A stretch of DNA of 64,000 bases from Bdellovibrio sp. (GTDB taxonomy: Bacteria; Bdellovibrionota; Bdellovibrionia; Bdellovibrionales; Bdellovibrionaceae). The position numbers were made by a program, and so were the translations under genes. The first letter of the stretch is position 1. Each line of letters starts with the position of its first letter. Positions 1 to 64,000 of this stretch are shown here, one piece after another. Below the pieces are notes generated by a model that saw only the letters and a list, made by a program, of their open reading frames with translations, was not told the origin of the DNA and made no database searches. The DNA is taken from assembly GCA_014376435.1 (NCBI GenBank), contig JACMRL010000019.1, forward strand, positions 1-64,000, read 5' to 3'.

Positions 1-99
1 ACTGAATTACTGAAACAACTAAAGTGTCTCAAAATAAAATGCTGGACAGAACGAAAGAATTATTGGAAAACAAAATCACAAACTAACCAATCACACTAA
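1..99 (+). other. Possible tail of a gene cut by the window edge
   Basis: Frame 1 is open from the first base to a TAA at 97-99, about 32 Lys/Gln/Thr-rich codons. The other two plus frames stop within the first dozen bases. This could be the end of an upstream gene, but it is short, AT-rich and carries no recognisable motif, so chance is a real alternative. The stretch 100-179 shows nothing beyond the ribosome binding site of the next gene. Confidence 0.2.
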
Positions 100-179
100 A
101 TCTGTGAAAAAAGTCTCGCTCTAGAAAAAACAGCACAAATAGAAATATAAAAATAAGAGTCGAAGAAAAGGAATTATTT

Positions 180-476
180 ATGAAAAAAATTATCGTGGTA
201 TTTTGTCTAACGGGACTACTTCCATTAATTAGCTATTCAGCGACTAGTTGCAGTAGTGATCAGAATGGTGAAGGCGACTTATTAAGCATTAACAAAGAAG
301 AGCTTTCGATAAAGGATATTCGAGTTAATGATTTAGTGTTGTTGAATGGTAAAAAGGTAAAGGTTGTAGAATTTTATTCAACGGGTGGTCCCGAAGATGG
401 AATCACAGTTATATCAAGTAATGGCAAAAAATTTGATATGTGGTGTTCTGATGAAGATACACCAACAGATAATTAA
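180..476 (+). CDS. Small secreted protein of unknown function
   Basis: This 98-residue protein starts with a clear signal peptide: two lysines, a hydrophobic core, and a likely cleavage site after SYSA near residue 21. The mature part is only about 77 residues, with two cysteines (Cys24 and Cys89) that could form a disulfide. Its middle (around residues 46-66) has the look of a small beta domain, with a short VNDLVLLNGKKVKVVEF stretch like SH3 or KOW-type barrels. That resemblance is only a hint. An AAAAGGA ribosome site lies 8 bases before the ATG. The gene ends 20 bases from the convergent carboxypeptidase gene. I do not recognise a family. Confidence 0.6.
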   Translation: MKKIIVVFCLTGLLPLISYSATSCSSDQNGEGDLLSINKEELSIKDIRVNDLVLLNGKKVKVVEFYSTGGPEDGITVISSNGKKFDMWCSDEDTPTDN

Positions 477-496
477 AAACGGATTTTATTTTGATA

Positions 497-1735
497 CTAG
501 CGAGTGATCGGCCCAATTCCTACATTCAATACCCGATAAGGATTATCGGCGTATTCTAGCAGATAGAGCATGGGCTCTAGATTTTTTTGAAAAACTGGGT
601 TAATCACGCCAACGCCGGGATAAAATCCACCACCACCAAAACCTGTGTTCGCGGGATCCAGCTCAAAAGTAAACGAAATAATTTTGTGAACTCCGTAAGA
701 CCAATCTGTGGTGTCGCCACTAGCAATATACAGCGCGGAACTTTGCTGTGGTTCGTAACCATTCCAGTCAGACATTTTTTTAGCCATCGTCTCGTGAACG
801 GCCTGATCGTTGGCCGTTTCGATGGCTTGGTATTTATGACCCCACGGATAAAGAATTAATTTTGAAAAACTATGAAATGACAACAGCGTCGAAATATTAG
901 TATGTGCTTCGATATAATTTTTTACCGCGATGGTTTCAATTTCAGAAAATGCCGAAGGACCTTTGTAGGTTTCGCTAGAAGTGTCGCTAGAGGATCCACC
1001 GGTGCCCCACTGAAAACCGTAGTTACGATTTAGATCAACGCCAAATGTTCCGTCTGAATTTTTCGAACGATTTTTTCTCCACATTTTGTATGAAGCATCT
1101 TTGATATCATATTCCATTCCATCGGGGTTTACGGTTGGAATAATGTGGATATCGCGTGTTTTAACTAATTGGACGATGCGAGGATTTCCGGCGCGAAATT
1201 GATTCACTAAATATTGCGCCAGCATCAGCGGAAGCTCGACCGATAGATGTTCGCGTGCGTGATGACCGCCCATGTAGATCATGGCAGGTTTTTGCTCAGC
1301 TTCAGAAAAATCGGCGGTGATTCTTAAAGCCCAAATATCGCGGCCCTCGGTTGTTTTTGCGATCGATAATATTTGCACTAGATCAGGATTTTGTGTCGCC
1401 AGGGTTTGCAGCTCGGAGGTTAGTTCAACATAATTATGGTAGCCCGCATCTTTAGCGGGAAAATCATTTTCTAAAGCTAAGTTTGATGAGGCTTCTAATT
1501 TTCCGAGCTGTTGAATTTTCTCTAACTCAACATTACTACCGTAGGCGATCACGTAATCTTCTTTAACGATTTCGATCGCGACCCCAAGGTTTGCGATGAT
1601 TGATCTTTCGAACTTATCTTTCGCGGAAATTTTCATCCAGTAGTAATTATGATCGGTAGACTGCGCTTTTTTAACAGCTGAAAATGTGAAGATTGAAAAC
1701 ACGGCTAACAATAAAACCAGTGATTTTTTTTTCAT
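497..1735 (-). CDS. Secreted zinc carboxypeptidase (M14 family)
   Basis: This predicted exported metallocarboxypeptidase removes C-terminal amino acids from peptides. Counted from the ATG at 1735, it has 412 residues. A signal peptide (about 1-25) and a short propeptide-like region lead into the M14 catalytic domain. The zinc ligands are visible as HARE (His159, Glu162) and His288 in SFHSFSKL. The substrate-binding Asn-Arg pair is in DLNRNYGF (236-237), and the catalytic Glu358 is in TFELDP. The reading frame extends 15 codons upstream, but GGAAGGAC sits 3 bases before the 1735 ATG and a signal peptide begins there, so this start is preferred. The domain resembles carboxypeptidase T and A types. 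It would suit an organism that digests external protein. Confidence 0.9.
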   Translation of the reverse strand: MKKKSLVLLLAVFSIFTFSAVKKAQSTDHNYYWMKISAKDKFERSIIANLGVAIEIVKEDYVIAYGSNVELEKIQQLGKLEASSNLALENDFPAKDAGYHNYVELTSELQTLATQNPDLVQILSIAKTTEGRDIWALRITADFSEAEQKPAMIYMGGHHAREHLSVELPLMLAQYLVNQFRAGNPRIVQLVKTRDIHIIPTVNPDGMEYDIKDASYKMWRKNRSKNSDGTFGVDLNRNYGFQWGTGGSSSDTSSETYKGPSAFSEIETIAVKNYIEAHTNISTLLSFHSFSKLILYPWGHKYQAIETANDQAVHETMAKKMSDWNGYEPQQSSALYIASGDTTDWSYGVHKIISFTFELDPANTGFGGGGFYPGVGVINPVFQKNLEPMLYLLEYADNPYRVLNVGIGPITR

Positions 1736-1842
1736 AACGTCCTTCCGTGGCGCAAGATAAAATGCTAGCAACGGCCACAAAATTGAACAACGCTAAGAAA
1801 TTGAAGTGTAATAACCTAGACTAAGGTTTGATAAACAGTTGG

Positions 1843-2187
1843 TTATATTAGTGCGGGACGGCCGGCAAGTTTTTGCATCAGCTCAGATTTCTTTAAAAAA
1901 TTAATCCCTAAGCTAAGCCCCTTGCACCAAATTATTTCGGCATCAAGAATATGGGTTTTGTTAATTTGACGAAGCAGCACGGTCACTCGGACTAAATCAC
2001 CCGAACGTGGCATGTAGTTAGAATTTATAATTTCAAAGAATGCACCAGACTGAGAAAGGTTTGCCATTTTGCAAAATACTTTACCCATGCGTCCATAAAC
2101 TTCGATCTGCGCAAGCTCTTTGGTCGAAAAACGTTTGGCCTGTGCTTGGTCACTCTGTATTGCTTCGCTCGATGATGTATGTTGCAT
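1843..2187 (-). CDS. PilZ-domain protein
   Basis: This small cytoplasmic protein (114 residues) is probably one PilZ domain, the family that binds cyclic di-GMP. The second PilZ motif, (D/N)xSxxG, is visible as NLSQSG at residues 43-48. The first motif, RxxxR, appears as R19-F-S-T-K23, so the second arginine is replaced by lysine and binding may be weak or altered. A start four codons upstream (2199) is possible. GGAG six bases before the 2187 ATG makes that the better choice. It stands alone, between the carboxypeptidase and folA, on the same strand as both. Confidence 0.75.
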   Translation of the reverse strand: MQHTSSSEAIQSDQAQAKRFSTKELAQIEVYGRMGKVFCKMANLSQSGAFFEIINSNYMPRSGDLVRVTVLLRQINKTHILDAEIIWCKGLSLGINFLKKSELMQKLAGRPALI

Positions 2188-2280
2188 GAATAGCTCCATT
2201 TCTCTATCTTAAATCGGCCGCAAGTACCCCGCGACTTAAATATTTGTTTATTTTTTTTCGACTACAAGTTAGACGAAATC

Positions 2281-2796
2281 TTAGTCTTCAGAGCTGCTGC
2301 GTTCGCGAGACCAAATTTCATAGCGTAGGCCCGGATGGGCATCGCTGAATTGGCTGTATGCTAGACCAAAATCTTTGGGTAAAGTTAAACTGTAATGAAT
2401 ATCTCCGTTAAATTCGCCCGGGATACGAGTTAAATAAATAAAATCTGTATCGGCTAAGCTTTCTTTATAAATTTGCCCCCCGCCAACAATCATTACTTCT
2501 TCGGGCCATGAATCAGATAAAGTCATTTTCTCAGCTAAGGTATAAGCGTCTTGCAAAGAGCTTACGTATTTAACCTGATCGTTGTTGGAATTAATGAGGG
2601 AGCGACTGATCACGATATGAAAACGCTTTGGTAAAGGTTTACCTAATGAATCAAAGGTCTTTCGACCCATGATCATAATTTTTCCGCTGGTTCTTTTTTT
2701 GAAATACGTGAGGTCTTCCGAAAAGTGCCACAGTAATTTATTATCTTTACCAATCACTTCATTTTCACTAACCGCCACGATGTGGGATAAGATCAA
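2281..2796 (-). CDS. folA: Dihydrofolate reductase
   Basis: This enzyme reduces dihydrofolate to tetrahydrofolate with NADPH, restoring the folate that thymidylate synthase oxidises. The protein has 171 residues, normal for bacterial DHFR. The N-terminal strand and loop read [16 protein letters not shown]. The active-site region LLWHFSEDL carries the acidic residue Asp28. NADPH-binding signatures GRKTFDSLG and VGGGQIY follow in the right order. The start overlaps the thyA stop by 4 bases (ATGA), so the two are almost certainly co-translated. Confidence 0.96.
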
Positions 2797-3587
2797 ATTG
2801 CGACCTCAGCTTTGATGGCTGGTAAAGGCTCATAGTTTAAAACTTCAATATCTTCAAATTTGAAATCAAAAATATCTTTCACGTCCGGATTTAACTTAAG
2901 TGTGGGTAAAGTTTTTGGAGTACGAGATAACAAGAGTTTTACCTGCTCCATATGATTTGAGTAAATATGTGCATCACCCAAAGTATGGATAAATTCGCCT
3001 ACTTCAAGATTACAAACTTGCGCCACCATATGAGTGAGTAGGGCATAGCTTGCAATATTAAACGGAACACCCAGAAAAATATCTGCGCTACGTTGGTAAA
3101 GCTGACAAGAAAGTTTTCCGTTCGCGACGTAGAATTGAAAAAAGGCGTGGCAAGGCGGTAAGGCCATTTTTTCAACGTCAGCAGGGTTAAACGCAACCAC
3201 CATCAGGCGGCGAGAATTTGGATTTGTTTTAATTTGTTGAATAACGTTAGCAATTTGATCCACGGTTCTACCATCCGCAGTTTCCCATGAACGCCATTGT
3301 TTTCCGTAGACTGGACCTAAGTTACCATGCTCATCGGCCCACTCGTCCCAGATAGAAACTTTATTTTCTTTTAGATACTGAATATTCGTTTCACCTTTTA
3401 AGAACCAAAGTAATTCGTGAAAAATAGAACGCGTGTGAAGTTTTTTAGTGGTTAAAAGTGGAAAGCCTTCTTGAAGATTAAATCGCATTTGATAGCCAAA
3501 TACGCTAACCGTACCTGTACCGGTGCGGTCCGATTTAATATTTCCCTGGTCCAATACGTGATGTAATAAATCGTGAAACTGTTTCAT
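2793..3587 (-). CDS. thyA: Thymidylate synthase
   Basis: This enzyme methylates dUMP to dTMP using methylene-tetrahydrofolate, which it turns into dihydrofolate for FolA. At 264 residues it matches the Escherichia coli enzyme in length, and the nucleophile Cys146 (PPCHAFFQF) falls at the same number. The folate and phosphate-binding [12 protein letters not shown] and [17 protein letters not shown] segments are intact, and the protein ends KAEVAI, close to the canonical tail. It is first in a thyA-folA operon. About 200 bases of upstream DNA hold a terminator-like hairpin for the preceding gene and presumably its own promoter. Confidence 0.98.
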
Positions 3588-3736
3588 GAAATCCCCTCAC
3601 TTTATTGTCGCGGAACTGCGGGATTTGTCGAGAGTTCGATGGCTTGAGCGCAATGCGAAATGAGCGATGAATATGATTTCAGCAGGCTCAAAGGCGGCGT
3701 ATCTCATTTGGACAAAAAAACTTTTGAAAACGGCAA

Positions 3737-3775
3737 CCAGACTAGGTTTGCAGCAGAAGCTACAAACCTAGTTGG
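3737..3775 (-). terminator. Terminator-like hairpin after the outer-membrane protein gene
   Basis: ACTAGGTTTG (3741-3750) and CAAACCTAGT (3763-3772) form a perfect 10-base inverted repeat with a 12-base loop. CCA/TGG extends it beyond a single bulged G at 3740. Read on the minus strand it lies just after the stop of the barrel gene at 3790. T-rich sequence follows, with a run of seven T about 25 bases further on. The distance to that run makes it an imperfect intrinsic terminator. Confidence 0.55.
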
Positions 3776-3789
3776 CTTGTAATTCGAAA

Positions 3790-4752
3790 TTAAAACATGT
3801 ACCCGATGCGGAATAAAGCTAGGTACGGAAGCCCTTTTTTACCCACATCTTCTGAACCATCAACGATATCTTTTTTAGCTTTTTTATATTCAGCCGTCGA
3901 TTGGAAATCGGCCAACGTTGCGCCGCCCGGTAGCGGTGTTAACGCTTCTTCTTTAAGATCAACTGATACGCTGGATGGATTCAAATAACCTAGATCAAAA
4001 CCAAAAGTTAAACCCATATCTAATTTCCATAACCAACCAATATGCGGAGTAAAATAATTTGCTTTGATGGTATCTGTTAAACGAAAAGTTGCACTACCTG
4101 GAGCGGGAGATGTAATTGTAATCGTTTTATTTCCCGCGGCTTCAATTTTATGATTACCGTAAGCTGCGCCGATATAAAATGAGCCTGCGAATGGATGCAC
4201 ACGTAGTACGCCTTCCATATTAGAAATTTTAATTGAAGGATCGTCGATGTCGCTGATCGCGCTTTTTACTAGGCTACTTGGTACGCTAGCGCCACCCATA
4301 TTGGCTGATGCCGAAAACCATCTTGAAGAATGCCAGTAATCCAAACCGTAGTTGATCAAATGCGGAATATTTACGTCCGCATGCAAACCAAAAAGATGTG
4401 GTTTGCTGGTAGAAGGTTTTTCCTCCACCGCTGTCACTTCTTGTTTTTTAGTTTCAACGGCGGGAGTTGTTTCAACTGTGGTTGTGGTCTCTTCTGTTTT
4501 TATTTCCGTCGTTGTTTCTTCAGTGGCTTTTTTTTTAACGGGAGCTTTGGGAACAGTTTTTAATTGCTCTTTAGTTGGTTTTACAATGGTTCCCGCTGGA
4601 GGCTCAGGTTGCTCAGGATTTACCTTAGGTTCAACTTCGTTTGTTGATTGCTGCGCAACTTTACGAGGTAACGGTGTCATAGACTGATCTTGGGCTACGG
4701 CAAAATTTACGCTGGCGATAATCATGGCGACTAATACTAATTTCATATCCAA
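3790..4752 (-). CDS. Outer-membrane beta-barrel protein with Pro/Thr-rich leader
   Basis: This 320-residue predicted outer-membrane protein has a signal peptide ending near residue 20 (FAVAQ). A low-complexity stretch rich in Pro, Lys, Glu and Thr follows, from about 25 to 115. A domain from about 118 to 320 alternates polar and hydrophobic residues and ends in phenylalanine (ALFRIGYMF), the usual barrel signature. The linker could cross the periplasm or bind peptidoglycan, but nothing shows which. It lies 49 bases downstream of hpt on the same strand. A hairpin follows its stop. The function is not recognised. Confidence 0.65.
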   Translation of the reverse strand: MDMKLVLVAMIIASVNFAVAQDQSMTPLPRKVAQQSTNEVEPKVNPEQPEPPAGTIVKPTKEQLKTVPKAPVKKKATEETTTEIKTEETTTTVETTPAVETKKQEVTAVEEKPSTSKPHLFGLHADVNIPHLINYGLDYWHSSRWFSASANMGGASVPSSLVKSAISDIDDPSIKISNMEGVLRVHPFAGSFYIGAAYGNHKIEAAGNKTITITSPAPGSATFRLTDTIKANYFTPHIGWLWKLDMGLTFGFDLGYLNPSSVSVDLKEEALTPLPGGATLADFQSTAEYKKAKKDIVDGSEDVGKKGLPYLALFRIGYMF

Positions 4753-4801
4753 CTCCTTCTGGATGAGTGTTTTTATAAGGCTTGGCCCAATGGCCTAAAA
4801 T

Positions 4802-5338
4802 TTATTGTAAGTTTTGTACTTGCGCGATGTACGGGAGATTACGGTAGTAACCATCGTAATCAAGACCGTAGCCAACTACGAATTCATTCGTGATTTTGAA
4901 ACCCACGTGATCAAGTTTGCACGGGACTTTTAAGGCTTCTGGTTTTTCGAGTAAGGCGACCGTCGTTAATGAAGCGGGGTTACGAGACTCGATTGATTTT
5001 TTTAAATAATTCATAGTTAAGCCAGTATCTACGATATCTTCTACTAAGATCACGTGTTGGCCTTCAATCGGTGAAGATAAATCTAAAGTTACTTTCACTT
5101 CACCCGAAGAAGAAGTTCCACCGTGATAACTTGATACGCCGAAAAATTCACATGTGATGTCGGTGTTGATTTGTCTGATTAAATCAGAGTAAAACATAAA
5201 TGAACCTTTAAGTACGCAAACCGCCGTCACTTTTTTACCCTTAAACTTTTCAGTTAAAGCTTTTCCAATTTCGGCTACTTTTTGCTGAATTTTTTCTTCA
5301 GAAAGATATGTTTTTAATTCAAGGCTTTTTGCGTTCAT
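4802..5338 (-). CDS. hpt: Hypoxanthine phosphoribosyltransferase
   Basis: This purine-salvage enzyme joins hypoxanthine (and often guanine) to PRPP to give IMP or GMP. The protein has 178 residues, standard for bacterial Hpt. The PRPP-binding loop is VILVEDIVDTGLT at residues 97-109. The pyrophosphate loop LKGSFMF is near 43-49, and the purine-contact region VGYGLDYDGYYRNLPYI closes the protein. The gene follows the UPRT-like gene by 24 bases on the same strand, so the two form a nucleobase-salvage operon. Confidence 0.95.
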   Translation of the reverse strand: MNAKSLELKTYLSEEKIQQKVAEIGKALTEKFKGKKVTAVCVLKGSFMFYSDLIRQINTDITCEFFGVSSYHGGTSSSGEVKVTLDLSSPIEGQHVILVEDIVDTGLTMNYLKKSIESRNPASLTTVALLEKPEALKVPCKLDHVGFKITNEFVVGYGLDYDGYYRNLPYIAQVQNLQ

Positions 5339-5362
5339 AATTGCTCCAGTATTTTCAAAACT

Positions 5363-6142
5363 TTAAACAAATGAGTTATTTAGTAACTCACCTAAACCGC
5401 CCGCGCCGGGCACGATATATTGATGCTCATTCAAACCTTTTTCTTGATCCCAGTAAAGCCCTAAAGGTGATTTTAGAACCTCGGCTGGAGATAAGCCCCG
5501 GTCGACTCGTAATGCAAATACCTGAATGCGCTTAGAGTGGTTAAGAACCTTTTTTAGGTATTCAGGGGTAACAATTAAATGTAGAGCAATAAAGCTTTTG
5601 GCCGGACCTTCGATTTGTTTTTCGTAGTAATCAATCGCCGAAGCTAATGTGCCACCGGTTGCGCCCATGGGGTCTGGAAAAATAACGTGAGAATTTTCCA
5701 CGCTGCCGCCGATCTTAAAACCTCCTAAATTTGTGCCGGTTACCTGATGAGAAGTGTTCATCGTGCGTGCGGCAAAAATATGATCTTGGCGTAAATTTTC
5801 GGCGGGTAAAATCGTATGTAAAAAATCATAACAAATATGGCTAGGGAAAGTCCCGGCACGTGCTAAATTAACCGAGACAGCTTTCGTGATCTGTGAAAAG
5901 ACTTGAGCGGTTAAAGTAACTTCGGGATGTATTTCAGACATACGAGTCTTGAAATTCTTAATATCTTTTTTAAAGAGTTCGTTAACCGCCGCTTCGATCA
6001 AGCCATGATAAAGTTTTTCAATCAGGCGATTAATTTCAGGCTGCTTAGTTTCGTTCAGGCAAAGTCGTGTTAATAAAGACTCTAAAAAAACATTATTTAA
6101 AAGATGAAATTGCGGTCCATAATGGTGATTTTCAATATTCAT
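5363..6142 (-). CDS. upp: Uracil phosphoribosyltransferase-like protein
   Basis: The second half matches uracil phosphoribosyltransferase, which turns uracil and PRPP into UMP. The PRPP loop reads FPDPMGATGGTLASA (155-169, usually DPMLATGGS). RAGTFPS (95-101) replaces the common RAGLGM. The tail has YIVPGAGGLGE where the family has a uracil-binding YIVPGLGDAGD. At 259 residues it is about 50 longer than usual, with the extra length mostly N-terminal. The changed uracil loop (the usual GDAGD aspartates are lost) leaves substrate specificity open. It begins 7 bases after the zinc-ribbon gene. Confidence 0.8.
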   Translation of the reverse strand: MNIENHHYGPQFHLLNNVFLESLLTRLCLNETKQPEINRLIEKLYHGLIEAAVNELFKKDIKNFKTRMSEIHPEVTLTAQVFSQITKAVSVNLARAGTFPSHICYDFLHTILPAENLRQDHIFAARTMNTSHQVTGTNLGGFKIGGSVENSHVIFPDPMGATGGTLASAIDYYEKQIEGPAKSFIALHLIVTPEYLKKVLNHSKRIQVFALRVDRGLSPAEVLKSPLGLYWDQEKGLNEHQYIVPGAGGLGELLNNSFV

Positions 6143-6149
6143 AAGAGTT

Positions 6150-7139
6150 TTATTTATATTCGGGTTCTAGAATAATAACAAACTCTGTTTTCTGTGTCAT
6201 AAAATCAGGAGAGCGAAGAATCTGAAATGGTGGCATCGTCAAACGAGTTTTTTCATTCATAAAACTGTTGCTTTTTAAAGCGCCAATCAAGAAAAAGACG
6301 GCTCCACGGGGCAAATCATACTCGGCTGGAAAGTTTTCACGCACTTGCCGGTTATTTCTAGAAACCAGGATCGAACCATGAAGCACGCCATTTTCATTTG
6401 TACGATACTCAATGGCGCTGACCAAACCTAACATTTGAGAACTGGCATCTTCGGTGATCAGACCTGAAAGCACGGTTTCTGACTGGCCTAAAGATAATTT
6501 TTTATTCGTGTTCAGTAAAACGGTCATCATCGTATCAGATCGTTTTCTGAAATCAGTTAATATGCCGGCCGAATACTCTTGCAAGTTTTGATACAAGCCC
6601 GCATTTGAACTGTCGTTAATCCACTTGGCTAAATTTTCTCGGCTGACTTCGGCGTAGGTCAGCCGAAAAGAAGAGGAGGTAGATTCGATTATTGTGTCTG
6701 CAGATTTAGCGACGAGCGCTACATTGCCGGAAGCAGGGACGCTATTGGTTATTAAAGCTTGAGCAGGCGCAACAGGAATAGAAATTTCTTGATTTTTCAA
6801 GTCCTGTAATTCGTTTTCCGAAGTTACTTCTTCGTTGTTGGATTTAAGCGAAGATTGATTATTATTTTGAATATTCGCAGCGCGGCCAGCGGGTTTGGTA
6901 ACGCCCTGAAAGTGAGTTATTTTTTGAACCCATTTTTGCGGTTGATCACTGCGAATAATATAAAGACCAAGTAAAACCGCAATGACAATTAAAAATGAAA
7001 TTTGAAATAATCCGCTTTGTAGAATTCTTTTTACCAGCGGTTCAGCTTTAGGCTTATAGGATAGCATATCAACACCACACTGGGGGCAGTATTGATCTTT
7101 TGGTTGTGAAAAACCACATCGAGGGCAGTTGGTAAGCAT
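6150..7139 (-). CDS. Zinc-ribbon membrane protein of unknown function
   Basis: This 329-residue protein opens with a rubredoxin-like zinc ribbon, CPRC...CPQC, using Cys5, Cys8, Cys18 and Cys21. A single membrane segment follows at about 46-65, then a low-complexity Asn/Ser/Glu linker to about 150. The C-terminal domain (about 155-329) should lie outside the inner membrane, because the ribbon is cytoplasmic. AGGA lies 9 bases before the ATG. It is first in the operon with the UPRT-like and hpt genes and is transcribed away from rsmH. The C-terminal domain is not one I recognise, and no role can be assigned from sequence. Confidence 0.7.
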   Translation of the reverse strand: MLTNCPRCGFSQPKDQYCPQCGVDMLSYKPKAEPLVKRILQSGLFQISFLIVIAVLLGLYIIRSDQPQKWVQKITHFQGVTKPAGRAANIQNNNQSSLKSNNEEVTSENELQDLKNQEISIPVAPAQALITNSVPASGNVALVAKSADTIIESTSSSFRLTYAEVSRENLAKWINDSSNAGLYQNLQEYSAGILTDFRKRSDTMMTVLLNTNKKLSLGQSETVLSGLITEDASSQMLGLVSAIEYRTNENGVLHGSILVSRNNRQVRENFPAEYDLPRGAVFFLIGALKSNSFMNEKTRLTMPPFQILRSPDFMTQKTEFVIILEPEYK

Positions 7140-7176
7140 GTTGTTGATTCCTGCGTATAGGATAGGTGATTCTGCC

Positions 7177-7205
7177 TTGACCTACAAATTATCGGAATTT
7201 AACAT
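7177..7205 (+). promoter_or_regulatory. Candidate promoter of the division/cell-wall cluster
   Basis: TTGACC (7177-7182) lies 17 bases before TAACAT (7200-7205), a fair sigma-70-type pair (5/6 and 4/6 matches). It sits in the short divergent gap ahead of rsmH. An alternative -10, TATACT at 7206-7211, has a perfect-looking sequence but no -35 at the right distance. Both are readings by eye. Confidence 0.4.
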
Positions 7206-7232
7206 TATACTTTAGTCGAGGAAATGTTAAGA

Positions 7233-8165
7233 ATGAATGAAAAACACGTACCTGTCTTATTGAACGAAGTACTCAAATCTTTTGCCGATTTACCATCGCG
7301 CGAAAATTTAGTTTATTTTGACGGAACCTACGGACGTGGCGGTCACTTTCGCGAAATTGTTAAAAAATATAATCCTTCATTAGCTTTATTAACAGACCAA
7401 GATACTTCAGCCATTGCGCAAGCTAAATTAGATTGGGCAAAAGAAATTTCTGAAAATAAGGTAAAAATATTTCACCAAAATTTTTCTGAATTTGCCGAAA
7501 ATAACCAGCAAAAATTAGACATGGTATTACTTGATTTAGGCGTAAGCTCTCCGCAGTTAGATCAGGCCGAGCGTGGCTTCAGCTTTAACAAAGACGGTCC
7601 TTTAGATATGCGAATGAATCAAAACGCAAAATTAACGGCAGCCGAAATAATTAACGAATTTTCGGCCGAAGATTTAATCGAAATATTCAAATCTTACGGA
7701 GAAATATTTACTTCGGCACGCGTGGTTCGAGCTGTTGTAAATGACCGAGTAACGAAACCTTTTGAAACCACTTTGCAATTAGCCCAGCTGATTGAGCGCG
7801 TAGATGGATGGCAAAAAAAAGGTTTCCACCCCGCAACTCAGTATTTTATGGCCTTACGTCTAGTAGTGAATCGTGAATTACAAGTTATTGAAACCGCAAT
7901 TCCTCTTTTGATTGATCAATTACAGGACGGAGGTCGGTTAAGCGTGATTACTTTTCATTCGTTAGAAGATCGACTGACTAAAAATTTATTTAAGGACTCA
8001 GAGCTAGGTTTTTTAGTAAATAAAAAAGTAATTGTACCCACCGATGAAGAATGTAAAATAAACCCTAGGGCACGTAGTGCAAAGCTCAGGATTTTTCAAA
8101 AAGGCAAGACGCCTGAAAAACCTGATAAATTTGCTGCACGACGTGCTTTACGTACTAAGGATTAG
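7233..8165 (+). CDS. rsmH: 16S rRNA (cytosine-1402-N4) methyltransferase
   Basis: RsmH (MraW) methylates N4 of C1402 in 16S rRNA using S-adenosylmethionine, and it is the usual first or second gene of dcw clusters. The protein is about 310 residues. The start HVPVLLNEVL, the SAM-binding FDGTYGRGGHF, the DLGVSSPQLD motif and the C-terminal SVITFHSLEDR are all present. GAGGA sits 10 bases before the ATG at 7233 and only one base before the ATG at 7224, so 7233 is preferred. No mraZ gene precedes it; the upstream neighbour is on the other strand. Confidence 0.96.
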   Translation: MNEKHVPVLLNEVLKSFADLPSRENLVYFDGTYGRGGHFREIVKKYNPSLALLTDQDTSAIAQAKLDWAKEISENKVKIFHQNFSEFAENNQQKLDMVLLDLGVSSPQLDQAERGFSFNKDGPLDMRMNQNAKLTAAEIINEFSAEDLIEIFKSYGEIFTSARVVRAVVNDRVTKPFETTLQLAQLIERVDGWQKKGFHPATQYFMALRLVVNRELQVIETAIPLLIDQLQDGGRLSVITFHSLEDRLTKNLFKDSELGFLVNKKVIVPTDEECKINPRARSAKLRIFQKGKTPEKPDKFAARRALRTKD

Positions 8166-8193
8166 TGCGTAAATATTACCAATGAGGTCAAGG

Positions 8194-8505
8194 ATGAGCT
8201 CCGGTCAGATGCAACAGTTGCGGCCCTTTTTAAGTTTGTTATTTGTCATTTGTACTTTACTAGGATTAGTTTTTATCAAAATGGAAGAACGTCGAATTTC
8301 ATACGTCGTTTTAAAGCTAACGAAAGAACACAAACGAGCGATTGAAATGAAAAGACAAAAAGAAATTTCATTAGCTAAGTTAACACGCCCCCAGCTATTA
8401 GAAAATTTGGCCACACAAAGATTAACGCTTAAACGTGTGACGCCTAATCAGATCATTCGCTTAACTCCGACACAAATAATAGCCAGGACGGGTCTTGAAA
8501 TCTAA
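8194..8505 (+). CDS. ftsL: Cell division protein FtsL
   Basis: This small bitopic membrane protein of the divisome normally pairs with FtsB and FtsQ. The 103-residue product has a short cytoplasmic end, one membrane segment at about 11-30, and a periplasmic Lys/Arg/Leu-rich region suited to a coiled coil. Sequence similarity in FtsL is always poor. The call rests on size, topology and position between rsmH and ftsI. GAGG five bases before the ATG at 8194 favours this start over the one at 8182. Its end overlaps the ftsI start by 11 bases. Confidence 0.8.
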   Translation: MSSGQMQQLRPFLSLLFVICTLLGLVFIKMEERRISYVVLKLTKEHKRAIEMKRQKEISLAKLTRPQLLENLATQRLTLKRVTPNQIIRLTPTQIIARTGLEI

Positions 8506-10459
8506 AGTAGTTACGCTTTTTATTGCGGTTTGCTTCCTATGGACTTTACTTATTTTCCGCACAGCGTATCTGCAGTTTTTACCCCACGAAAAATTAAATA
8601 ATTTACAAGCTAAACAGTTTCAGACGGTTATTACATTACCGGCGCGTCGCGGATCAATTTTTGATCGCAACGGTAAAGAGTTAGCGATGTCTTCGCCCGC
8701 CTACTCTTTGTACGCTGATCCGAAAATTATCGAAAATAAAAAACAAGTCGCAAAAAAACTGGCGCAAATGACCGGCGGAAATTACCGCGATATTTATTCT
8801 AAAATTAAAGACGGTTCAAAACGTTTTATCTGGTTAGACCGTATTATTTCGGCTTCAACCGCCGAAGAAATTCGTGAATTAAAAGTTCGTGGTTTAGGTT
8901 TGGTAGAAGAGTGGAAGCGCGTTTACCCAAATGATAGTCTGTTAGCTTCAACGATTGGCTTCGTCGGAAAAGAGGGTCAAGCGTTAGAGGGGATTGAACT
9001 TTTTTACGATCATGTATTAAAAGGTGAAAAGAAAAAAGTAAGCCTGCGCCGAGATGCTCGGGGACGTCCACTGATTCAAGATGGATTATTATTTACCGAA
9101 ACTCCGCAAGGTAAAGAGATGAAATTAACGGTTGATGCCGATCTGCAATACTTCGTTGAATCTGAAATGGCCGCAACGATTAAAAAATATGAAGCCGATG
9201 GTGGGTGGGTCGTTGTACTCGATGCAAAAACTTCTGCGATCCGCGCAATTTCAAGTTTACCAACTTTTGATGCGAATAAGCCGGGTGCCTCAACGTCATT
9301 GGTACGTCGTAATCGTTGCGTCACCGATACCTTCGAGCCGGGCAGTACTTTAAAAACTTTTGTGATTGCCGACGCCATCGAACGAAATGTTGTTAAGCCA
9401 AGTACTAAAATATTTTGCGAAAATGGTTCGTTTCGCTTAGGAAAACGTGTGATTCATGAAGCTGAAAAAGCCCATGCGCAAGGAACGATTTCAGTTACGG
9501 AAGTTTTAGCAGTCTCTTCAAATATCGGAACTTCGAAAATTGCTTTAATGTTAGGTGATCAAAAATTAAAAGATGGTTTAGTTAATTTTGGTTTCGGACA
9601 AAAATTAGGGGTTGATTTGCCGGGTGAAGCAAAAGGAATTACGGTTCCTTTACCATGGAAAGATCATCTAGTTGCGAACGTTTCATTTGGGCAGGGGATT
9701 ACGGTTTCTCCGCTACAAATTGCAAACGCTTATGCGGCCATTGCTAACGGTGGAATCTTAAATCAGCCTTACATTGTTGAAAGTATCACGGATGTTGAAA
9801 CAAACGAAACGACGACGACGCAGCCAAAAGAAATTCGTCGCGTAATTTCGGCGGAAACGGCCGCGCAAATGCGTTTAATGTTAGCCGAAGTGACCGGTGA
9901 TAGAGGTACGGGCCAAGCCGCACGCGTTGCGGGTTATATCGTAGGCGGAAAAACCGGTACGGCACAAAAAATAAAAACGGCTGGCCGCGGGTATATGCAG
10001 GGCGGATACATCGCTAGCTTTTCGGGGTTTATTCCGGCGAATGATCCACAGTTAGTTATTTTTGTAGCGCTTGATCATCCACGCAAAGGTTATTACGGAG
10101 CGCAAGTCGCGGCTCCATTATTTTCTAAGATTGCATCTTATGCAGTTCGCCGCAACGGTGTAGCTCCGGAAATTTTGACGGAGAAAAAACTTTCTAAAGT
10201 GAAGATTGATAGCATGATATTAAAACCACAAGTCGAAGATAAAAAAATTACTTTAGATGATTCAACGCAAACGAGTGAAGCGGTTTTAGCTACGGACACT
10301 CCGCAGTTAAAAGCTTTAACAATGCGTGAAGTTTTAGCGCGGGCCGCAGATCAAAAAATTGAAGTTAAATTTGTCGGCGCGGGGCGAGTTGATTCAACTT
10401 GGCCAGAGGCCGGTGAACAGTTACCAATGGACCGACATATGACCATTTTTTTAAAGTAG
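8495..10459 (+). CDS. ftsI: Septal peptidoglycan transpeptidase FtsI with a PASTA domain
   Basis: FtsI (PBP3) cross-links septal peptidoglycan. This 654-residue protein has an N-terminal membrane anchor (about 5-25) and a dimerisation domain beginning ARRGSIFDRNG. The transpeptidase domain carries the three expected motifs: Ser284-T-L-Lys287, Ser341-Ser-Asn343 and Lys486-Thr-Gly. The last 60-70 residues, after a linker, read as a PASTA domain (TMREVLARAADQ...), a muropeptide or beta-lactam-binding module frequent in FtsI of Gram-positives and delta-proteobacteria. The start is TTG, overlapping ftsL, with AGGA upstream. Confidence 0.95.
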   Translation: MKSKVVTLFIAVCFLWTLLIFRTAYLQFLPHEKLNNLQAKQFQTVITLPARRGSIFDRNGKELAMSSPAYSLYADPKIIENKKQVAKKLAQMTGGNYRDIYSKIKDGSKRFIWLDRIISASTAEEIRELKVRGLGLVEEWKRVYPNDSLLASTIGFVGKEGQALEGIELFYDHVLKGEKKKVSLRRDARGRPLIQDGLLFTETPQGKEMKLTVDADLQYFVESEMAATIKKYEADGGWVVVLDAKTSAIRAISSLPTFDANKPGASTSLVRRNRCVTDTFEPGSTLKTFVIADAIERNVVKPSTKIFCENGSFRLGKRVIHEAEKAHAQGTISVTEVLAVSSNIGTSKIALMLGDQKLKDGLVNFGFGQKLGVDLPGEAKGITVPLPWKDHLVANVSFGQGITVSPLQIANAYAAIANGGILNQPYIVESITDVETNETTTTQPKEIRRVISAETAAQMRLMLAEVTGDRGTGQAARVAGYIVGGKTGTAQKIKTAGRGYMQGGYIASFSGFIPANDPQLVIFVALDHPRKGYYGAQVAAPLFSKIASYAVRRNGVAPEILTEKKLSKVKIDSMILKPQVEDKKITLDDSTQTSEAVLATDTPQLKALTMREVLARAADQKIEVKFVGAGRVDSTWPEAGEQLPMDRHMTIFLK

Positions 10460-10507
10460 ATTAAACTAGTGGATATAAAAGTCGAACAATTTACCTGATA
10501 ACAATCA

Positions 10508-11302
10508 CTAACTGCTAGCGCTTGAGTATTGGCTGAGACAGTAACGCCAATATTTTTTTAACAGCGTAACTAAAATAAAGGGCAGAACGATTCCCCAGGC
10601 AATCATCCAGTACTGAGTCGGTTCAAGTAAAATACGTGCAGGTATTGAAGCCACCATGGCAAAGGGAACTACAAAAATTAAAATAATACGTAAAAATCCC
10701 GAGTAAATTGCATCGGGTCTTAAACCTAAACGAAAAAGTGAAAACCAAACATATTGTAAAAAATCAGCGCGGGTAAAAAGAATTGCCGTGCAGTTTAAGG
10801 CAAAGCGTCCGCAGAAAATGACGGAAAGGCCCGCGGGAACCAAAAAGATCAGCCACAATAATTTAAGCCAATTAAAATCTGGTAACTGCGCTAAGGACCA
10901 AATGCAGCCGGCCGCCGTAATAAAAAAGCATGGAATATGTGAAATCGAAATACGTTGCGAGCTTAGCATAAACATCGAGTCTATTGGCTTCATCAACAGT
11001 AAATCGAGCGTGCCTTTTCGCACGTTATCGTTAAAGGCTAAGAAATTTTGATCCCAGAGTATCATGTAAATCGAATCAACAAATAGAGCTAGAAAAATAA
11101 AGACGCGCATCTGCTGTAAATTCCAATCACCGATAACGTTCGTGTGGCGGTAAAGAACTTCAAATAAAATAAGCTGAGTTGAGTACCAAACAAATTCGGC
11201 AATAATTAAAAATACAAAATTTAAACGGTATTCGATATCAGCGGCAAAGCTAGCTTTAAAAAAGGCCTTATAAATACTAAGGTATTTCAGTAAATTATTC
11301 AC
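10508..11302 (-). CDS. ABC-2 type exporter permease (second subunit)
   Basis: This inner-membrane permease has 264 residues and about six membrane segments, starting with the LNFVFLIIAEFVWYSTQLIL region. It resembles the uncharacterised ABC-2 permeases that occur in pairs next to one ATPase. Its start overlaps the end of the first permease by 4 bases (ATGA). With the next two genes it forms a complete exporter: one ATPase and two unlike permeases. The substrate is unknown. This family has been tied to export of lipids, polysaccharides or drugs, and the sequence does not tell which. The block is on the minus strand within the plus-strand dcw cluster. Confidence 0.85.
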   Translation of the reverse strand: MNNLLKYLSIYKAFFKASFAADIEYRLNFVFLIIAEFVWYSTQLILFEVLYRHTNVIGDWNLQQMRVFIFLALFVDSIYMILWDQNFLAFNDNVRKGTLDLLLMKPIDSMFMLSSQRISISHIPCFFITAAGCIWSLAQLPDFNWLKLLWLIFLVPAGLSVIFCGRFALNCTAILFTRADFLQYVWFSLFRLGLRPDAIYSGFLRIILIFVVPFAMVASIPARILLEPTQYWMIAWGIVLPFILVTLLKKYWRYCLSQYSSASS

Positions 11303-12117
11303 GCGCCGGTTCCCGTATACTGGCGTACGCCGCGTTTCCAGAAAATAATTGAAAATAAGCCCAAAACGGCAATCGCCCAGGTCACATTAAAAAACCCAGT
11401 TTTTAATAACTCAAAATCTCCGCGGCCCGATAAATAAGCTAGCGGAATATAAACGCCCGATGAAAAGGGAAGAAATAAAAATAATTTCTCTAAACTTTTT
11501 GGCATTAAATCGATCGGGACTAATTCGCCACTTAGTAACATCAAAGTTAAATTTTTAAGAATGGTAAATGAGCGAACGCGAGTTAAATAAAAACCTAAAA
11601 TCGAAACTAAAAAACTCATGATGTGTACGAGAACTAAATAATAAGTAACAAGTAATAAAGTAATCGGTAAACGTTCGTAAAAAATCGGAAGTTTAAAATA
11701 AATACTGACGGCCACGGGAACCATCATTGAAAATAAAGTCGTAATCAGTTTGTAGCCGATCATTTGACTTAAGTAATATTCAAAAAAGCTAATCGGGCGG
11801 CTAAGAATTGTATTGATGGAACCCGAAGCCACTTCTTCCGCCATCATCGATTCATACATCCAGCTGATGGTAATGCGGCCCAAAAATGGAGCCCATACGG
11901 CGTAAGCTAAATAGGACTCGCGATTGAACCCGCCGATTTGCGCGTGTTCGGCCGTTTTAAAGATCGCCAACCACAATAGAACTTCGATTCCGACCGTTAA
12001 AATTGGTTGGATAAAAGCATCGATGATAAAATTGAATCTGTACTCGAGATTGGTAACGATTCCCAAATTAGCGAGTGCTAGATTCCTTCGCCAAAAAGCT
12101 GCGAATGACGTCCTCAA
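11299..12117 (-). CDS. ABC-2 type exporter permease (first subunit)
   Basis: This 272-residue integral membrane protein has about six hydrophobic segments and the ABC-2 signature order: a cytoplasmic amphipathic start (FAAFWRRNLALANLG), then NLEYRFNF before the first helix. There are two TTG starts, at 12123 and 12117. GAGG lies six bases before 12117 but touches 12123, so 12117 is chosen. That leaves a 50-base overlap with the end of the ATPase gene, unusually long, which points to tight translational coupling. Confidence 0.85.
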   Translation of the reverse strand: MRTSFAAFWRRNLALANLGIVTNLEYRFNFIIDAFIQPILTVGIEVLLWLAIFKTAEHAQIGGFNRESYLAYAVWAPFLGRITISWMYESMMAEEVASGSINTILSRPISFFEYYLSQMIGYKLITTLFSMMVPVAVSIYFKLPIFYERLPITLLLVTYYLVLVHIMSFLVSILGFYLTRVRSFTILKNLTLMLLSGELVPIDLMPKSLEKLFLFLPFSSGVYIPLAYLSGRGDFELLKTGFFNVTWAIAVLGLFSIIFWKRGVRQYTGTGA

Positions 12118-13009
12118 AATCAACCTCTTCTACTTTGATATCCGCGACTTCCCCGGCGCCGGCCATTTCGGCTAAAACCATGGGAAGCTCTTGTGAATTA
12201 AATAGTTTTTCTTTTTCTTCCGTTGAATTTTTCAAACGGTAGATTAATTTCTTTTTCAAATCGGATGTCGTCATAAAGTGCTCAACAGTTCCGTCGTACA
12301 CGATTTGCCCTTTAGAAATAAGTAGCAACTGGTCCGCTAATTGCGCGATATCATCCATATAGTGCGAAGTTAAAATAATCGCCGGTTGATATTCTTTCAC
12401 GTATCTTTCTAAAAAATCACGAATCGCTGATTGGGCGACGATATCTAAGCCAATCGTGGGCTCATCTAAAAATAAAACTTTAGGGGCATGTAATAATGAA
12501 CCAATAATTTCCATTTTCATACGCTCGCCTAAACTAAGTCGACGAAGCTGTGTATCTAGCACTTGAGTACAATTTAATAAGTGCGCTAATTCATTCACGC
12601 GGGCACGGGCCACATTTGTATCTAGATCATAAATTTTCGTAAGCAAAGAATAACTATCGCGGGGAGTAATATCCCACCACAACTGATTTTTTTGTCCTAA
12701 TAAAATACTGACTTGTTTCAAAAACTCATTGTCGCGATCCCAAGGTTTATAACCTAAGACGGTTGCCGTTCCAGAAGTGGGGTAGATCAGGCCTGATAAA
12801 ATTTTAAGTAAAGTTGTTTTGCCCGCACCATTTGAACCGACCAGGCCCACAATTTTACCGGCTTCAATTTTTAAAGTGGCGTCTTTAAGAGCTACTTTTT
12901 CAATGTATTTACGGTCGTAAAAGCCTTTTAAAGAATTAAGAATTCCTTCTTTTTTAGAATAAGTTTTGTAAACTCGGCCTAAATTTTCGGTCTCAATTAC
13001 AGAACCCAT
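12068..13009 (-). CDS. ABC exporter ATP-binding protein
   Basis: This ATPase of 313 residues powers the two-permease exporter downstream. Walker A is GSNGAGKTT, the signature motif is LSLGERMKMEI, and Walker B is VLFLDEPTIGLD, all in the normal order. The C-terminal 80 residues after the nucleotide-binding domain (about 235-313) form the extra domain seen in the ATPases that work with such permease pairs. The gene begins 4 bases after the esterase stop region on the same strand. I do not know the substrate. Confidence 0.92.
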   Translation of the reverse strand: MGSVIETENLGRVYKTYSKKEGILNSLKGFYDRKYIEKVALKDATLKIEAGKIVGLVGSNGAGKTTLLKILSGLIYPTSGTATVLGYKPWDRDNEFLKQVSILLGQKNQLWWDITPRDSYSLLTKIYDLDTNVARARVNELAHLLNCTQVLDTQLRRLSLGERMKMEIIGSLLHAPKVLFLDEPTIGLDIVAQSAIRDFLERYVKEYQPAIILTSHYMDDIAQLADQLLLISKGQIVYDGTVEHFMTTSDLKKKLIYRLKNSTEEKEKLFNSQELPMVLAEMAGAGEVADIKVEEVDFEDVIRSFLAKESSTR

Positions 13010-13013
13010 ATCA

Positions 13014-13670
13014 CTACAGTCTTTCTTCGATGTAAGTTTTCATTTTCTGAATAACGGGCATCGGAATTTCGTGACCCCCGCGAAATGAAACAAAATTTGT
13101 TTTGACTTTATTGTCTTCAAAAAATTTCTGTAAGCGAATTGATCCTTTGTGTGGAAGAACCTGATCCATTTCACCGTGCGACATCAAAATTGCTGAATCT
13201 TTACGATTACCCACGGAAGCCGTCCATTCAGCTTCACTTAGTAAAGTGCCAGATAAACAAATTAAACCAGCTGGAGTTACCGGAGCTTTTAAAAAAACTT
13301 CCGTGGCTAACATGGCTCCTTGGGAAAATCCGCCGACGATCACATCTTTCCAATCAAACTTCATTGAAGTAAACATTTTCATCGCTTTATCTACGGCGCT
13401 GTTCATTTCAGTTGGGCGGTGCAAAGCCCAATCGCCAGGTAAGCTATTCATTTGTAAATTCCACCAAGCTCGCCCGGTAAAACCCGGACCAATCGGTACG
13501 CTGAGACTTCCATTCGGGAAAAGCCAATTACAGGGTTTTTTAAAATGAAAAGAATCAACCAAACCCGCTAAATCTTGTGCGTCAGCCCCATAGCCATGAA
13601 ACATAACCACCCATTTAGCGTTAGGGTCATTGTACACTTCGATAGCTTGTAGGGGTCCGGCTTGGCGCAT
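13014..13670 (-). CDS. Carboxylesterase/lysophospholipase of the alpha/beta-hydrolase fold
   Basis: This 218-residue cytoplasmic hydrolase (no signal peptide) belongs to the phospholipase/carboxylesterase family. The catalytic serine is Ser116 in GGFSQGAM. The acid is Asp169 in GEMDQVLPH, and His200 in RGGHEIP completes the triad. MFHGYGADAQDL near 23-34 forms the oxyanion hole. It is the first gene of the minus-strand block with the ABC exporter and is separated from the divergent murE by only 43 bases. The natural ester is unknown. Confidence 0.88.
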   Translation of the reverse strand: MRQAGPLQAIEVYNDPNAKWVVMFHGYGADAQDLAGLVDSFHFKKPCNWLFPNGSLSVPIGPGFTGRAWWNLQMNSLPGDWALHRPTEMNSAVDKAMKMFTSMKFDWKDVIVGGFSQGAMLATEVFLKAPVTPAGLICLSGTLLSEAEWTASVGNRKDSAILMSHGEMDQVLPHKGSIRLQKFFEDNKVKTNFVSFRGGHEIPMPVIQKMKTYIEERL

Positions 13671-13713
13671 GGGTTATCTTTCTTGTAAACTTCTGACTGA
13701 AATATTAAGCTGA

Positions 13714-15222
13714 ATGGGCATGAAACTCCATCAGTTATTTTCATTTTTCGATCTGAATGCAGCCCAAGCATCTGCCGACGAGCAGCACAAATCCTTGTTC
13801 GAGCAGGAAGTTACGGGATTGTTTTTCGACGCGCGCTTAGTAACGCCTGGATCAGTCTTTGTGGCAATCAAGGGAAATGAAAAAGATGGCCACCAGTTTA
13901 TCGACGAAGCGATTAAAAATGGCGCGATCGCAGTGGTTGTTGAAAATAAAAGCAAAGTTTTAAACAATGAATCATTTTTAGTGGTTGAAGCCCCGGATAC
14001 GCGTCAATTTTTAGATCTTTTGGCCGCAAGGTTTTACAATTTTCCTTCGCAGGAACTTTTTTGTATTGGTGTTACCGGTACAAACGGTAAAACTTCGATT
14101 ACTTATATATTAGAACACATTTTAAATGCGAATAATAAATTAACTGGAGTCATGGGCACCATTAATCACCGCGTAGGTGAGAAAATATGGAATTCGCAAA
14201 TGACCACCCCAGACCCGGTTACTTTGCAAAGTCGATTGCGTGAATTTAAAAATTTAGGCGCCGTAACTGCCGCGATGGAAGTTTCATCACATGCTTTAGA
14301 GCAAAAGCGTGCCGAGAGTGTACACTTTGATACGGTGATTTTTACGAACTTAACTTTAGACCATCTTGATTATCACAAAACGATGCAAAGCTACTTTCAG
14401 GCTAAACAAAAACTTTTCACGGATCAAATGTGGAGTTCGACTAAAAAACCTAAATTTGCAGTTATTAATATCGACGATTCATATGGTCGCAAATTAAAAG
14501 TGGCTGATGAAGTTGTGACGTGGACGTATGGTCAAAAAGAATCTGATTTTCAATTCAAAATTTTAAAAATGAGTTTTACCGAAACCGAATTTGAACTTAA
14601 AACTCCTTTTGAAATGATGAAGTTAACGGTGCCCCTTAGCGGAATGCATACGATTTATAATATCGTGGCTAGTGCGGTTGCGGCCCTCAGTTGCGGAGTA
14701 CCTTTGGCGCAAAGTTTTCAGTCGCTTAAAGACTTTCGCGGAATACCCGGGCGCTTGCAAATCGTAGATTTAAATAAAGATAAAACCGTTTTTGTTGATT
14801 ATGCCCATACGCCAGATGCCTTGAAGAATGTTTTAAATTCTTTAAATGAAGTTCGTAAGAATTCAAATCTTAAAAATAAAATTATTACCGTATTTGGCTG
14901 CGGTGGTGACCGCGATAAATCAAAGCGTCCGTTAATGGCTAAGATTGCGTGTGAATTAAGTGATCAAGTTTTTATTACTTCTGACAATCCTCGCACGGAA
15001 GACCCCCACGTTATTATAAAAGAGATCGAGCACGGCGTACCAACTGATTTTAAAGATTTTAATATTGAGGTCGATCGCGAAAAAGCAATTCAAGCGGCCA
15101 TTCTTCAGGCCTTTCCCGGAGATGTCATACTAATTGCGGGCAAAGGCCACGAAGATTATCAGATTATCGGAACAGAAAAAAAGTATTTTAGCGATTTTGA
15201 TGTAGCTAGGAAGTATTTATGA
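13714..15222 (+). CDS. murE: UDP-MurNAc-tripeptide synthetase, DAP-adding
   Basis: MurE adds meso-diaminopimelate to UDP-MurNAc-L-Ala-D-Glu with ATP. The 502-residue protein has the Mur-ligase P-loop GVTGTNGKTS, an NLTLDHLDYH stretch in the central domain, and the DNPRTEDP motif that selects meso-DAP over lysine. This shows a Gram-negative-type murein. An ATG at 13720 (MKLHQLF) is an equally possible start; neither has a clear ribosome site. Its end overlaps murF by 4 bases. The gene resumes the dcw cluster after the minus-strand exporter/esterase block. Confidence 0.96.
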   Translation: MGMKLHQLFSFFDLNAAQASADEQHKSLFEQEVTGLFFDARLVTPGSVFVAIKGNEKDGHQFIDEAIKNGAIAVVVENKSKVLNNESFLVVEAPDTRQFLDLLAARFYNFPSQELFCIGVTGTNGKTSITYILEHILNANNKLTGVMGTINHRVGEKIWNSQMTTPDPVTLQSRLREFKNLGAVTAAMEVSSHALEQKRAESVHFDTVIFTNLTLDHLDYHKTMQSYFQAKQKLFTDQMWSSTKKPKFAVINIDDSYGRKLKVADEVVTWTYGQKESDFQFKILKMSFTETEFELKTPFEMMKLTVPLSGMHTIYNIVASAVAALSCGVPLAQSFQSLKDFRGIPGRLQIVDLNKDKTVFVDYAHTPDALKNVLNSLNEVRKNSNLKNKIITVFGCGGDRDKSKRPLMAKIACELSDQVFITSDNPRTEDPHVIIKEIEHGVPTDFKDFNIEVDREKAIQAAILQAFPGDVILIAGKGHEDYQIIGTEKKYFSDFDVARKYL

Positions 15223-16637
15223 AATGGAATTTAAACCAGATTGCTGAATGGACTGAAGGAAAAATTTTATCTTCCGTGGAAACAGATTTTTCTGAAATCG
15301 GTACCGACACCCGACAAGATTTAACCGCACAGATTTTTATCGCTTTAAAAGGTGATCATTACGATGCGCACTTGTATTTAGATCAAGCCGTCGTAAAAGG
15401 AGCCAAAGCTTTAATCGTGCACGAACTTCCGGCGCATTTTGAAAATTTGAAAACAAAAGTATCAATCATTTTAGTTAACGATACTTTAATCGCATTACAA
15501 AAATTTGCTCGCGGATACCGTAAAGCTTTACCCGTTAAAGTTTTAGGAATTACCGGTTCAAATGGAAAAACCACAACCAAAGAATTTACGGCACAAATTT
15601 TAGGTGCTTATCGCAAAACACACTACAGCCACGGAAGCTTCAATAATCATTGGGGCGTACCAATTACTTTACTAAAAATGCCAATGGATACTGAATTTGC
15701 CGTCATCGAGATGGGGATGAATCATGCGGGCGAAATCACCGAACTAGTTAAAATTGCTGAACCAGATGTGGTCGTTTGCACGATGGTGGGAACGGCGCAC
15801 ATCGAGTTTTTCGGAACTCAAAAAAATATTGCTTTGGCCAAAAGCGAAATTTATTTAGAATCAGGTCCGTACACCACGCGTATTTTTAATCAAGATCAAG
15901 AATTAACTTACGACATGATGTATCCGTCATCGCGAAAAAATCCAAACGCACGCATGCTCACTTTTTCTGAAAAAAATAATGAAGCCGACGTTTATTTTAA
16001 AATCGAAGAACTTAATATGCGCGGTATGAAGATTAGCGGCATGATTGGCGGAGAAAAAGGCGAAGCGCAAATTCCCATTTTCGGAAAACACAATTTAACC
16101 AATTTGATGGCCGCGGCCACGATCGCTTACGCGTGTAAATTGAACCCCGAGCAAATTTGGAAGGCTTTGCCGCTTTGTAAAACGGCTTGGGGTAGAAATC
16201 AGTTTATCGAAACTGAAATAGGGGTCGAGATTTTATTTGATGGCTACAATGCAAATCCTGATAGCATGAAAGCATTGCTAGAAAATATCCCGCTGCTAAA
16301 AGCTGCTGGAAATAAAATAGGTGTTTTTGGCCAGATGAAAGAACTAGGAGACTTAGCACCAGTGGCACATGAAGAGTTAGGAAAACTTGCGGCTGAAGCG
16401 GGTTTTAAACAAATCTATTTCATCGGTGAAGATCACCTACATTTTTCTGAAGGTATTACTTCCACTAAATATACGGGCGAAGTTTTTATCAAGCCCGCAT
16501 TTGAAAATACGCTGGGCGAAAAGTTGAAAGCTTCGGTTAAGGCGGGTGACATCGTGGTCATCAAAGGCTCGCGAGGGGCGGGAACTGAACGTTTCGTTGA
16601 GTTCTGCCAACCCAAAAATTGGTCAACGAAGAAGTAA
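15219..16637 (+). CDS. murF: UDP-MurNAc-pentapeptide synthetase
   Basis: MurF joins D-Ala-D-Ala to UDP-MurNAc-tripeptide, completing the cytoplasmic muropeptide. The protein has 472 residues, with P-loop GITGSNGKTT, the SFNNHWGVP segment and the central E-M-G-M-N-H motif typical of MurF. The C-terminal domain has DGYNANPDSM. ATGA overlap with murE couples the two. After its stop the plus-strand murein series is interrupted by the polyketide cassette and queF. Confidence 0.96.
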   Translation: MKWNLNQIAEWTEGKILSSVETDFSEIGTDTRQDLTAQIFIALKGDHYDAHLYLDQAVVKGAKALIVHELPAHFENLKTKVSIILVNDTLIALQKFARGYRKALPVKVLGITGSNGKTTTKEFTAQILGAYRKTHYSHGSFNNHWGVPITLLKMPMDTEFAVIEMGMNHAGEITELVKIAEPDVVVCTMVGTAHIEFFGTQKNIALAKSEIYLESGPYTTRIFNQDQELTYDMMYPSSRKNPNARMLTFSEKNNEADVYFKIEELNMRGMKISGMIGGEKGEAQIPIFGKHNLTNLMAAATIAYACKLNPEQIWKALPLCKTAWGRNQFIETEIGVEILFDGYNANPDSMKALLENIPLLKAAGNKIGVFGQMKELGDLAPVAHEELGKLAAEAGFKQIYFIGEDHLHFSEGITSTKYTGEVFIKPAFENTLGEKLKASVKAGDIVVIKGSRGAGTERFVEFCQPKNWSTKK

Positions 16638-16844
16638 GCCCACCAAACTCGAATCGGCGTCAGAAAACAAAACTATTTACTGTATAGATGTTTTATAGGC
16701 ACTATTTATATAGAGCGAAAGCTTTAAAAATTGCTGTATTGACTACGCATTAGTAGAGATTTTTTATTACTTGTTTTTTATTTTGTAGAAAGAATTTTTG
16801 AAATTTGATTTTTATTAAAACTTTAGTTTGTTATTATACTTTTT
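16638..16844 (+). promoter_or_regulatory. AT-rich gap with a candidate promoter for the polyketide cassette
   Basis: The 207 bases after murF contain no gene. TTGACT at 16739-16744 is a good -35. TTTTAT (16762-16767), 17 bases on, is a weak -10 (4/6). A second -10-like TATACT (16835-16840) sits only 4 bases before the ATG and is probably chance. No strong terminator hairpin is visible after murF, so read-through from the murein operon is also possible. Confidence 0.35.
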
Positions 16845-17990
16845 ATGACAAAAACTGAACAAGAACCGGTTTACCTAAATAATTTTTTTCAAGTTTTACC
16901 TAAAAATAAAATATCACAAAAAGAAATTATCGACTGGACGGCAGAGTGCCATATTCAGGCTGAAAGACTCAATCCAAAATCGACATTTGACGAAAAAGAA
17001 TTAGTAACCCTTAAAAAATTTTTTGATCGTTATGCGGTTAAAGAAAACCAAATTTCGCAACGATATTTTGAATGTAATGATGTTTTTTCAAAAAGTTACT
17101 CAAACGCTGAAATTTACCGAATCGATAAAGAAATACAAAGTGGTACTAATATTTTAGAACGAACTCATTTTTTTGCGGCTCGAGCTTATGAGATATTCAA
17201 AGAAATTTATCAGTCAAATGTAAAACCGGATCATCTTATTCACGTGACTTGCACAGGATATATATCGCCGAGTGCTCCGCAGCGTATCGTGGCCGAAGAC
17301 TTATGGCAAAAAGTGACGGCAGTCACGCACGCTTACCATATGGGCTGTTACGCGGCGTTACCATCGATTCGTTTAGCGCAAGCTCTGGTAACCCAAGGTG
17401 ATACTCGTGTCGATATTGTCCACACAGAAATGTGCGGCCTGCACATGAACCCCCTTGCGCAGACTCCGGAACAAACAATTGTACAAACTTTATTTGCAGA
17501 CGGCCACATGAAGTATTCGGCTTCTCACGAAAAAGTTTCGGGCACAAAAAATCTCAAAATTATCGCTATCCACGAAAAAATAATTGCAGATTCAACCCAA
17601 GATATGAGCTGGGTTCCTGCCCCCTGGGGGATGCAGATGAATTTATCTCGCGAAGTACCGGCTAAAATAAAAGAGCAACTGAAACCATTTTTTTCGGAGC
17701 TCTTAGCTAAAGCTCAACTTAATTTACCGGAAGCGATGAAATCAATTTTTGCGATTCATCCGGGTGGCCCTAAAATTATCGGTTCAGTGCAAGAGGTTTT
17801 AGAATTATCGGATGAGCAAACAAAACAAAGTAAAAAAGTTTTATTTGAACGTGGTAATATGTCTTCAGCAACCCTGCCTCATGTTTGGAATGAGATTTTG
17901 AGCGCAGATCTAGTAAGCGGAACACGTATTATTAGTTTTGCATTCGGTCCGGGTCTAACTTTGTTCGGCTCAGTTTTTGAGGTCTGTTGA
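16845..17990 (+). CDS. Type III polyketide synthase (chalcone synthase family)
   Basis: Type III synthases extend an acyl-CoA starter with malonyl-CoA and cyclise the chain, often into alkylresorcinols or alkylpyrones in bacteria. The 381-residue length is usual. The catalytic triad is intact: Cys168 in HAYHMGCYAALPS, His305 in AIHPGG and Asn338 in RGNMSSAT. The C-terminal FAFGPGLT loop matches the family GFGPG motif. HVTCTGYISPSAPQRI around 133-148 is also typical. No clear ribosome site precedes the ATG. The gene overlaps the next by one base, and all three cassette genes are on the same strand. The starter unit cannot be read from sequence; a long-chain acyl-CoA is plausible. Confidence 0.92.
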   Translation: MTKTEQEPVYLNNFFQVLPKNKISQKEIIDWTAECHIQAERLNPKSTFDEKELVTLKKFFDRYAVKENQISQRYFECNDVFSKSYSNAEIYRIDKEIQSGTNILERTHFFAARAYEIFKEIYQSNVKPDHLIHVTCTGYISPSAPQRIVAEDLWQKVTAVTHAYHMGCYAALPSIRLAQALVTQGDTRVDIVHTEMCGLHMNPLAQTPEQTIVQTLFADGHMKYSASHEKVSGTKNLKIIAIHEKIIADSTQDMSWVPAPWGMQMNLSREVPAKIKEQLKPFFSELLAKAQLNLPEAMKSIFAIHPGGPKIIGSVQEVLELSDEQTKQSKKVLFERGNMSSATLPHVWNEILSADLVSGTRIISFAFGPGLTLFGSVFEVC

Positions 17991-18433
17991 TGTTTTTTCT
18001 ATATCTGCCCTTTGCACTTCAAGGTCTGGCAATGATGTTCGATGAATTTTATTTTCATCATCGTCGTGGACTAGCGCGCTGGGAAAAAGTGGGGCATCCA
18101 CTAGATACGTTGACAGTATTAGCCTGCTATTTATTTTTGTTCACTCAACCGTACAGCGCAACAAATATGAATATTTTTATCGGGCTGGCGGTGTTTTCAT
18201 GTCTATTCATAACAAAAGATGAATGGGTTCACACGGAAGTTTGTAGTGCTGAAGAAAATTGGCTACATGCTATTTTGTTTGTACTTCATCCAGTTTGTTT
18301 TTTAGCGGCGTCATTAGTATGGAAAGACCAGATAGATCAATCGTTTCTTTTAATTCAATCGACTATTATTTTTCTTTTTATGATTTATCAAATTTTATAC
18401 TGGAGTTTTAATTGGAAAAAAATCAAAGCCTAA
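17990..18433 (+). CDS. Small polytopic membrane protein with His/Glu clusters, in the polyketide cassette
   Basis: This 147-residue integral membrane protein has about four hydrophobic segments. It carries clustered polar residues of a kind that may bind metal or act in catalysis: DEFYFHHRRG near 13-22, a histidine in VGHP, KDEWVHTE near 73-80, and EENWLHAILFVLHP near 84-97. The pattern recalls small membrane oxidases or hydroxylases with histidine boxes, but it is not a match I can name. It starts at an ATG overlapping the synthase stop (TGATG), with GAGG 7 bases upstream. Its end overlaps the methyltransferase by 22 bases. A role modifying or moving the polyketide lipid is inferred from position only. 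Confidence 0.75.
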   Translation: MFFLYLPFALQGLAMMFDEFYFHHRRGLARWEKVGHPLDTLTVLACYLFLFTQPYSATNMNIFIGLAVFSCLFITKDEWVHTEVCSAEENWLHAILFVLHPVCFLAASLVWKDQIDQSFLLIQSTIIFLFMIYQILYWSFNWKKIKA

Positions 18434-19185
18434 AAAAAGACGCTGTTAATAACGACATTTATGAAACCTACGGCGAACGTTGGTATACGGCTTTCGACGA
18501 CCCAGTTGCTTTACTGCGCGCGGAATCTAAAACAAAAACTCCGTGGATCATAGATAAAATTCAGAACCATTATTCACTCGATAAAAACACCAGCGTACTC
18601 GATGTGGGTTGCGGGGCCGGCTTTCTTAGCAATGCTTTGTCAGAGGCCGGACTCAAGGTAACGGGCGTTGATCTTTCCGAAGAAAGTCTACGCGTTGCGG
18701 CCCAATATGATAAAACTAAAGCCGTTAATTATCAAAAGGCGGACGCTTACCATTTACCATTTGCAGATCAAAGTTTTGATATTTTAACTGCAATGGATTT
18801 TTTAGAACACGTCGAAGACCCAGCCGGTGTTATTCAGGAATTTTCGCGCGTGCTAAAGCCGGGCGGCCTTTTTATTTTCCACACTTTCAACCGTAACCCA
18901 TTAGCGCATTTAGTGATTATTAAAATGGTCGAATGGCTAGTCAAAAATACTCCGAAGCATATGCACATTATTCGTTTATTTATTAAACCGAGTGAGCTTT
19001 CTAATTACTGCGCAAAAGCAAATATGAAGGTGGAAAAAATGGTGGGAATCAAGCCGGTGTTCGCTTCGATACCTATAAAAAGCATATTCTCGGGAGTCGT
19101 ACCCAAGTCTTTACGTTTTGAATTAACAAAAAGCTTAATGCTTTCGTACATGGGCTACGCAGTGAAGTCGCGCACTCTGAATTAA
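18412..19185 (+). CDS. SAM-dependent methyltransferase, UbiG-like, in the polyketide cassette
   Basis: This 257-residue class I methyltransferase has motif I VLDVGCGAGFLS, an acidic strand-2 residue in VTGVDLSEES, and LTAMDFLEHVEDP for motif II. Its opening IYETYGERWYTAFDDP resembles UbiG, which O-methylates phenolic rings of ubiquinone precursors. That suits a partner of a synthase expected to make a phenolic or pyrone ring. Start is TTG with GGAG upstream, inside the end of the membrane-protein gene. A standalone role in quinone synthesis is possible but less likely, as no other ubi gene is near. Confidence 0.88.
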   Translation: MEKNQSLKKDAVNNDIYETYGERWYTAFDDPVALLRAESKTKTPWIIDKIQNHYSLDKNTSVLDVGCGAGFLSNALSEAGLKVTGVDLSEESLRVAAQYDKTKAVNYQKADAYHLPFADQSFDILTAMDFLEHVEDPAGVIQEFSRVLKPGGLFIFHTFNRNPLAHLVIIKMVEWLVKNTPKHMHIIRLFIKPSELSNYCAKANMKVEKMVGIKPVFASIPIKSIFSGVVPKSLRFELTKSLMLSYMGYAVKSRTLN

Positions 19186-19253
19186 AAAGTGGGCTACTCT
19201 GGCCGGCCGTACCCATCCTCGCTTTTTGCATTTTACAGGCTTTATTCTTTTCG

Positions 19254-19766
19254 TTAATAAACTTTTGAAAGATCGGTAGAGTATTTTCCCGGAGAGTAAT
19301 TAATTAAGCGCTCCGTGTAAATACCTTGGAATTTTTCGTCGTTGTTTGCGTAAGACGCAAATGGAAAAATTGCGATGCCTCCGCGTGGAGTGAATTCACC
19401 GATGACTTCGATGTATTTTGGTTTCATCAACTTCACTAAATCATTACAAATTTTCTGAATGCAATCTTCGTGAAAATCCCCGTGATTTCTAAAGCTGAAT
19501 AGATAAAGTTTTAAAGATTTACTTTCGACCATTTTTTTATCGGCAATGTAGTTGATAAATATTTTGGCAAAATCAGGTTGACCAGTTTTTGGACAAAGCG
19601 AAGTGAATTCGGTGCAGATAAAAGTGGTCCACGCCACATTTTTTGGATTCTTGTTATCGAAGGCTTGTAAAAGATTTGGATCATAATTTTGCGAATAAGT
19701 TGTGATTTGTTCACCTAGGGCAAAATTTTTAAGTTCTTTTTTTGAGCGGGCAGAGGTTTTTTTCAT
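19254..19766 (-). CDS. queF: NADPH-dependent preQ0 reductase
   Basis: QueF reduces the nitrile of 7-cyano-7-deazaguanine (preQ0) to the aminomethyl group of preQ1, on the way to queuosine in tRNA. The unimodular type is about 165 residues; this is 170 from the ATG at 19766. The thioimide-forming cysteine lies in FTSLCPKTGQPDF and the QueF motif ESKSLKLYLFSFRNHG is complete. A longer start at 19805 is open, but it adds an atypical hydrophobic end. Neither start has a good ribosome site. The gene is a minus-strand single inserted between the polyketide cassette and mraY. No queC, queD or queE is in the window. Confidence 0.93.
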   Translation of the reverse strand: MKKTSARSKKELKNFALGEQITTYSQNYDPNLLQAFDNKNPKNVAWTTFICTEFTSLCPKTGQPDFAKIFINYIADKKMVESKSLKLYLFSFRNHGDFHEDCIQKICNDLVKLMKPKYIEVIGEFTPRGGIAIFPFASYANNDEKFQGIYTERLINYSPGKYSTDLSKVY

Positions 19767-19876
19767 GCTTTTGGTAGTAAAGCAGAGAAGCTTATAAAGC
19801 AACATTTATCCAATGATTTCAACGATTTAGAAAATTTTTCTTGAATGTTGTAGGCTAGATGTGTTAGGAATAACAA

Positions 19877-20953
19877 ATGGTTTACCAATGGCTTTACTCG
19901 TTTGCCGATCAGTATTCGGTCATGAACGTGTTTCGATATATTACGGTTCGTACTTTCATCTCATTTTTTACGGGTTTTTTCCTGTGCCTAATCTGGGGAC
20001 CCCGCTTTATTGAAAAACTAAAAGAAAAACATTTCGGACAATTAATTCGTGAAGATGGGCCACAAACTCATCAGAAAAAAGCAGGCACGCCCACTATGGG
20101 TGGCTGGCTTATTTTATTAAGTACCGTTGTGCCATTAATTTTGTGGATCGATATTTTGAATCCATTCGTCATGGGCACGGTGATTATTACTTGGAGTTTT
20201 GGATTAGTTGGTTACTTCGATGACTACCTAAAAGTTTCTAAGAAAAACACGAAGGGCTTACCCGGAAAAGTGCGTCTGGCGGCAGAGTTTTTAATTTCCG
20301 GCTTAGTAATTGTTTATTTAATTCGTTATCATAACATGAGCACCGACATCACGGTTCCGTTCGTTAAGCAAGTGGCTTGGGATTTTGGTTACTATTACGC
20401 AATCATTGGTTCGTTCGTGATTGTTGGGACTGCTAATGCAGTTAATCTAACGGATGGTCTTGATGGATTAGCGATTGTTCCGGTGATTGTCGCGGCCACA
20501 ACTTTAGGACTATTTTCTTACATCGTTGGTCACGCTTCGATTGCTAACTACTTACAAATTCAACACGTGGTGGGAGCAGGCGAACTTGCACCCTTAGCCG
20601 CGGCAATGGTAGCGGGTGGTTTAGGGTTCTTGTGGTTTAATACTTACCCGGCCCAAGTCTTTATGGGCGACGTAGGTAGCTTAAGCCTGGGTGGTTTTTT
20701 GGGAGCCATGGCCGTGGTGACTAAAAATGAATTATTGATGGTTTTTTTAGGCGGAATTTTTGTGGTTGAGGCTTTATCGGTTATCACGCAGGTGATTTCA
20801 TTTAAGTTAACCGGCAAAAGAATTTTTAAAATGGCGCCGATTCACCATCACTTCGAATTGGGTGGAATGACCGAAACAAAAATTATTGTTCGTTTTTGGA
20901 TTATTTCCATTTTATTAGCGGCACTAAGTTTAGCGACTCTTAAATTAAGATAA
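19877..20953 (+). CDS. mraY: Phospho-MurNAc-pentapeptide translocase
   Basis: MraY makes lipid I by transferring phospho-MurNAc-pentapeptide to undecaprenyl phosphate in the inner membrane. The 358-residue polytopic protein shows GTPTMGG, the Asp pair in [34 protein letters not shown] and the cytoplasmic [11 protein letters not shown] loop, all catalytic or binding motifs of the family. TAGGA stands about 8 bases before the ATG. It restarts the murein series after the polyketide cassette. Confidence 0.97.
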
Positions 20954-20990
20954 TAATTGAAAGTAAATAAGTAAGAAAGAGGCCTTTGGT

Positions 20991-22382
20991 ATGTGGAAAG
21001 AAGTTGCTGAACTGAAAGATAAGAAAATTTTAATCGTGGGACTGGGTAAAACCGGTGTTTCTTTAGCTAAGTTTTTAACAAAACACGAAGCCCAAGTGAC
21101 CGTGACTGATCACAAATCAAAACCTGAATTATCAGCTCAACTTGAACAGTTGGATGGTTATACAAATATTAAATTTGAATTAGGCTCGCATTCGCCAAAA
21201 ACATTTTTGTCGCAAGAACTAGTGGTTTTATCTCCGGGTGTGGCTCCGCATTTAAAGATTTTTGAATACGCGCGCCAACAAGGAATTAAAATCACGGGTG
21301 AATTTGAATTCATTTCTGGGTTTATTAAAGAACCCATCGTGGGCATTACCGGAACGAACGGTAAAACAACAGTCGCGCGCTTAGCCGAAGAAATGTTTAA
21401 AGCCAGCGGAATCGATGTTTGGGTGGGTGGTTCCACGGAAGTGCCTTTAACAAATTATCTTTTAGAAGATAAAAAAGCTAAAGTTGTATTGGCCGAAGTT
21501 TCTAGCTTTATGTTAGAACACGCTGCGGAATTTGCTCCGGCAAATATTGTTTTCACAAATTTAGCTGAAAATCATCTAGATCGTTATCGCACGATGGAAG
21601 AATACGTAAATGCAAAACGCCGCATATTCAAAAATACCAATCAAGCAACCACTTCAATTTTAAACGCGGATGATAATGCCGTGGTTGAATTAGCGCGTGA
21701 CCCTTCGGTGCAACGTGGACGTATTTTTTACTTCTCACGTAAGCCTGCTTTAGAACCACAAATTATGAATATCGGTGGAGCCGTTAACGTTGGTGATGAA
21801 TTACGTGTACGCACGGGTCCAGAGATCGAAACTTTTTCGATTAAGAATATGAAAATTAAAGGTAAGCACTCAATCGAAAACATGATGGCGGCTTTACTTC
21901 TAGCGCGCGAACACGGGGCAACTCATGAAGCGGTTCAAAAAGTAATCGATACCTTTATCGGCCTGAAACACCGTTTAGAATACGTTCGTAAAGTGGGCGG
22001 AGTTTTATTCTACAACGACTCAAAAGCAACCAACGTTCATGCGGTGATGCGTGCTTTAGATTGTTTTGAAGAAAATGTTATTTTGATCGCGGGTGGCAAA
22101 GATACAAATCTAAACTATGCTCCGCTGCAAAACATGATCAAGCGCAAAGTGAAAACTTTGATCTTAATCGGTGAGGCAAAAGAGCGTATCAATCGTGATT
22201 TGGGTGATTTCTCTGAAACTTACCTGATTGGTACTTTCGAGGAAGCCGTTCTCATCGCTTACCAAAAGTCTAGGATTGCCGACATTGTTTTGATGTCTCC
22301 GGGTTGTTCAAGCTTCGATATGTTTGACAGCTATAAGGAGAGAGGCGATTATTTTAAAGAGATCGTCAAAAAATTTAAATGA
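20991..22382 (+). CDS. murD: UDP-MurNAc-L-Ala:D-Glu ligase
   Basis: MurD adds D-glutamate to UDP-MurNAc-L-alanine. The protein is 463 residues, with N-terminal KILIVGLGKTGVS for the UDP-binding domain, P-loop GITGTNGKTT, and the central NLAENHLDRY. The C-terminal NDSKATNVHAV and GGKDTNLNY are typical of MurD. It starts 37 bases after mraY and is followed by a hairpin before ftsW. Confidence 0.96.
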   Translation: MWKEVAELKDKKILIVGLGKTGVSLAKFLTKHEAQVTVTDHKSKPELSAQLEQLDGYTNIKFELGSHSPKTFLSQELVVLSPGVAPHLKIFEYARQQGIKITGEFEFISGFIKEPIVGITGTNGKTTVARLAEEMFKASGIDVWVGGSTEVPLTNYLLEDKKAKVVLAEVSSFMLEHAAEFAPANIVFTNLAENHLDRYRTMEEYVNAKRRIFKNTNQATTSILNADDNAVVELARDPSVQRGRIFYFSRKPALEPQIMNIGGAVNVGDELRVRTGPEIETFSIKNMKIKGKHSIENMMAALLLAREHGATHEAVQKVIDTFIGLKHRLEYVRKVGGVLFYNDSKATNVHAVMRALDCFEENVILIAGGKDTNLNYAPLQNMIKRKVKTLILIGEAKERINRDLGDFSETYLIGTFEEAVLIAYQKSRIADIVLMSPGCSSFDMFDSYKERGDYFKEIVKKFK

Positions 22383-22389
22383 TTTAGCG

Positions 22390-22408
22390 GACTGCCAAGC
22401 CGGCAGTC
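22390..22408 (+). other. Hairpin between murD and ftsW
   Basis: GACTGCC (22390-22396) and GGCAGTC (22402-22408) form a perfect 7-base-pair stem with a 5-base AAGCC loop. A GC pair on each side extends it past one bulged G. There is no T-run, so it is not a simple terminator. It may be an mRNA processing or stability element. Confidence 0.5.
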
Positions 22409-22440
22409 GCTTGCAACGGCAATAACCGCAAATGAGGTCA

Positions 22441-23556
22441 ATGAAGACCAAATTCTTATCCTCTAGTTTATTTCTTTCGATCGTAACCCTGTTCGGTATT
22501 GGACTGGTGCAGGTTTACAGTTCTAGCTACATCTTCGCGACCGAATCTTTTGGAGACGGTCTGTACTTTTTTAAACGCCAACTTATTTTTACCCTAATTT
22601 CGGCCGCTGTACTTTTTGCGACGACGCAAGTTCCGTTTGAAGTTGTTCGTAAATACAGTTGGTGCATTTGGCCGGCGGCTTTTGTTTTATTGTGCGCGAC
22701 CTTTATTCCACATGTGGGTGTCCGAGTGGGTGGGGCCATTCGTTGGATTCAGCTGCCACTGGGAATTCGTTTTGAACCTTCCGAGATCTTAAAAATTGGT
22801 TTTAGCTTTATGTTTGCCAGTTTAGTTTGCCGCCATCAAAATTTTTTAGGGCAAATGAAGTGGGGTTGGATCTTTTTAATGATCGTGGCACCATTGGCAG
22901 TTTTACTTAAGCAACCTGATTTTGGAAGCTTTGCGATTATTTTATTAGTCGGTACGGCTTTGTTATTCACCTTTGGTTTAAATATGAAATGGTTAGTCTT
23001 AGGCGGATTAACTTCATTACCCGCGCTTTATTTACTTGTTTGGCATTCGCCTTACCGTCGTGCCCGCGTTCAAGCTTTTTTAGATCCATGGTCGGATCCT
23101 GGTCAAAAAGGATTTCAGGTTATTCAAAGTATGCTTTCAGTCCACTCGGGTGGGTTAACTGGCCAGGGTATTGGCCAAGGCCAAGGTAAATTATTTTTCT
23201 TACCGGAAGCGCACACTGATTTTACCATGGCGGTTTTTTCGGAAGAGATGGGCTTTATTGGCGTTGCGATGTTATTAGCACTCTACGGATTTGTCGTATT
23301 TCGCGGATTTCAAATCGTGATGAAAACTGAAGATATGTTTAAAAAGACATTAGCTTTGGGTCTCATTTTAACTTTTGCGTTTTCAGTTTTTATCAACGTT
23401 GGCGTGGTCATGGGTTTAGTTCCAACCAAGGGCTTAACGATGCCGTTTATGAGCTACGGCGGAAGTTCGCTGGTGGTGTTGAGCTTTTTATTTGGAATTT
23501 TGTTAAATATTGAAATGTCTGAATCGACCTATTCTAAATCCTCGAGAGCGTTTTGA
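22441..23556 (+). CDS. ftsW: Septal peptidoglycan glycosyltransferase FtsW
   Basis: FtsW is the SEDS-family polymerase that works with FtsI at the septum. The 371-residue polytopic protein has about ten membrane segments. It has the conserved SSYIFA start region, HVGVRVGGAIRWI, LKQPDFGS, and the loop with PEAHTDFTMAVFSEE. The end region LTMPFMSYGGSS is characteristic. The ATG at 22441 follows GAGG by 3 bases; the ATG at 22432 has no ribosome site. Its stop overlaps the murG TTG. Confidence 0.95.
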   Translation: MKTKFLSSSLFLSIVTLFGIGLVQVYSSSYIFATESFGDGLYFFKRQLIFTLISAAVLFATTQVPFEVVRKYSWCIWPAAFVLLCATFIPHVGVRVGGAIRWIQLPLGIRFEPSEILKIGFSFMFASLVCRHQNFLGQMKWGWIFLMIVAPLAVLLKQPDFGSFAIILLVGTALLFTFGLNMKWLVLGGLTSLPALYLLVWHSPYRRARVQAFLDPWSDPGQKGFQVIQSMLSVHSGGLTGQGIGQGQGKLFFLPEAHTDFTMAVFSEEMGFIGVAMLLALYGFVVFRGFQIVMKTEDMFKKTLALGLILTFAFSVFINVGVVMGLVPTKGLTMPFMSYGGSSLVVLSFLFGILLNIEMSESTYSKSSRAF

Positions 23557-24653
23557 AAAATACGGTTAAAAAAATAATTATGATTTCAGGTGGTGGCACC
23601 GGGGGGCATATTTATCCGGCCATCGCCATTGGTAAAGCAATTACTCAGCTAAATTCTGAATTTGAAATACGTTATGTGGGCACGAAAGAAGGCTTGGAAC
23701 AAAAAATTATGGCGCGCGAAAAGCTACCGCTTGATTTGATCTTGAGTGGTAAATTGAATTTTTCAGGCAATATTATGCAAAAGATAAAAACTTTGGTGAA
23801 AATTCCGATTGGTCTTATGCAGTCATTTTTTCTAATTTTAAAGCATCAGCCCCAGTTCGTGTTAGGTGTAGGCGGTTATGCATCGGCTCCATTTGTCATG
23901 ATGGCTTCACTGATGGGTAAAAAGACGGCGTTATGGGAGCCTAATGCGCATCCAGGTATGGCAAATCGTTTGTTATCTAAATCAGTGAATAAAGCTTACT
24001 TAGTTTTTGACGATGCAAAAAAATATTTCTCTTCAAAAAATGTACAAGTTTTCGGTATGCCCTTACGGGCCGAGATCGATGCGGCCGTTTCAAACGCGGT
24101 TCCGCGCGCGGTTGAAACGAACAAATTAAGTATTCTTTGTTTTGGCGGAAGCCAAGGCTCAGTTTTTTTAAATGAGAAAATTTCTGATTTTATTTTAGCT
24201 CATCCAGAATTAAAAAATGAAATTCATTTAATTCACCAAACGGGACCCTTAGATTTTGAAAAAATGAAAGCTAAGTACGGAACCACCGCAAATGTTGAAT
24301 TGCATGAGTTCATTTACGATATGCCTCATTATTATGAAAAAGCTGATATTCAATTTTGCCGAGGCGGCGCCAGTACGATTGCGGAAGCCGCGGCTTTTGG
24401 AGTTGTGCCAATAATAGTTCCGTTAAATGCGGCAGATAATCACCAACTAAAAAATGCCGAAGTCGTAGTAAAGCAAAACGCGGGTTATTTATTTAAGCAG
24501 AGCGATTTTAATGAAAGTAATTTTTCAAATATTATTATGAAATTAAAAGCGGACACTGATTTTCGTTTGAAAATGTCTCAAAATCTGCGAAAGTTAGCAC
24601 CTCATCAGGCCGCTCAAGCAATTGCAAAGGATATTTTAAATCAAATCATATGA
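23553..24653 (+). CDS. murG: Lipid II synthase MurG
   Basis: MurG adds GlcNAc to lipid I on the cytoplasmic face. The protein is 366 residues. The glycine-rich lipid-binding loop SGGGTGGHIYPA opens the protein. GVGGYASAP and the C-terminal UDP-sugar segment CRGGASTIAEAAAFG are intact. The start codon is TTG, overlapping the ftsW stop by 4 bases. The murC ATG overlaps its end by 4. Confidence 0.96.
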   Translation: MKNTVKKIIMISGGGTGGHIYPAIAIGKAITQLNSEFEIRYVGTKEGLEQKIMAREKLPLDLILSGKLNFSGNIMQKIKTLVKIPIGLMQSFFLILKHQPQFVLGVGGYASAPFVMMASLMGKKTALWEPNAHPGMANRLLSKSVNKAYLVFDDAKKYFSSKNVQVFGMPLRAEIDAAVSNAVPRAVETNKLSILCFGGSQGSVFLNEKISDFILAHPELKNEIHLIHQTGPLDFEKMKAKYGTTANVELHEFIYDMPHYYEKADIQFCRGGASTIAEAAAFGVVPIIVPLNAADNHQLKNAEVVVKQNAGYLFKQSDFNESNFSNIIMKLKADTDFRLKMSQNLRKLAPHQAAQAIAKDILNQII

Positions 24654-26032
24654 AAACTGAATCACAACTATCTAAAGCAAAATTTCATTTTATTGGCATC
24701 GGCGGGATCGGAATGTGTGGTCTAGCCGAATTACTTCATAATATTGGCGCCGTTGTATCGGGTTCAGATGCGGGTGAAAATGCAAATACCGAAAGACTTA
24801 AAGATTTAGGCGTTAAAGTTTATAAAGGTCACGATGCAAACAATGTTGGTTTAGCTGACGTGGTGGTTTATTCAAGCGCGATTGGAAAATCAAATCCTGA
24901 AATGATGGAAGCTCGCAAAAAAGAAATTCCACTCATCCCACGAGCCGAAGCCTTAGCTGAAATTATGCGTCTTCGTCGCGGTATTGCGGTGGCCGGTACG
25001 CACGGTAAAACCACAACAACGAGTCTTATTTCTTCGATCTTTCTAGAAGCCGGCCAAAACCCCACGATCGTAGTGGGCGGAAGGTTCGAGCGTATTAAGT
25101 CGACGGCCTTATTAGGAACTGGGGAATGGCTGATTGCGGAGGCCGATGAAAGTGACGGAAGTTTTAATAAACTTTCTCCGGAAATCGCCGTAATTACTAA
25201 TATTGATTCAGATCACATGGATCATTTTAAAACTTTTGAAAATTTAAAACGTGCCTTCTTAGATTTTGCATACCGCGTACCATTTTACGGAGTAGTTATC
25301 GTCTGTGGAGATGATCCCGCGGTACGAGATATTTTTGACCACTATTCTAAACGAATTATTTTTTACGGTTTCAACCAAGATAATGATTATATTCTTGAAG
25401 GCGAAAAAGGTAAGTACGACGTTTATAAAAATAATAAGCTGACCGCAAAAAAAGAAAAAATGGGCAGTTTCAAATTAAATACTCCCGGACGCCATAATGC
25501 TTTAAATGCGACGGCCAGTTTAGCGGTAGGAATCGCAGCCGGACTTGATTTTGAAATGTGCGCTAAAGGTTTAGAGCATTTTGAAGGGGTTGATCGTCGT
25601 TTTCACTTCAAGGGTGAAGCGGCGGGTGTTCAAGTTTACGATGATTATGGCCATCATCCGACAGAAGTACGTGCTACTTTACAAGCTTTACGTGAAAAAT
25701 TTGAAAAGAACCGATTGGTGATTTATTTCCAACCACATCGTTATTCAAGAACCGAACATTGCTGGCAAGATTTTAAAACTTGTTTCGCACAGGCTGACGT
25801 TTTATTTTTAACGTATATTTATCCCGCAGGTGAAGCGCCGATTCCAGGAATTACTTCTGAAAAGTTGCTTAGTGAAATGAATCATCCACATTCTCAACTT
25901 TCTTCAAAATCTAATTCTCAAGTTTCAGATATTTTAAAAGAATTAAAAGCGGGCGATGTATTTTTAACTTTAGGTGCCGGTGACGGCTGGAAGTTGGGTC
26001 TTGATGTCCTTGAGCATCTTAAAAAACGTTAA
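24650..26032 (+). CDS. murC: UDP-MurNAc:L-alanine ligase
   Basis: MurC attaches L-alanine to UDP-MurNAc, the first amino acid of the stem peptide. The protein has 460 residues, with N-terminal FHFIGIGGIGMCGLAELL, P-loop VAGTHGKTTTTS, central EADESDGSF and NIDSDHMDHF, and C-terminal DDYGHHPTEV and FQPHRYSRT. ATGA overlap joins it to murG, and its end overlaps murB by about 29 bases. Confidence 0.97.
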   Translation: MKTESQLSKAKFHFIGIGGIGMCGLAELLHNIGAVVSGSDAGENANTERLKDLGVKVYKGHDANNVGLADVVVYSSAIGKSNPEMMEARKKEIPLIPRAEALAEIMRLRRGIAVAGTHGKTTTTSLISSIFLEAGQNPTIVVGGRFERIKSTALLGTGEWLIAEADESDGSFNKLSPEIAVITNIDSDHMDHFKTFENLKRAFLDFAYRVPFYGVVIVCGDDPAVRDIFDHYSKRIIFYGFNQDNDYILEGEKGKYDVYKNNKLTAKKEKMGSFKLNTPGRHNALNATASLAVGIAAGLDFEMCAKGLEHFEGVDRRFHFKGEAAGVQVYDDYGHHPTEVRATLQALREKFEKNRLVIYFQPHRYSRTEHCWQDFKTCFAQADVLFLTYIYPAGEAPIPGITSEKLLSEMNHPHSQLSSKSNSQVSDILKELKAGDVFLTLGAGDGWKLGLDVLEHLKKR

Positions 26033-26894
26033 GCTAGCTGACTACACTTCGTGGATCATTGGCGGCGAGGCTGAATATTTTTGTTTGCCTACCACAGTCG
26101 ATGAACTTAAAGAAGCCTTGCAGTTTGTTAAACAGAATCAATTACCAGTTGCAATTTTAGGTGGCGGATCTAATGTTTTGGTCTCTGACCAAGGTGTTCC
26201 CGGCATGACGATTTGTCTCCGTCGTTTTTCTGAAATTTCGACTGAAATTAAAAATGATCGTATTTATATTAACTGTCTATCGGGGACCGGTAAGTCTGAA
26301 TTGCTAAAAGTATTTTTAAAAAATCAATTAGCTCCGGCATTGTTCTTGGCGGGCCTGCCCGGCGACGTGGGTGGTGGTGTTGTAATGAATGCGGGGGTGG
26401 CTGAAGCATTTATGCCACGCGAATTTATGGAGCTCGTAGACGCGATTGAAGTGATGAACTTAGACGGTGAAATTAAAAAAATTGAAAAGTCCGAATTAAA
26501 TGTTCGTTACCGTCATACCGATGGTTGGCAGCCTGACATTGTAATTCGAACTTTTATGAGCTGGCCTTTAGAAAAAGATCTTTCGATTTTACAGAAAGTA
26601 CGTGATGCCAATAAAGTTCGGTTGTCTAAGCAGCCTTTAGATATGCCCAGCTGTGGTTCTGTATTTAAAAATCCAGAAGGTCACAAAGCTGCACAGTTAA
26701 TAGATCAGTGCGGCCTTAAAGGTTTCCGTATAGGTGATGCTCAAGTTTCGTTAAAGCATGCAAATTTTATTGTAAATCTTGATCAGGCAAAAGCGTCTGA
26801 TATTTTGAATGTGATTTTGCATGTGCAAAAAACGGTGTTAGAGAAAACGGGCATTCAGCTAACGAACGAGGTTGTTAAGCTGGGGCAGTTTTAA
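26004..26894 (+). CDS. murB: UDP-N-acetylenolpyruvoylglucosamine reductase
   Basis: MurB reduces the enolpyruvyl ether to UDP-MurNAc with NADPH through bound FAD. Counted from 26004 it is 296 residues, with the type-defining TSWIIGGEAEYF, the FAD-binding LGGGSNVLVSD, AGLPGDVGGGVVMNAGV and the catalytic-serine loop PSCGSVFKNP. A GTG ten codons upstream (25974) is open, but the family consensus begins at NVKLADYTSW, so the ATG is preferred. Nothing notable lies in the 123 bases before ftsQ. Confidence 0.93.
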   Translation: MSLSILKNVKLADYTSWIIGGEAEYFCLPTTVDELKEALQFVKQNQLPVAILGGGSNVLVSDQGVPGMTICLRRFSEISTEIKNDRIYINCLSGTGKSELLKVFLKNQLAPALFLAGLPGDVGGGVVMNAGVAEAFMPREFMELVDAIEVMNLDGEIKKIEKSELNVRYRHTDGWQPDIVIRTFMSWPLEKDLSILQKVRDANKVRLSKQPLDMPSCGSVFKNPEGHKAAQLIDQCGLKGFRIGDAQVSLKHANFIVNLDQAKASDILNVILHVQKTVLEKTGIQLTNEVVKLGQF

Positions 26895-27017
26895 AACTTT
26901 TTACATATAAAAAACCTTATCTAGCTTTTCGCGAACCTAGACCGAAGCCCAGTATTCGCAAACCAAAATAAGCTTTCTAGATGCCCCCAATCCTTCTTTA
27001 ATCTAAAATAAAATTAG

Positions 27018-27764
27018 ATGAAATCGAATCAATGGATTAAATTTTGCGCGGCTTTTGTAATACTCCCCGCGGTGCTTTTTTTATCAATTTATTCGCTGGA
27101 TCAAAAAGGTTTTTTTCAAATTGATCAGATCAAAATTGATGTGACGACTTCTGAATCGCAAAAGAATTTTATCGCGCCGAAAATTGAAATTTTAAAAAAT
27201 AAATTAAGTGCTTTTAAAGGAATGTCTTTATGGAGATTTCCGTTAAGCCAAGTTGCCACGATTTTAAAAGATGAACAGTGGGTGGGTGAATTTCGCCTGT
27301 CGCGTTCGTGGCCTTCGAGTCTTGAAATTGAGATCGAACCACAGGCCGTTTCATTCTTAATTCAGTCATCTCAAGATAAATTTAGTCCGGTATCAGAATC
27401 GGGATTGGTGTTAGATAAAGTAGATTCAAAAGAAGCGCCGAACGCAATCATCAGCCATGATGTGGTGTTATTAAAAAATAAAAAAATTCGTGACGGAGCT
27501 TTGACAGTTTTAAAATCTTTGCCCACGCAAGGACGCCTTCATCAATCGCAAGTTTCGGAAATTGGTTACGACAAAAAAGAAGGCTACTGGATTCGTCTTT
27601 TACAATCCGAAGTGAAGATTAATTTAGGTGAAGATCAGTTTGAAATTAAATCTGCGAGAGTCTCTCAAGTGATCGATTATCTTGAGTCTCGAGATCTGAA
27701 AGCTCGCGTCATAGACGCAAATCTATCAAAAAAAGTTCTTGTCAGGTTGCATCAGACTCCCTAA
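27018..27764 (+). CDS. ftsQ: Cell division protein FtsQ
   Basis: FtsQ bridges early and late divisome proteins from the inner membrane. The 248-residue protein has a short cytoplasmic end, one membrane segment at about 8-26, a POTRA-like domain (FQIDQIKIDV onward, about 35-100) and a C-terminal beta domain. Conservation is low, so the call relies on topology, the POTRA region and the place just before ftsA and ftsZ. The last codons lie inside a long inverted repeat. Confidence 0.85.
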   Translation: MKSNQWIKFCAAFVILPAVLFLSIYSLDQKGFFQIDQIKIDVTTSESQKNFIAPKIEILKNKLSAFKGMSLWRFPLSQVATILKDEQWVGEFRLSRSWPSSLEIEIEPQAVSFLIQSSQDKFSPVSESGLVLDKVDSKEAPNAIISHDVVLLKNKKIRDGALTVLKSLPTQGRLHQSQVSEIGYDKKEGYWIRLLQSEVKINLGEDQFEIKSARVSQVIDYLESRDLKARVIDANLSKKVLVRLHQTP

Positions 27765-27790
27765 GCTTTAGTCGTAGGGACTTCAGTCTG
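27753..27790 (+). other. Inverted repeat over the ftsQ stop, before ftsA
   Basis: CAGACTCCCTA (27753-27763) pairs with TAGGGA (27775-27780) and, after a CTTCA bulge, GTCTG (27786-27790), giving 11 base pairs. It overlaps the ftsQ stop codon and is followed by GAAGACTTTTG, a weak T-run. It could end or slow transcription before ftsA-ftsZ, or protect mRNA. An unusually wide gap (147 bases) to ftsA suggests extra control here. Confidence 0.4.
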
Positions 27791-27911
27791 GAAGACTTTT
27801 GTCCATATGATTTGCACAACTGAGTAAAGCATCAACGTGATTCTCAACAAGATTGGATGGGCTTTGAGTTCGAATCAATTTAAAGACTTCGGTCGACTAA
27901 AGGACTTAAGG

Positions 27912-29186
27912 ATGAGTACTTCTAATAATACAGGGCCTGTATTGGCCTCTCTGGATATCGGTTCTTCGCAAGTTAAACTTGTGTATAGCATCGTGACTCA
28001 AACCTCTAATTTAGAAAATCAAATCGACGTGGTCGGCGTAGGCTTAGTACCAAACTCAGGTTTGAAACAAGGCGTAGTCGTTAACATTGAAACAACAACC
28101 GAAGCCATTCGTAAAGCGAAAGATGAAGCCGAGTTGATGTCGGGATACAAAACCAACGAAGTTTGGGTTTCAGTATCGGGTTCACACGTTCAATCATTCG
28201 ATTCTAAGGGAATGGTGGCGATTAAAAATAAAGAAGTGAATACGCAAGATATCGAACGCGTGATCGAAGCAGCAAAGGCCATTATTGTTCCGGCGGATCG
28301 CATGGTTTTACACGTGATTCCACGCGAATATAAAATTGATTCTCAAGATGGTATTTCTGATCCAATCGGCATGGCGGGCGTTCGTTTAGAAGCGAATGTT
28401 CATATTGTAACCGCAAGTCAGTCAGCGATTTCAAATTTAGTAAAGTGCATTGAAAAAGCCGGCTTTAAAGTGGCGGGTATTGTTTTAGATCAAATTGCAG
28501 CTAGCAAAGCGGTTTTGAGCGATGACGAAAAAAATCTAGGTGTTTGCTTAGTCGACGTCGGCGGCGGATCTAGTAAATTAATTTATTTTATCAACGGCAG
28601 CGTAGCGCACACATCTTTAATTTCAATCGGTGGAACGCATTTCACGCATGACGTAGCGGTGGGTTTAAGAACTCCGCAAATGGCGGCTGAAGAATTAAAA
28701 CGCAAACACGGTTGCGCAGTTTCATCTTTAGTTTCTGACGAAGAAACGGTGGATGTTCCGGGCGTGGGTGGTCGTAAATCAAGAACAATCGCACGTAAAG
28801 AATTAGCCCACATTCTCGAAGCGCGTGCGGAAGAATGTTTAAATATGATTTCAAATGATGTTCGGATCAGTGGCTTACAGCCGCTTTTAGGTTCGGGCAT
28901 TGTATTAACCGGCGGATCTAGCAGCTTAGATGGATTAGTTGAAATGGGAGAATTTGTTTTTGATATCCCAGTTCGCCGTGGTTTTCCAAGATTATTAGGT
29001 GGATTGAAAGACGTAGTGAAAGGCGGCGAATTTGCGACGGCCGTAGGTCTTTTATTTCACGCACTTGAAACTAAAAAAGATTTTTATGTTCGAAAAGACT
29101 CTAGCATGAGCTTTTCAAATAATATGAATAACTCTTTCGGAGATATTTCTTCGAAGGTTAAAAAGTTTTTTAACGATTTATTTTAA
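27912..29186 (+). CDS. ftsA: Cell division protein FtsA
   Basis: FtsA is the actin-like protein that ties FtsZ to the membrane. It has 424 residues from the ATG at 27912, which has AAGGA 7 bases upstream; a GTG at 27837 is open but has weaker support. The nucleotide-binding segments LDIGSSQVKLVYS (phosphate 1), CLVDVGGGSSKLIYF (phosphate 2) and LTGGSSSLDGL (adenosine) are present. The end reads FGDISSKVKKFFNDLF, an amphipathic helix suited to membrane binding. Confidence 0.96.
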   Translation: MSTSNNTGPVLASLDIGSSQVKLVYSIVTQTSNLENQIDVVGVGLVPNSGLKQGVVVNIETTTEAIRKAKDEAELMSGYKTNEVWVSVSGSHVQSFDSKGMVAIKNKEVNTQDIERVIEAAKAIIVPADRMVLHVIPREYKIDSQDGISDPIGMAGVRLEANVHIVTASQSAISNLVKCIEKAGFKVAGIVLDQIAASKAVLSDDEKNLGVCLVDVGGGSSKLIYFINGSVAHTSLISIGGTHFTHDVAVGLRTPQMAAEELKRKHGCAVSSLVSDEETVDVPGVGGRKSRTIARKELAHILEARAEECLNMISNDVRISGLQPLLGSGIVLTGGSSSLDGLVEMGEFVFDIPVRRGFPRLLGGLKDVVKGGEFATAVGLLFHALETKKDFYVRKDSSMSFSNNMNNSFGDISSKVKKFFNDLF

Positions 29187-29213
29187 AAAGTCTATTTCTA
29201 CGGAGGGAATGAT

Positions 29214-30842
29214 ATGTTTGAACTAGAAGAAAACGTAAATATTGGCGCGAATATTAAAGTAGTTGGTATTGGCGGCGGCGGAAGTAATGCAGTAACGACG
29301 ATGATCGAAGGCGGCATGACGAATGTTGAATTCGTAGTTGCAAACACGGATATCCAGGCTTTGAACTCCAGTAAAGCGGGACAAAAAATTCAATTAGGCG
29401 CAGACCTAACTAAAGGTTTAGGCGCGGGAGCAAATCCAGATGTAGGTCGTCGAAGTGCGATTGAATCTTATAACCAAATCGTTGATCACCTAAAAGGTGC
29501 CGACATGGTTTTCGTAACAGCTGGTATGGGCGGCGGAACAGGTACGGGCGGAGCGCCCATCGTAGCAAAAATTGCGCGTGAATTAGGTGCGTTAACGATT
29601 GGTGTAGTAACGAAGCCTTTCATGTTCGAAGGAAAAAAACGCAGTAAACACGCCGAAGCAGGCTTAGCGGAATTAAAAGATAATGTTGATGCATTAATCG
29701 TAATTCCCAATCAAAAATTATTATCAATCTCTACTGATAAAACTCCGTTATTAGACACATTTAAAAAAGCGGATGAAGTTTTACTGCAAGCGGTTAAAGG
29801 TATTTCTGATTTGATCAATATCCGCGGTTTAATCAATTTAGATTTCGCCGATATTCGTACGGTAATGGCTAACAAAGGTTTAGCATTAATGGGAACGGGT
29901 TCAGCTAAAGGTGAAAATCGCGCAGTTGAAGCAGCGACTCAGGCAATCTCTTCTCCATTACTAGAAAATGTAAAAATTGACGGTGCAACAGGCATCATTA
30001 TTAACGTAACGGGTGGATCTGATCTTTCTTTATACGAAGTGAACGAAGCTTCTACTTTAATTACAGAGGCCGCTAGCGAAGACGCGGAAGTCATTTTCGG
30101 CGCGGTCATCGATCCAACAATCGATGATGAAGTACGCGTAACTGTTATTGCAACGGGTTTTGCCCGCGAAGACAAACGTGACGGAATCGGTGCGTTCAAT
30201 TCGATGCAAAGTTTTTTGAACACGGCACCTTCGATCACGTTTGATATGCCGGGTATGCCAGCCACTGGAATGCAACAACAGCAACAACCGCAAAGCCAAG
30301 GTTTTGCGCCAATGCAGGGTTACCAACAGCAACCAAATGCACAGATGTATCCGCAATTTCAACAGCCGATGCAGCAACCACAGCAGGGTTATTACCAACA
30401 GCAGCCTCAACAAATGGCTCCGCAAATGCCGACTCAGCCAGTTTATAACCAATCAATCCCACAACAATTTGCTCCTCCACATTTGCCTTCAATCAATAAT
30501 GTGCAAGAGACAATTAAGTCTTTCACAACGGAAGTAGCGCACGCAGCTCATATTGAAACGACACCAACTCCGGTTGCTAACGAAGCCGATTTAACTTCGG
30601 AAATTTCTCCGGTCGCGGCGAATTCATCAACGGCTCGTGATATGTTATTAGCGAAAGCAAAAGCATTCCGCGAAACGCAAGTTACTCAACCCGCAGCTTC
30701 AGAAAAATCTTTTCATCCAGAACAGTTAACGATGATGGATGAGGAGAAACAAGTGGAAGAAGCCCGTAAAATGGCGCGCGATATTTTAGAAGTGCCCGCG
30801 TTCATCCGCAAAAAACAAGGTTTTGATTTACAACAAAACTAA
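29214..30842 (+). CDS. ftsZ: Cell division GTPase FtsZ
   Basis: FtsZ polymerises into the division ring. This copy has 542 residues, longer than the usual 380-400. The GTPase core (about 1-320) has the GTP-binding [10 protein letters not shown] and the synergy-loop [11 protein letters not shown], both intact. A long linker follows, with a Gln/Pro/Tyr-rich stretch at about 353-412, then a charged part. The C-terminal peptide EVPAFIRKK matches the conserved tail that binds FtsA and partners. The ribosome site is strong (GGAGG), 28 bases after ftsA. Confidence 0.97.
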
Positions 30843-30848
30843 GTAAAA

Positions 30849-31607
30849 GTGATTTCTTGGTTTATCTCTGATATTCATCTTAAAAATGTCAATGAACGCA
30901 ACGGAAACACTCTGTTGCGTTTTTTGTTTTTGCTGAATGAAAATCCTAAAGAACATCGTCTTTTTATGTTGGGTGATATTTTTGATTTCTGGTTATCAAA
31001 CGGCCAAGCCTTTCGCGATCATTACCAAGTCTTAATTGCTCAAATTGAAAAATTTAAAAAAGCGGGCGGAGAAGTTCATTACTTCGAAGGAAATCACGAT
31101 TTTCACGTCGATGTGTTCTGGACAAAGTATTTAGATATTCCCGTTTACGAAGACGAAGCTTTTTTTAATATTGACGGAATGAAGGTGCGCTTAGAGCACG
31201 GCGATTTTATTAATCCTGATGATGTGGCTTACTTAAAATACCGCTCGATCGTTCGTCATCGTTTTATCGAACCGATTGGGCATATGGTGCCGGGTTGGTT
31301 TTGGAAATGGTTTGGCGAAAAAGAAAGCCAAAAGAGCCGTAAAAAAAGCGTCGGCTACATGATTCAAAACGCTGATAAAGTTAAAAATTTAATCCATACC
31401 CACGTTGAAAAAGTTTATGCAGAAAAACCTTTCGATTTAGTTGTCACCGGGCATATGCATATTTTTGATGATTATGAATTTAGCCGTGACGGAAAAAAAA
31501 TACGCTCGGTTAATTTAGGCACTTGGCTGGATCAGCCGCGCGCTTTACGAATTGAAAATGCACAGATGCAGGTCGTGAACCTGCATAATCTATTGAATAA
31601 AAACTAG
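30849..31607 (+). CDS. LpxH-like metallophosphoesterase
   Basis: This calcineurin-type phosphoesterase has 252 residues. Metal-ligand motifs occur in order: SDIHL, GDIFDFW, EGNHDFH, EHGDF and GHMH. They resemble UDP-2,3-diacylglucosamine diphosphatase (LpxH), which makes lipid X in lipid A synthesis. The C-terminal GTWLDQPRAL also fits. The start is GTG, 6 bases after the ftsZ stop, with no good ribosome site, so translation is probably coupled. Its stop shares CTAG with the convergent gene. A related hydrolase of other substrates is possible. Confidence 0.8.
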   Translation: MISWFISDIHLKNVNERNGNTLLRFLFLLNENPKEHRLFMLGDIFDFWLSNGQAFRDHYQVLIAQIEKFKKAGGEVHYFEGNHDFHVDVFWTKYLDIPVYEDEAFFNIDGMKVRLEHGDFINPDDVAYLKYRSIVRHRFIEPIGHMVPGWFWKWFGEKESQKSRKKSVGYMIQNADKVKNLIHTHVEKVYAEKPFDLVVTGHMHIFDDYEFSRDGKKIRSVNLGTWLDQPRALRIENAQMQVVNLHNLLNKN

Positions 31608-32353
31608 AAATTATAAGTGTAAGATAAAGCGCCGGAAATGCCGGTTAAAGACGTGGCAATATCTGATCCATTCAAGTTTTCTAATTCACGATCCGTGGCA
31701 GCTTGAGAAGCTCCGTAAACAGTTGAAGCGCTGGCGCTGCTGACAATATTTCTGACAATAGGTAAGTAACGGTAATTTCCTTCAACGCCAAAGCAGTGAT
31801 CTGGCACCAAGCAAAAGTCGGCGCCCACGCCCACTTGCATACCAAAACTAGAACCGCTAAATTTTGCATTACGCGGACCATTCGTGATATCGCCGTCTAA
31901 TTTTCCATAGCCTAAACCGGCTTGAAGATAAAAATCGATGATGTCATTGCTAAGTGGAATAATTCGAACTAACGGAAATAAAGTAAAGCCCGTTAGTTTA
32001 TAATCATAAGAGCCGTCTGAAGCCGAGCCGGAAGCTGATTGCATAATGTAAGAAGGGCGAAGCTGAATCGCGACTAAATTATTTGAAAAGCGAAAAGTCA
32101 GTTGTCCGCTGAATTCATAACCTGAATTGAAATCACTTGTCGAGGCACCGTTGGCGGCTTTTGCATCGCGGATCATGCCATTTAAACCTGATTGGTCGGC
32201 GGTCACGATTCCCACGCCAAAACCTAGTGATAGTGAACCACCGGCGAATGCACCTTTACCACCTTTTTTCTTTGCGGCCTCTGCGCTTTGCGGAAGGGAA
32301 AAAATAAAAGCAGAAACTAGAATACTCATCAGGGAAAATTTACGGAAATTCAT
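31604..32353 (-). CDS. Predicted outer-membrane beta-barrel protein
   Basis: The 249-residue protein has a signal peptide ending at SAEA (about residue 26), then a Lys/Gly-rich mature start. Repeated amphipathic strands such as FSGQLTFRFSN and LVAIQLRPSYIM follow, and it ends YTYNF, an aromatic C-terminus typical of barrels. Two cysteines (CLVPDHC) may form a loop disulfide. It resembles small OmpW or OmpX-like opacity barrels only in general style. It lies downstream of recN on the same strand, convergent with the phosphoesterase. Confidence 0.7.
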   Translation of the reverse strand: MNFRKFSLMSILVSAFIFSLPQSAEAAKKKGGKGAFAGGSLSLGFGVGIVTADQSGLNGMIRDAKAANGASTSDFNSGYEFSGQLTFRFSNNLVAIQLRPSYIMQSASGSASDGSYDYKLTGFTLFPLVRIIPLSNDIIDFYLQAGLGYGKLDGDITNGPRNAKFSGSSFGMQVGVGADFCLVPDHCFGVEGNYRYLPIVRNIVSSASASTVYGASQAATDRELENLNGSDIATSLTGISGALSYTYNF

Positions 32354-32435
32354 TCGTAGGCTCCTTGGGGTTTCGGTGCCTTTACAGAATGAACGAGCCA
32401 GGATTTTCGCGCAACCCTGGGCCTAGACAAACGTA

Positions 32436-34130
32436 CTAACGGCTTTCGCTTAATAGCTGTTCAGCGTGAGCTAGTGATGTCTTGGTGATTTTTTCTCCAG
32501 AAATCAGACGTGCGATCTCTTCAATGCGAGTTTTTGATTTCAACTCGGTCACATCCATTTGCACAGAATCTTTTTTATTCGTTTTATGAATTGAAAAGTG
32601 AACATCCCCGTAAGCTGCCACTTGCGGTAAATGCGTCACGCAAATAACTTGTTGGCCTTTGGCGATCGCTTTTAATTTGCGACCCACTTTTTCGGCGGTA
32701 TTACCAGAAACTCCGGTATCTACTTCGTCGAATAAATAAGTGCGCGGAAATTCTGATTGGCCCACCGATTTTTTAAGCGCTAATAAAATACGTGAAAGCT
32801 CTCCACCCGAAGCAACTTTTGCAATCGGACGTTTCGGATCTTTAGCCGAGATCTGGCTTAAGTATTCTACATCGCTATTACCCGCTGAAGTGAGGTGGTC
32901 CAATTTATTTGTTTGAATATAGAATGAAACACCTTTCATATTAAGGTCTAAAAGCTCTTTATTAACGGTATCAGAAAGCTTATCTGCGGCTTTTAAGCGG
33001 GTTTTATGTAATTCTTCGGCCATCTTTTTTAATTCAAGCTCAAGCAGGCTTGCTTGTTTTTTTAAGCCTTCTAAGTGCTCATCAGAGTTTTCTAGGTCAC
33101 CAATTTCTTTTTTCATTTTTTCAAAGATGGCTTGAATTTCATTTAAGTCAGGTCCGTATTTCTTTTGAATTTTACGGATCATGCTTAGACGAGATTCTTT
33201 TTCTTCCATCGCTTCGGCGTCTAATTGGTATTGGCTAAGATCTTTACGCAAAGAGAAAAAAGTATCTTCAATTAAAGTGCTAGCTTGATCTAAAGCGGCC
33301 ATTTTATCTGGTAAAGTTGAATCAATATTTAATAATTCTAAAGATTTTTTTTGCACCATTTTAATTCGTGAAATAACCGAATCTGAATCAGAAAATAAAA
33401 TATCATCGCACTCAGTGATAAATTTTAAAACTTTGTGCGAGCTTTTCATTTTTTTGATTTCGGCTTCGATTTGTGAATCAACTTCCGGATCTAAATCTAG
33501 TTTATCTAATTCAGCGAATTGAAATTTTAAGAAGTCTAATTTCTGAGATTTATCTTGCGCCTGTTTTTCAAAAGCCGTGATATTCGATTTAATCACGCCT
33601 AATTGTTCGTATTTAGCTTCGTAAGCATTACGTTTATCAAAGTGACCGGCGTATTGGTCTAATAAGTCTAGGTGGTAAGCCTTTGATAAAAGATTACGGT
33701 TATCGTGCTGGCCAGTCATTTCAATCAAAGGCGCGCTGTTGCCGGTCACTTCAATCATTGGTGAAACCATATCGCGTAATTGATGGAGTGTGCTGAGGCT
33801 GCCGTTGAGATAAACCTTTGATTTATCGCCGGAAGAGATCACGCGTTTAACAATAAGAGTATTTTCTGAAGTATCAATGCCCGCATTGTCTAAAGCTTTT
33901 TTGATATCGGGTCTTTTTTTAAGATCAAAAGAACCTTCAACCAACGCTTGAGTTGAACCCGTACGGATAATATCTGAAGAAGCTTTTTCCCCCATGAGAA
34001 GCGCTAAGCTTTTTAATAGGACAGATTTTCCTGAACCCGTTTCGCCCGAAAGAATATTTAAACCATTTTGAAATTCGATATGCAAATGATCAATGATGGC
34101 AAACTGAGAAACTTTAAGTTCCTGTAACAT
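32436..34130 (-). CDS. recN: DNA repair ATPase RecN
   Basis: RecN is an SMC-like protein of double-strand-break repair. From the ATG at 34130 it has 564 residues. Walker A LSGETGSGKSVLL is near the start. A long coiled coil fills about 150-370. The C-terminal ABC signature ASGGELSRILLALK and Walker B YLFDEVDTGVSG close the head domain. GGAG stands 6 bases before this ATG, so the upstream ATG at 34169 is rejected. The start overlaps nadK by 17 bases, the common nadK-recN pairing. Confidence 0.96.
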   Translation of the reverse strand: MLQELKVSQFAIIDHLHIEFQNGLNILSGETGSGKSVLLKSLALLMGEKASSDIIRTGSTQALVEGSFDLKKRPDIKKALDNAGIDTSENTLIVKRVISSGDKSKVYLNGSLSTLHQLRDMVSPMIEVTGNSAPLIEMTGQHDNRNLLSKAYHLDLLDQYAGHFDKRNAYEAKYEQLGVIKSNITAFEKQAQDKSQKLDFLKFQFAELDKLDLDPEVDSQIEAEIKKMKSSHKVLKFITECDDILFSDSDSVISRIKMVQKKSLELLNIDSTLPDKMAALDQASTLIEDTFFSLRKDLSQYQLDAEAMEEKESRLSMIRKIQKKYGPDLNEIQAIFEKMKKEIGDLENSDEHLEGLKKQASLLELELKKMAEELHKTRLKAADKLSDTVNKELLDLNMKGVSFYIQTNKLDHLTSAGNSDVEYLSQISAKDPKRPIAKVASGGELSRILLALKKSVGQSEFPRTYLFDEVDTGVSGNTAEKVGRKLKAIAKGQQVICVTHLPQVAAYGDVHFSIHKTNKKDSVQMDVTELKSKTRIEEIARLISGEKITKTSLAHAEQLLSESR

Positions 34131-35010
34131 AGCGGTCTCCAAATTTAAGTTTGTCTTTGAGTAGATCAAAGAAATTGTGGTTTGGTTTTCGAATCATCAA
34201 GTGATCAACCGGATTACGAGTAATGGTCACTTCATCTTCGTGCGAAAGTTCTAAAACTTTTTGTCCGTCGATAATAAGGTGGGCCAGCGTGGTCTGTTGA
34301 TCAATACGTAAAACTAACTTTTTATTATCCGGAAAAATCAGCGGACGAGTCGTTAACGAATGCGGCGCAACTGGTGTCACCACGATCGCATTTACTTCGG
34401 GATGAAGAATGGGTCCACCCGCGGCTAAATTGTAAGCTGTAGACCCCGTCGGTGACGAGATAATTAAGCCGTCAGCCTTGATGTGGTTCACTAAAGCTTT
34501 ATCAAAATGTAAAGACGTACTGATCAGTTGCGAATATGAGCCGCGTTCGATCACGATATCATTAAGTGCATCGAACGAAAGTCTTTTGCCAGACTTTAGT
34601 TTAACCTGAGTATGTAAGCGACTACGTGAATGAACGACCATATCATTTTTCAATGTTTGATCTACCGTTGCAAAAATATTATCAATGGAGTGAGCGGTTA
34701 AAAAACCTAGGAAGCCCATGTTGAATCCTAAAATCGGAACGGGGTGGCCTTTTAGCAAACGAACCGCCCGTAAGTAAGTTCCGTCTCCGCCAAGCACAAT
34801 CACTAACGCCATTTCTTTTAGGTCGTTTGAGCTAACTAAAGCTTGCGTATCTGCGATTTGCTTTTGTTCAGGCGCGGTAAATACTTTGTAGCGTCTTGCT
34901 TTTAGCTTGATCGCAAGTTGCTTCGACATTTTTACCGCCGCCGGGGAATGAAGGCGATACACGATCGCGATTTTTTTATTTCCCTTGAGAGTTAGTTTGC
35001 GTTCTTTCAT
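34114..35010 (-). CDS. nadK: NAD kinase
   Basis: This enzyme phosphorylates NAD to NADP. The protein is 298 residues, with the GGDGT motif at 74-78 (Asp76 is catalytic). The second conserved block SSPTGSTAYNLAAGGPI is complete, and a NGFLT-like NMGFLGFLTA region is near 105-115. It overlaps the upstream peptidase gene by 4 bases (ATGA) and recN by 17, so all three are one transcript. Confidence 0.96.
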   Translation of the reverse strand: MKERKLTLKGNKKIAIVYRLHSPAAVKMSKQLAIKLKARRYKVFTAPEQKQIADTQALVSSNDLKEMALVIVLGGDGTYLRAVRLLKGHPVPILGFNMGFLGFLTAHSIDNIFATVDQTLKNDMVVHSRSRLHTQVKLKSGKRLSFDALNDIVIERGSYSQLISTSLHFDKALVNHIKADGLIISSPTGSTAYNLAAGGPILHPEVNAIVVTPVAPHSLTTRPLIFPDNKKLVLRIDQQTTLAHLIIDGQKVLELSHEDEVTITRNPVDHLMIRKPNHNFFDLLKDKLKFGDRYVTGT

Positions 35011-37055
35011 AGAAGCCCATTACGGCGAAGTAATGAATCTGGATCGGGCTCGCGTCCGCGGAATTCTTTGTAAAGATCCATCGGGTGCGAAGTTCCGCCG
35101 CGGCTTAGAATGCTGTTTTTAAATTTTTCGGCGACCTTTACATTGTAAAGACCTTCTTCTTTAAAATATTCAAATGCATCCGCATCTAAAACCGCGGCCC
35201 AATGGTAAGAATAATATCCTGCGGCGTAGCCTCCGCCAAAGATATGACCAAAGCTAGCTGAAGCATTTGTTCCGGGTTCTTTTGGTAGTAGACGAGTCAA
35301 GGCGGTTGCATCCGTTTCGAATTGATCGACGTCTTTAATTTGATCTGGCTTAGTTGTATACCACTTCATATCAAGCCATGCGAACTGCACTTGGCGTAAA
35401 GTCATCCAGCCCGATTGAAACAGCGAAGATTTTTTAATTTTCTCCACCAGTTCAGCCGGGATTGGTTCATTTGTTTCGTAGTGACGAGCAAATAAATCTA
35501 AACCTTCTTTTTCTTCTGTCCAGTTTTCCATAATTTGTGATGGAAGTTCAACGAAGTCCCAGTAAACATTTGTTCCGGCTAAGGTGCGGTATTTACACTG
35601 CGAAAGTAAACCGTGCAAAGCATGACCAAACTCATGAAATAAAGTTCTGACTTCATCGTAAGATAATAGCGAAGGCTTCGTCGGAGTAGGCTTGGTAAAA
35701 TTACAAACGATGCTGACGTGTGGGCGTTTCACTTCGTGCGAATACATTCCTTGTTCACGGTAGTTCGTCATCCATGCGCCACCTTTTTTAGTCTCGCGCG
35801 GGAAGAAGTCCATATAAAATAGACCAATGTATTCATTTGTCTTCTCGTGATAAACTTCAAAAGTTTTAACATCAGGATGGTAAACCGGAATATTTGTTAC
35901 TGGTTTAAAAGTTAATTGGAAAAGCCTACGCGAGTGTTCAAAAACTCCCTCGATCACATTTTCTAATTTAAAGTACGGACGTAACTCTTCTTCATTAAAT
36001 GCGTACTTTTCTTCTTTTAATTTTTCAGAGTAGTAAGCAAAATCCCAAGGTTTTATTTCGGCTGCACCGTCTATTTTTTTTGCGAAATCTTGCACTTCTT
36101 TTAAATCGTTAGCCGCCGCCTTTTTCGCGGGCTCCATCAAGCGTTTTAAGAAAGTAAAAACGGTGTCTTCATTTTTCGCCATACGTTCTTCTAAAACGTA
36201 TTCCGCGTAATCTTTAAAACCTAACAGCTGCGCACGTTGATATTTTAAAGTAACAATTTTTTTGATGACCTCTTGGTTATCAAATTCTCCGCCGAATGCT
36301 TTTGACGAAGAAGCGCGCCATAATTTTTCACGTAGGTGACGTTGCGCTGAGTATGTCATAAAAGGTATGAGTGATGGAGCTTGTAAGTTGAAAAGCCATT
36401 GGCCCTTTTTCCCTTTTTGCTCTGCCGACATCGCCGCTGCTTCGCGCACGCCTTCCGGTAAGCCAGCTAAATCTTTTTCATCAGTGATCCACATTTCAAA
36501 AGCATTTGTGGCTTTTAAAACATTTTCTGAGAATTGTGGACTTAATACAGAAAGCTCTTGATCTAATTTTCTTAATTCATCTTTTTTCTCAGGGGTTAAT
36601 AAAGCACCGTTACGAGAAAAATCTTTATATAACTTTTCAGTTAAACTTAAGTCTTCACCCTTTAGATTTAACTTGATGCGGTTATCGTAAACGAATTTAA
36701 TTTTTTGAAAAATTTGATCGTCTAAAGAAACGTCTGAAGAGAATGCCGAAAGAATTGGTGAAATCTTCTGTGCTAAAGCTTGATGCGCATCATTTGCTTC
36801 GGCGGAAAATAAATTGAAGTAGATATTTGAAATGCGGTCTACTTTTTCCGAAGCTAGCTCTAAAGCTAAGATCGTATTATCAAAAGTAATTTCTTTTTGC
36901 GCCTTTATGCTGGCGATATTATTTTTTGCTTCCGTAATCGCAACTTCGATTGCGGGCATATAGTCTTCAACCTTGATTTGGTCGAATGGAATGGCGCCAT
37001 CTTTAAGGGTTGAGTTTTTTAATAGAACGCTGTCGTTTTGATTTGTATTTGTCAT
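35007..37055 (-). CDS. M3-family oligopeptidase (oligopeptidase A/PrlC-like)
   Basis: This zinc peptidase of 682 residues has no signal peptide and should cut short peptides in the cytoplasm. The zinc motif HEFGH is at residues 474-478, followed by the expected Glu-bearing helix (NVYWDFVELPSQIMENW). The helical N-terminal lid spans about 1-200, and the C-terminal FGHIFGGGYAAGYYSYHWA is typical of oligopeptidase A and dipeptidyl carboxypeptidases. It leads the operon with nadK and recN. It would help use amino acids from digested protein. Confidence 0.93.
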   Translation of the reverse strand: MTNTNQNDSVLLKNSTLKDGAIPFDQIKVEDYMPAIEVAITEAKNNIASIKAQKEITFDNTILALELASEKVDRISNIYFNLFSAEANDAHQALAQKISPILSAFSSDVSLDDQIFQKIKFVYDNRIKLNLKGEDLSLTEKLYKDFSRNGALLTPEKKDELRKLDQELSVLSPQFSENVLKATNAFEMWITDEKDLAGLPEGVREAAAMSAEQKGKKGQWLFNLQAPSLIPFMTYSAQRHLREKLWRASSSKAFGGEFDNQEVIKKIVTLKYQRAQLLGFKDYAEYVLEERMAKNEDTVFTFLKRLMEPAKKAAANDLKEVQDFAKKIDGAAEIKPWDFAYYSEKLKEEKYAFNEEELRPYFKLENVIEGVFEHSRRLFQLTFKPVTNIPVYHPDVKTFEVYHEKTNEYIGLFYMDFFPRETKKGGAWMTNYREQGMYSHEVKRPHVSIVCNFTKPTPTKPSLLSYDEVRTLFHEFGHALHGLLSQCKYRTLAGTNVYWDFVELPSQIMENWTEEKEGLDLFARHYETNEPIPAELVEKIKKSSLFQSGWMTLRQVQFAWLDMKWYTTKPDQIKDVDQFETDATALTRLLPKEPGTNASASFGHIFGGGYAAGYYSYHWAAVLDADAFEYFKEEGLYNVKVAEKFKNSILSRGGTSHPMDLYKEFRGREPDPDSLLRRNGLL

Positions 37056-37117
37056 ATGAAACTCCAGGGAATTAGCCCTATAAATTTCATATCACGACCC
37101 TAGAAAGCTGTCAGGAA

Positions 37118-37543
37118 TTACTTCAATTTACACTCAGCGCGAAACGGAATTCCTTGCACGATTAAAGTGGATTGTGCGCCACTTAACCCGCTGGCAATCG
37201 TTAGGTTGTACAAGCGCCCTTGCGCCTGCGCTTTAAGCTGAACGAGGGTGACCTCTTGGCTGCCTAGGCTTCGCGCGGCGTACGTGCGAAAGGTGCCGGT
37301 AGAGCTTAATACAATGGTTTCACTAACGAGAGTATCGCGACCGGCCATTTGCGTAGTTAATGAGATTTCTCCGGTAGCCACACTTTTTCCTGTGATGTCT
37401 AAAGATCCCTGGATCGTGAAACGGTTTAGCGCCGTCGTATCACCATTCGTACATTCAACGTTGCGAGTGGTGTGCGTGGTCGCGTAGGCTGATATGCTAA
37501 ATAGTACAGCTATAAAGGTTGAAGTCATCGTGATCATATTCAC
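37118..37543 (-). CDS. Small secreted protein of unknown function
   Basis: This 141-residue protein has a signal peptide ending near residue 22 (SAYA). The mature part has two cysteines (in VECTN and RAECKLK) that may pair. Threonine and serine-rich strands suggest a beta fold. The start is either GTG at 37543, sharing a base with the preceding stop, or ATG at 37537. It follows the Asn/Gln/Tyr-rich gene with no gap, so the two are co-expressed and may work together. No family recognised. Confidence 0.6.
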   Translation of the reverse strand: MNMITMTSTFIAVLFSISAYATTHTTRNVECTNGDTTALNRFTIQGSLDITGKSVATGEISLTTQMAGRDTLVSETIVLSSTGTFRTYAARSLGSQEVTLVQLKAQAQGRLYNLTIASGLSGAQSTLIVQGIPFRAECKLK

Positions 37544-38145
37544 TACCTGTAAGTTTGGCCGTAGTTTGAGTTCGAAGTATTCGTATTAGAAACGCAAAGT
37601 CCTAAACGAGAACTTGCGGCTGATACGCGACACGTGTAGCCAGTTGAACAAGTATTTGCTCGATCAACTAGGCAAGATTGGACCACACCGTTGTAACAAG
37701 TATTTTGCGAGTAATTTCCAACGTTGCTGAGCTGTGGAACATTCGTCCAGTGAGTATTGCTTGCGCCCCAGCTAAAATATGCGTAGCCCGAACCATAAAT
37801 TTGATTCGATTGAACACAGCCAAGCCCGGCGTAGTTATTATAGGTCGGCATTGAACCGTCAGGGCAGTTACATAAATTAGATAAATTGTTTTGGTTATAA
37901 TATCCGCCGCCGTATTGAGTACCATACTGGTTTCCGTATTGGCCGTTCTGGTAGCCATTTTGATTCGGATTATTATAATGATTAAATCCTGCATTCTGTT
38001 GATACAGATTCTGTTGGCATAGCGATGGGTTACTAATGCACTGTGCATTCATATCGGGTACAGTTGCAGTGTCGTTATTTTCTTTTTGACATGACGACAT
38101 CGCTAACACGACCAACGCAATGTATACCAAAAATACTGTTTTCAC
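37543..38145 (-). CDS. Asn/Gln/Tyr-rich exported, likely lipid-anchored protein
   Basis: The 200-residue product starts with a hydrophobic signal and a cysteine (LAMSSCQKEN), a loose lipobox, so anchoring as a lipoprotein is possible. Residues about 35-90 are a low-complexity Asn/Gln/Tyr/Gly tract with NQNGYQNGQYG-type repeats. The C-terminal half (about 90-190) holds at least eight cysteines and looks like a small disulfide-rich domain. Start is GTG with a very strong GAGGAGG site 5 bases upstream. It is the first of a two-gene set. The function is unknown; surface adhesion or prey contact is speculation. Confidence 0.65.
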   Translation of the reverse strand: MKTVFLVYIALVVLAMSSCQKENNDTATVPDMNAQCISNPSLCQQNLYQQNAGFNHYNNPNQNGYQNGQYGNQYGTQYGGGYYNQNNLSNLCNCPDGSMPTYNNYAGLGCVQSNQIYGSGYAYFSWGASNTHWTNVPQLSNVGNYSQNTCYNGVVQSCLVDRANTCSTGYTCRVSAASSRLGLCVSNTNTSNSNYGQTYR

Positions 38146-38299
38146 GAAGCCTCCTCAATCAATTTCTGAACAAGTCACATTTCTATAAGAGAAAATAGAT
38201 TCACTTTGCGGTCCATAGTGAATCAGGCTGAGGCAAGCATGGCTTTACTTTGAGACAAGTTCGATTGTTAAACTATTCGACAGCGGCTCTAAAATGTTA

Positions 38300-38337
38300 C
38301 TTTCTTCGTGGAAAAGTCGGCGTAGTCGACAAGAAAG
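38300..38337 (-). other. Nested inverted repeats downstream of the acyl-CoA ligase gene
   Basis: CTTTCTT (38300-38306) pairs with AAGAAAG (38331-38337), enclosing GTCG (38316-38319) and CGAC (38327-38330). On the minus strand this follows the ligase stop at 38345, and TTTTCC comes after the inner stem. It may be a terminator. The rest of the 199-base gap 38146-38344 presumably holds the promoter of the next gene, but no clear -35/-10 pair was found. Confidence 0.35.
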
Positions 38338-38344
38338 CAGTCGT

Positions 38345-40069
38345 TTAGTCGTAGATTTCCTTGATGGTGTCGGCGTACTTACCCTCGAGGAATTTTCGTT
38401 TTACTTTGAGTGATTGGGTCAGGCTGCCGTTTTCTACCGTCCAAGGTTCGCTGATAATTTCGAATTTTTTGATTGATTCAAAGCTAGCTAAAGTTGAATT
38501 CACGCTTTGAATGTGTTTTTGAAGTCGGACTTTTAAAGCGGGGTGTTGGTACAAATCTGCGACGTGAGAATAGGTGATTTGTTGCGAGTCGGCCCAGTTT
38601 TTTAAAGGTAATTCGTCAATCGAAATCAACGCTGAAACAAACTTTTTTTGATCTCCATGAATCAGCACTTGTGAAATGATAGGGTCTTGCTTGACTAAGC
38701 CTTCTAGTTTTTGTGGAGCCACGTATTTACCACCGGCCGTTTTAATTAGATCTTTTTTGCGATCGGTGATTTTTAAAAATCCACGGTCGGTTAATTCTCC
38801 GATGTCGCCCGTTAGAAAAAAACCATCTTGAATCGACGCCTTGGTCGCTTCCAGATTTTTATAATACTCAACCAGACATTTTTTACTTTTAACTAAAATT
38901 TCTCCGTCGGCCGCAAATTTAATTTGTACATCCCCGATGGGTTTACCCACGGTGCCCGGTTGATTATTTGATGGTTGATTCACCGCGATCGCCGCGCAAG
39001 TTTCGGTTAAACCGTAGCCTTCTAAAATATTAATTCCACAACTCGAAAAAAATTCGGCTAACTGTGGGCTTAAGGGTGCACCGCCGCTGACCGCGAAAAG
39101 TAATTTTCCGCCAAAGGCTTTGTGGATGGGTGAAAAAACTAATTTACTTAAAGCTTCATACTTTAAAAGCAGACCCCAAGGAATCGTTTGTTTGGTTCTA
39201 CGTAAAAGTTGAACTTCCTTTGCTGCGGCTAAGGCCGAAGAGAAAAGTTTTTGTTTAATGGCATTGGTTTCAACTTCTGCCATAATGCCGGAATAGACTT
39301 TTTCGAAAATACGTGGTACCGCGATTAAAAAATCGGGTTTTACTTCCAGCAGATTAGATTTTATTTTTTCGATAGATTCAGCATAAGCCAAAGTGTGACC
39401 TTTGTAGCAACTGCCCCAGTGCTCAATGCGCCCTAAAACGTGGGCGTAAGGCAGAAAAGTTAAACTTTTAAAATTTGGCTTTACATCGAATAAATCAAAA
39501 GACTCGGTCACCTCAGAAATAATGGCCTCGTGCAAAAGTACGGCGCCCTTGGGTTGCCCCGTGGTACCCGAAGTGTAAACGATCGTGGCAATATCTTTAG
39601 GTTTTATTTTTAAACAAGATTGTAAATAATAATTTCTTTGCACATCTTCAACGTTTTGATCGAAGTCGATATCGATAAAGCGAATTAGAATAGGGTTGTG
39701 TTCAAGTTTTTTTCTGACTTTTAAGACTTGCTCGTATTCTTTTTCATCTTCGACCACTAAAATTTTGATTTCGGATTGGTTAATAATAAAAATTAAATCG
39801 TCATCACTTAGATTAGGATACATCGGAACCGTTACTCCGCGTAATCCAAGAATAGCCATATCTAAAGCGGCCCATTCCCAACGAGTCGAAGACATAATAC
39901 CCACGTGTTGCTTAGGATTAAAACCGTTTTTTAACAAGACTTCGCCGGCTAAAACAATTTTATTTAAGTATTCGTGCCACGTAATCTGATGCCACGTGTG
40001 TCCGCGTTTATATTCAACGGCAATACCTGAATTATTTTCTTTATTATTTAGCCAGTTTCCAAGACTCAT
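38345..40069 (-). CDS. Long-chain fatty-acid-CoA ligase
   Basis: This adenylate-forming enzyme makes acyl-CoA from a fatty acid, ATP and CoA. The 574-residue protein has the AMP-binding P-loop VYTSGTTGQPKGAV, the GYGLTETCA motif, and TGDIGELTDRGFLKITDRKK with the hinge. ITDRKKDLIKTAGGKYVAPQ contains the catalytic lysine region. Similar ligases are FadD-like and FadD15-like. Start overlaps the kinase stop by 4 bases, so its level is tied to that kinase. It could feed acyl-CoA to the polyketide synthase, but no sequence links them. Confidence 0.92.
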   Translation of the reverse strand: MSLGNWLNNKENNSGIAVEYKRGHTWHQITWHEYLNKIVLAGEVLLKNGFNPKQHVGIMSSTRWEWAALDMAILGLRGVTVPMYPNLSDDDLIFIINQSEIKILVVEDEKEYEQVLKVRKKLEHNPILIRFIDIDFDQNVEDVQRNYYLQSCLKIKPKDIATIVYTSGTTGQPKGAVLLHEAIISEVTESFDLFDVKPNFKSLTFLPYAHVLGRIEHWGSCYKGHTLAYAESIEKIKSNLLEVKPDFLIAVPRIFEKVYSGIMAEVETNAIKQKLFSSALAAAKEVQLLRRTKQTIPWGLLLKYEALSKLVFSPIHKAFGGKLLFAVSGGAPLSPQLAEFFSSCGINILEGYGLTETCAAIAVNQPSNNQPGTVGKPIGDVQIKFAADGEILVKSKKCLVEYYKNLEATKASIQDGFFLTGDIGELTDRGFLKITDRKKDLIKTAGGKYVAPQKLEGLVKQDPIISQVLIHGDQKKFVSALISIDELPLKNWADSQQITYSHVADLYQHPALKVRLQKHIQSVNSTLASFESIKKFEIISEPWTVENGSLTQSLKVKRKFLEGKYADTIKEIYD

Positions 40070-42003
40070 TTTTTAACTGCGCCCGTCTGTGAACGACCTA
40101 AAATAAGTTCGACGTTACGGCTTTCGCCGGCTTTTACTTTTACACGAACTTCATCAGAAAGTTTGGTGATCGGGTTGTAGGCGGTGACGATCGCATCTGA
40201 CTGAGCAATCACCGGATATTTAATGACCGGAATTTTCTCGCTTAATTCTTTACCGTTTACGGTAATTTTTGTATTCGGTCCGCCATTCGATAAATAAATA
40301 TTTAAATAAGCGGCTTGTGCGGCCGTTTGCAAAGTAGCAGCTAGTTGGCCAGTTTCTGCAAATTTTTGCGAAGTTTGATATTCTAAATAACCTTCTTTGC
40401 GAAAAACAAAAACTGATTCTTTATTAGCGGTTACCGAAATAATCGCGGGAGTTTTGTAACCCGTATCACGACCATCTAAATAGATTTGTGCATCAGGAGG
40501 CGAACTACTAATCGAGATTTTAACTGCCGCGGTCGCCGCCATATCAATTTGGCCACGCACTTCGGTTTCCTTAACTTTTTTCTGGTTTTGCGTTTGCGCC
40601 AAACTGCGCGTTATATTGTTGTTCGTGTAGTAATTTTTGAAACCCCAATAGCCACCATAAATAAGTGCAACTACAAATAAACCTTTTATACCTAGTTCCA
40701 TAAAATCGCCAAAGCCGGCGGGTTTTTTATACTGCGAGCTTTGCGTGACGCGCGTCTGGTGAATATTGGTGATCGAAGTTTTGTTCGGATTAAAATTTGC
40801 TTTTGATTGATTCGCGGAGGCTGGGGCTGCGTTCGGTTTAGATATATTGCCAACGTTCGCGGACATTAAACCGTCAAGATTAATTTTGACTTGTTTGTCA
40901 GGCTGAAAGCCCGGAAGTGGGTTAGATTCCGCAACTGCATTTTGCGCTTTAGGTGTTGGGGGCAATGAATCTTTATTTTTATTTAATTGTGCTTGTGGGG
41001 CCGTAATTGTTTCGTCTGAACTAGAGTTTTCTGCTTGCGAGAAGTGGACTAATTTTTCACGACCTTCGGTAACCGAAGCTTTAAAATTTTCTTTTACAAA
41101 TTGGCTGAAATCTTGTGAAGAAAAGTCTGGAAATTGAGTATTTAAAAAGCGATTAAGATCTCGATGAAAGTTTGCCGCGGTTTGATAGCGTACATTGCGA
41201 TCTTTCGCTAAAGCTTTCATCACAATTCGCTCTAATTCAGGAGGAACTGTGGGATTTACTTTTCGAATCGATGGAATTTGACAATCGCGTACTTTACGTA
41301 AAATTGCGGCTTCATTGCTGCCGGTAAATAACCGATCGTTCGCTAGTAATTCCCACAAAACAATTCCTAAAGCAAAAACGTCCGTACGCGGATCGATTGA
41401 TAAACCTTCCGCTTGTTCGGGACTCATGTAGCCAAATTTACCCTTTAAAGTACCGGCTTTGGTTTCTTCTTGTTCCGTTTCTGCTTTGGCAATGCCGAAA
41501 TCGATGACTTTAACTTCACCTTCGAAGGAAACCATAATATTTTGCGGACTCATATCACGATGAGTGATATTCAATGGCCGTCCTGATTTTGAATCGGTAC
41601 AGCGGTGGGCATGATCTAAACCTGCCGCCACCTCTTTAACGATAAAAAGAGCTTGGTCAATCGTGAAACTTTTATTTGTTTTTTTAAGTTCGTTGATAAT
41701 TTGTCGTAAGTTTTTACCCTCGACATAGTCCATCACTAAATAGAATTGATTTTTCTCAATACCAAAATCAAAAATTGAAACCACATTACTGTGATTTAAA
41801 TTGATTGCGACATTAGCTTCTTCTTTAAACATAGCGACGAAATCTTCGTTCGTAGAGAATTGTGGTAGAATACGTTTGATCGCAAAAAATTTATTTAGGC
41901 CATTTGCAGCCACTGATTTCGATAAATAAACCTCTGCCATGCCGCCCGCAGCAATTTTTTCTAATAATAAGTATTTACCAAATTGCTCATAGTTTGTTGA
42001 CAT
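40066..42003 (-). CDS. Membrane Ser/Thr protein kinase with a PEGA domain
   Basis: This 645-residue protein has an N-terminal Hanks-type kinase domain (about 8-270) with glycine loop IAAGGMAEVYLS, Lys in FAIKRIL, HRDMSPQN catalytic loop and IDFGIAKAE. The Ser in HRDxSPQN where many kinases have Lys is typical of kinases in former delta-proteobacteria. A Pro/Asn-rich linker leads to a membrane segment near 455-475. A PEGA-like repeat domain (SSPPDAQIYLDGRD...) lies outside. An upstream start (42084) is open, but the kinase fold begins at 42003. It overlaps the acyl-CoA ligase by 4 bases and is divergent from coaE. Confidence 0.9.
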   Translation of the reverse strand: MSTNYEQFGKYLLLEKIAAGGMAEVYLSKSVAANGLNKFFAIKRILPQFSTNEDFVAMFKEEANVAINLNHSNVVSIFDFGIEKNQFYLVMDYVEGKNLRQIINELKKTNKSFTIDQALFIVKEVAAGLDHAHRCTDSKSGRPLNITHRDMSPQNIMVSFEGEVKVIDFGIAKAETEQEETKAGTLKGKFGYMSPEQAEGLSIDPRTDVFALGIVLWELLANDRLFTGSNEAAILRKVRDCQIPSIRKVNPTVPPELERIVMKALAKDRNVRYQTAANFHRDLNRFLNTQFPDFSSQDFSQFVKENFKASVTEGREKLVHFSQAENSSSDETITAPQAQLNKNKDSLPPTPKAQNAVAESNPLPGFQPDKQVKINLDGLMSANVGNISKPNAAPASANQSKANFNPNKTSITNIHQTRVTQSSQYKKPAGFGDFMELGIKGLFVVALIYGGYWGFKNYYTNNNITRSLAQTQNQKKVKETEVRGQIDMAATAAVKISISSSPPDAQIYLDGRDTGYKTPAIISVTANKESVFVFRKEGYLEYQTSQKFAETGQLAATLQTAAQAAYLNIYLSNGGPNTKITVNGKELSEKIPVIKYPVIAQSDAIVTAYNPITKLSDEVRVKVKAGESRNVELILGRSQTGAVKK

Positions 42004-42084
42004 GCCTAAGTGGGCTCCTGTTTTTAGTGACGGCTCATTAAAATATCGGTTTAATAATACAGATTCTTGAAGGAGAAGTGGCAA

Positions 42085-42675
42085 ATGAAGTGGATTGGAC
42101 TAACCGGAGGTATAGCAACTGGCAAATCGACAGCGAAAAAGCTGATCGAAGGTCTAGGTATTCCGGTGATTGATGCTGATTTAATATCTCATCAAGTTAC
42201 CGCGGCAGGCGCCGAAGGCTTGCGTCAAGTGGTGTTTCATTTTGGGAATGAAATTTTGAATCCGGATCAAAGCTTAAACCGAAAAAAATTGGGCTCGATT
42301 ATTTTTGCGGATATCGACCACCGATTAAAATTAGAAAATATTCTTCATCCACTGATTCAAGCTAAGGTACAAAAGTTGAAAATGCAGTATCAGGCGGCGG
42401 GCCACCAAATTTGTTTTTATGACGTACCTTTGTTATTTGAAAAAAATCTGGAAAAACTTTTTGACCGAGTCGTCTTGATCTGGTGTGACCGACAAGAGCA
42501 ATTAACTCGTCTTATGCTTCGTAATCAATTTAGCCCAGAAGAAGCCGAGTTAAGAATAAATTCCCAGACTTTGATGTGTGAAAAAGTACGTCACGCGCAT
42601 TACTGTGTCGATAATTCAACCGACCTAGATAGTTTGGAAATTCAAATTAATTACTTGATCAAAACCTTAGGCTAG
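42085..42675 (+). CDS. coaE: Dephospho-CoA kinase
   Basis: CoaE catalyses the last step of coenzyme A synthesis, phosphorylating dephospho-CoA. The 196-residue product has the P-loop GLTGGIATGKSTAK at the start, then IDADLISHQV and VPLLFEKNLE. AGGAG stands 8 bases before the ATG at 42085, so the TTG at 42067 is not used. The gap to the kinase start is 81 bases and must hold both promoters. Confidence 0.95.
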   Translation: MKWIGLTGGIATGKSTAKKLIEGLGIPVIDADLISHQVTAAGAEGLRQVVFHFGNEILNPDQSLNRKKLGSIIFADIDHRLKLENILHPLIQAKVQKLKMQYQAAGHQICFYDVPLLFEKNLEKLFDRVVLIWCDRQEQLTRLMLRNQFSPEEAELRINSQTLMCEKVRHAHYCVDNSTDLDSLEIQINYLIKTLG

Positions 42676-42739
42676 TAATCGGCTAGAACTGTCTCAACCT
42701 GACTCAAGCAAATCATAAATTAAGCCGAAAAGAAGATAT

Positions 42740-43831
42740 ATGAAACGGATTTCAACCGGCACAAGATGTGTCACAATTTTATTAGCTTTATTCACGTCGT
42801 TAATAGCGTCGGCAAATAATGAATGGTTTGAATTCTATAATAATACACGCTCTCTAGGAATGGGCGGTGCTTCGATCGCCGTGACCAGCGATGAAACAGC
42901 GTTGTATCGTAATCCTGCCAACCTAGGCAGTATCCGGGATGTTTACGGAACGATTCTTGACCCAGAACTTGAAGCCTCATCAAATTTTACGGGACAAGTA
43001 ACGGGTAAGTCCACGGGCAAAACATTTGAGATCGACGAAATTAAAAGTGTATTAGATGGTAACCGCGGAAGTTATTATCATGCAAAGGCGCAGCTTTCTC
43101 CGTCGTTAGTCAGAAGAAATTTAGGGTTTGGTCTTTTATACAAAAATGATGTGAGTGCTGAAATGAATACTGCCGGTACACTATTAGATTTAAAATATCA
43201 AAGCGATATTGCGGCGGTATTGGGCGGTAATTTACGTTTATTTGATGGACGAATTAAAATTGGTGCTAGCGCAAAATTTATTAATCGCATCGAAGCAATT
43301 AATCCAGCGTTATCGACGGCGGGTTCTACTGATTTAGCAACGGTTGGCTCGGAGGGTAGTGCGTTTGCCTTCGATGCTGGAATTCTTTTGCAAGCTCCGT
43401 GGACTTTTATTCCTACGCTAGGCGCGGTGATCCGAGATATTGGCGATACCAAATTTGATAAGCACGATGGCTTACGTTTAAAAACGGCCACGCGTCCGAC
43501 AACAGTTAAGCAAAGTGTCGATGTGGCCGCTGCGATTTTTCCCATTCATGGAAATCAATTTCGTAGTGTGTGGACTTTAGAATACAGTGACGTGACAAAC
43601 TCTCGAATTGACACAGACAACGCCAAGAGAATGCACGTAGGAATTGAATTTAATGCGCGCGATATTTTTTTCCTACGGATGGGTTATAATCAAAGGTACT
43701 GGACAGCGGGTTTTGAAATTTCTTCCGAAAAATTGCAATGGCAAGTCAGCAGTTACGGTGAAGAAATCGGTACTGAAAATAGCCCCCGGGAAGATCGTCG
43801 GTTGAATACAAAGCTTAGCTTGAGGTTTTAA
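42740..43831 (+). CDS. Outer-membrane barrel protein (GMGGA type), first of a trio
   Basis: The 363-residue protein has a signal peptide ending at about residue 25 (IASA). Close after it comes SLGMGGASIAVTSDETALYRNPANL, shortened here to its core: GMGGA and NPANL, a signature of long barrel proteins of the PorV/TraF-like group. The rest alternates strands and ends in RLNTKLSLRF. It overlaps the lipoprotein gene by one base. Its paralogue starts 818 bases after its stop. The ligand is unknown. Confidence 0.7.
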   Translation: MKRISTGTRCVTILLALFTSLIASANNEWFEFYNNTRSLGMGGASIAVTSDETALYRNPANLGSIRDVYGTILDPELEASSNFTGQVTGKSTGKTFEIDEIKSVLDGNRGSYYHAKAQLSPSLVRRNLGFGLLYKNDVSAEMNTAGTLLDLKYQSDIAAVLGGNLRLFDGRIKIGASAKFINRIEAINPALSTAGSTDLATVGSEGSAFAFDAGILLQAPWTFIPTLGAVIRDIGDTKFDKHDGLRLKTATRPTTVKQSVDVAAAIFPIHGNQFRSVWTLEYSDVTNSRIDTDNAKRMHVGIEFNARDIFFLRMGYNQRYWTAGFEISSEKLQWQVSSYGEEIGTENSPREDRRLNTKLSLRF

Positions 43832-44658
43832 TGAGTTGGTTGAAGTTTAAAAAATCTTATTTAGTTTTTTTAATCCTTGCGTGTGGATGTTCGCAAAATC
43901 TTTTGACCAATTTGAGCTCTAAAACCACTGACGAGGCACTTTTGGAAGATGCACAAAAAGCAGTTAATGCTCAACAATATCAATCAGCCATCGACATCAT
44001 CACTTTAAAAGTAAGTTCGGGCGGGCGTAGCAAAGTTTTAGCCAAAGAAATTTTAGCTAGCGGTTATGCGGGTCGTTGCGGTCTAAATTTTATCGATTTT
44101 GTAACCAGTCTTTCAAGCACGGTTAGTACCAGCGCATTTAAAATCGTATCAGCTCCCTTCGTAGGTCGCGCGATAGATCCGACATCATGTTTACAATCTT
44201 TAAATACTTTAGAAAGTATTGCACCGAATGCTTCACGTACTTCGAGCCAAAATGCATTTGCAGCCGTGGTCGGAATGTCTTTAATGGGAACCGGAGTTCG
44301 TAATTCAACTGATATTGACGGTATCAACAATTATGGTGATGGCACTCAAGATGCGAATGGCATATCTTGCTCCTTAACCAATACTCAGGTGGATTTAATT
44401 ATTTTAGGTTTTGGCTTCATGTCCCAAAACTTTTCTGCTTTATCAAGTTCCCAAATTGGTTCTAATTCACAAACTAGTTTAAATGTAATTATTTCGAAGT
44501 GCGTAGCGATTGCGGGCGGCAGTTGCAGCATTACCGACCCCGCGAGTATTACAAACCCAATCCGCGATACAATTCGCGATTTAATGAATACATCAGACTA
44601 CGGCATTGGAACTTTTCATCCGGCCAATGATTTAGCGATTCCTGGATCGTGCCCGTGA
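43831..44658 (+). CDS. Predicted lipoprotein between two barrels
   Basis: This 275-residue protein has a hydrophobic signal and lipobox-like ILACGCSQ, so the mature protein probably starts with a lipidated cysteine near residue 20-22. Residues 35-75 look like a tetratricopeptide-type helical pair (DEALLEDAQKAVNAQQYQSAI). The rest is Ser/Asn-rich with several cysteines. It starts 1 base inside the preceding barrel gene and overlaps the next barrel gene by 4 bases. It could be an assembly partner or a component of an outer-membrane complex with those barrels. Not recognised. Confidence 0.65.
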   Translation: MSWLKFKKSYLVFLILACGCSQNLLTNLSSKTTDEALLEDAQKAVNAQQYQSAIDIITLKVSSGGRSKVLAKEILASGYAGRCGLNFIDFVTSLSSTVSTSAFKIVSAPFVGRAIDPTSCLQSLNTLESIAPNASRTSSQNAFAAVVGMSLMGTGVRNSTDIDGINNYGDGTQDANGISCSLTNTQVDLIILGFGFMSQNFSALSSSQIGSNSQTSLNVIISKCVAIAGGSCSITDPASITNPIRDTIRDLMNTSDYGIGTFHPANDLAIPGSCP

Positions 44659-45770
44659 AAATAATTAATATTTTACTGAGCATTTTATTTTTACATGTCA
44701 CTGTGCAAGCGGTTGAGTTATACCAGCCAGCCATGCCGGCCCGCTGTTTTGCCATGGGTGGAACTTGTATAGCACATACCCGTGGGGCACAGGCTTTGTT
44801 TGTGAATGCCGCGGCGTTAGCGCGCGTCGAAGGATTTGATTTTATTGTGGGACAGGTTCAAGGTGGCGTATCAAAAGATGCCGAGCGTTTTATTACGCAA
44901 GCTCAAGGTAATTCAAGTAATTTAACCTTAGCTGACGTAAGTCAGCTTTATGGAAAAACTTTAACGGCGGATATTTCAGCTCGATCAGGTTTAGTCATGC
45001 CTTACTTTGGAGTAGGGGCTTACAGTCAAAACTATTTAGTCGAAACTTTTAGTAACCCGACATTTCCGACATTCAATGCAAACTTTATTAGTGATTACGG
45101 CTACGCAATTGCGGGCGCTATACCGGTAGGCCCAACGACTTCTTTCGGAGTAACCGGGCGGCACGTTAAGCGTTGGGGCGGAAATAAAGATATTAATGTA
45201 ACTGATTTAGTCGGCAATAATGACCGTGATCTGATTAATCAAACTTTTCAAGATCACGGTGTAGGTAACGCCTTAGATCTTTCTTTTATTACGACTTTTC
45301 CTTCTTCGTTAAAGCCAACTCTTGCTATGGTTTGGCAAGACGTAGGCTCAACACGTTTTGAAATGAGTTCGGGTACGCAAGCGCCGCCTAGTCAAAAAGA
45401 TAATTTAATTTTTGGAGCTTCGATTGAGCATGAAATTCCGCACGTGACCTTTACACATGCGCTTGAATATAAATTTATTACGACGGAAAATGAAACCTTC
45501 AGTAAAAAAATTCATTTAGGAACAGAAGCTTCTTTTGGTTTGATTGATTTACGAGCAGGGGTGAGTCAAGGCTATTTGACATATGGTGCCGGAGTAGATT
45601 TATGGCTGATCAAAGCCGACGTCGCATTTTACTCGACCGAATTAGGCACTTACGCGGGCCAAACTAAAAGTGACCGCTACCAAGCGAGTGTGACAATTAA
45701 CTTTGATTTTGACCAAAGTTTCAAACTTAATTTAGACGGCAAAAAAAGAAGACTTAAGCAAAGAAGATAG
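44655..45770 (+). CDS. Outer-membrane barrel protein (GMGGT type), third of a trio
   Basis: This 371-residue protein resembles the first barrel of the trio: signal peptide (VTVQA), then CFAMGGTCIAHTRGAQALFVNA, with the GG and NAAAL pattern matching GMGGA/NPANL. It has strand-like repeats and a basic tail (LDGKKRRLKQRR), unusual for a barrel end. The start is GTG at 44655 or 44649, overlapping the lipoprotein gene. The GGATC just upstream is a weak ribosome site. Confidence 0.65.
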   Translation: MKIINILLSILFLHVTVQAVELYQPAMPARCFAMGGTCIAHTRGAQALFVNAAALARVEGFDFIVGQVQGGVSKDAERFITQAQGNSSNLTLADVSQLYGKTLTADISARSGLVMPYFGVGAYSQNYLVETFSNPTFPTFNANFISDYGYAIAGAIPVGPTTSFGVTGRHVKRWGGNKDINVTDLVGNNDRDLINQTFQDHGVGNALDLSFITTFPSSLKPTLAMVWQDVGSTRFEMSSGTQAPPSQKDNLIFGASIEHEIPHVTFTHALEYKFITTENETFSKKIHLGTEASFGLIDLRAGVSQGYLTYGAGVDLWLIKADVAFYSTELGTYAGQTKSDRYQASVTINFDFDQSFKLNLDGKKRRLKQRR

Positions 45771-45783
45771 CTACAATTCTTGA

Positions 45784-48516
45784 ATGCTAGAGTTTGTAAA
45801 AGTTCAACATCCAGATCAAATCAAAAAGCTTTTAAAAAACTTTGATCCAACAAAGCAAACCTGGATTGTATCCGATTTAAAATCAAAACGTGAAATTCAA
45901 AATGAATCGATCGCCCGAATGGGTTATTACACGGATGATTCAATTCTACAGGTTAGTGATTTTTGGCAAATCTGGTTGCGCCGTTTACAACCTACCTTAC
46001 AAGTTGTATCCAGCGACTTTATTCGAACGCTGGTGCAAATTTTTATCGAAACCTATGGCAATGTGTTGGAAATTTCTGAAAATGAATTTTCAACTTTAGA
46101 CCGATCGGTGCAAGAGCTTGCGCCATTATTACTGCATCCCGAAAGCGATGGCTTATTAAAAGAGTGGATGCAAACCCAAGACGACGATAAAAAATGGATT
46201 AAGTGGTATTTGCGTGCACGTACGTGCATACGTTTTATAGTTGATGAAAAAAAAGTGATTGATAAAAAATGGTCGGCGGCTTATTTGCAAACCATTGATT
46301 TTGATCAAATTAAATGGGAGCGCGAACTGATTATCGATTTAGGAACCGAATTAAGTTCAATCGAGATGGGTTTATTCAAAGTTTTATCGCAAAGCCAAAA
46401 AGTAATTGTGTATGTACCCAGTCCAAGCTGGGAAGCAAAGTTTCCTTACTTACTAAAAACTTACACTGAAAATTTAGGTTACGGCGAAGTTAAAGTTTTA
46501 CCAGAAGAAAAATCAAATGACTGTGAATCACAATTTGTTCGTTTGTCGACGCAGTTATCTGAAGTTAAATTTGCCGTCGCCCGGGCCAGAAAATGGATTG
46601 AAAACGATCAAGTAAATCCTGCAGATATCGCGATTATGGCTCCGGATATTGAAGTGTATTGGCCGGCTTTAGAGCACTATCTAACCGAAGAGGGAATTCC
46701 TTTTCAAAAAGATGTTGTCGCTCCGCTAAATAGTTTAGGCGACGTACAAACATTTTTATCCAGTTTAAAAAATTTAACCCAAGATGTTTCGTGGGATAGC
46801 CTAGAGAAAAACGTTTTTCAATCGGGCAGTATTCCCCCAATAAAATATGAACAGTTTAAAGCTTTATTTTACCAAATTTTCGACGAAGAAGATTTGAAGC
46901 GTGATGAGAAAATCAAAAATCTTTTCTATAAAAAAATTGATTTGCAAAACGAACTAACCCGTGATGATTTTTTATCTTTAATTGTTAAATTATGGTCGAC
47001 TTTGCCGGACTCTAAAACTTTGAATTCATTATTTGAAACTTTACTTAAAGATCTACTGAGTCAAAGTTTGAATATGCCGATGAAGTTTAATCGCTGGTAT
47101 CAGTTCTTAAAATCTCGCATTAGCCGTAAAGAAATTAAAGTAAATTTAGGAATTGGCAATGGAGTGATCGTGATCCCGCTGATGTGGTCGCAAATGATTA
47201 GCGCGAGCCACCGAATTTATATGGGTATTTATGAAGAGGCTTTTCGCAAAGTACGCAAATCAATTTTACCGTTAAAAGATATTGAAACTTTAAAAAATCA
47301 ATTTGATTTAGCTTTAGATTATCCAGACGAAAGCCATCTTGATTTTAATTTACGCTGGCAAAGTATGTCGACCTGTAAAAATAAAGTTTACACGACTCCG
47401 CATTTGAGCTTTTCTTCAGAGCCCTTAACGGCCTCACTTTACTTTTTAGAAAATAATCCGACTTCGGCGATTGTAAACCCAGAACTGACTCGAGTCGACG
47501 AGCTACAAAAGCAACTATTGGCGGTGAATACCCGTCCCGACCAAGCGTTCGAAGTTCTTAGCTATCAGGGTTACGTATCCGGCGAGCGTATTCAAAAAGA
47601 TGTTTTCGGTGATCAGATTAAAATTAAATCAGACGTGTTTAACAGCGTATCGGCCAGTGATATTGAAAATTACGCGAAGTGCTCTTTTAAATTATTGGCT
47701 GCAAAAGGCTTTCGTTTGCGCGATTTGCCGCATGCTTCGATTGATTTAGATCCACGCCAAAAAGGAACTTTAGCCCATGCTTTATTCGAGTTTGCACTGA
47801 AGCTGGTAAAAAGTAGTGAATTTACTTTAGCTCGTATAGACGAATTTTTAGAAGCAAAGCGCCTAGAGGCTAACTTATTTAAAAATGAAGATCTTTTCTG
47901 GGATATTCAGAAGTCAAAAATGCTTAACCTAGCACAAAAATTTTATGATTTTGAAAGTACGCACAAAACTAAATTTCGTGCAGAAACTGAAATAGATATT
48001 GAAGTTTTTTATGACTTTAATGCGAAAGCATTTACTTCTAAAAAACCAATCGATGGCATCACAATACGCGGTCGTATAGACCGCGTTGATGAATCCATTT
48101 CTGAAAACTATTATATTATTTACGATTACAAGTCTTCGGGTGGTCGCATTCATAATTACAAGAAGTGGATGTCTGAGTACGAATTTCAATTATTAATTTA
48201 TATCTTAGCTTTTGAAGCAGCCTATGCAGAAGAAATCCCCGTCAAAGGGGCATTGTATTACCTTTATAAAAATTTTGATCTGTCGAAGGGTTACGTTGAT
48301 ACTGAAGTGGGTTTAAGTCATTTTGGATTGTCTAAATCAAATGGAAGTTTATCTTCGGATGAAACTCACGAAGCTTTAAAGGCAGATTTTATAATATTTA
48401 TTTCTGAGGTCTTTGAAAAACTTCATCAAGGTCTATTTAAGGCGTTGCCTTTTAAAATTGATATTTGTGAAGAATGTGATTGGAGGAAGCTATGTCGAGC
48501 CCCTCATCTGAACTAA
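45784..48516 (+). CDS. addB: AddB-like nuclease subunit of the double-strand-break repair complex
   Basis: AddAB resects double-strand breaks for recombination. This 910-residue protein shows no Walker A at its start (TWIVSDLKSKRE where a P-loop would be), as in several AddB subunits. The C-terminal third is a PD-(D/E)XK nuclease with YDYKSSGG. The iron-sulphur ligands are Cys633 (NYAKCSF) and Cys895, Cys898 and Cys904 (CEECDWRKLC). The end overlaps addA by about 25 bases. The middle is divergent from model AddB, so the name rests on the nuclease, the cysteines and the partner. Confidence 0.82.
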   Translation: MLEFVKVQHPDQIKKLLKNFDPTKQTWIVSDLKSKREIQNESIARMGYYTDDSILQVSDFWQIWLRRLQPTLQVVSSDFIRTLVQIFIETYGNVLEISENEFSTLDRSVQELAPLLLHPESDGLLKEWMQTQDDDKKWIKWYLRARTCIRFIVDEKKVIDKKWSAAYLQTIDFDQIKWERELIIDLGTELSSIEMGLFKVLSQSQKVIVYVPSPSWEAKFPYLLKTYTENLGYGEVKVLPEEKSNDCESQFVRLSTQLSEVKFAVARARKWIENDQVNPADIAIMAPDIEVYWPALEHYLTEEGIPFQKDVVAPLNSLGDVQTFLSSLKNLTQDVSWDSLEKNVFQSGSIPPIKYEQFKALFYQIFDEEDLKRDEKIKNLFYKKIDLQNELTRDDFLSLIVKLWSTLPDSKTLNSLFETLLKDLLSQSLNMPMKFNRWYQFLKSRISRKEIKVNLGIGNGVIVIPLMWSQMISASHRIYMGIYEEAFRKVRKSILPLKDIETLKNQFDLALDYPDESHLDFNLRWQSMSTCKNKVYTTPHLSFSSEPLTASLYFLENNPTSAIVNPELTRVDELQKQLLAVNTRPDQAFEVLSYQGYVSGERIQKDVFGDQIKIKSDVFNSVSASDIENYAKCSFKLLAAKGFRLRDLPHASIDLDPRQKGTLAHALFEFALKLVKSSEFTLARIDEFLEAKRLEANLFKNEDLFWDIQKSKMLNLAQKFYDFESTHKTKFRAETEIDIEVFYDFNAKAFTSKKPIDGITIRGRIDRVDESISENYYIIYDYKSSGGRIHNYKKWMSEYEFQLLIYILAFEAAYAEEIPVKGALYYLYKNFDLSKGYVDTEVGLSHFGLSKSNGSLSSDETHEALKADFIIFISEVFEKLHQGLFKALPFKIDICEECDWRKLCRAPHLN

Positions 48517-51500
48517 AAGATCACTCGCAATTTATTCGAGCGGGCGCCGGGGCGGGTAAAACAACGCAGTTGATTAGTTCTTTTCTAGAATTCGTAAAAG
48601 ACTTTCACCAACATCATCAGCGTTTTCCGCGGGTTGTAATTACAACTTTTACTCGTAAAGCGACTCAAGAAGTTAAAGAGCGCTTATTAGTGAGTGCACT
48701 TAAGCAAAATGAAAAAAATATTTTTGAATATATCAATCGTAAATCGTTTGTGCATATTTCAACGATCCACGGTTTACTAAGTTTGTATTTAACCCAGTTT
48801 GCCGATTTACTACAGCTGCCGCAAGAAATACGTATCGTTGATGGAATTCAGTACACACGCAATTTAAGAAAAAATATTCATCGGCTAATGAAGAAAAAAA
48901 ATGAATACGTTAACTTGTTAGAAAGCTACCCATTTTCCCAGCTAATTGATCTTTCTAAGAAAGCCCTGGATTTGAAGGCTCAACATCCAGATTTTAAATA
49001 TCTTACGCAAGCTGAGTTAGAAAACTTATCTAAAGCTAACCACAAATTAGTCATTGATAAAATTAATCAGGTCTTCAGCCTGGTGCCAGAAATTCCAGAT
49101 AAGTGGATGGAATACTTTTCTTATTTGCGCGGCATCTTGAACCATTTTTCTCAAAGTGAAGAAGCAAAGTTATTAGATCTTTTAGATAATGCACCTAGAA
49201 AACCAGTTTTTTCTGAAAAGAAACCTCCGTTTGAACAACGGGCCTACGATTTAATCCTAGAAATTAAAGAGCTAGATATTTTCACCGTGCAAGATACGAC
49301 TGAATATCGTGTTGAACATGAAAAATTGAACAGTCTATTTTTTAACTTCGTTAACGATCTTTTTGTTTTAGATTTTGAACACAAGCAAAGAACCGGTGAA
49401 TTAACCATTTCCGATTTAGAGAATTTATCTTGGCAGTTAGCTAGCCAGCATCCGGAATCGGCGGTTGAATTTTCAGATTCTTGGGATTACTTCATGGTCG
49501 ATGAGTATCAAGATACCTCTCCGCTGCAGGTTAATTTGCTAAATCAGTTGGTGCGGAATAGGCCTTGTTTTATCGTGGGTGACCCACAACAAAGTATTTA
49601 TCTATTTCGTGGTGCCCGCTCAGAGGTTTTTTTAAATAAAGAAAATGAATTAAAAGCGCGTCAGGTCTTAACCCGTATTTTGGACCGTAATTATCGTTCT
49701 GAGCCCAGTTTAATGGCTTTTATGAATAATTTTTTTAAAGATTTTAGCAAACAGTTTCAGCCCATGCAGGTGCGGGAAGCAAAGCCGGAGCGTCAGCTAC
49801 CCACGGATGCGTATTTTGTTAAAACTCATGATGAAGATTTAGCTACTTTAAAACAAATTCAATTTTTAATTTCCGAAGGTGTTTCGGCAAAAGATATTTG
49901 CGTACTTTCGAAAAGTAACCTTCGTTTAGTAGAAATTGCGCAAAAGGCTCAGGCTTTTCAAATTCCGGTTCAATTACAGACGGCGAATGGCTTTGAATTA
50001 AAGCGTGAAATTTTAGATTTAATTAGTTTTCTTAAATTTTTAGTCAATCCACACGATAATGAAAACTTAATCACCTTGCTACGTAGCCCATGGATTTACG
50101 TGGATGACGAATCACTTTTTAAAATTTGCCAAAGCAGCGATGCAAAAGCTTATTCAATTTGGTTTTCGATCATGAAAAATTTTGAAAAAATTAAAGATTC
50201 CTTAAGCCATTATCTCAAATATTATGATTGTGCAGGGGCAGCACTGACCGTAAAAGAGCTTATTCAGCGCACCGGTTTTATGGCTTTTTCTGGATTACTT
50301 GATTCAACGGGTAAGCGCGAAGCCAATATCTGGAAATTTGTTACAACTTTGACTGCGGCAGAAAAAGAAATAGGTTTTTCTTTAGGCTTATTTTTAGAAG
50401 ATCGCTTTCAAAGTTTACAATCAGATTTGGGCTCGGCCGCCGGTGAAGCGCAGCCGGTAATTCAGCCAGACTGTGTGTCATTAATGACTGTGCATGCTGC
50501 AAAAGGCCTAGAATTTAAAAATATTATTGTGATCGGAATGTCAGATAAGCCAAAGCTTACGAATCAAATCAATTTAGCTTATGATTCTGCAGTAAATAAA
50601 TTTAGCCTCTCTGTCTTTGACTTAGCAGAATCTAAGCATCAACCTTCCGTGTGGTCCCGGGCGCTTCGTCACGAATTGAACCGTCGCGAAATGGCCGAAA
50701 ACGAGCGGGTTTTATACGTCGCCATGACACGTGCGCAGGAATCTATTAGTCTCATTGCAAAAGTACCGCGTGGAAATGAGAAGCAAATTTTCTGGAAAGA
50801 TTCTTGGTATAAAAAAATAAATTGGCCAGTCACAGAGGTTCCGATCGAAGATGGAGCGTTCAAAGTACAATCATTACTTTATGATGATCAGCTAAATCAG
50901 TTGCAAACTTATCCTCCCGCTTTAATAACGGCGCGAAAAAAATGGATGGATATCGGTACAAAAGCAATGAGTGAGCAATCTTCGGTTACCAACGTTTTAT
51001 CCGCCGCGAATAACGAAGCGACTAGAATTGATTATGCCAAATTGACGAGTTCATTGAAGAAAGCACAAAAAGGAACCGAGCTTCATCGCATTTTTGAAGC
51101 GATGAAATATAGATCATACGAATTTTTACAGAATACGATGATTTCATCCGAGCTTGAATTGGTGAATCATCTTATGACGCAGCCTGAAATTAATCTGCCG
51201 CAAATTTTAGAATTGGGCCATAACGAATGGGGATTCGGAATTAAAATCAAAAGCGGGGTTCTGCAGGGCCAAATTGATGCTTGGGCTGAGCTAGAAGATG
51301 AGATTCACGTGTTAGATTACAAAACCGGTAGTTCTGATTACTCAGATAAGGCATTTGACCAGCTAGCGCTGTACACCTTGGCCTTGATTAAAATGAAACA
51401 AATTGCGACCAATAAAAAAATCGTGCATTCAATTCTTTATCCAGTTGAAAAGAAAATTGTCCAAAAAACTTTTTTGGATGCCACTGAATTTGAAAAAGGC

Positions 51501-51533
51501 GTTAATTTGAAACTTCGTGAATTATTTGATTGA
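48492..51533 (+). CDS. addA: AddA-like helicase-nuclease
   Basis: This 1013-residue UvrD/RecB-type protein has Walker A GAGAGKTTQL, helicase motif Ia TFTRKATQEV, Walker B VDEYQDTSP, GDPQQSIYLFRGA, and motif VI VAMTRAQESI. A C-terminal RecB-type nuclease carries HVLDYKTGSSDY. The ATG at 48492 follows GGAGGAAGCT, a near-perfect ribosome site; the TTG at 48480 is not used. Overlap with addB implies coupled synthesis of a heterodimer. Confidence 0.9.
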   Translation: MSSPSSELKDHSQFIRAGAGAGKTTQLISSFLEFVKDFHQHHQRFPRVVITTFTRKATQEVKERLLVSALKQNEKNIFEYINRKSFVHISTIHGLLSLYLTQFADLLQLPQEIRIVDGIQYTRNLRKNIHRLMKKKNEYVNLLESYPFSQLIDLSKKALDLKAQHPDFKYLTQAELENLSKANHKLVIDKINQVFSLVPEIPDKWMEYFSYLRGILNHFSQSEEAKLLDLLDNAPRKPVFSEKKPPFEQRAYDLILEIKELDIFTVQDTTEYRVEHEKLNSLFFNFVNDLFVLDFEHKQRTGELTISDLENLSWQLASQHPESAVEFSDSWDYFMVDEYQDTSPLQVNLLNQLVRNRPCFIVGDPQQSIYLFRGARSEVFLNKENELKARQVLTRILDRNYRSEPSLMAFMNNFFKDFSKQFQPMQVREAKPERQLPTDAYFVKTHDEDLATLKQIQFLISEGVSAKDICVLSKSNLRLVEIAQKAQAFQIPVQLQTANGFELKREILDLISFLKFLVNPHDNENLITLLRSPWIYVDDESLFKICQSSDAKAYSIWFSIMKNFEKIKDSLSHYLKYYDCAGAALTVKELIQRTGFMAFSGLLDSTGKREANIWKFVTTLTAAEKEIGFSLGLFLEDRFQSLQSDLGSAAGEAQPVIQPDCVSLMTVHAAKGLEFKNIIVIGMSDKPKLTNQINLAYDSAVNKFSLSVFDLAESKHQPSVWSRALRHELNRREMAENERVLYVAMTRAQESISLIAKVPRGNEKQIFWKDSWYKKINWPVTEVPIEDGAFKVQSLLYDDQLNQLQTYPPALITARKKWMDIGTKAMSEQSSVTNVLSAANNEATRIDYAKLTSSLKKAQKGTELHRIFEAMKYRSYEFLQNTMISSELELVNHLMTQPEINLPQILELGHNEWGFGIKIKSGVLQGQIDAWAELEDEIHVLDYKTGSSDYSDKAFDQLALYTLALIKMKQIATNKKIVHSILYPVEKKIVQKTFLDATEFEKGVNLKLRELFD

Positions 51534-51564
51534 AAAATATCGTAGATGAATGTGCAATTAAGAC

Positions 51565-52017
51565 ATGAACGTTTTTAGAAGAAAACTTTTTATCTACCCT
51601 GAAATTCAAACTCCGTTACTGAAGCAAGTAATGGGAGCTTTATTTCTACTTTCGATCTTACAAATTCTCGGTGTTTCGCTATCCATGGTTTGGTTAAGAT
51701 ACCAAACTCAAATGGCGGTTGAATTAGTGGTCGATTACCGTTTGTTACAACCTTGGAAAAACTTATTATACATGTCGATTGTTATTCCGATCATCGTGAA
51801 CTTCGTGATAGGGCTTTATTTATTACTATTTATTTCAAACCGATTTGCAGGACCTTTGTTTCGTTTAGAGCGTGAATTAGATAAATACATCGAAAACGGC
51901 GGAAAATTGCACGTAAGCTTCCGTCAAGATGATAATTTAAAAGGATTAGCTGAAAAAGTGAATATCGCTTTCGAACGAAAATTGAGCGACGCTCAAAAAA
52001 ATCCAAGCCAACACTAA
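51565..52017 (+). CDS. Two-helix membrane protein with a HAMP-like tail
   Basis: The 150-residue protein has membrane segments at about 22-44 and 70-94. Then comes NRFAGPLFRLERELDKYIENG, shortened to its core AGPLFRLEREL, a HAMP-like signalling linker. It ends there, with no kinase or chemotaxis domain. It may be a stand-alone modulator or a remnant of a receptor. The ORF is intact, with no frameshift sign. Found 31 bases after addA. Confidence 0.7.
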   Translation: MNVFRRKLFIYPEIQTPLLKQVMGALFLLSILQILGVSLSMVWLRYQTQMAVELVVDYRLLQPWKNLLYMSIVIPIIVNFVIGLYLLLFISNRFAGPLFRLERELDKYIENGGKLHVSFRQDDNLKGLAEKVNIAFERKLSDAQKNPSQH

Positions 52018-52129
52018 TTACTTTGTTTGTAAAACCCACTGGTGCCTAATGGAAATTATTTAAATAAGCTTCCGCATGATAGAAACATAAATCGTGATTA
52101 TGATTCAAAATCATGAGAAAAGTAAACCC

Positions 52130-52876
52130 ATGTTAAAAGATCAGATTGTTATCTATAGCGATGGTGCATGCTCAGGAAATCCGGGACCGGGTGGTTGGGC
52201 CAGTATCGTTATTTTTGGTAATAAAAAATACGTGCAAGAGCTTGCGCGTGCAGAACCAGCAACCACAAATAATCGTATGGAAATTACCGGTTCATTGGCC
52301 GCGTTAATTTTATGTGCAAATTCACCAGAACTTTTAACTACAAAAAAAATGATCATGTTAACGGATTCAGTTTACGTGATTCGCGGAATCACCGAATGGA
52401 TTTTTGGCTGGAAAAAACGCGGTTGGAAAACAGCTGCTAATGAACCTGTGTCAAATCAAGACTTATGGGAAGAATTAGATGCAGTCGTTACAAAAATAAA
52501 AGCCTTAAACCCAAATCTAGAAATGCAGTGGAGCTTCGTCAAGGGTCATGCGGGCATTGCCGGAAATGAGCGTTGTGATCAAATTGCGGTGGCATTTACC
52601 AAAGACGATTACGTCGATCTTTACAAGGGCAGTGCAGATAATTATTTATTCGATGTTTACGAAATGCCCGAGCTAAAACCACTGCCGGAAATGAAGAAAA
52701 AAGATAGCGGTCCTAAGAAACCTGCTTGGTATATCAGTTACATCAACGGAGTATTAACGAAACATAATACTTGGAGCGAATGCGAGGCTAAAGTAAAAGG
52801 TCGCGCAGCAAAATTCAAAAAAGTTTCAAGTCACGCAGAAGAAGAACAAGTTAAAAAATCTTGGGGAGTCAGCTAA
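52130..52876 (+). CDS. rnhA: RNase HI with a C-terminal hybrid-binding domain
   Basis: RNase HI degrades the RNA of RNA-DNA hybrids. From the ATG at 52130 it has 248 residues; ATGs at 52094 and 52100 are also possible. The catalytic set is complete: Asp11 (YSDGACSGNPGPGG), Glu51 (NNRMEIT), Asp79 (LTDSVYV), His140 (KGHAGIAG) and Asp150. A Lys/Pro linker (about 182-198) leads to a domain at 199-246 (WYISYINGV...TWSECEAKVKG...KFKK), which resembles the Cauli_VI/hybrid-binding module. That module is usually N-terminal in eukaryotic RNase H1. Confidence 0.93.
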   Translation: MLKDQIVIYSDGACSGNPGPGGWASIVIFGNKKYVQELARAEPATTNNRMEITGSLAALILCANSPELLTTKKMIMLTDSVYVIRGITEWIFGWKKRGWKTAANEPVSNQDLWEELDAVVTKIKALNPNLEMQWSFVKGHAGIAGNERCDQIAVAFTKDDYVDLYKGSADNYLFDVYEMPELKPLPEMKKKDSGPKKPAWYISYINGVLTKHNTWSECEAKVKGRAAKFKKVSSHAEEEQVKKSWGVS

Positions 52877-53649
52877 TGGAAATTACCAATAAAAAAATTA
52901 TGATCACGGGCGCCAATCGCGGCATTGGTCATGCGTTTGCCGAGGCCTGCGCAAAAGAAAAAGCTCACCTAATTTTAGCGATTCGTAAAGCCGATGATAA
53001 ATTAATAAAAGATTTAAAAAAACTTGGCGCAAGTTCGGTAGAAATTATCGAATGCGATTTAATCTCGCGCGAGGGTGTTGAAGCCTTAGCAAAGAAAATG
53101 AATCAGCGCGAAATCGATTTATTATTTAATAATGCCGGCCAGTTGACGGGCGGCCTGATCGAAACCCAACCCTTGGACGATATTTATAAAATGTTTCAAG
53201 TGAACGTAAATGCTTTGGTGCATTTAACTCAAAGCGTGCTTCCGCAAATGATTAAACGTAAAAGCGGTAAAATCATTAACCACGCCAGCGTATCGGCGGT
53301 GATGCATTTCCCTTGTGCCAGTACCTATGCGGCTTCAAAAGCAGCCGTATGGGCTTTTACCGACTGCATTGAGCAAGAATTAAAAGGCACGGGTGTCTCA
53401 ACCCTTTGTCTTTTCACTCCGGGAATTAAAACTAGAATGTTTGATCAAATAGATGAACTTTATTCAAAAAATATTGATGTGGTGAATGATTCTATTTCTC
53501 CCCAAGAATACGCACAGAAAATTTTAAACGCGGTAAAAAAAGATTGGACCTACCTAGAACCTAAAGGAGCCACCGGAATTGCTTTCCAAATGGCCCAACA
53601 TTTTAAAGGAATTTTCAACTGGGGAGTCGGACAAAAATTTAAACGTTAG
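52876..53649 (+). CDS. Short-chain dehydrogenase/reductase
   Basis: This 257-residue oxidoreductase has a Rossmann fold. The nucleotide motif is ITGANRGIGHAF, then NNAGQL near 85-90, and the catalytic Tyr-Lys in TYAASKAAV. The start at 52876 (ATG inside the rnhA stop TAATG) has GGGAG 8 bases upstream. Its stop overlaps that of the convergent gene by 4 bases. The substrate is not known. Confidence 0.88.
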   Translation: MEITNKKIMITGANRGIGHAFAEACAKEKAHLILAIRKADDKLIKDLKKLGASSVEIIECDLISREGVEALAKKMNQREIDLLFNNAGQLTGGLIETQPLDDIYKMFQVNVNALVHLTQSVLPQMIKRKSGKIINHASVSAVMHFPCASTYAASKAAVWAFTDCIEQELKGTGVSTLCLFTPGIKTRMFDQIDELYSKNIDVVNDSISPQEYAQKILNAVKKDWTYLEPKGATGIAFQMAQHFKGIFNWGVGQKFKR

Positions 53650-54041
53650 TCTTCAACTGATAAACGTTCGCCGGCCTTTGCTTTTAAAGTGTCTGACTCA
53701 CATCCACCGTTTAATAAACGATCACCTTGCGCAATCATTGCTTCATAAGGAAATACGGTCGCACTCATGCCATCGCTGCCTTTATGATTTAATTCCAGCG
53801 CCAATAAAGTTTCACCGTCTTTATCTTTAACAACAAGCTGACCTGCAGCTTGCGTTATTAAAGTAGCACCCCTAATAACCGAAGTTACTTTGCCGGAAGA
53901 AGTTCTAGATAATTCTTGAGTTGACGAGTTATAAATAATATCCGCTAACGGATCTTTTGAGAAATTACATAAAAAGCTTTCCGCGTGGGCAGAAGTAGCT
54001 AGTAAGCAAACAGCTGTTAATGCAATGAGTGACTTTTTCAT
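53646..54041 (-). CDS. Small secreted protein of unknown function
   Basis: The 131-residue protein has a clear signal peptide ending HAE near residue 20, and a mature part with two cysteines (FLCNF and GGCES). It is beta-rich with no motif I know. AAGGAG lies before the ATG. The 225 bases 54042-54266 hold its promoter, though no clear hexamers were found, and a weak 6-base inverted repeat (CCCATT at 54203, AATGGG at 54220). Confidence 0.6.
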   Translation of the reverse strand: MKKSLIALTAVCLLATSAHAESFLCNFSKDPLADIIYNSSTQELSRTSSGKVTSVIRGATLITQAAGQLVVKDKDGETLLALELNHKGSDGMSATVFPYEAMIAQGDRLLNGGCESDTLKAKAGERLSVED

Positions 54042-54266
54042 AAATTCTCCTTGAGTTTTTGTTTCACCAAAGATCTTTACGAATTCTGTACCAGCATGAG
54101 ATGTCTTAGAGTCGACTTAGTAAAAAATACCTGTACAAATTTTTGACACACGCCGCTTTACGGTCCTTGCATAGCATTGTTTCCAAGCTTTGAGGGCATC
54201 GCCCCATTTTTGAAATCAGAATGGGCAATGAAAAACAACTTTCGCTCTTCCAAAACTCACGTGATC

Positions 54267-54857
54267 TTAAAACTGCAACTGTGTCGTACTGATCGCACCT
54301 GTTAACGTAACCACGGCAGGTTTATTTTCTACTAAGCCGGTCGCCACGGGAAAAGTAACCATATAAGGAGTCGACCAACGATTATGGTATGGGTACATCA
54401 CTTGAATTTCGGAAAACAAAGATCTTACCTTGGTCGCTTTGCCTTCGTAGCGTTGACCATTTACATCTAAAAATATTTTCCACACGGTGCTGATTTTAGA
54501 AAGATCATTGTGTTTTCTTTCGGGAGTGTAGAAGCTCATGAAAAATTCAGTTTTTTCGGCGTGTTTACTGATGGCTTTACTTTTTTCTTCTTTATATTTT
54601 TGTTCAGTCCATTGGTAAAGGCGAGCGTTATTAGAAAGAGCCGCCTCCGTTAATGCAGAATCAATCCAGGTCGCTTGCACCGTTAATTGATTGTATAAAC
54701 CATCGTAAACTTGAATTTTTTTAGTTTTTTGCAAAACCATGGATTCATACTCAGAAACGCTGACGTCCGGAATTCCTGTTGGAGTACTAAGACGAGTCAC
54801 GCAGGAAGTATTAACAAAACAGACAGCTAATAATAATAAAATAAATTGTATTTTCAT
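54267..54857 (-). CDS. Predicted lipoprotein or secreted protein
   Basis: The 196-residue protein has a hydrophobic signal ending in VNTSC, a non-canonical lipobox, so lipid anchoring is possible. The mature part has no known motif; residues 40-110 look helical and 110-190 look beta. The ATG is 9 bases after the preceding hydrolase stop, so it belongs to the nadB-hydrolase transcript. Confidence 0.6.
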   Translation of the reverse strand: MKIQFILLLLAVCFVNTSCVTRLSTPTGIPDVSVSEYESMVLQKTKKIQVYDGLYNQLTVQATWIDSALTEAALSNNARLYQWTEQKYKEEKSKAISKHAEKTEFFMSFYTPERKHNDLSKISTVWKIFLDVNGQRYEGKATKVRSLFSEIQVMYPYHNRWSTPYMVTFPVATGLVENKPAVVTLTGAISTTQLQF

Positions 54858-54866
54858 GGTCGCACC

Positions 54867-55715
54867 TTAATTAGCTAAAAACGTTTGTAAAAAATCGATC
54901 ACTGTTTTGTAAACTTCTTTTCGGGCGGTATCATTGTAAAGCTCATGTTTACCGTCCTCGATTATTTTTAAAGTTTTTTGCGAGCTTCCCAGCTCTTCGA
55001 AAAACTTTAAAGCACTGGGGCTGGAAATCACCGGATCGTTATCTGAAACATGTAATAAAGTGGGCAACGTGATTTCAGAAGCACGGGTTAAAACTTTAGG
55101 AAATTCACGTTTGAATCCTAAATAGACGCCGGAAGAAATGCGGTTATGGCGATAGGTATCTTGTTCATACTCACGAATAATTTCTGGATCGTGAGTTAAT
55201 TGCGAAGCATTGATTTCATTACTCATCGTAATTTTTGGCAAAAACGCGTTGATGATGCCGGCACCCGCATCTTTCCAGGCGGGAACTTCCACTGATACAC
55301 CGAAAAGCGGTGAACTTAAAACTTGCGCAGAAATATTCGGAGTCAAGTTTTCAAGTAAAGAACAAGTTTGAATCAAGCCACCCATCGAGTGCGCTAGTAA
55401 AACGACAGGTTTATCTTTCACTTCAGAAAAATTTAAACACAAATCGATAAAAATTTTAAAATCAAAAACATACTCATTGAAGTCTTTAGCGTACCCGCGT
55501 ATGCCATCTGATCTTCCGTGCCCACGTAAATCCCAACCGATAAAATTCCATTTTTGGTTATCAAGACCATCAATAAAACGTTGATAGCAGTCTGAGTGTT
55601 CTGCTTGGCCGTGCGTAAAAAGAATTGTTCCTTTTGCGTTAGATGCGATCCACTTTTGTAGAAAAAGTTTTGTATTGTCGTAACCTTTAAAAAATGTTTC
55701 TGATCTTTGATACAT
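54867..55715 (-). CDS. Alpha/beta hydrolase of the lysophospholipase/monoglyceride lipase type
   Basis: This enzyme is predicted to cut lysophospholipids or monoacylglycerols. Motifs in order: LFTHGQAEHSD (oxyanion), GWDLRGHGRSDG, nucleophile LLAHSMGGLIQ, acid VSDNDPVI and His in DGKHELYND. No signal peptide is seen, so it should be cytoplasmic or membrane-associated. The start at 55715 (MYQRSETF) fits the family; a TTG at 55751 would add 12 residues. It follows nadB closely. Confidence 0.85.
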   Translation of the reverse strand: MYQRSETFFKGYDNTKLFLQKWIASNAKGTILFTHGQAEHSDCYQRFIDGLDNQKWNFIGWDLRGHGRSDGIRGYAKDFNEYVFDFKIFIDLCLNFSEVKDKPVVLLAHSMGGLIQTCSLLENLTPNISAQVLSSPLFGVSVEVPAWKDAGAGIINAFLPKITMSNEINASQLTHDPEIIREYEQDTYRHNRISSGVYLGFKREFPKVLTRASEITLPTLLHVSDNDPVISSPSALKFFEELGSSQKTLKIIEDGKHELYNDTARKEVYKTVIDFLQTFLAN

Positions 55716-55754
55716 AGAGTCTAGGTTGACGTCGAATAGAAACGAAGTCAAACG

Positions 55755-57350
55755 CTAGATAATTGTATCGCTTCCTTGAGTTTCTTTGATACGACTCATG
55801 TCGAGCTGGCTTGCCGGATAATCGATTGAATAATGAATTCCGCGCGACTCATGACGACGTAAAGCGCACTCGACGGTTAATTTTGCCACGGTCGCGATAT
55901 TGCGAAGTTCTAAAATATCGGAATGAACTTTCATATTTGAATAGTATTCTTTTACTTCAGACTTAATATTAACTAAACGATTGCGGGCGCGCTCTAAACG
56001 TTTGTTTGAACGTACGATTCCTACGTAATTCCACATCAAGCGGCGAATTTCTTCCCACATATGTGAAATCACGACCATCTCATCGGAATCAGTGGCAACG
56101 GGTTCGTTCCACGGAATAGGTTCTTTTTCTAAAACTGTTTTTGCCGTAACAGCATTCCAATTATTTTTTAAATATTCGGTGCAGTTATGCGCCATTGCTA
56201 AACATTCTAAAAGTGAATTTGATGCTAAACGATTGGCTCCATGTAAACCGGTGCAAGCCGTTTCTCCAATGGCAAAAAGGCCGACTAAATCAGTCTGCCC
56301 ATTTACGTCGGTAACAACTCCGCCGCAAAGATAATGCGCGGCTGGTACGACGGGGATAGGCTGTTTCGACATATCAATTCCGTACTCAGCACACTTCGCA
56401 AAAATATGAGGAAAATGACTTTTTAAAAATTCAACGGGCTTATGAGTAATATCTAAGTACACGCAAGGCTCGGCCGTTTTTTTCATTTCGGCATCAATAC
56501 TGCGTGCGACAATATCGCGTGGGGCTAAAGATCCCAGCGGATGATGCTTCTTCATAAAAGCTTCACCTCGAGAATTTAGTAATTCGCCACCTTCTCCGCG
56601 AATGGCTTCCGTGATTAAAAAATTTCTAGAATCTTTATGATAAAGACAAGTCGGGTGAAACTGCATAAATTCTAAATTAGCGATGCGTGCGCCCGCCCGG
56701 TGGGCCATCGCGATTCCATCACCAGTCGCACCACTCCAATTAGAAGTGTATAAATAAACTTTTCCGGCGCCACCCGTAGCTAAAATTGTTGATTTAGCTT
56801 GAATGATTTTTACGTTTCCGGAAACTTTATCCAAAACATACAAGCCCGTAATACTTGTTGCGCCCGTCAGAGAGGGATCAATTTTTTTATTTACTAATAA
56901 ATCGATTGCAAAATGATGTTCTAAAATTTGAATATTGGGATGAGCTAAAACTTTTTCTAACAATCGCCCGTGGATTTCTGCGCCGGTTTGATCCTCGTGA
57001 TGTAAAATGCGTCGGAAAGAATGGCCACCTTCCCGAGTTAAATCGGCATCAAATTTAACTCCCCAATTTAATAAATCCTTAATTCTTTCAGGTGCTTGTT
57101 CAATAAAATTACGCACCGCTTCAAGGCGGCACAGGCCAGCCCCGGCAACTAACGTATCTTCAATATGACTCTCAAAACTATCATCTTTGTCCATGACGGC
57201 GGCGATTCCCCCTTGGGCCATCGCACTATTCGTGGCAGGAGCTTTATCTTTCGTCAGAATCAGAATTTTCTTTTCATCGGCCATTTTTAAAGCGACCGCT
57301 AGGGCGGCAACTCCCGAACCAACAATTGCAACATCAGTTTCGATTTTCAT
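55755..57350 (-). CDS. nadB: L-aspartate oxidase
   Basis: NadB oxidises L-aspartate to iminoaspartate for NAD synthesis. The 531-residue flavoprotein starts with an FAD loop AIVGSGVAALAVAL, has SAMAQGGIAAV, and HFHPT-like QFHPTCLYH. The active-site Arg region follows in EAIRGEGGELL. GAGGA precedes the ATG at 57350 by 10 bases; an upstream start (57416) lies within the next gene's region. Succinate dehydrogenase flavoproteins are related, but the GGV and GANRLASNSLLE motifs and the lack of a partner favour NadB. It is divergent from the sensor-like gene by 41 bases. Confidence 0.92.
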   Translation of the reverse strand: MKIETDVAIVGSGVAALAVALKMADEKKILILTKDKAPATNSAMAQGGIAAVMDKDDSFESHIEDTLVAGAGLCRLEAVRNFIEQAPERIKDLLNWGVKFDADLTREGGHSFRRILHHEDQTGAEIHGRLLEKVLAHPNIQILEHHFAIDLLVNKKIDPSLTGATSITGLYVLDKVSGNVKIIQAKSTILATGGAGKVYLYTSNWSGATGDGIAMAHRAGARIANLEFMQFHPTCLYHKDSRNFLITEAIRGEGGELLNSRGEAFMKKHHPLGSLAPRDIVARSIDAEMKKTAEPCVYLDITHKPVEFLKSHFPHIFAKCAEYGIDMSKQPIPVVPAAHYLCGGVVTDVNGQTDLVGLFAIGETACTGLHGANRLASNSLLECLAMAHNCTEYLKNNWNAVTAKTVLEKEPIPWNEPVATDSDEMVVISHMWEEIRRLMWNYVGIVRSNKRLERARNRLVNIKSEVKEYYSNMKVHSDILELRNIATVAKLTVECALRRHESRGIHYSIDYPASQLDMSRIKETQGSDTII

Positions 57351-57391
57351 ATCTATTGATTCCTCGCAGGAAACATAACTACAATAAGAGT

Positions 57392-59140
57392 ATGAGCAAA
57401 GCAAGGACGCAGCCATCCGCGAAGACAGGACTTGTCTTCAAAATTTCAATCGCCTTATTTCTATTGTTAGCCGTTGTGCTTTACAAAATGAACGATTATT
57501 TCAAACAAGAAAAATGGTTCCTGGCTCAAAACCAACTTCGCACGCAGATTGTATCAACTCGTACGGCGGTATCTAGCCAGCTTAACCAACTTAAAAATAT
57601 TTTATCTAGTTACGAGACCGATTTAGCAGAAAGTAAAATAAACTGGGTACAGTTGGATCCTTTTTTTGGAATCGCCAAGGCGCAAAAATCAGGAAACAGT
57701 TTAAAAATCACCCAATACATTGGCCGTTCGGGCTCGGTGGGAGATCGCTGGAATAATGCCTACTTAGAAAAAGCATTAACACTTCGAAAAAGTAATGATG
57801 ATAGCCCCATCATGGTTCAATTATTTCGTGATAAACAAGGCGGGCGATTCTTAGCCGTTAGTTTTCAAGGAAGTAATAATAAAAATAATTCTTTGGTTGT
57901 AGTTGGATCGGCCGATTATTTTCAAAAATATTTTGATTTGAATCGCGGCGGAAAAATGACTTCGCTGTTAAAAACCACCGATAACGTTTTAGCAGCGCAC
58001 AACGAGGCCGATTACGTGGCGACTTTGACTGATGAAGCTTCGCTATCGCCAAAAAAATATTTAATCGAAAAAGAAGAAATCGCCGGAACTAACTTAGTAG
58101 CGATGAATTATATTTCTAAAGCGGGCCTGGTTGGCGGCTTCGTCGTTCCGTGGAGCGTGGTAGGATTAATTTCAGGGTTTGGTTTTATTTTAATTGGTTT
58201 ATTATTTTACGGACTTGATCCTATCGAAAGAAAAGTTGAGCGCTACAGAAAACAAGAGCGCGAACAAATTTTCAAAGAAACTTTAGAGCAAAATTTAAAA
58301 GAGACTTCGGTTGTAGCCAAAGCACCAGAGACGGCTAAGCCAATGATTAAAGAAATTACGCCCGCGCTGGTGGTTGAAGCCAAGATAGAGCTAGCGCAGC
58401 CAATGGATTTTTCTACCAGTTCAAGCAGTTTGATGTTGCCATTGCAGCAAGCTCTGTTTAATACCGAGCGTGCGCTGAAGAGCGCCGGTGTTACAATCGA
58501 GAAACAAATTAATACAAATATTGCTTATGATTTGCCTTTTGCAGCGTTAATCAAAGCCTTTGAAATTATTTTTAACAACAGCGCGGCCTCAGAACGTGAT
58601 CAATCTTATAAAAAAATCGTAGTGCGTGCTTACGATATTGAACAAAATATTTCGGTCATCGAAATCAAAGACGTTGGCATTAACCTTCCGTCTATCCAGG
58701 CATTGCATGCCGATCTAACCGAGGCGTTATCATTGATTCGTCAGGCCGGCGCAGATTTAACATTTGAAAAAGCAGAACCAAGTGGAGTTCTAATGAAGAT
58801 GATCATGAAAAAAGCCTTGGTATTGCAACCGCAAATCGCCGATTCTACAAAAAATACTTATAAAGAATTTGATAAAATTGAAGTCACGCAAAAAATAGAT
58901 CTGTCGGAAATCGAAATGGAAGATTCAATCGATTTAGACCAAGCCTTGTCTTTAGACGACATCGAAGTTGAGCCCGCCGCCGAAATTAAAACGGCGATGA
59001 CCTCAAAAAACTTCAAGACTTCGACTGAGCCCACGCCGATGAAACTGCCCGAATTCATTTTAGATAAAAAAGATTTTAGAGTAGACGAGATGAGCGTCAG
59101 CATCAGGCGTCCTAATGCGGAGCGAACTAGTAAATCATGA
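57392..59140 (+). CDS. Membrane sensor-like protein with a degenerate histidine-kinase ATPase domain
   Basis: This 582-residue protein has two membrane segments (about 14-31 and 246-275) around a periplasmic region (about 35-243) that may be a Cache-like sensor. The cytoplasmic part (about 370-495) recalls a GHKL ATPase. An N-box-like FEIIFNNSA is at 390-398 and a G1-box-like KDVG at 426-429. The phospho-accepting histidine domain and a clear G2 box are missing. An acidic tail (about 510-582) follows. It overlaps the next gene by 4 bases (ATGA). Likely a pseudokinase or scaffold. Confidence 0.65.
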   Translation: MSKARTQPSAKTGLVFKISIALFLLLAVVLYKMNDYFKQEKWFLAQNQLRTQIVSTRTAVSSQLNQLKNILSSYETDLAESKINWVQLDPFFGIAKAQKSGNSLKITQYIGRSGSVGDRWNNAYLEKALTLRKSNDDSPIMVQLFRDKQGGRFLAVSFQGSNNKNNSLVVVGSADYFQKYFDLNRGGKMTSLLKTTDNVLAAHNEADYVATLTDEASLSPKKYLIEKEEIAGTNLVAMNYISKAGLVGGFVVPWSVVGLISGFGFILIGLLFYGLDPIERKVERYRKQEREQIFKETLEQNLKETSVVAKAPETAKPMIKEITPALVVEAKIELAQPMDFSTSSSSLMLPLQQALFNTERALKSAGVTIEKQINTNIAYDLPFAALIKAFEIIFNNSAASERDQSYKKIVVRAYDIEQNISVIEIKDVGINLPSIQALHADLTEALSLIRQAGADLTFEKAEPSGVLMKMIMKKALVLQPQIADSTKNTYKEFDKIEVTQKIDLSEIEMEDSIDLDQALSLDDIEVEPAAEIKTAMTSKNFKTSTEPTPMKLPEFILDKKDFRVDEMSVSIRRPNAERTSKS

Positions 59141-60594
59141 ATATTAGAAAACACGCCGCCGAATTTTCAGTTTATATTTTATCGCAAGATGCCGATCTGG
59201 GCTCGCGCGTAAAATTAAACTTATCGCAAGCGGGTTATGATGCATACTTCTTCGCAGACTTTGAAGAGATGTACACGCGCGTGCAAATCACGCCCCCGCA
59301 TTTGGTAATCATTGATTATGAAGCCTTAGTATTTCCGTTGGGTGAATTTTTTGAAAAAGTGTTAAGTGTCTCCGCAGAAATTAAAATGATCTGTTTATCA
59401 AACCCGGAGTATTTTCAGAATTTTGCAGCATTTAAAGATTATAATATGGTGCAGTTTTACGACCGTGCTGCTACCGGAGTTGCGTTACAAGTTTTGTGCG
59501 GCGTTGATCAAAGTTGTGAAAGCTTATTTCGCCTTTATCAAAACGAACAGATCTATGAGTCTTACGTAAGTAAAAATAATAATCTGTTACAGCTAGAACA
59601 AACGGTTGAGCAAGAACGTTCTGGGCCACAGGTGCGTCCATTTCAAATGAGAATTTCGGAATACCGCACGGCTGAATCTAAAGAAGATCTTTTACAGATT
59701 TTTTTCCGTCAAACCTCTGATCAGTCCTGGGTTTTTTTAAAATATATTAAATCAATTCAAACTTACATCGCCGTATCACATCAGAATATGCCAGAAAATT
59801 GGGTTGAGGGTTTATCATTTAAAGTTTCGATCCAAGAAGAAAACTTTAACCGCCAGGTGATCGTCGGAGAATTTCCGGACAGACTAGTTAAATACATGCA
59901 GTCTAAATGGGAAGTCGATAAAGTTAAAATACTTCCGTTAGTTATTAAAGAAGAAGTTGAAGGAATATTTGTTACCACCCAAGATATTTCAGCCACGGTT
60001 GCGGAAGATTTTTCTTTGATGAGTTTAGTGTATGCATTACTTTCGCTTGAAGCGCAGCCGCAGTTTTTAGACGTCGAAGATTCATTGACGGGTTTTTACA
60101 ATCAACTTTTTTATAAACGCGTTTTAGATAAAGAAATCGATCGGTCAAAGCGTTCGTTCGCGCCGATTTCGGTGATTAAAATTGCGATTGATTCATTCCG
60201 CGAGATTGAAGTTAGCCAGGGAAAAAATTTCTGTGACGAAGTTATTAAAAAGCTTGCAAACGTAATCAAAAAAACCAGCCGCCTACCAGATTACGCCTGC
60301 CGAACGGCCGAGAACGAATTTTCGATCATCTTAACGAACTGTAATCGTAAGGGTGCGGCTTTACGTTCGGAACGTCTTCGGCAAGAACTTAGAATCGAAA
60401 GTTTTTCTAAAGCGGGAATTATGATTACCGTTAGCCAAGGTATCAGCGAATACCCAACGTTAACCAAATCAGCCGAAGCATTGAATGATTCGGCTAGAAA
60501 AGCTTTAGACTTTATCTCTTCCAAGGGTCCCGATAAGATTTGCATTTTTAAAGCTCCGCAAGGTCATCAGCCTGATTTTCAGGTGGATACGTGA
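59137..60594 (+). CDS. Degenerate response-regulator/GGDEF-like protein
   Basis: The 485-residue product begins with a receiver-like domain (about 8-125), with a phospho-acceptor candidate Asp60 (HLVIIDYE) but no clear conserved lysine. A GAF-like middle follows, and a C-terminal GGDEF-fold domain (about 320-478). The signature is RTAENEFSIIL at 389-399 where GGDEF is expected, so diguanylate cyclase activity is probably lost. It may bind a nucleotide or act as a scaffold. It starts inside the preceding stop and is 7 bases from alr. Confidence 0.7.
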   Translation: MNIRKHAAEFSVYILSQDADLGSRVKLNLSQAGYDAYFFADFEEMYTRVQITPPHLVIIDYEALVFPLGEFFEKVLSVSAEIKMICLSNPEYFQNFAAFKDYNMVQFYDRAATGVALQVLCGVDQSCESLFRLYQNEQIYESYVSKNNNLLQLEQTVEQERSGPQVRPFQMRISEYRTAESKEDLLQIFFRQTSDQSWVFLKYIKSIQTYIAVSHQNMPENWVEGLSFKVSIQEENFNRQVIVGEFPDRLVKYMQSKWEVDKVKILPLVIKEEVEGIFVTTQDISATVAEDFSLMSLVYALLSLEAQPQFLDVEDSLTGFYNQLFYKRVLDKEIDRSKRSFAPISVIKIAIDSFREIEVSQGKNFCDEVIKKLANVIKKTSRLPDYACRTAENEFSIILTNCNRKGAALRSERLRQELRIESFSKAGIMITVSQGISEYPTLTKSAEALNDSARKALDFISSKGPDKICIFKAPQGHQPDFQVDT

Positions 60595-60601
60595 GCTATT
60601 A

Positions 60602-61774
60602 ATGGAAATGTTTCGTAGTACCTATGCCGATATCAGTTTAGATGCTTTAGCCGCAAACTGGTCAGAAATTAAAAAAGTGGCCGGCGACGATCGTTTTATC
60701 TGCCCAATGATCAAAGCGAACGCGTACGGGCACGGAGATGTGCAAACGGGCTTAGCGCTTGAAAAATTAGGCGTAGGTATTTTGGGTGTATGTTTGATCG
60801 AAGAAGGATTATTACTAAGATCATCGGGTGTTAATTCAGAAATTTTAGTTTTTCGCGGTTTTGATAAACGGGGCGCAGAAAAGATTTTGGAATACCAAAT
60901 GACTCCGGTGGTAAGCACTTGGGAGCAAATTAAGTATTTGGAAGCCGTGGCCGATGAAACGGTTAAGGTACATGTAAAATTTAATACGGGAATGAACCGC
61001 ATTGGTTTTAATCCCGATCAGTCTGAAAAACTTTCTGATTATTTTAAAAAATCGAAATCACTTAAACTAAAAGCTTTATTAACTCACTATGCAATGGGTG
61101 AAGATGCCGTTTCTAAAGATGGATTTTCTGCCAAGCAGACTGCAACGTTTTTAGAGATCATGGATTTTTTTAAAGGTCACGATGTTTATGCGCACTTACT
61201 TAATTCGGGCGGTATCGCAAGCCTGGCGCAAGTAAAACAAAATAATGTCAGTGATCATTTTCTATTACAAAAAAAATGGGGATTTCGCCCGGGCCTAGCT
61301 TTGTACGGCTACCAATCAGCGCCACAATTTAAGGAAATGAAATTAAAACCCGTGATGACTTTAAAATCGGTGGTTAATAATATTCGTACGGTTTTACCAG
61401 GTGAAAGCGTATCCTACGGTTGCACTTGGACCCCGTTAGTTCCCTCAAAAGTAGCCGTTGTGCCGATTGGCTACGCGGACGGAGTGCACCGCTTAATTTC
61501 GAATAAATCCCAAGCCTTATTTGCCGGACAACTTGCGCCCATCGTGGGACGTATCTGTATGGATTTTTTAATGTTAGATGTAACCCACATTGTTAGCGGT
61601 GATGATTTAACTAAATGGAATGAAGAAGAAGTTACGTTATTTGGTTTTGATGAAAATAATAAATTTCTTTCGGCCGAGGTAATGGCCGAACAATCAAATA
61701 CCATCGTATGGGAAACTCTCACTTCCGTAAGCGAGCGAGTTCCCCGACATTACCGAGGATTAAAGAAGCCATGA
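60602..61774 (+). CDS. alr: Alanine racemase
   Basis: This PLP enzyme makes D-alanine for peptidoglycan. The 390-residue protein has PLP-lysine Lys38 in PMIKANAYGHG and the second catalytic Tyr272 in SVSYGCTW. The TGMNRIGF and GRICMDFLMLDVT segments are typical. The start at 60602 has GAG 6 bases upstream. Its stop overlaps mlaE by 4 bases, so D-alanine supply is linked to a lipid-transport operon. Confidence 0.96.
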   Translation: MEMFRSTYADISLDALAANWSEIKKVAGDDRFICPMIKANAYGHGDVQTGLALEKLGVGILGVCLIEEGLLLRSSGVNSEILVFRGFDKRGAEKILEYQMTPVVSTWEQIKYLEAVADETVKVHVKFNTGMNRIGFNPDQSEKLSDYFKKSKSLKLKALLTHYAMGEDAVSKDGFSAKQTATFLEIMDFFKGHDVYAHLLNSGGIASLAQVKQNNVSDHFLLQKKWGFRPGLALYGYQSAPQFKEMKLKPVMTLKSVVNNIRTVLPGESVSYGCTWTPLVPSKVAVVPIGYADGVHRLISNKSQALFAGQLAPIVGRICMDFLMLDVTHIVSGDDLTKWNEEEVTLFGFDENNKFLSAEVMAEQSNTIVWETLTSVSERVPRHYRGLKKP

Positions 61775-62595
61775 TTGAAAAAGTTGCTGATACCTTAGAT
61801 CGTTTTATATTTTATTTTATTAACGGGTTTCGCGGCTTTATCAAAGAAGTCGGTTTGATTGCGATCTTTGCTTGGCAAAGCACAAAACTACTATTTGCAA
61901 AACCCTATCGTTACGGTGAAATTTTAAAGCACATGGAATTTATCGGCAATCAGTCGATCGGAATTATCGCTTTAACAAGTGTATTCACGGGACTGGCGAT
62001 TTCATTTCAAATTTATTTAGGGTTTAAATTAGTTAATGCCACCGACTTAGTCGGTCCGACCGTGGCACTTGGAATTTCGAGAGAATTAGGCCCGGTATTA
62101 ACCGGCCTAATCGTGTCGGCTCGGGCCGGCGGCGCTATGGCGGCCCGTCTGGGTACCATGCGCGTGAATGAACAGATGGATGCACTTGATGTGATGGGAG
62201 TTAATACCAAACAGTATTTAATTGCTCCCAGATTAATTGCGGCGGTTATCTGTATGCCATTACTGACGGCGCTATTTGATTTTATGGCGATGGTTGGCTC
62301 TTGGTTTTTATGTACAAAATTAGTGGGACTTGATCACGCAGTATTTATGCAAAAAATTCGTGAAACGATTGAAATGCGTCATATTAATGAAGGCTTAATA
62401 AAAGCCGCGATCTTTGGATTTATGTTTGCGGTGATTTGTACTTACAAAGGTTTTAATACCACGGGCGGTGCTAAAGGCGTGGGTGAAGCTACGAATCGCG
62501 GCGTCGTGATCAGTATGGTCAGCATTATTATTTTAGATTATTACCTGATGAATATTATCCGTATTTTTTACGTTTTAACCGGGATGAGCCAATGA
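61771..62595 (+). CDS. mlaE: MlaE-type phospholipid transporter permease
   Basis: MlaE is the inner-membrane subunit of the MlaFEDB complex, which moves phospholipids between the membranes. The 274-residue protein has the family core: FIGNQSIGII, FTGLAISFQIYL, RELGPVLTGLIVSARAGG and the MRVNEQMDALDVMGV motif. The ATG at 61771 sits in the alr stop (ATGA), so the longer frame from 61708 is not used. ATGA also joins it to mlaF. Confidence 0.94.
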   Translation: MIEKVADTLDRFIFYFINGFRGFIKEVGLIAIFAWQSTKLLFAKPYRYGEILKHMEFIGNQSIGIIALTSVFTGLAISFQIYLGFKLVNATDLVGPTVALGISRELGPVLTGLIVSARAGGAMAARLGTMRVNEQMDALDVMGVNTKQYLIAPRLIAAVICMPLLTALFDFMAMVGSWFLCTKLVGLDHAVFMQKIRETIEMRHINEGLIKAAIFGFMFAVICTYKGFNTTGGAKGVGEATNRGVVISMVSIIILDYYLMNIIRIFYVLTGMSQ

Positions 62596-63365
62596 GTTTA
62601 AAAAACACGGGCGATTATGCCGTTATGCTAGAAAACGTACAAAAAACTTTTGACGGAAAAGAATTTGTTTTAAAGGGAATTGATTTAAAAATTCCGAAGG
62701 GCAGTTTGACTTCGATCATTGGTTTTTCGGGAACCGGAAAAAGTGTGATGTTAAAACATATGTTGGGTTTATTTAAACCAACATCGGGAAAAGTGACCGT
62801 GTTAGGCACGGATATTTCAACGTTGGATGAAAATGCCTTAACCAAATTTCGTTGTAATTACGGAGTGCTTTTTCAGAGTGCGGCGTTATTCGATGACATG
62901 ACAGTTTTAGAAAATGTTTGTTTTCCGTTGGAAGAACATCGTCGTGAATTGAGCAAAGAACAAGTGATTCAAATCGCTTTGCAGAAATTAAAGATGGTGG
63001 GCCTAGACCCTAAACATAACGAAAAACTACCCAGTCAGATTTCGGGTGGTATGCAGAAGAGAACAGGTCTAGCCAGAGCACTCGCCCTAGATCCAGAAAT
63101 TTTAATCTACGATGAACCTACGACAGGATTAGATCCCATTCTAACTGAAATGGTAGATAATTTAATTGTAGAAACTCACCAGGCGCGACCGGGCACGACT
63201 TCGATCATGGTATCGCATAATTTGCAAGCGGCGTTTCGTATTGCAGATTTTGTAGTGATGCTTGATTCGGGAAAAGTTTTATTAGCGGGCACACCTGAAG
63301 ATTTTTACAAAACGGACATTGAACTGGTTAGACGGTTCGTGGACAAAGGAATCAAACATCAATGA
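62592..63365 (+). CDS. mlaF: Mla phospholipid transporter ATPase
   Basis: This ATPase of 257 residues drives the MlaE channel. Walker A GFSGTGKSVML, signature ISGGMQKRTGLARAL and Walker B ILIYDEPTTGLDP are all intact. The MQKR in the signature is typical of MlaF. The start overlaps mlaE by 4 bases and mlaD follows 24 bases later. Confidence 0.94.
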   Translation: MSLKNTGDYAVMLENVQKTFDGKEFVLKGIDLKIPKGSLTSIIGFSGTGKSVMLKHMLGLFKPTSGKVTVLGTDISTLDENALTKFRCNYGVLFQSAALFDDMTVLENVCFPLEEHRRELSKEQVIQIALQKLKMVGLDPKHNEKLPSQISGGMQKRTGLARALALDPEILIYDEPTTGLDPILTEMVDNLIVETHQARPGTTSIMVSHNLQAAFRIADFVVMLDSGKVLLAGTPEDFYKTDIELVRRFVDKGIKHQ

Positions 63366-63389
63366 TGATCATCTCGTGGAGATTCTAGC

Positions 63390-64000
63390 GTGAGTTTTTT
63401 AAGTTTAGCAGAAGTAAAAGTTGGCGCCTTGGTTGTAGCTATCGGTGGCTTGATTGCATTTATGTCGATGCAAATAAGCGATGATCCAAGTTATATGGGG
63501 CGATCTAAAAAAGCGTGGTTTCTTTTGCCCAATGCAAACGGACTTATCAAAGGCTCAGCCATTAAATCTGCCGGTATTCCGGTCGGAGTAATCAGAGATA
63601 TTCGTTTACAAGACGGACAAGCCCGAATTGATGTCACAGTAAAATCAGATGTGGGTTTAACACGTTCGGCGGCAGTTGAAATGCGCGCAAACGGAATTTT
63701 AGGTGATAAGCACATTGATGTAAATCCCGGAACTATCGGCGATTCAGAACTTGAAGACGGTGGCCAGATTGTTAATGTTAAATCTGGTGGTTCGTTAGAC
63801 GATGTGATGGGACGAGTGGGCGAAATTACGAATAACTTAAAGGAAGTAGCTCAAAATTTAAAAGAAGCCGTTAGTGAAGACGGCACCAATAAACATATTT
63901 TAGGCCGCGTCGTGCAAAATGTAGAAAAGTTAACTCGCGATTTAGCGCAAATGACTTCTGAAAATAAAGAACAAATCAGTGAAATCGTTGATCAAGTTCA
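63390..64000 (+). CDS. mlaD: MCE-domain substrate-binding protein MlaD (partial)
   Basis: A frame opens at GTG 63390, with GGAG 9 bases upstream, and runs to the window end (203 codons) without a stop. The N-terminal anchor (about 9-28) leads to an MCE domain: VGALVVAIGGLIAF, then WFLLPNANGLIKGSAIKSAG, shortened here to GLIKGSAIKSAGIPVG, and MRANGILGDKHIDVNPG. The rest is a long helical region. It would bind phospholipid in the periplasm for MlaEF. The end is cut by the window. Confidence 0.9.
   Translation, partial: MSFLSLAEVKVGALVVAIGGLIAFMSMQISDDPSYMGRSKKAWFLLPNANGLIKGSAIKSAGIPVGVIRDIRLQDGQARIDVTVKSDVGLTRSAAVEMRANGILGDKHIDVNPGTIGDSELEDGGQIVNVKSGGSLDDVMGRVGEITNNLKEVAQNLKEAVSEDGTNKHILGRVVQNVEKLTRDLAQMTSENKEQISEIVDQV

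Follow-up and report, generated by a model that had tools for sequence, protein, structure and literature searches.

Why does a Bdellovibrio genome carry, among its division and cell-wall (dcw) genes, a type III polyketide synthase together with a UbiG-family methyltransferase and a membrane protein that belongs to no known family, and what might the three make together? For the 64,000-nucleotide stretch of Bdellovibrio sp. DNA analysed here (the window), a first-pass annotation had described a synthase with an intact catalytic triad, a small polytopic membrane protein and a methyltransferase, had read their overlaps as the sign of one translation unit between murF and mraY, and had proposed a methylated phenolic or pyrone envelope lipid made in step with wall synthesis. 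The layout was confirmed. The ArsB/ArsC-like synthase gene (PKS; 16845..17990, + strand, 381 amino acids) ends in a TGA that shares one base with the ATG start of the membrane protein gene (TGATG; MEM, 17990..18433, + strand, 147 amino acids), and MEM overlaps the methyltransferase gene by 22 bases (MT; 18412..19185, + strand, 257 amino acids, TTG start). GAGG lies 5′ of MEM and GGAG 5′ of MT; the reading of PKS, MEM and MT as one translation unit is supported. murF (15219–16637) precedes PKS, and mraY (19877–20953) lies 3′ of MT, beyond a convergent queF (preQ1 synthase; 19254..19805, − strand) that was absent from the earlier annotation. The 207-bp gap between murF and PKS (16638..16844, + strand) presumably holds the cassette's own promoter; promoter and terminator scans around the cassette stayed at chance level, and the RNA fold 3′ of MT was no better than that of shuffled sequences.

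Compared with the copies in a sister genome (G007), the three genes gave pN values of 0.16–0.24 against pS values of 0.77–0.80, with synonymous sites saturated, indicating that all three are under selection as proteins. This contrast, together with a gene order that recurs across phyla, argues that the cassette is not a chance assembly.

The extent of that recurrence emerged when a MEM alignment was scanned against one genome per species (84,980 species), which yielded 175 relatives, of which the best 80 were kept. Among these best 80 of 175 relatives, PKS adjoined MEM in 78 and MT adjoined MEM in 74. An adjacent PKS was missing from a locus that starts at a contig start (L112) and from one that has none there (L120). 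Loci without an adjacent MT were either cut by contig ends (L087 and L109), of Bdellovibrio type (L079, L108 and L122) or had none there (L070). Three loci (L080, L089 and L110) carry a MEM–MT fusion. The 80 loci span Bdellovibrionota, Chlamydiota, Myxococcota, Acidobacteriota and others, although Verrucomicrobiota, Fibrobacterota and a single Nitrosovibrio-titled bin are assigned by bin title. Some of the titles look unreliable: in a quick tree, the cassettes of 'Verrucomicrobia' SZAS and 'Acidobacteria' BOG nested among those of Chlamydiota, so we regard Bdellovibrionota, Chlamydiota, Myxococcota and Acidobacteriota (Chloracidobacterium/Blastocatellia) as secure and the other phyla as tentative.

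A survey of 291 genomes of the phylum, counted without regard to kinship, found PKS in 74, MEM in 74 (a tally that counts two MEM fragments) and all three genes in 72; every genome with MEM also had MT. Fisher tests on this tally likewise ignore relatedness and are not taken as proof. In the two MEM-positive genomes without PKS, MEM lies at or close to a contig edge. PKS occurred without MEM in G049, which also lacks MT and carries Tyr in place of a Trp discussed below, and in G278, an 85%-complete assembly. PKS and MEM are linked in the Bdellovibrio-type genomes searched, with MT (35–60% identical) elsewhere, and in G019 PKS and MT are linked, with MEM elsewhere. The three genes co-occur even when unlinked, and linkage is not required: PKS, MEM and MT form a self-contained, strongly conserved multi-phylum module that is independent of dcw position. 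A plasmid search found no MEM on plasmids. Separately, G275 carries a second PKS copy (C12:2726-4102) that has an in-frame stop and adjoins a truncated MEM, with an intact PKS–MEM pair elsewhere in the genome, suggesting that a cassette gained by duplication or transfer is decaying.

In our preferred reading, the module makes a long-chain, ring-oxygenated, O-methylated phenolic redox lipid by way of PKS, MEM and MT, an account whose chemistry we infer and on which our confidence is evenly balanced. PKS, judging from its closest relatives, would add three malonyl units to a fatty acyl starter and close the chain to a 5-alkylresorcinol. MEM would then hydroxylate or oxidise the ring in the membrane, through a cytoplasm-facing metal site, and MT, as a UbiG-type O-methyltransferase, would methylate the ring-oxidised product from the cytosol. 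The likely product would be a methoxy-hydroquinone or methoxy-quinone, comparable to hierridins or polyketide quinones, and would serve in the membrane as a redox-active lipid, either carrying electrons or acting as an antioxidant, rather than as a wall component. We counted in favour of this reading the conservation of the module, the ArsC-like synthase with its Trp, the single UbiG of a genome that has menaquinone genes but no UbiA of the 4-hydroxybenzoate type, 12 invariant acidic and histidine residues of MEM, redox-type neighbours of the cassette and known operons that combine a PKS, a methyltransferase and an oxidoreductase. Against it, no fold match ties MEM to any oxygenase, the Trp of the synthase is shared by Pks11, which makes pyrones, and by non-cassette PKSs, and the redox-type neighbours are confined to some lineages.

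The oxidising step of this proposed pathway would fall to MEM, which the first-pass annotation had rightly called a membrane protein but had passed over, although it is the most novel part of the cassette. MEM had no informative match in Pfam, NCBIfam or PDB sequences, and its remote paralogues likewise belonged to no family there. Its AlphaFold2 model, built from 65 sequences (mean pLDDT 94.1, pTM 0.88), has five long helices. Foldseek searches of the PDB returned no solved fold (best E 1.7), with COQ7, alternative oxidase, AlkB and fatty-acid hydroxylases or desaturases all absent from the matches, and those of BFVD viral models returned no match. Across the 65 sequences, 24 columns are invariant, 12 of which are Asp, Glu or His (D18, E19, H23, E32, H36, D39, D77, E78, H81, E89, H93 and H100). 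By predicted boundaries, these 12 residues fall where helix 1 ends, where helix 2 begins, where helix 3 meets a short helix, and where helix 5 begins, so that all of them share one face of the membrane. Loop 1 (HRRGLARWEK) and the C terminus (WKKIKA) are basic, which under the positive-inside rule would make that face cytoplasmic, in agreement with the C-terminal fusion of MEM to a SAM enzyme. Such an arrangement of residues is typically seen at metal sites in membranes and suggests a candidate metalloenzyme, which we infer to be ring-oxidising. Remote MEM paralogues keep most of D18, E19, E32, D39, E78, E89, H93 and H100, mostly lose H36, D77 and H81, and often lose H23; nearly all are in genomes without PKS, and no consistent neighbour was seen for them. 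One remote subfamily (L187-L204) is common in another family of the phylum, where it stands alone without PKS or MT and has lost several of the invariant His and Asp residues.

MEM might instead be an anchor, scaffold or flippase for PKS and MT rather than an enzyme, in which case the product would be a plain O-methylated alkylresorcinol serving as a structural or protective envelope lipid. The MEM–MT fusions would suit an anchor, and planctomycete PKSs yield plain alkylresorcinols in a foreign host (PMC10896814). However, an anchor would not need 12 charged or histidine residues held invariant across phyla, and MEM is kept where MT is unlinked and where MEM itself is unlinked. We consider this alternative rather unlikely.

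Genes found beside the cassette in other genomes point the same way as an oxidising role for MEM. An NDH-2-like dehydrogenase gene lies 31–45 bp 5′ of PKS in six Bdellovibrio-type loci (L122, at 7513–8823, and L030, L032, L079, L208 and L209), though not in all loci of this type, and its product is a possible direct user of the lipid. A thiol peroxidase gene follows directly 3′ in five Chlamydiota-type loci (−34 to +9 bp) and lies within approximately 2 kb in eight more, and an OhrR-like regulator gene adjoins the cassette in three lineages. All three kinds of neighbour occur in some lineages only, and none flanks the window cassette. Apart from the NDH-2-like genes, no oxidoreductase or hydroxylase of known type was among the recurrent neighbours listed for 105 loci. 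Many Chlamydiota-type cassettes (L063-L100) also have a TauE/SafE-family permease gene directly 5′ of PKS. A bolder form of the redox-lipid reading holds that MEM is the founder of a previously undescribed class of small metalloenzymes of the membrane, which hydroxylate or oxidise alkylresorcinols within an independently built polyketide-quinone pathway supplying an alternative electron carrier or an antioxidant to predatory Bdellovibrionota and host-dependent Chlamydiota; we advance it tentatively, as a possibility that falls well short of even confidence.

The ring that MEM would oxidise depends on the synthase. PKS has the Cys-His-Asn triad and Chal_sti_synt domains of a type III polyketide synthase: Cys168, His305 and Asn338 match exactly in the alignment with ArsC, PF02797 (66 bits against a cut-off of 27) and PF08541 scored above cut-off, and PF00195 fell just below (23.8 against 27). 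The best solved matches were the Azotobacter ArsC structures 3VS9 (E 6e-63) and 3VS8 (E 4e-61), and in a quick tree the cassette synthases grouped with ArsC, apart from the other type III PKSs of related genomes. These comparisons support the proposed assignment to the long-chain alkylresorcinol/alkylpyrone kind, with ArsC as the nearest solved match, and such a synthase with a methylating partner makes a methylated phenolic (or pyrone) lipid plausible. Trp256 of PKS aligns with Trp281 of ArsB and Gly284 of ArsC, so PKS carries the ArsB-type residue, as do all but one of approximately 90 cassette-type synthases compared. Within the Ars pair, Trp (ArsB) leads to alkylresorcinols and Gly (ArsC) to alkylpyrones (PMC6274091). 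Trp also occupies the switch site in Pks11, an alpha-pyrone synthase, and in non-cassette PKSs of the same order, and for this reason it is moderate evidence only for a resorcinol product. We rejected Trp as a strict resorcinol marker, as Pks11 makes pyrones despite it.

If PKS instead made an alkylpyrone, MEM and MT would tailor a pyrone. ArsC, the nearest solved relative, is itself an alkylpyrone synthase, and the example of Pks11 fits as well. We nevertheless judge a pyrone product improbable, given the Trp/Gly switch of the Ars pair, the near-invariance of Trp among the cassette-type synthases and the use of phenols or catechols by UbiG-type enzymes.

MT (METHYLTRANSFERASE) passes the UbiG model TIGR01983 (143.3 bits against a cut-off of 102.95), is the only UbiG-family protein above cut-off in the genome and aligns with 4KDC through the C-terminal RN...FIKP segment. 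The genome encodes MenA adjoining a MenC-like gene, plus MenG/UbiE. The rest of its UbiA family consists of a divergent MenA-like protein and a heme O synthase that scores just below cut-off and is encoded next to a cytochrome oxidase subunit; a 4-hydroxybenzoate prenyltransferase, UbiA, was not found in the genome (91% complete), and the MqnA/D family of the futalosine menaquinone route is absent from it. The presence of menaquinone genes with no ubiquinone prenyltransferase means that the organism most likely uses menaquinone and that the substrate of MT is most likely a different one. The phenols on which UbiG enzymes act are of the catechol type. A resorcinol becomes catechol-type after ring hydroxylation, which is the main reason for proposing an oxidising role for MEM. 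It is very improbable that MT is a true ubiquinone-pathway UbiG lying beside PKS by chance: its score above the equivalog cut-off would fit, as would a report, cited in PMC13386864, of ubiquinone-8 in B. bacteriovorus, for which no more than three homologues of the pathway were found, but the genome lacks the prenyltransferase, and MT keeps company with PKS and MEM across phyla, sometimes fused to MEM.

There remains the position among the cell-wall genes. The cassette is carried by five of 14 genomes of the genus (the window genome, G007, G010, G001 and G006). It lies between murF and queF–mraY only in the window genome and G007, and elsewhere in G010, G001 and G006, so that membership of the dcw cluster does not hold. 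Among congeners with a readable mraY region, queF, which is outside the pathway, is a conserved mraY neighbour, and the murF–queF interval of sister species is filled by unrelated genes (on visual inspection, a response regulator, a methionine-aminopeptidase-like protein, and a LysR regulator paired with an intradiol-dioxygenase-like protein); in G009 the interval is closed. This interval (window 16638–19253; L024, L146-L154) is a site of variable content with the cassette as one occupant, and the position of the cassette beside cell-wall genes is a local accident in the window genome. The first-pass annotation had asked whether relatives keep the three-gene order at this place or have the cassette scattered without its partners: the order is kept across phyla, whereas the place is not, and the position is scattered, yet PKS is nearly always accompanied by MEM and MT. 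Functional coupling to murein synthesis through the dcw position is scarcely credible, since its one support, the murF–mraY placement shared by the window and G007, recurs in no further cassette carrier examined, no murein or division gene is among the most recurrent neighbour families of the 105 cassette loci and the interval is occupied differently in sister species; as a conserved link it is already refuted, and the idea of a lipid made in step with wall synthesis finds no support. The dcw cluster of the window is also split between ftsI and murE by minus-strand genes (10508–13670) for two ABC-2-type permease-like proteins, an ABC ATPase and a carboxylesterase.

The module links MEM, an uncharacterised membrane protein family found in several phyla, to a single pathway and suggests for it one specific reaction that can be put to the test. 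Should the product prove to be a quinone, surveys of isoprenoid quinones would be overlooking a lipid with a respiratory or protective role in bacterial predators and in environmental chlamydiae, and the UbiG homologues of Bdellovibrio would be explained otherwise than by ubiquinone synthesis.

How does the cassette compare with known systems? Among Actinobacteria, pkqABC of Mycobacterium smegmatis and srs-type operons of Streptomyces make methylated, oxidised alkylresorcinols, and the quinones are electron carriers (PMC9927152). The cassette resembles them as a three-gene operon with a type III PKS bearing Trp at the ArsB-281 site, a methyltransferase and a putative ring-oxidising step; their oxidiser, however, is a hydroxylase or oxidoreductase, whereas the cassette has MEM and a UbiG-type methyltransferase. 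The hidABC operon of picocyanobacteria and the planctomycete operon likewise combine an alkylresorcinol type III PKS, a methyltransferase and an oxidising partner (PMC8086630, PMC10896814), but hidABC, in different phyla, has a HidB-type oxidoreductase where the cassette has MEM. The gene order also differs, PKS–MEM–MT in the cassette against methyltransferase–oxidoreductase–PKS in the hierridin/planctomycete type. Azotobacter vinelandii ArsB/ArsC are the closest solved relatives of PKS and fall in the same clade. The Azotobacter ars operon pairs its synthases with a fatty acid synthase, and we know of no MEM or UbiG gene in it. MT resembles UbiG in its TIGR01983 score and 4KDC alignment and differs in being tied to a polyketide module, sometimes by fusion, here in a genome without the ubiquinone prenyltransferase. 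A literature search found no work on alkylresorcinols in Bdellovibrio, but published listings include a T3PKS region in B. bacteriovorus LR3 (PMC12843806) and T3PKS clusters in chlamydiae (PMC9666466, PMC13229535). Operons that unite a PKS, a methyltransferase and an oxidoreductase make alkylquinones and hierridins (PMC9927152, PMC8086630). The cassette has a PKS and a methyltransferase in one operon and no neighbouring oxidoreductase of known type; by analogy, it probably works like the polyketide quinone and hierridin sets in all but this one defining feature, with MEM in place of the oxidoreductase.
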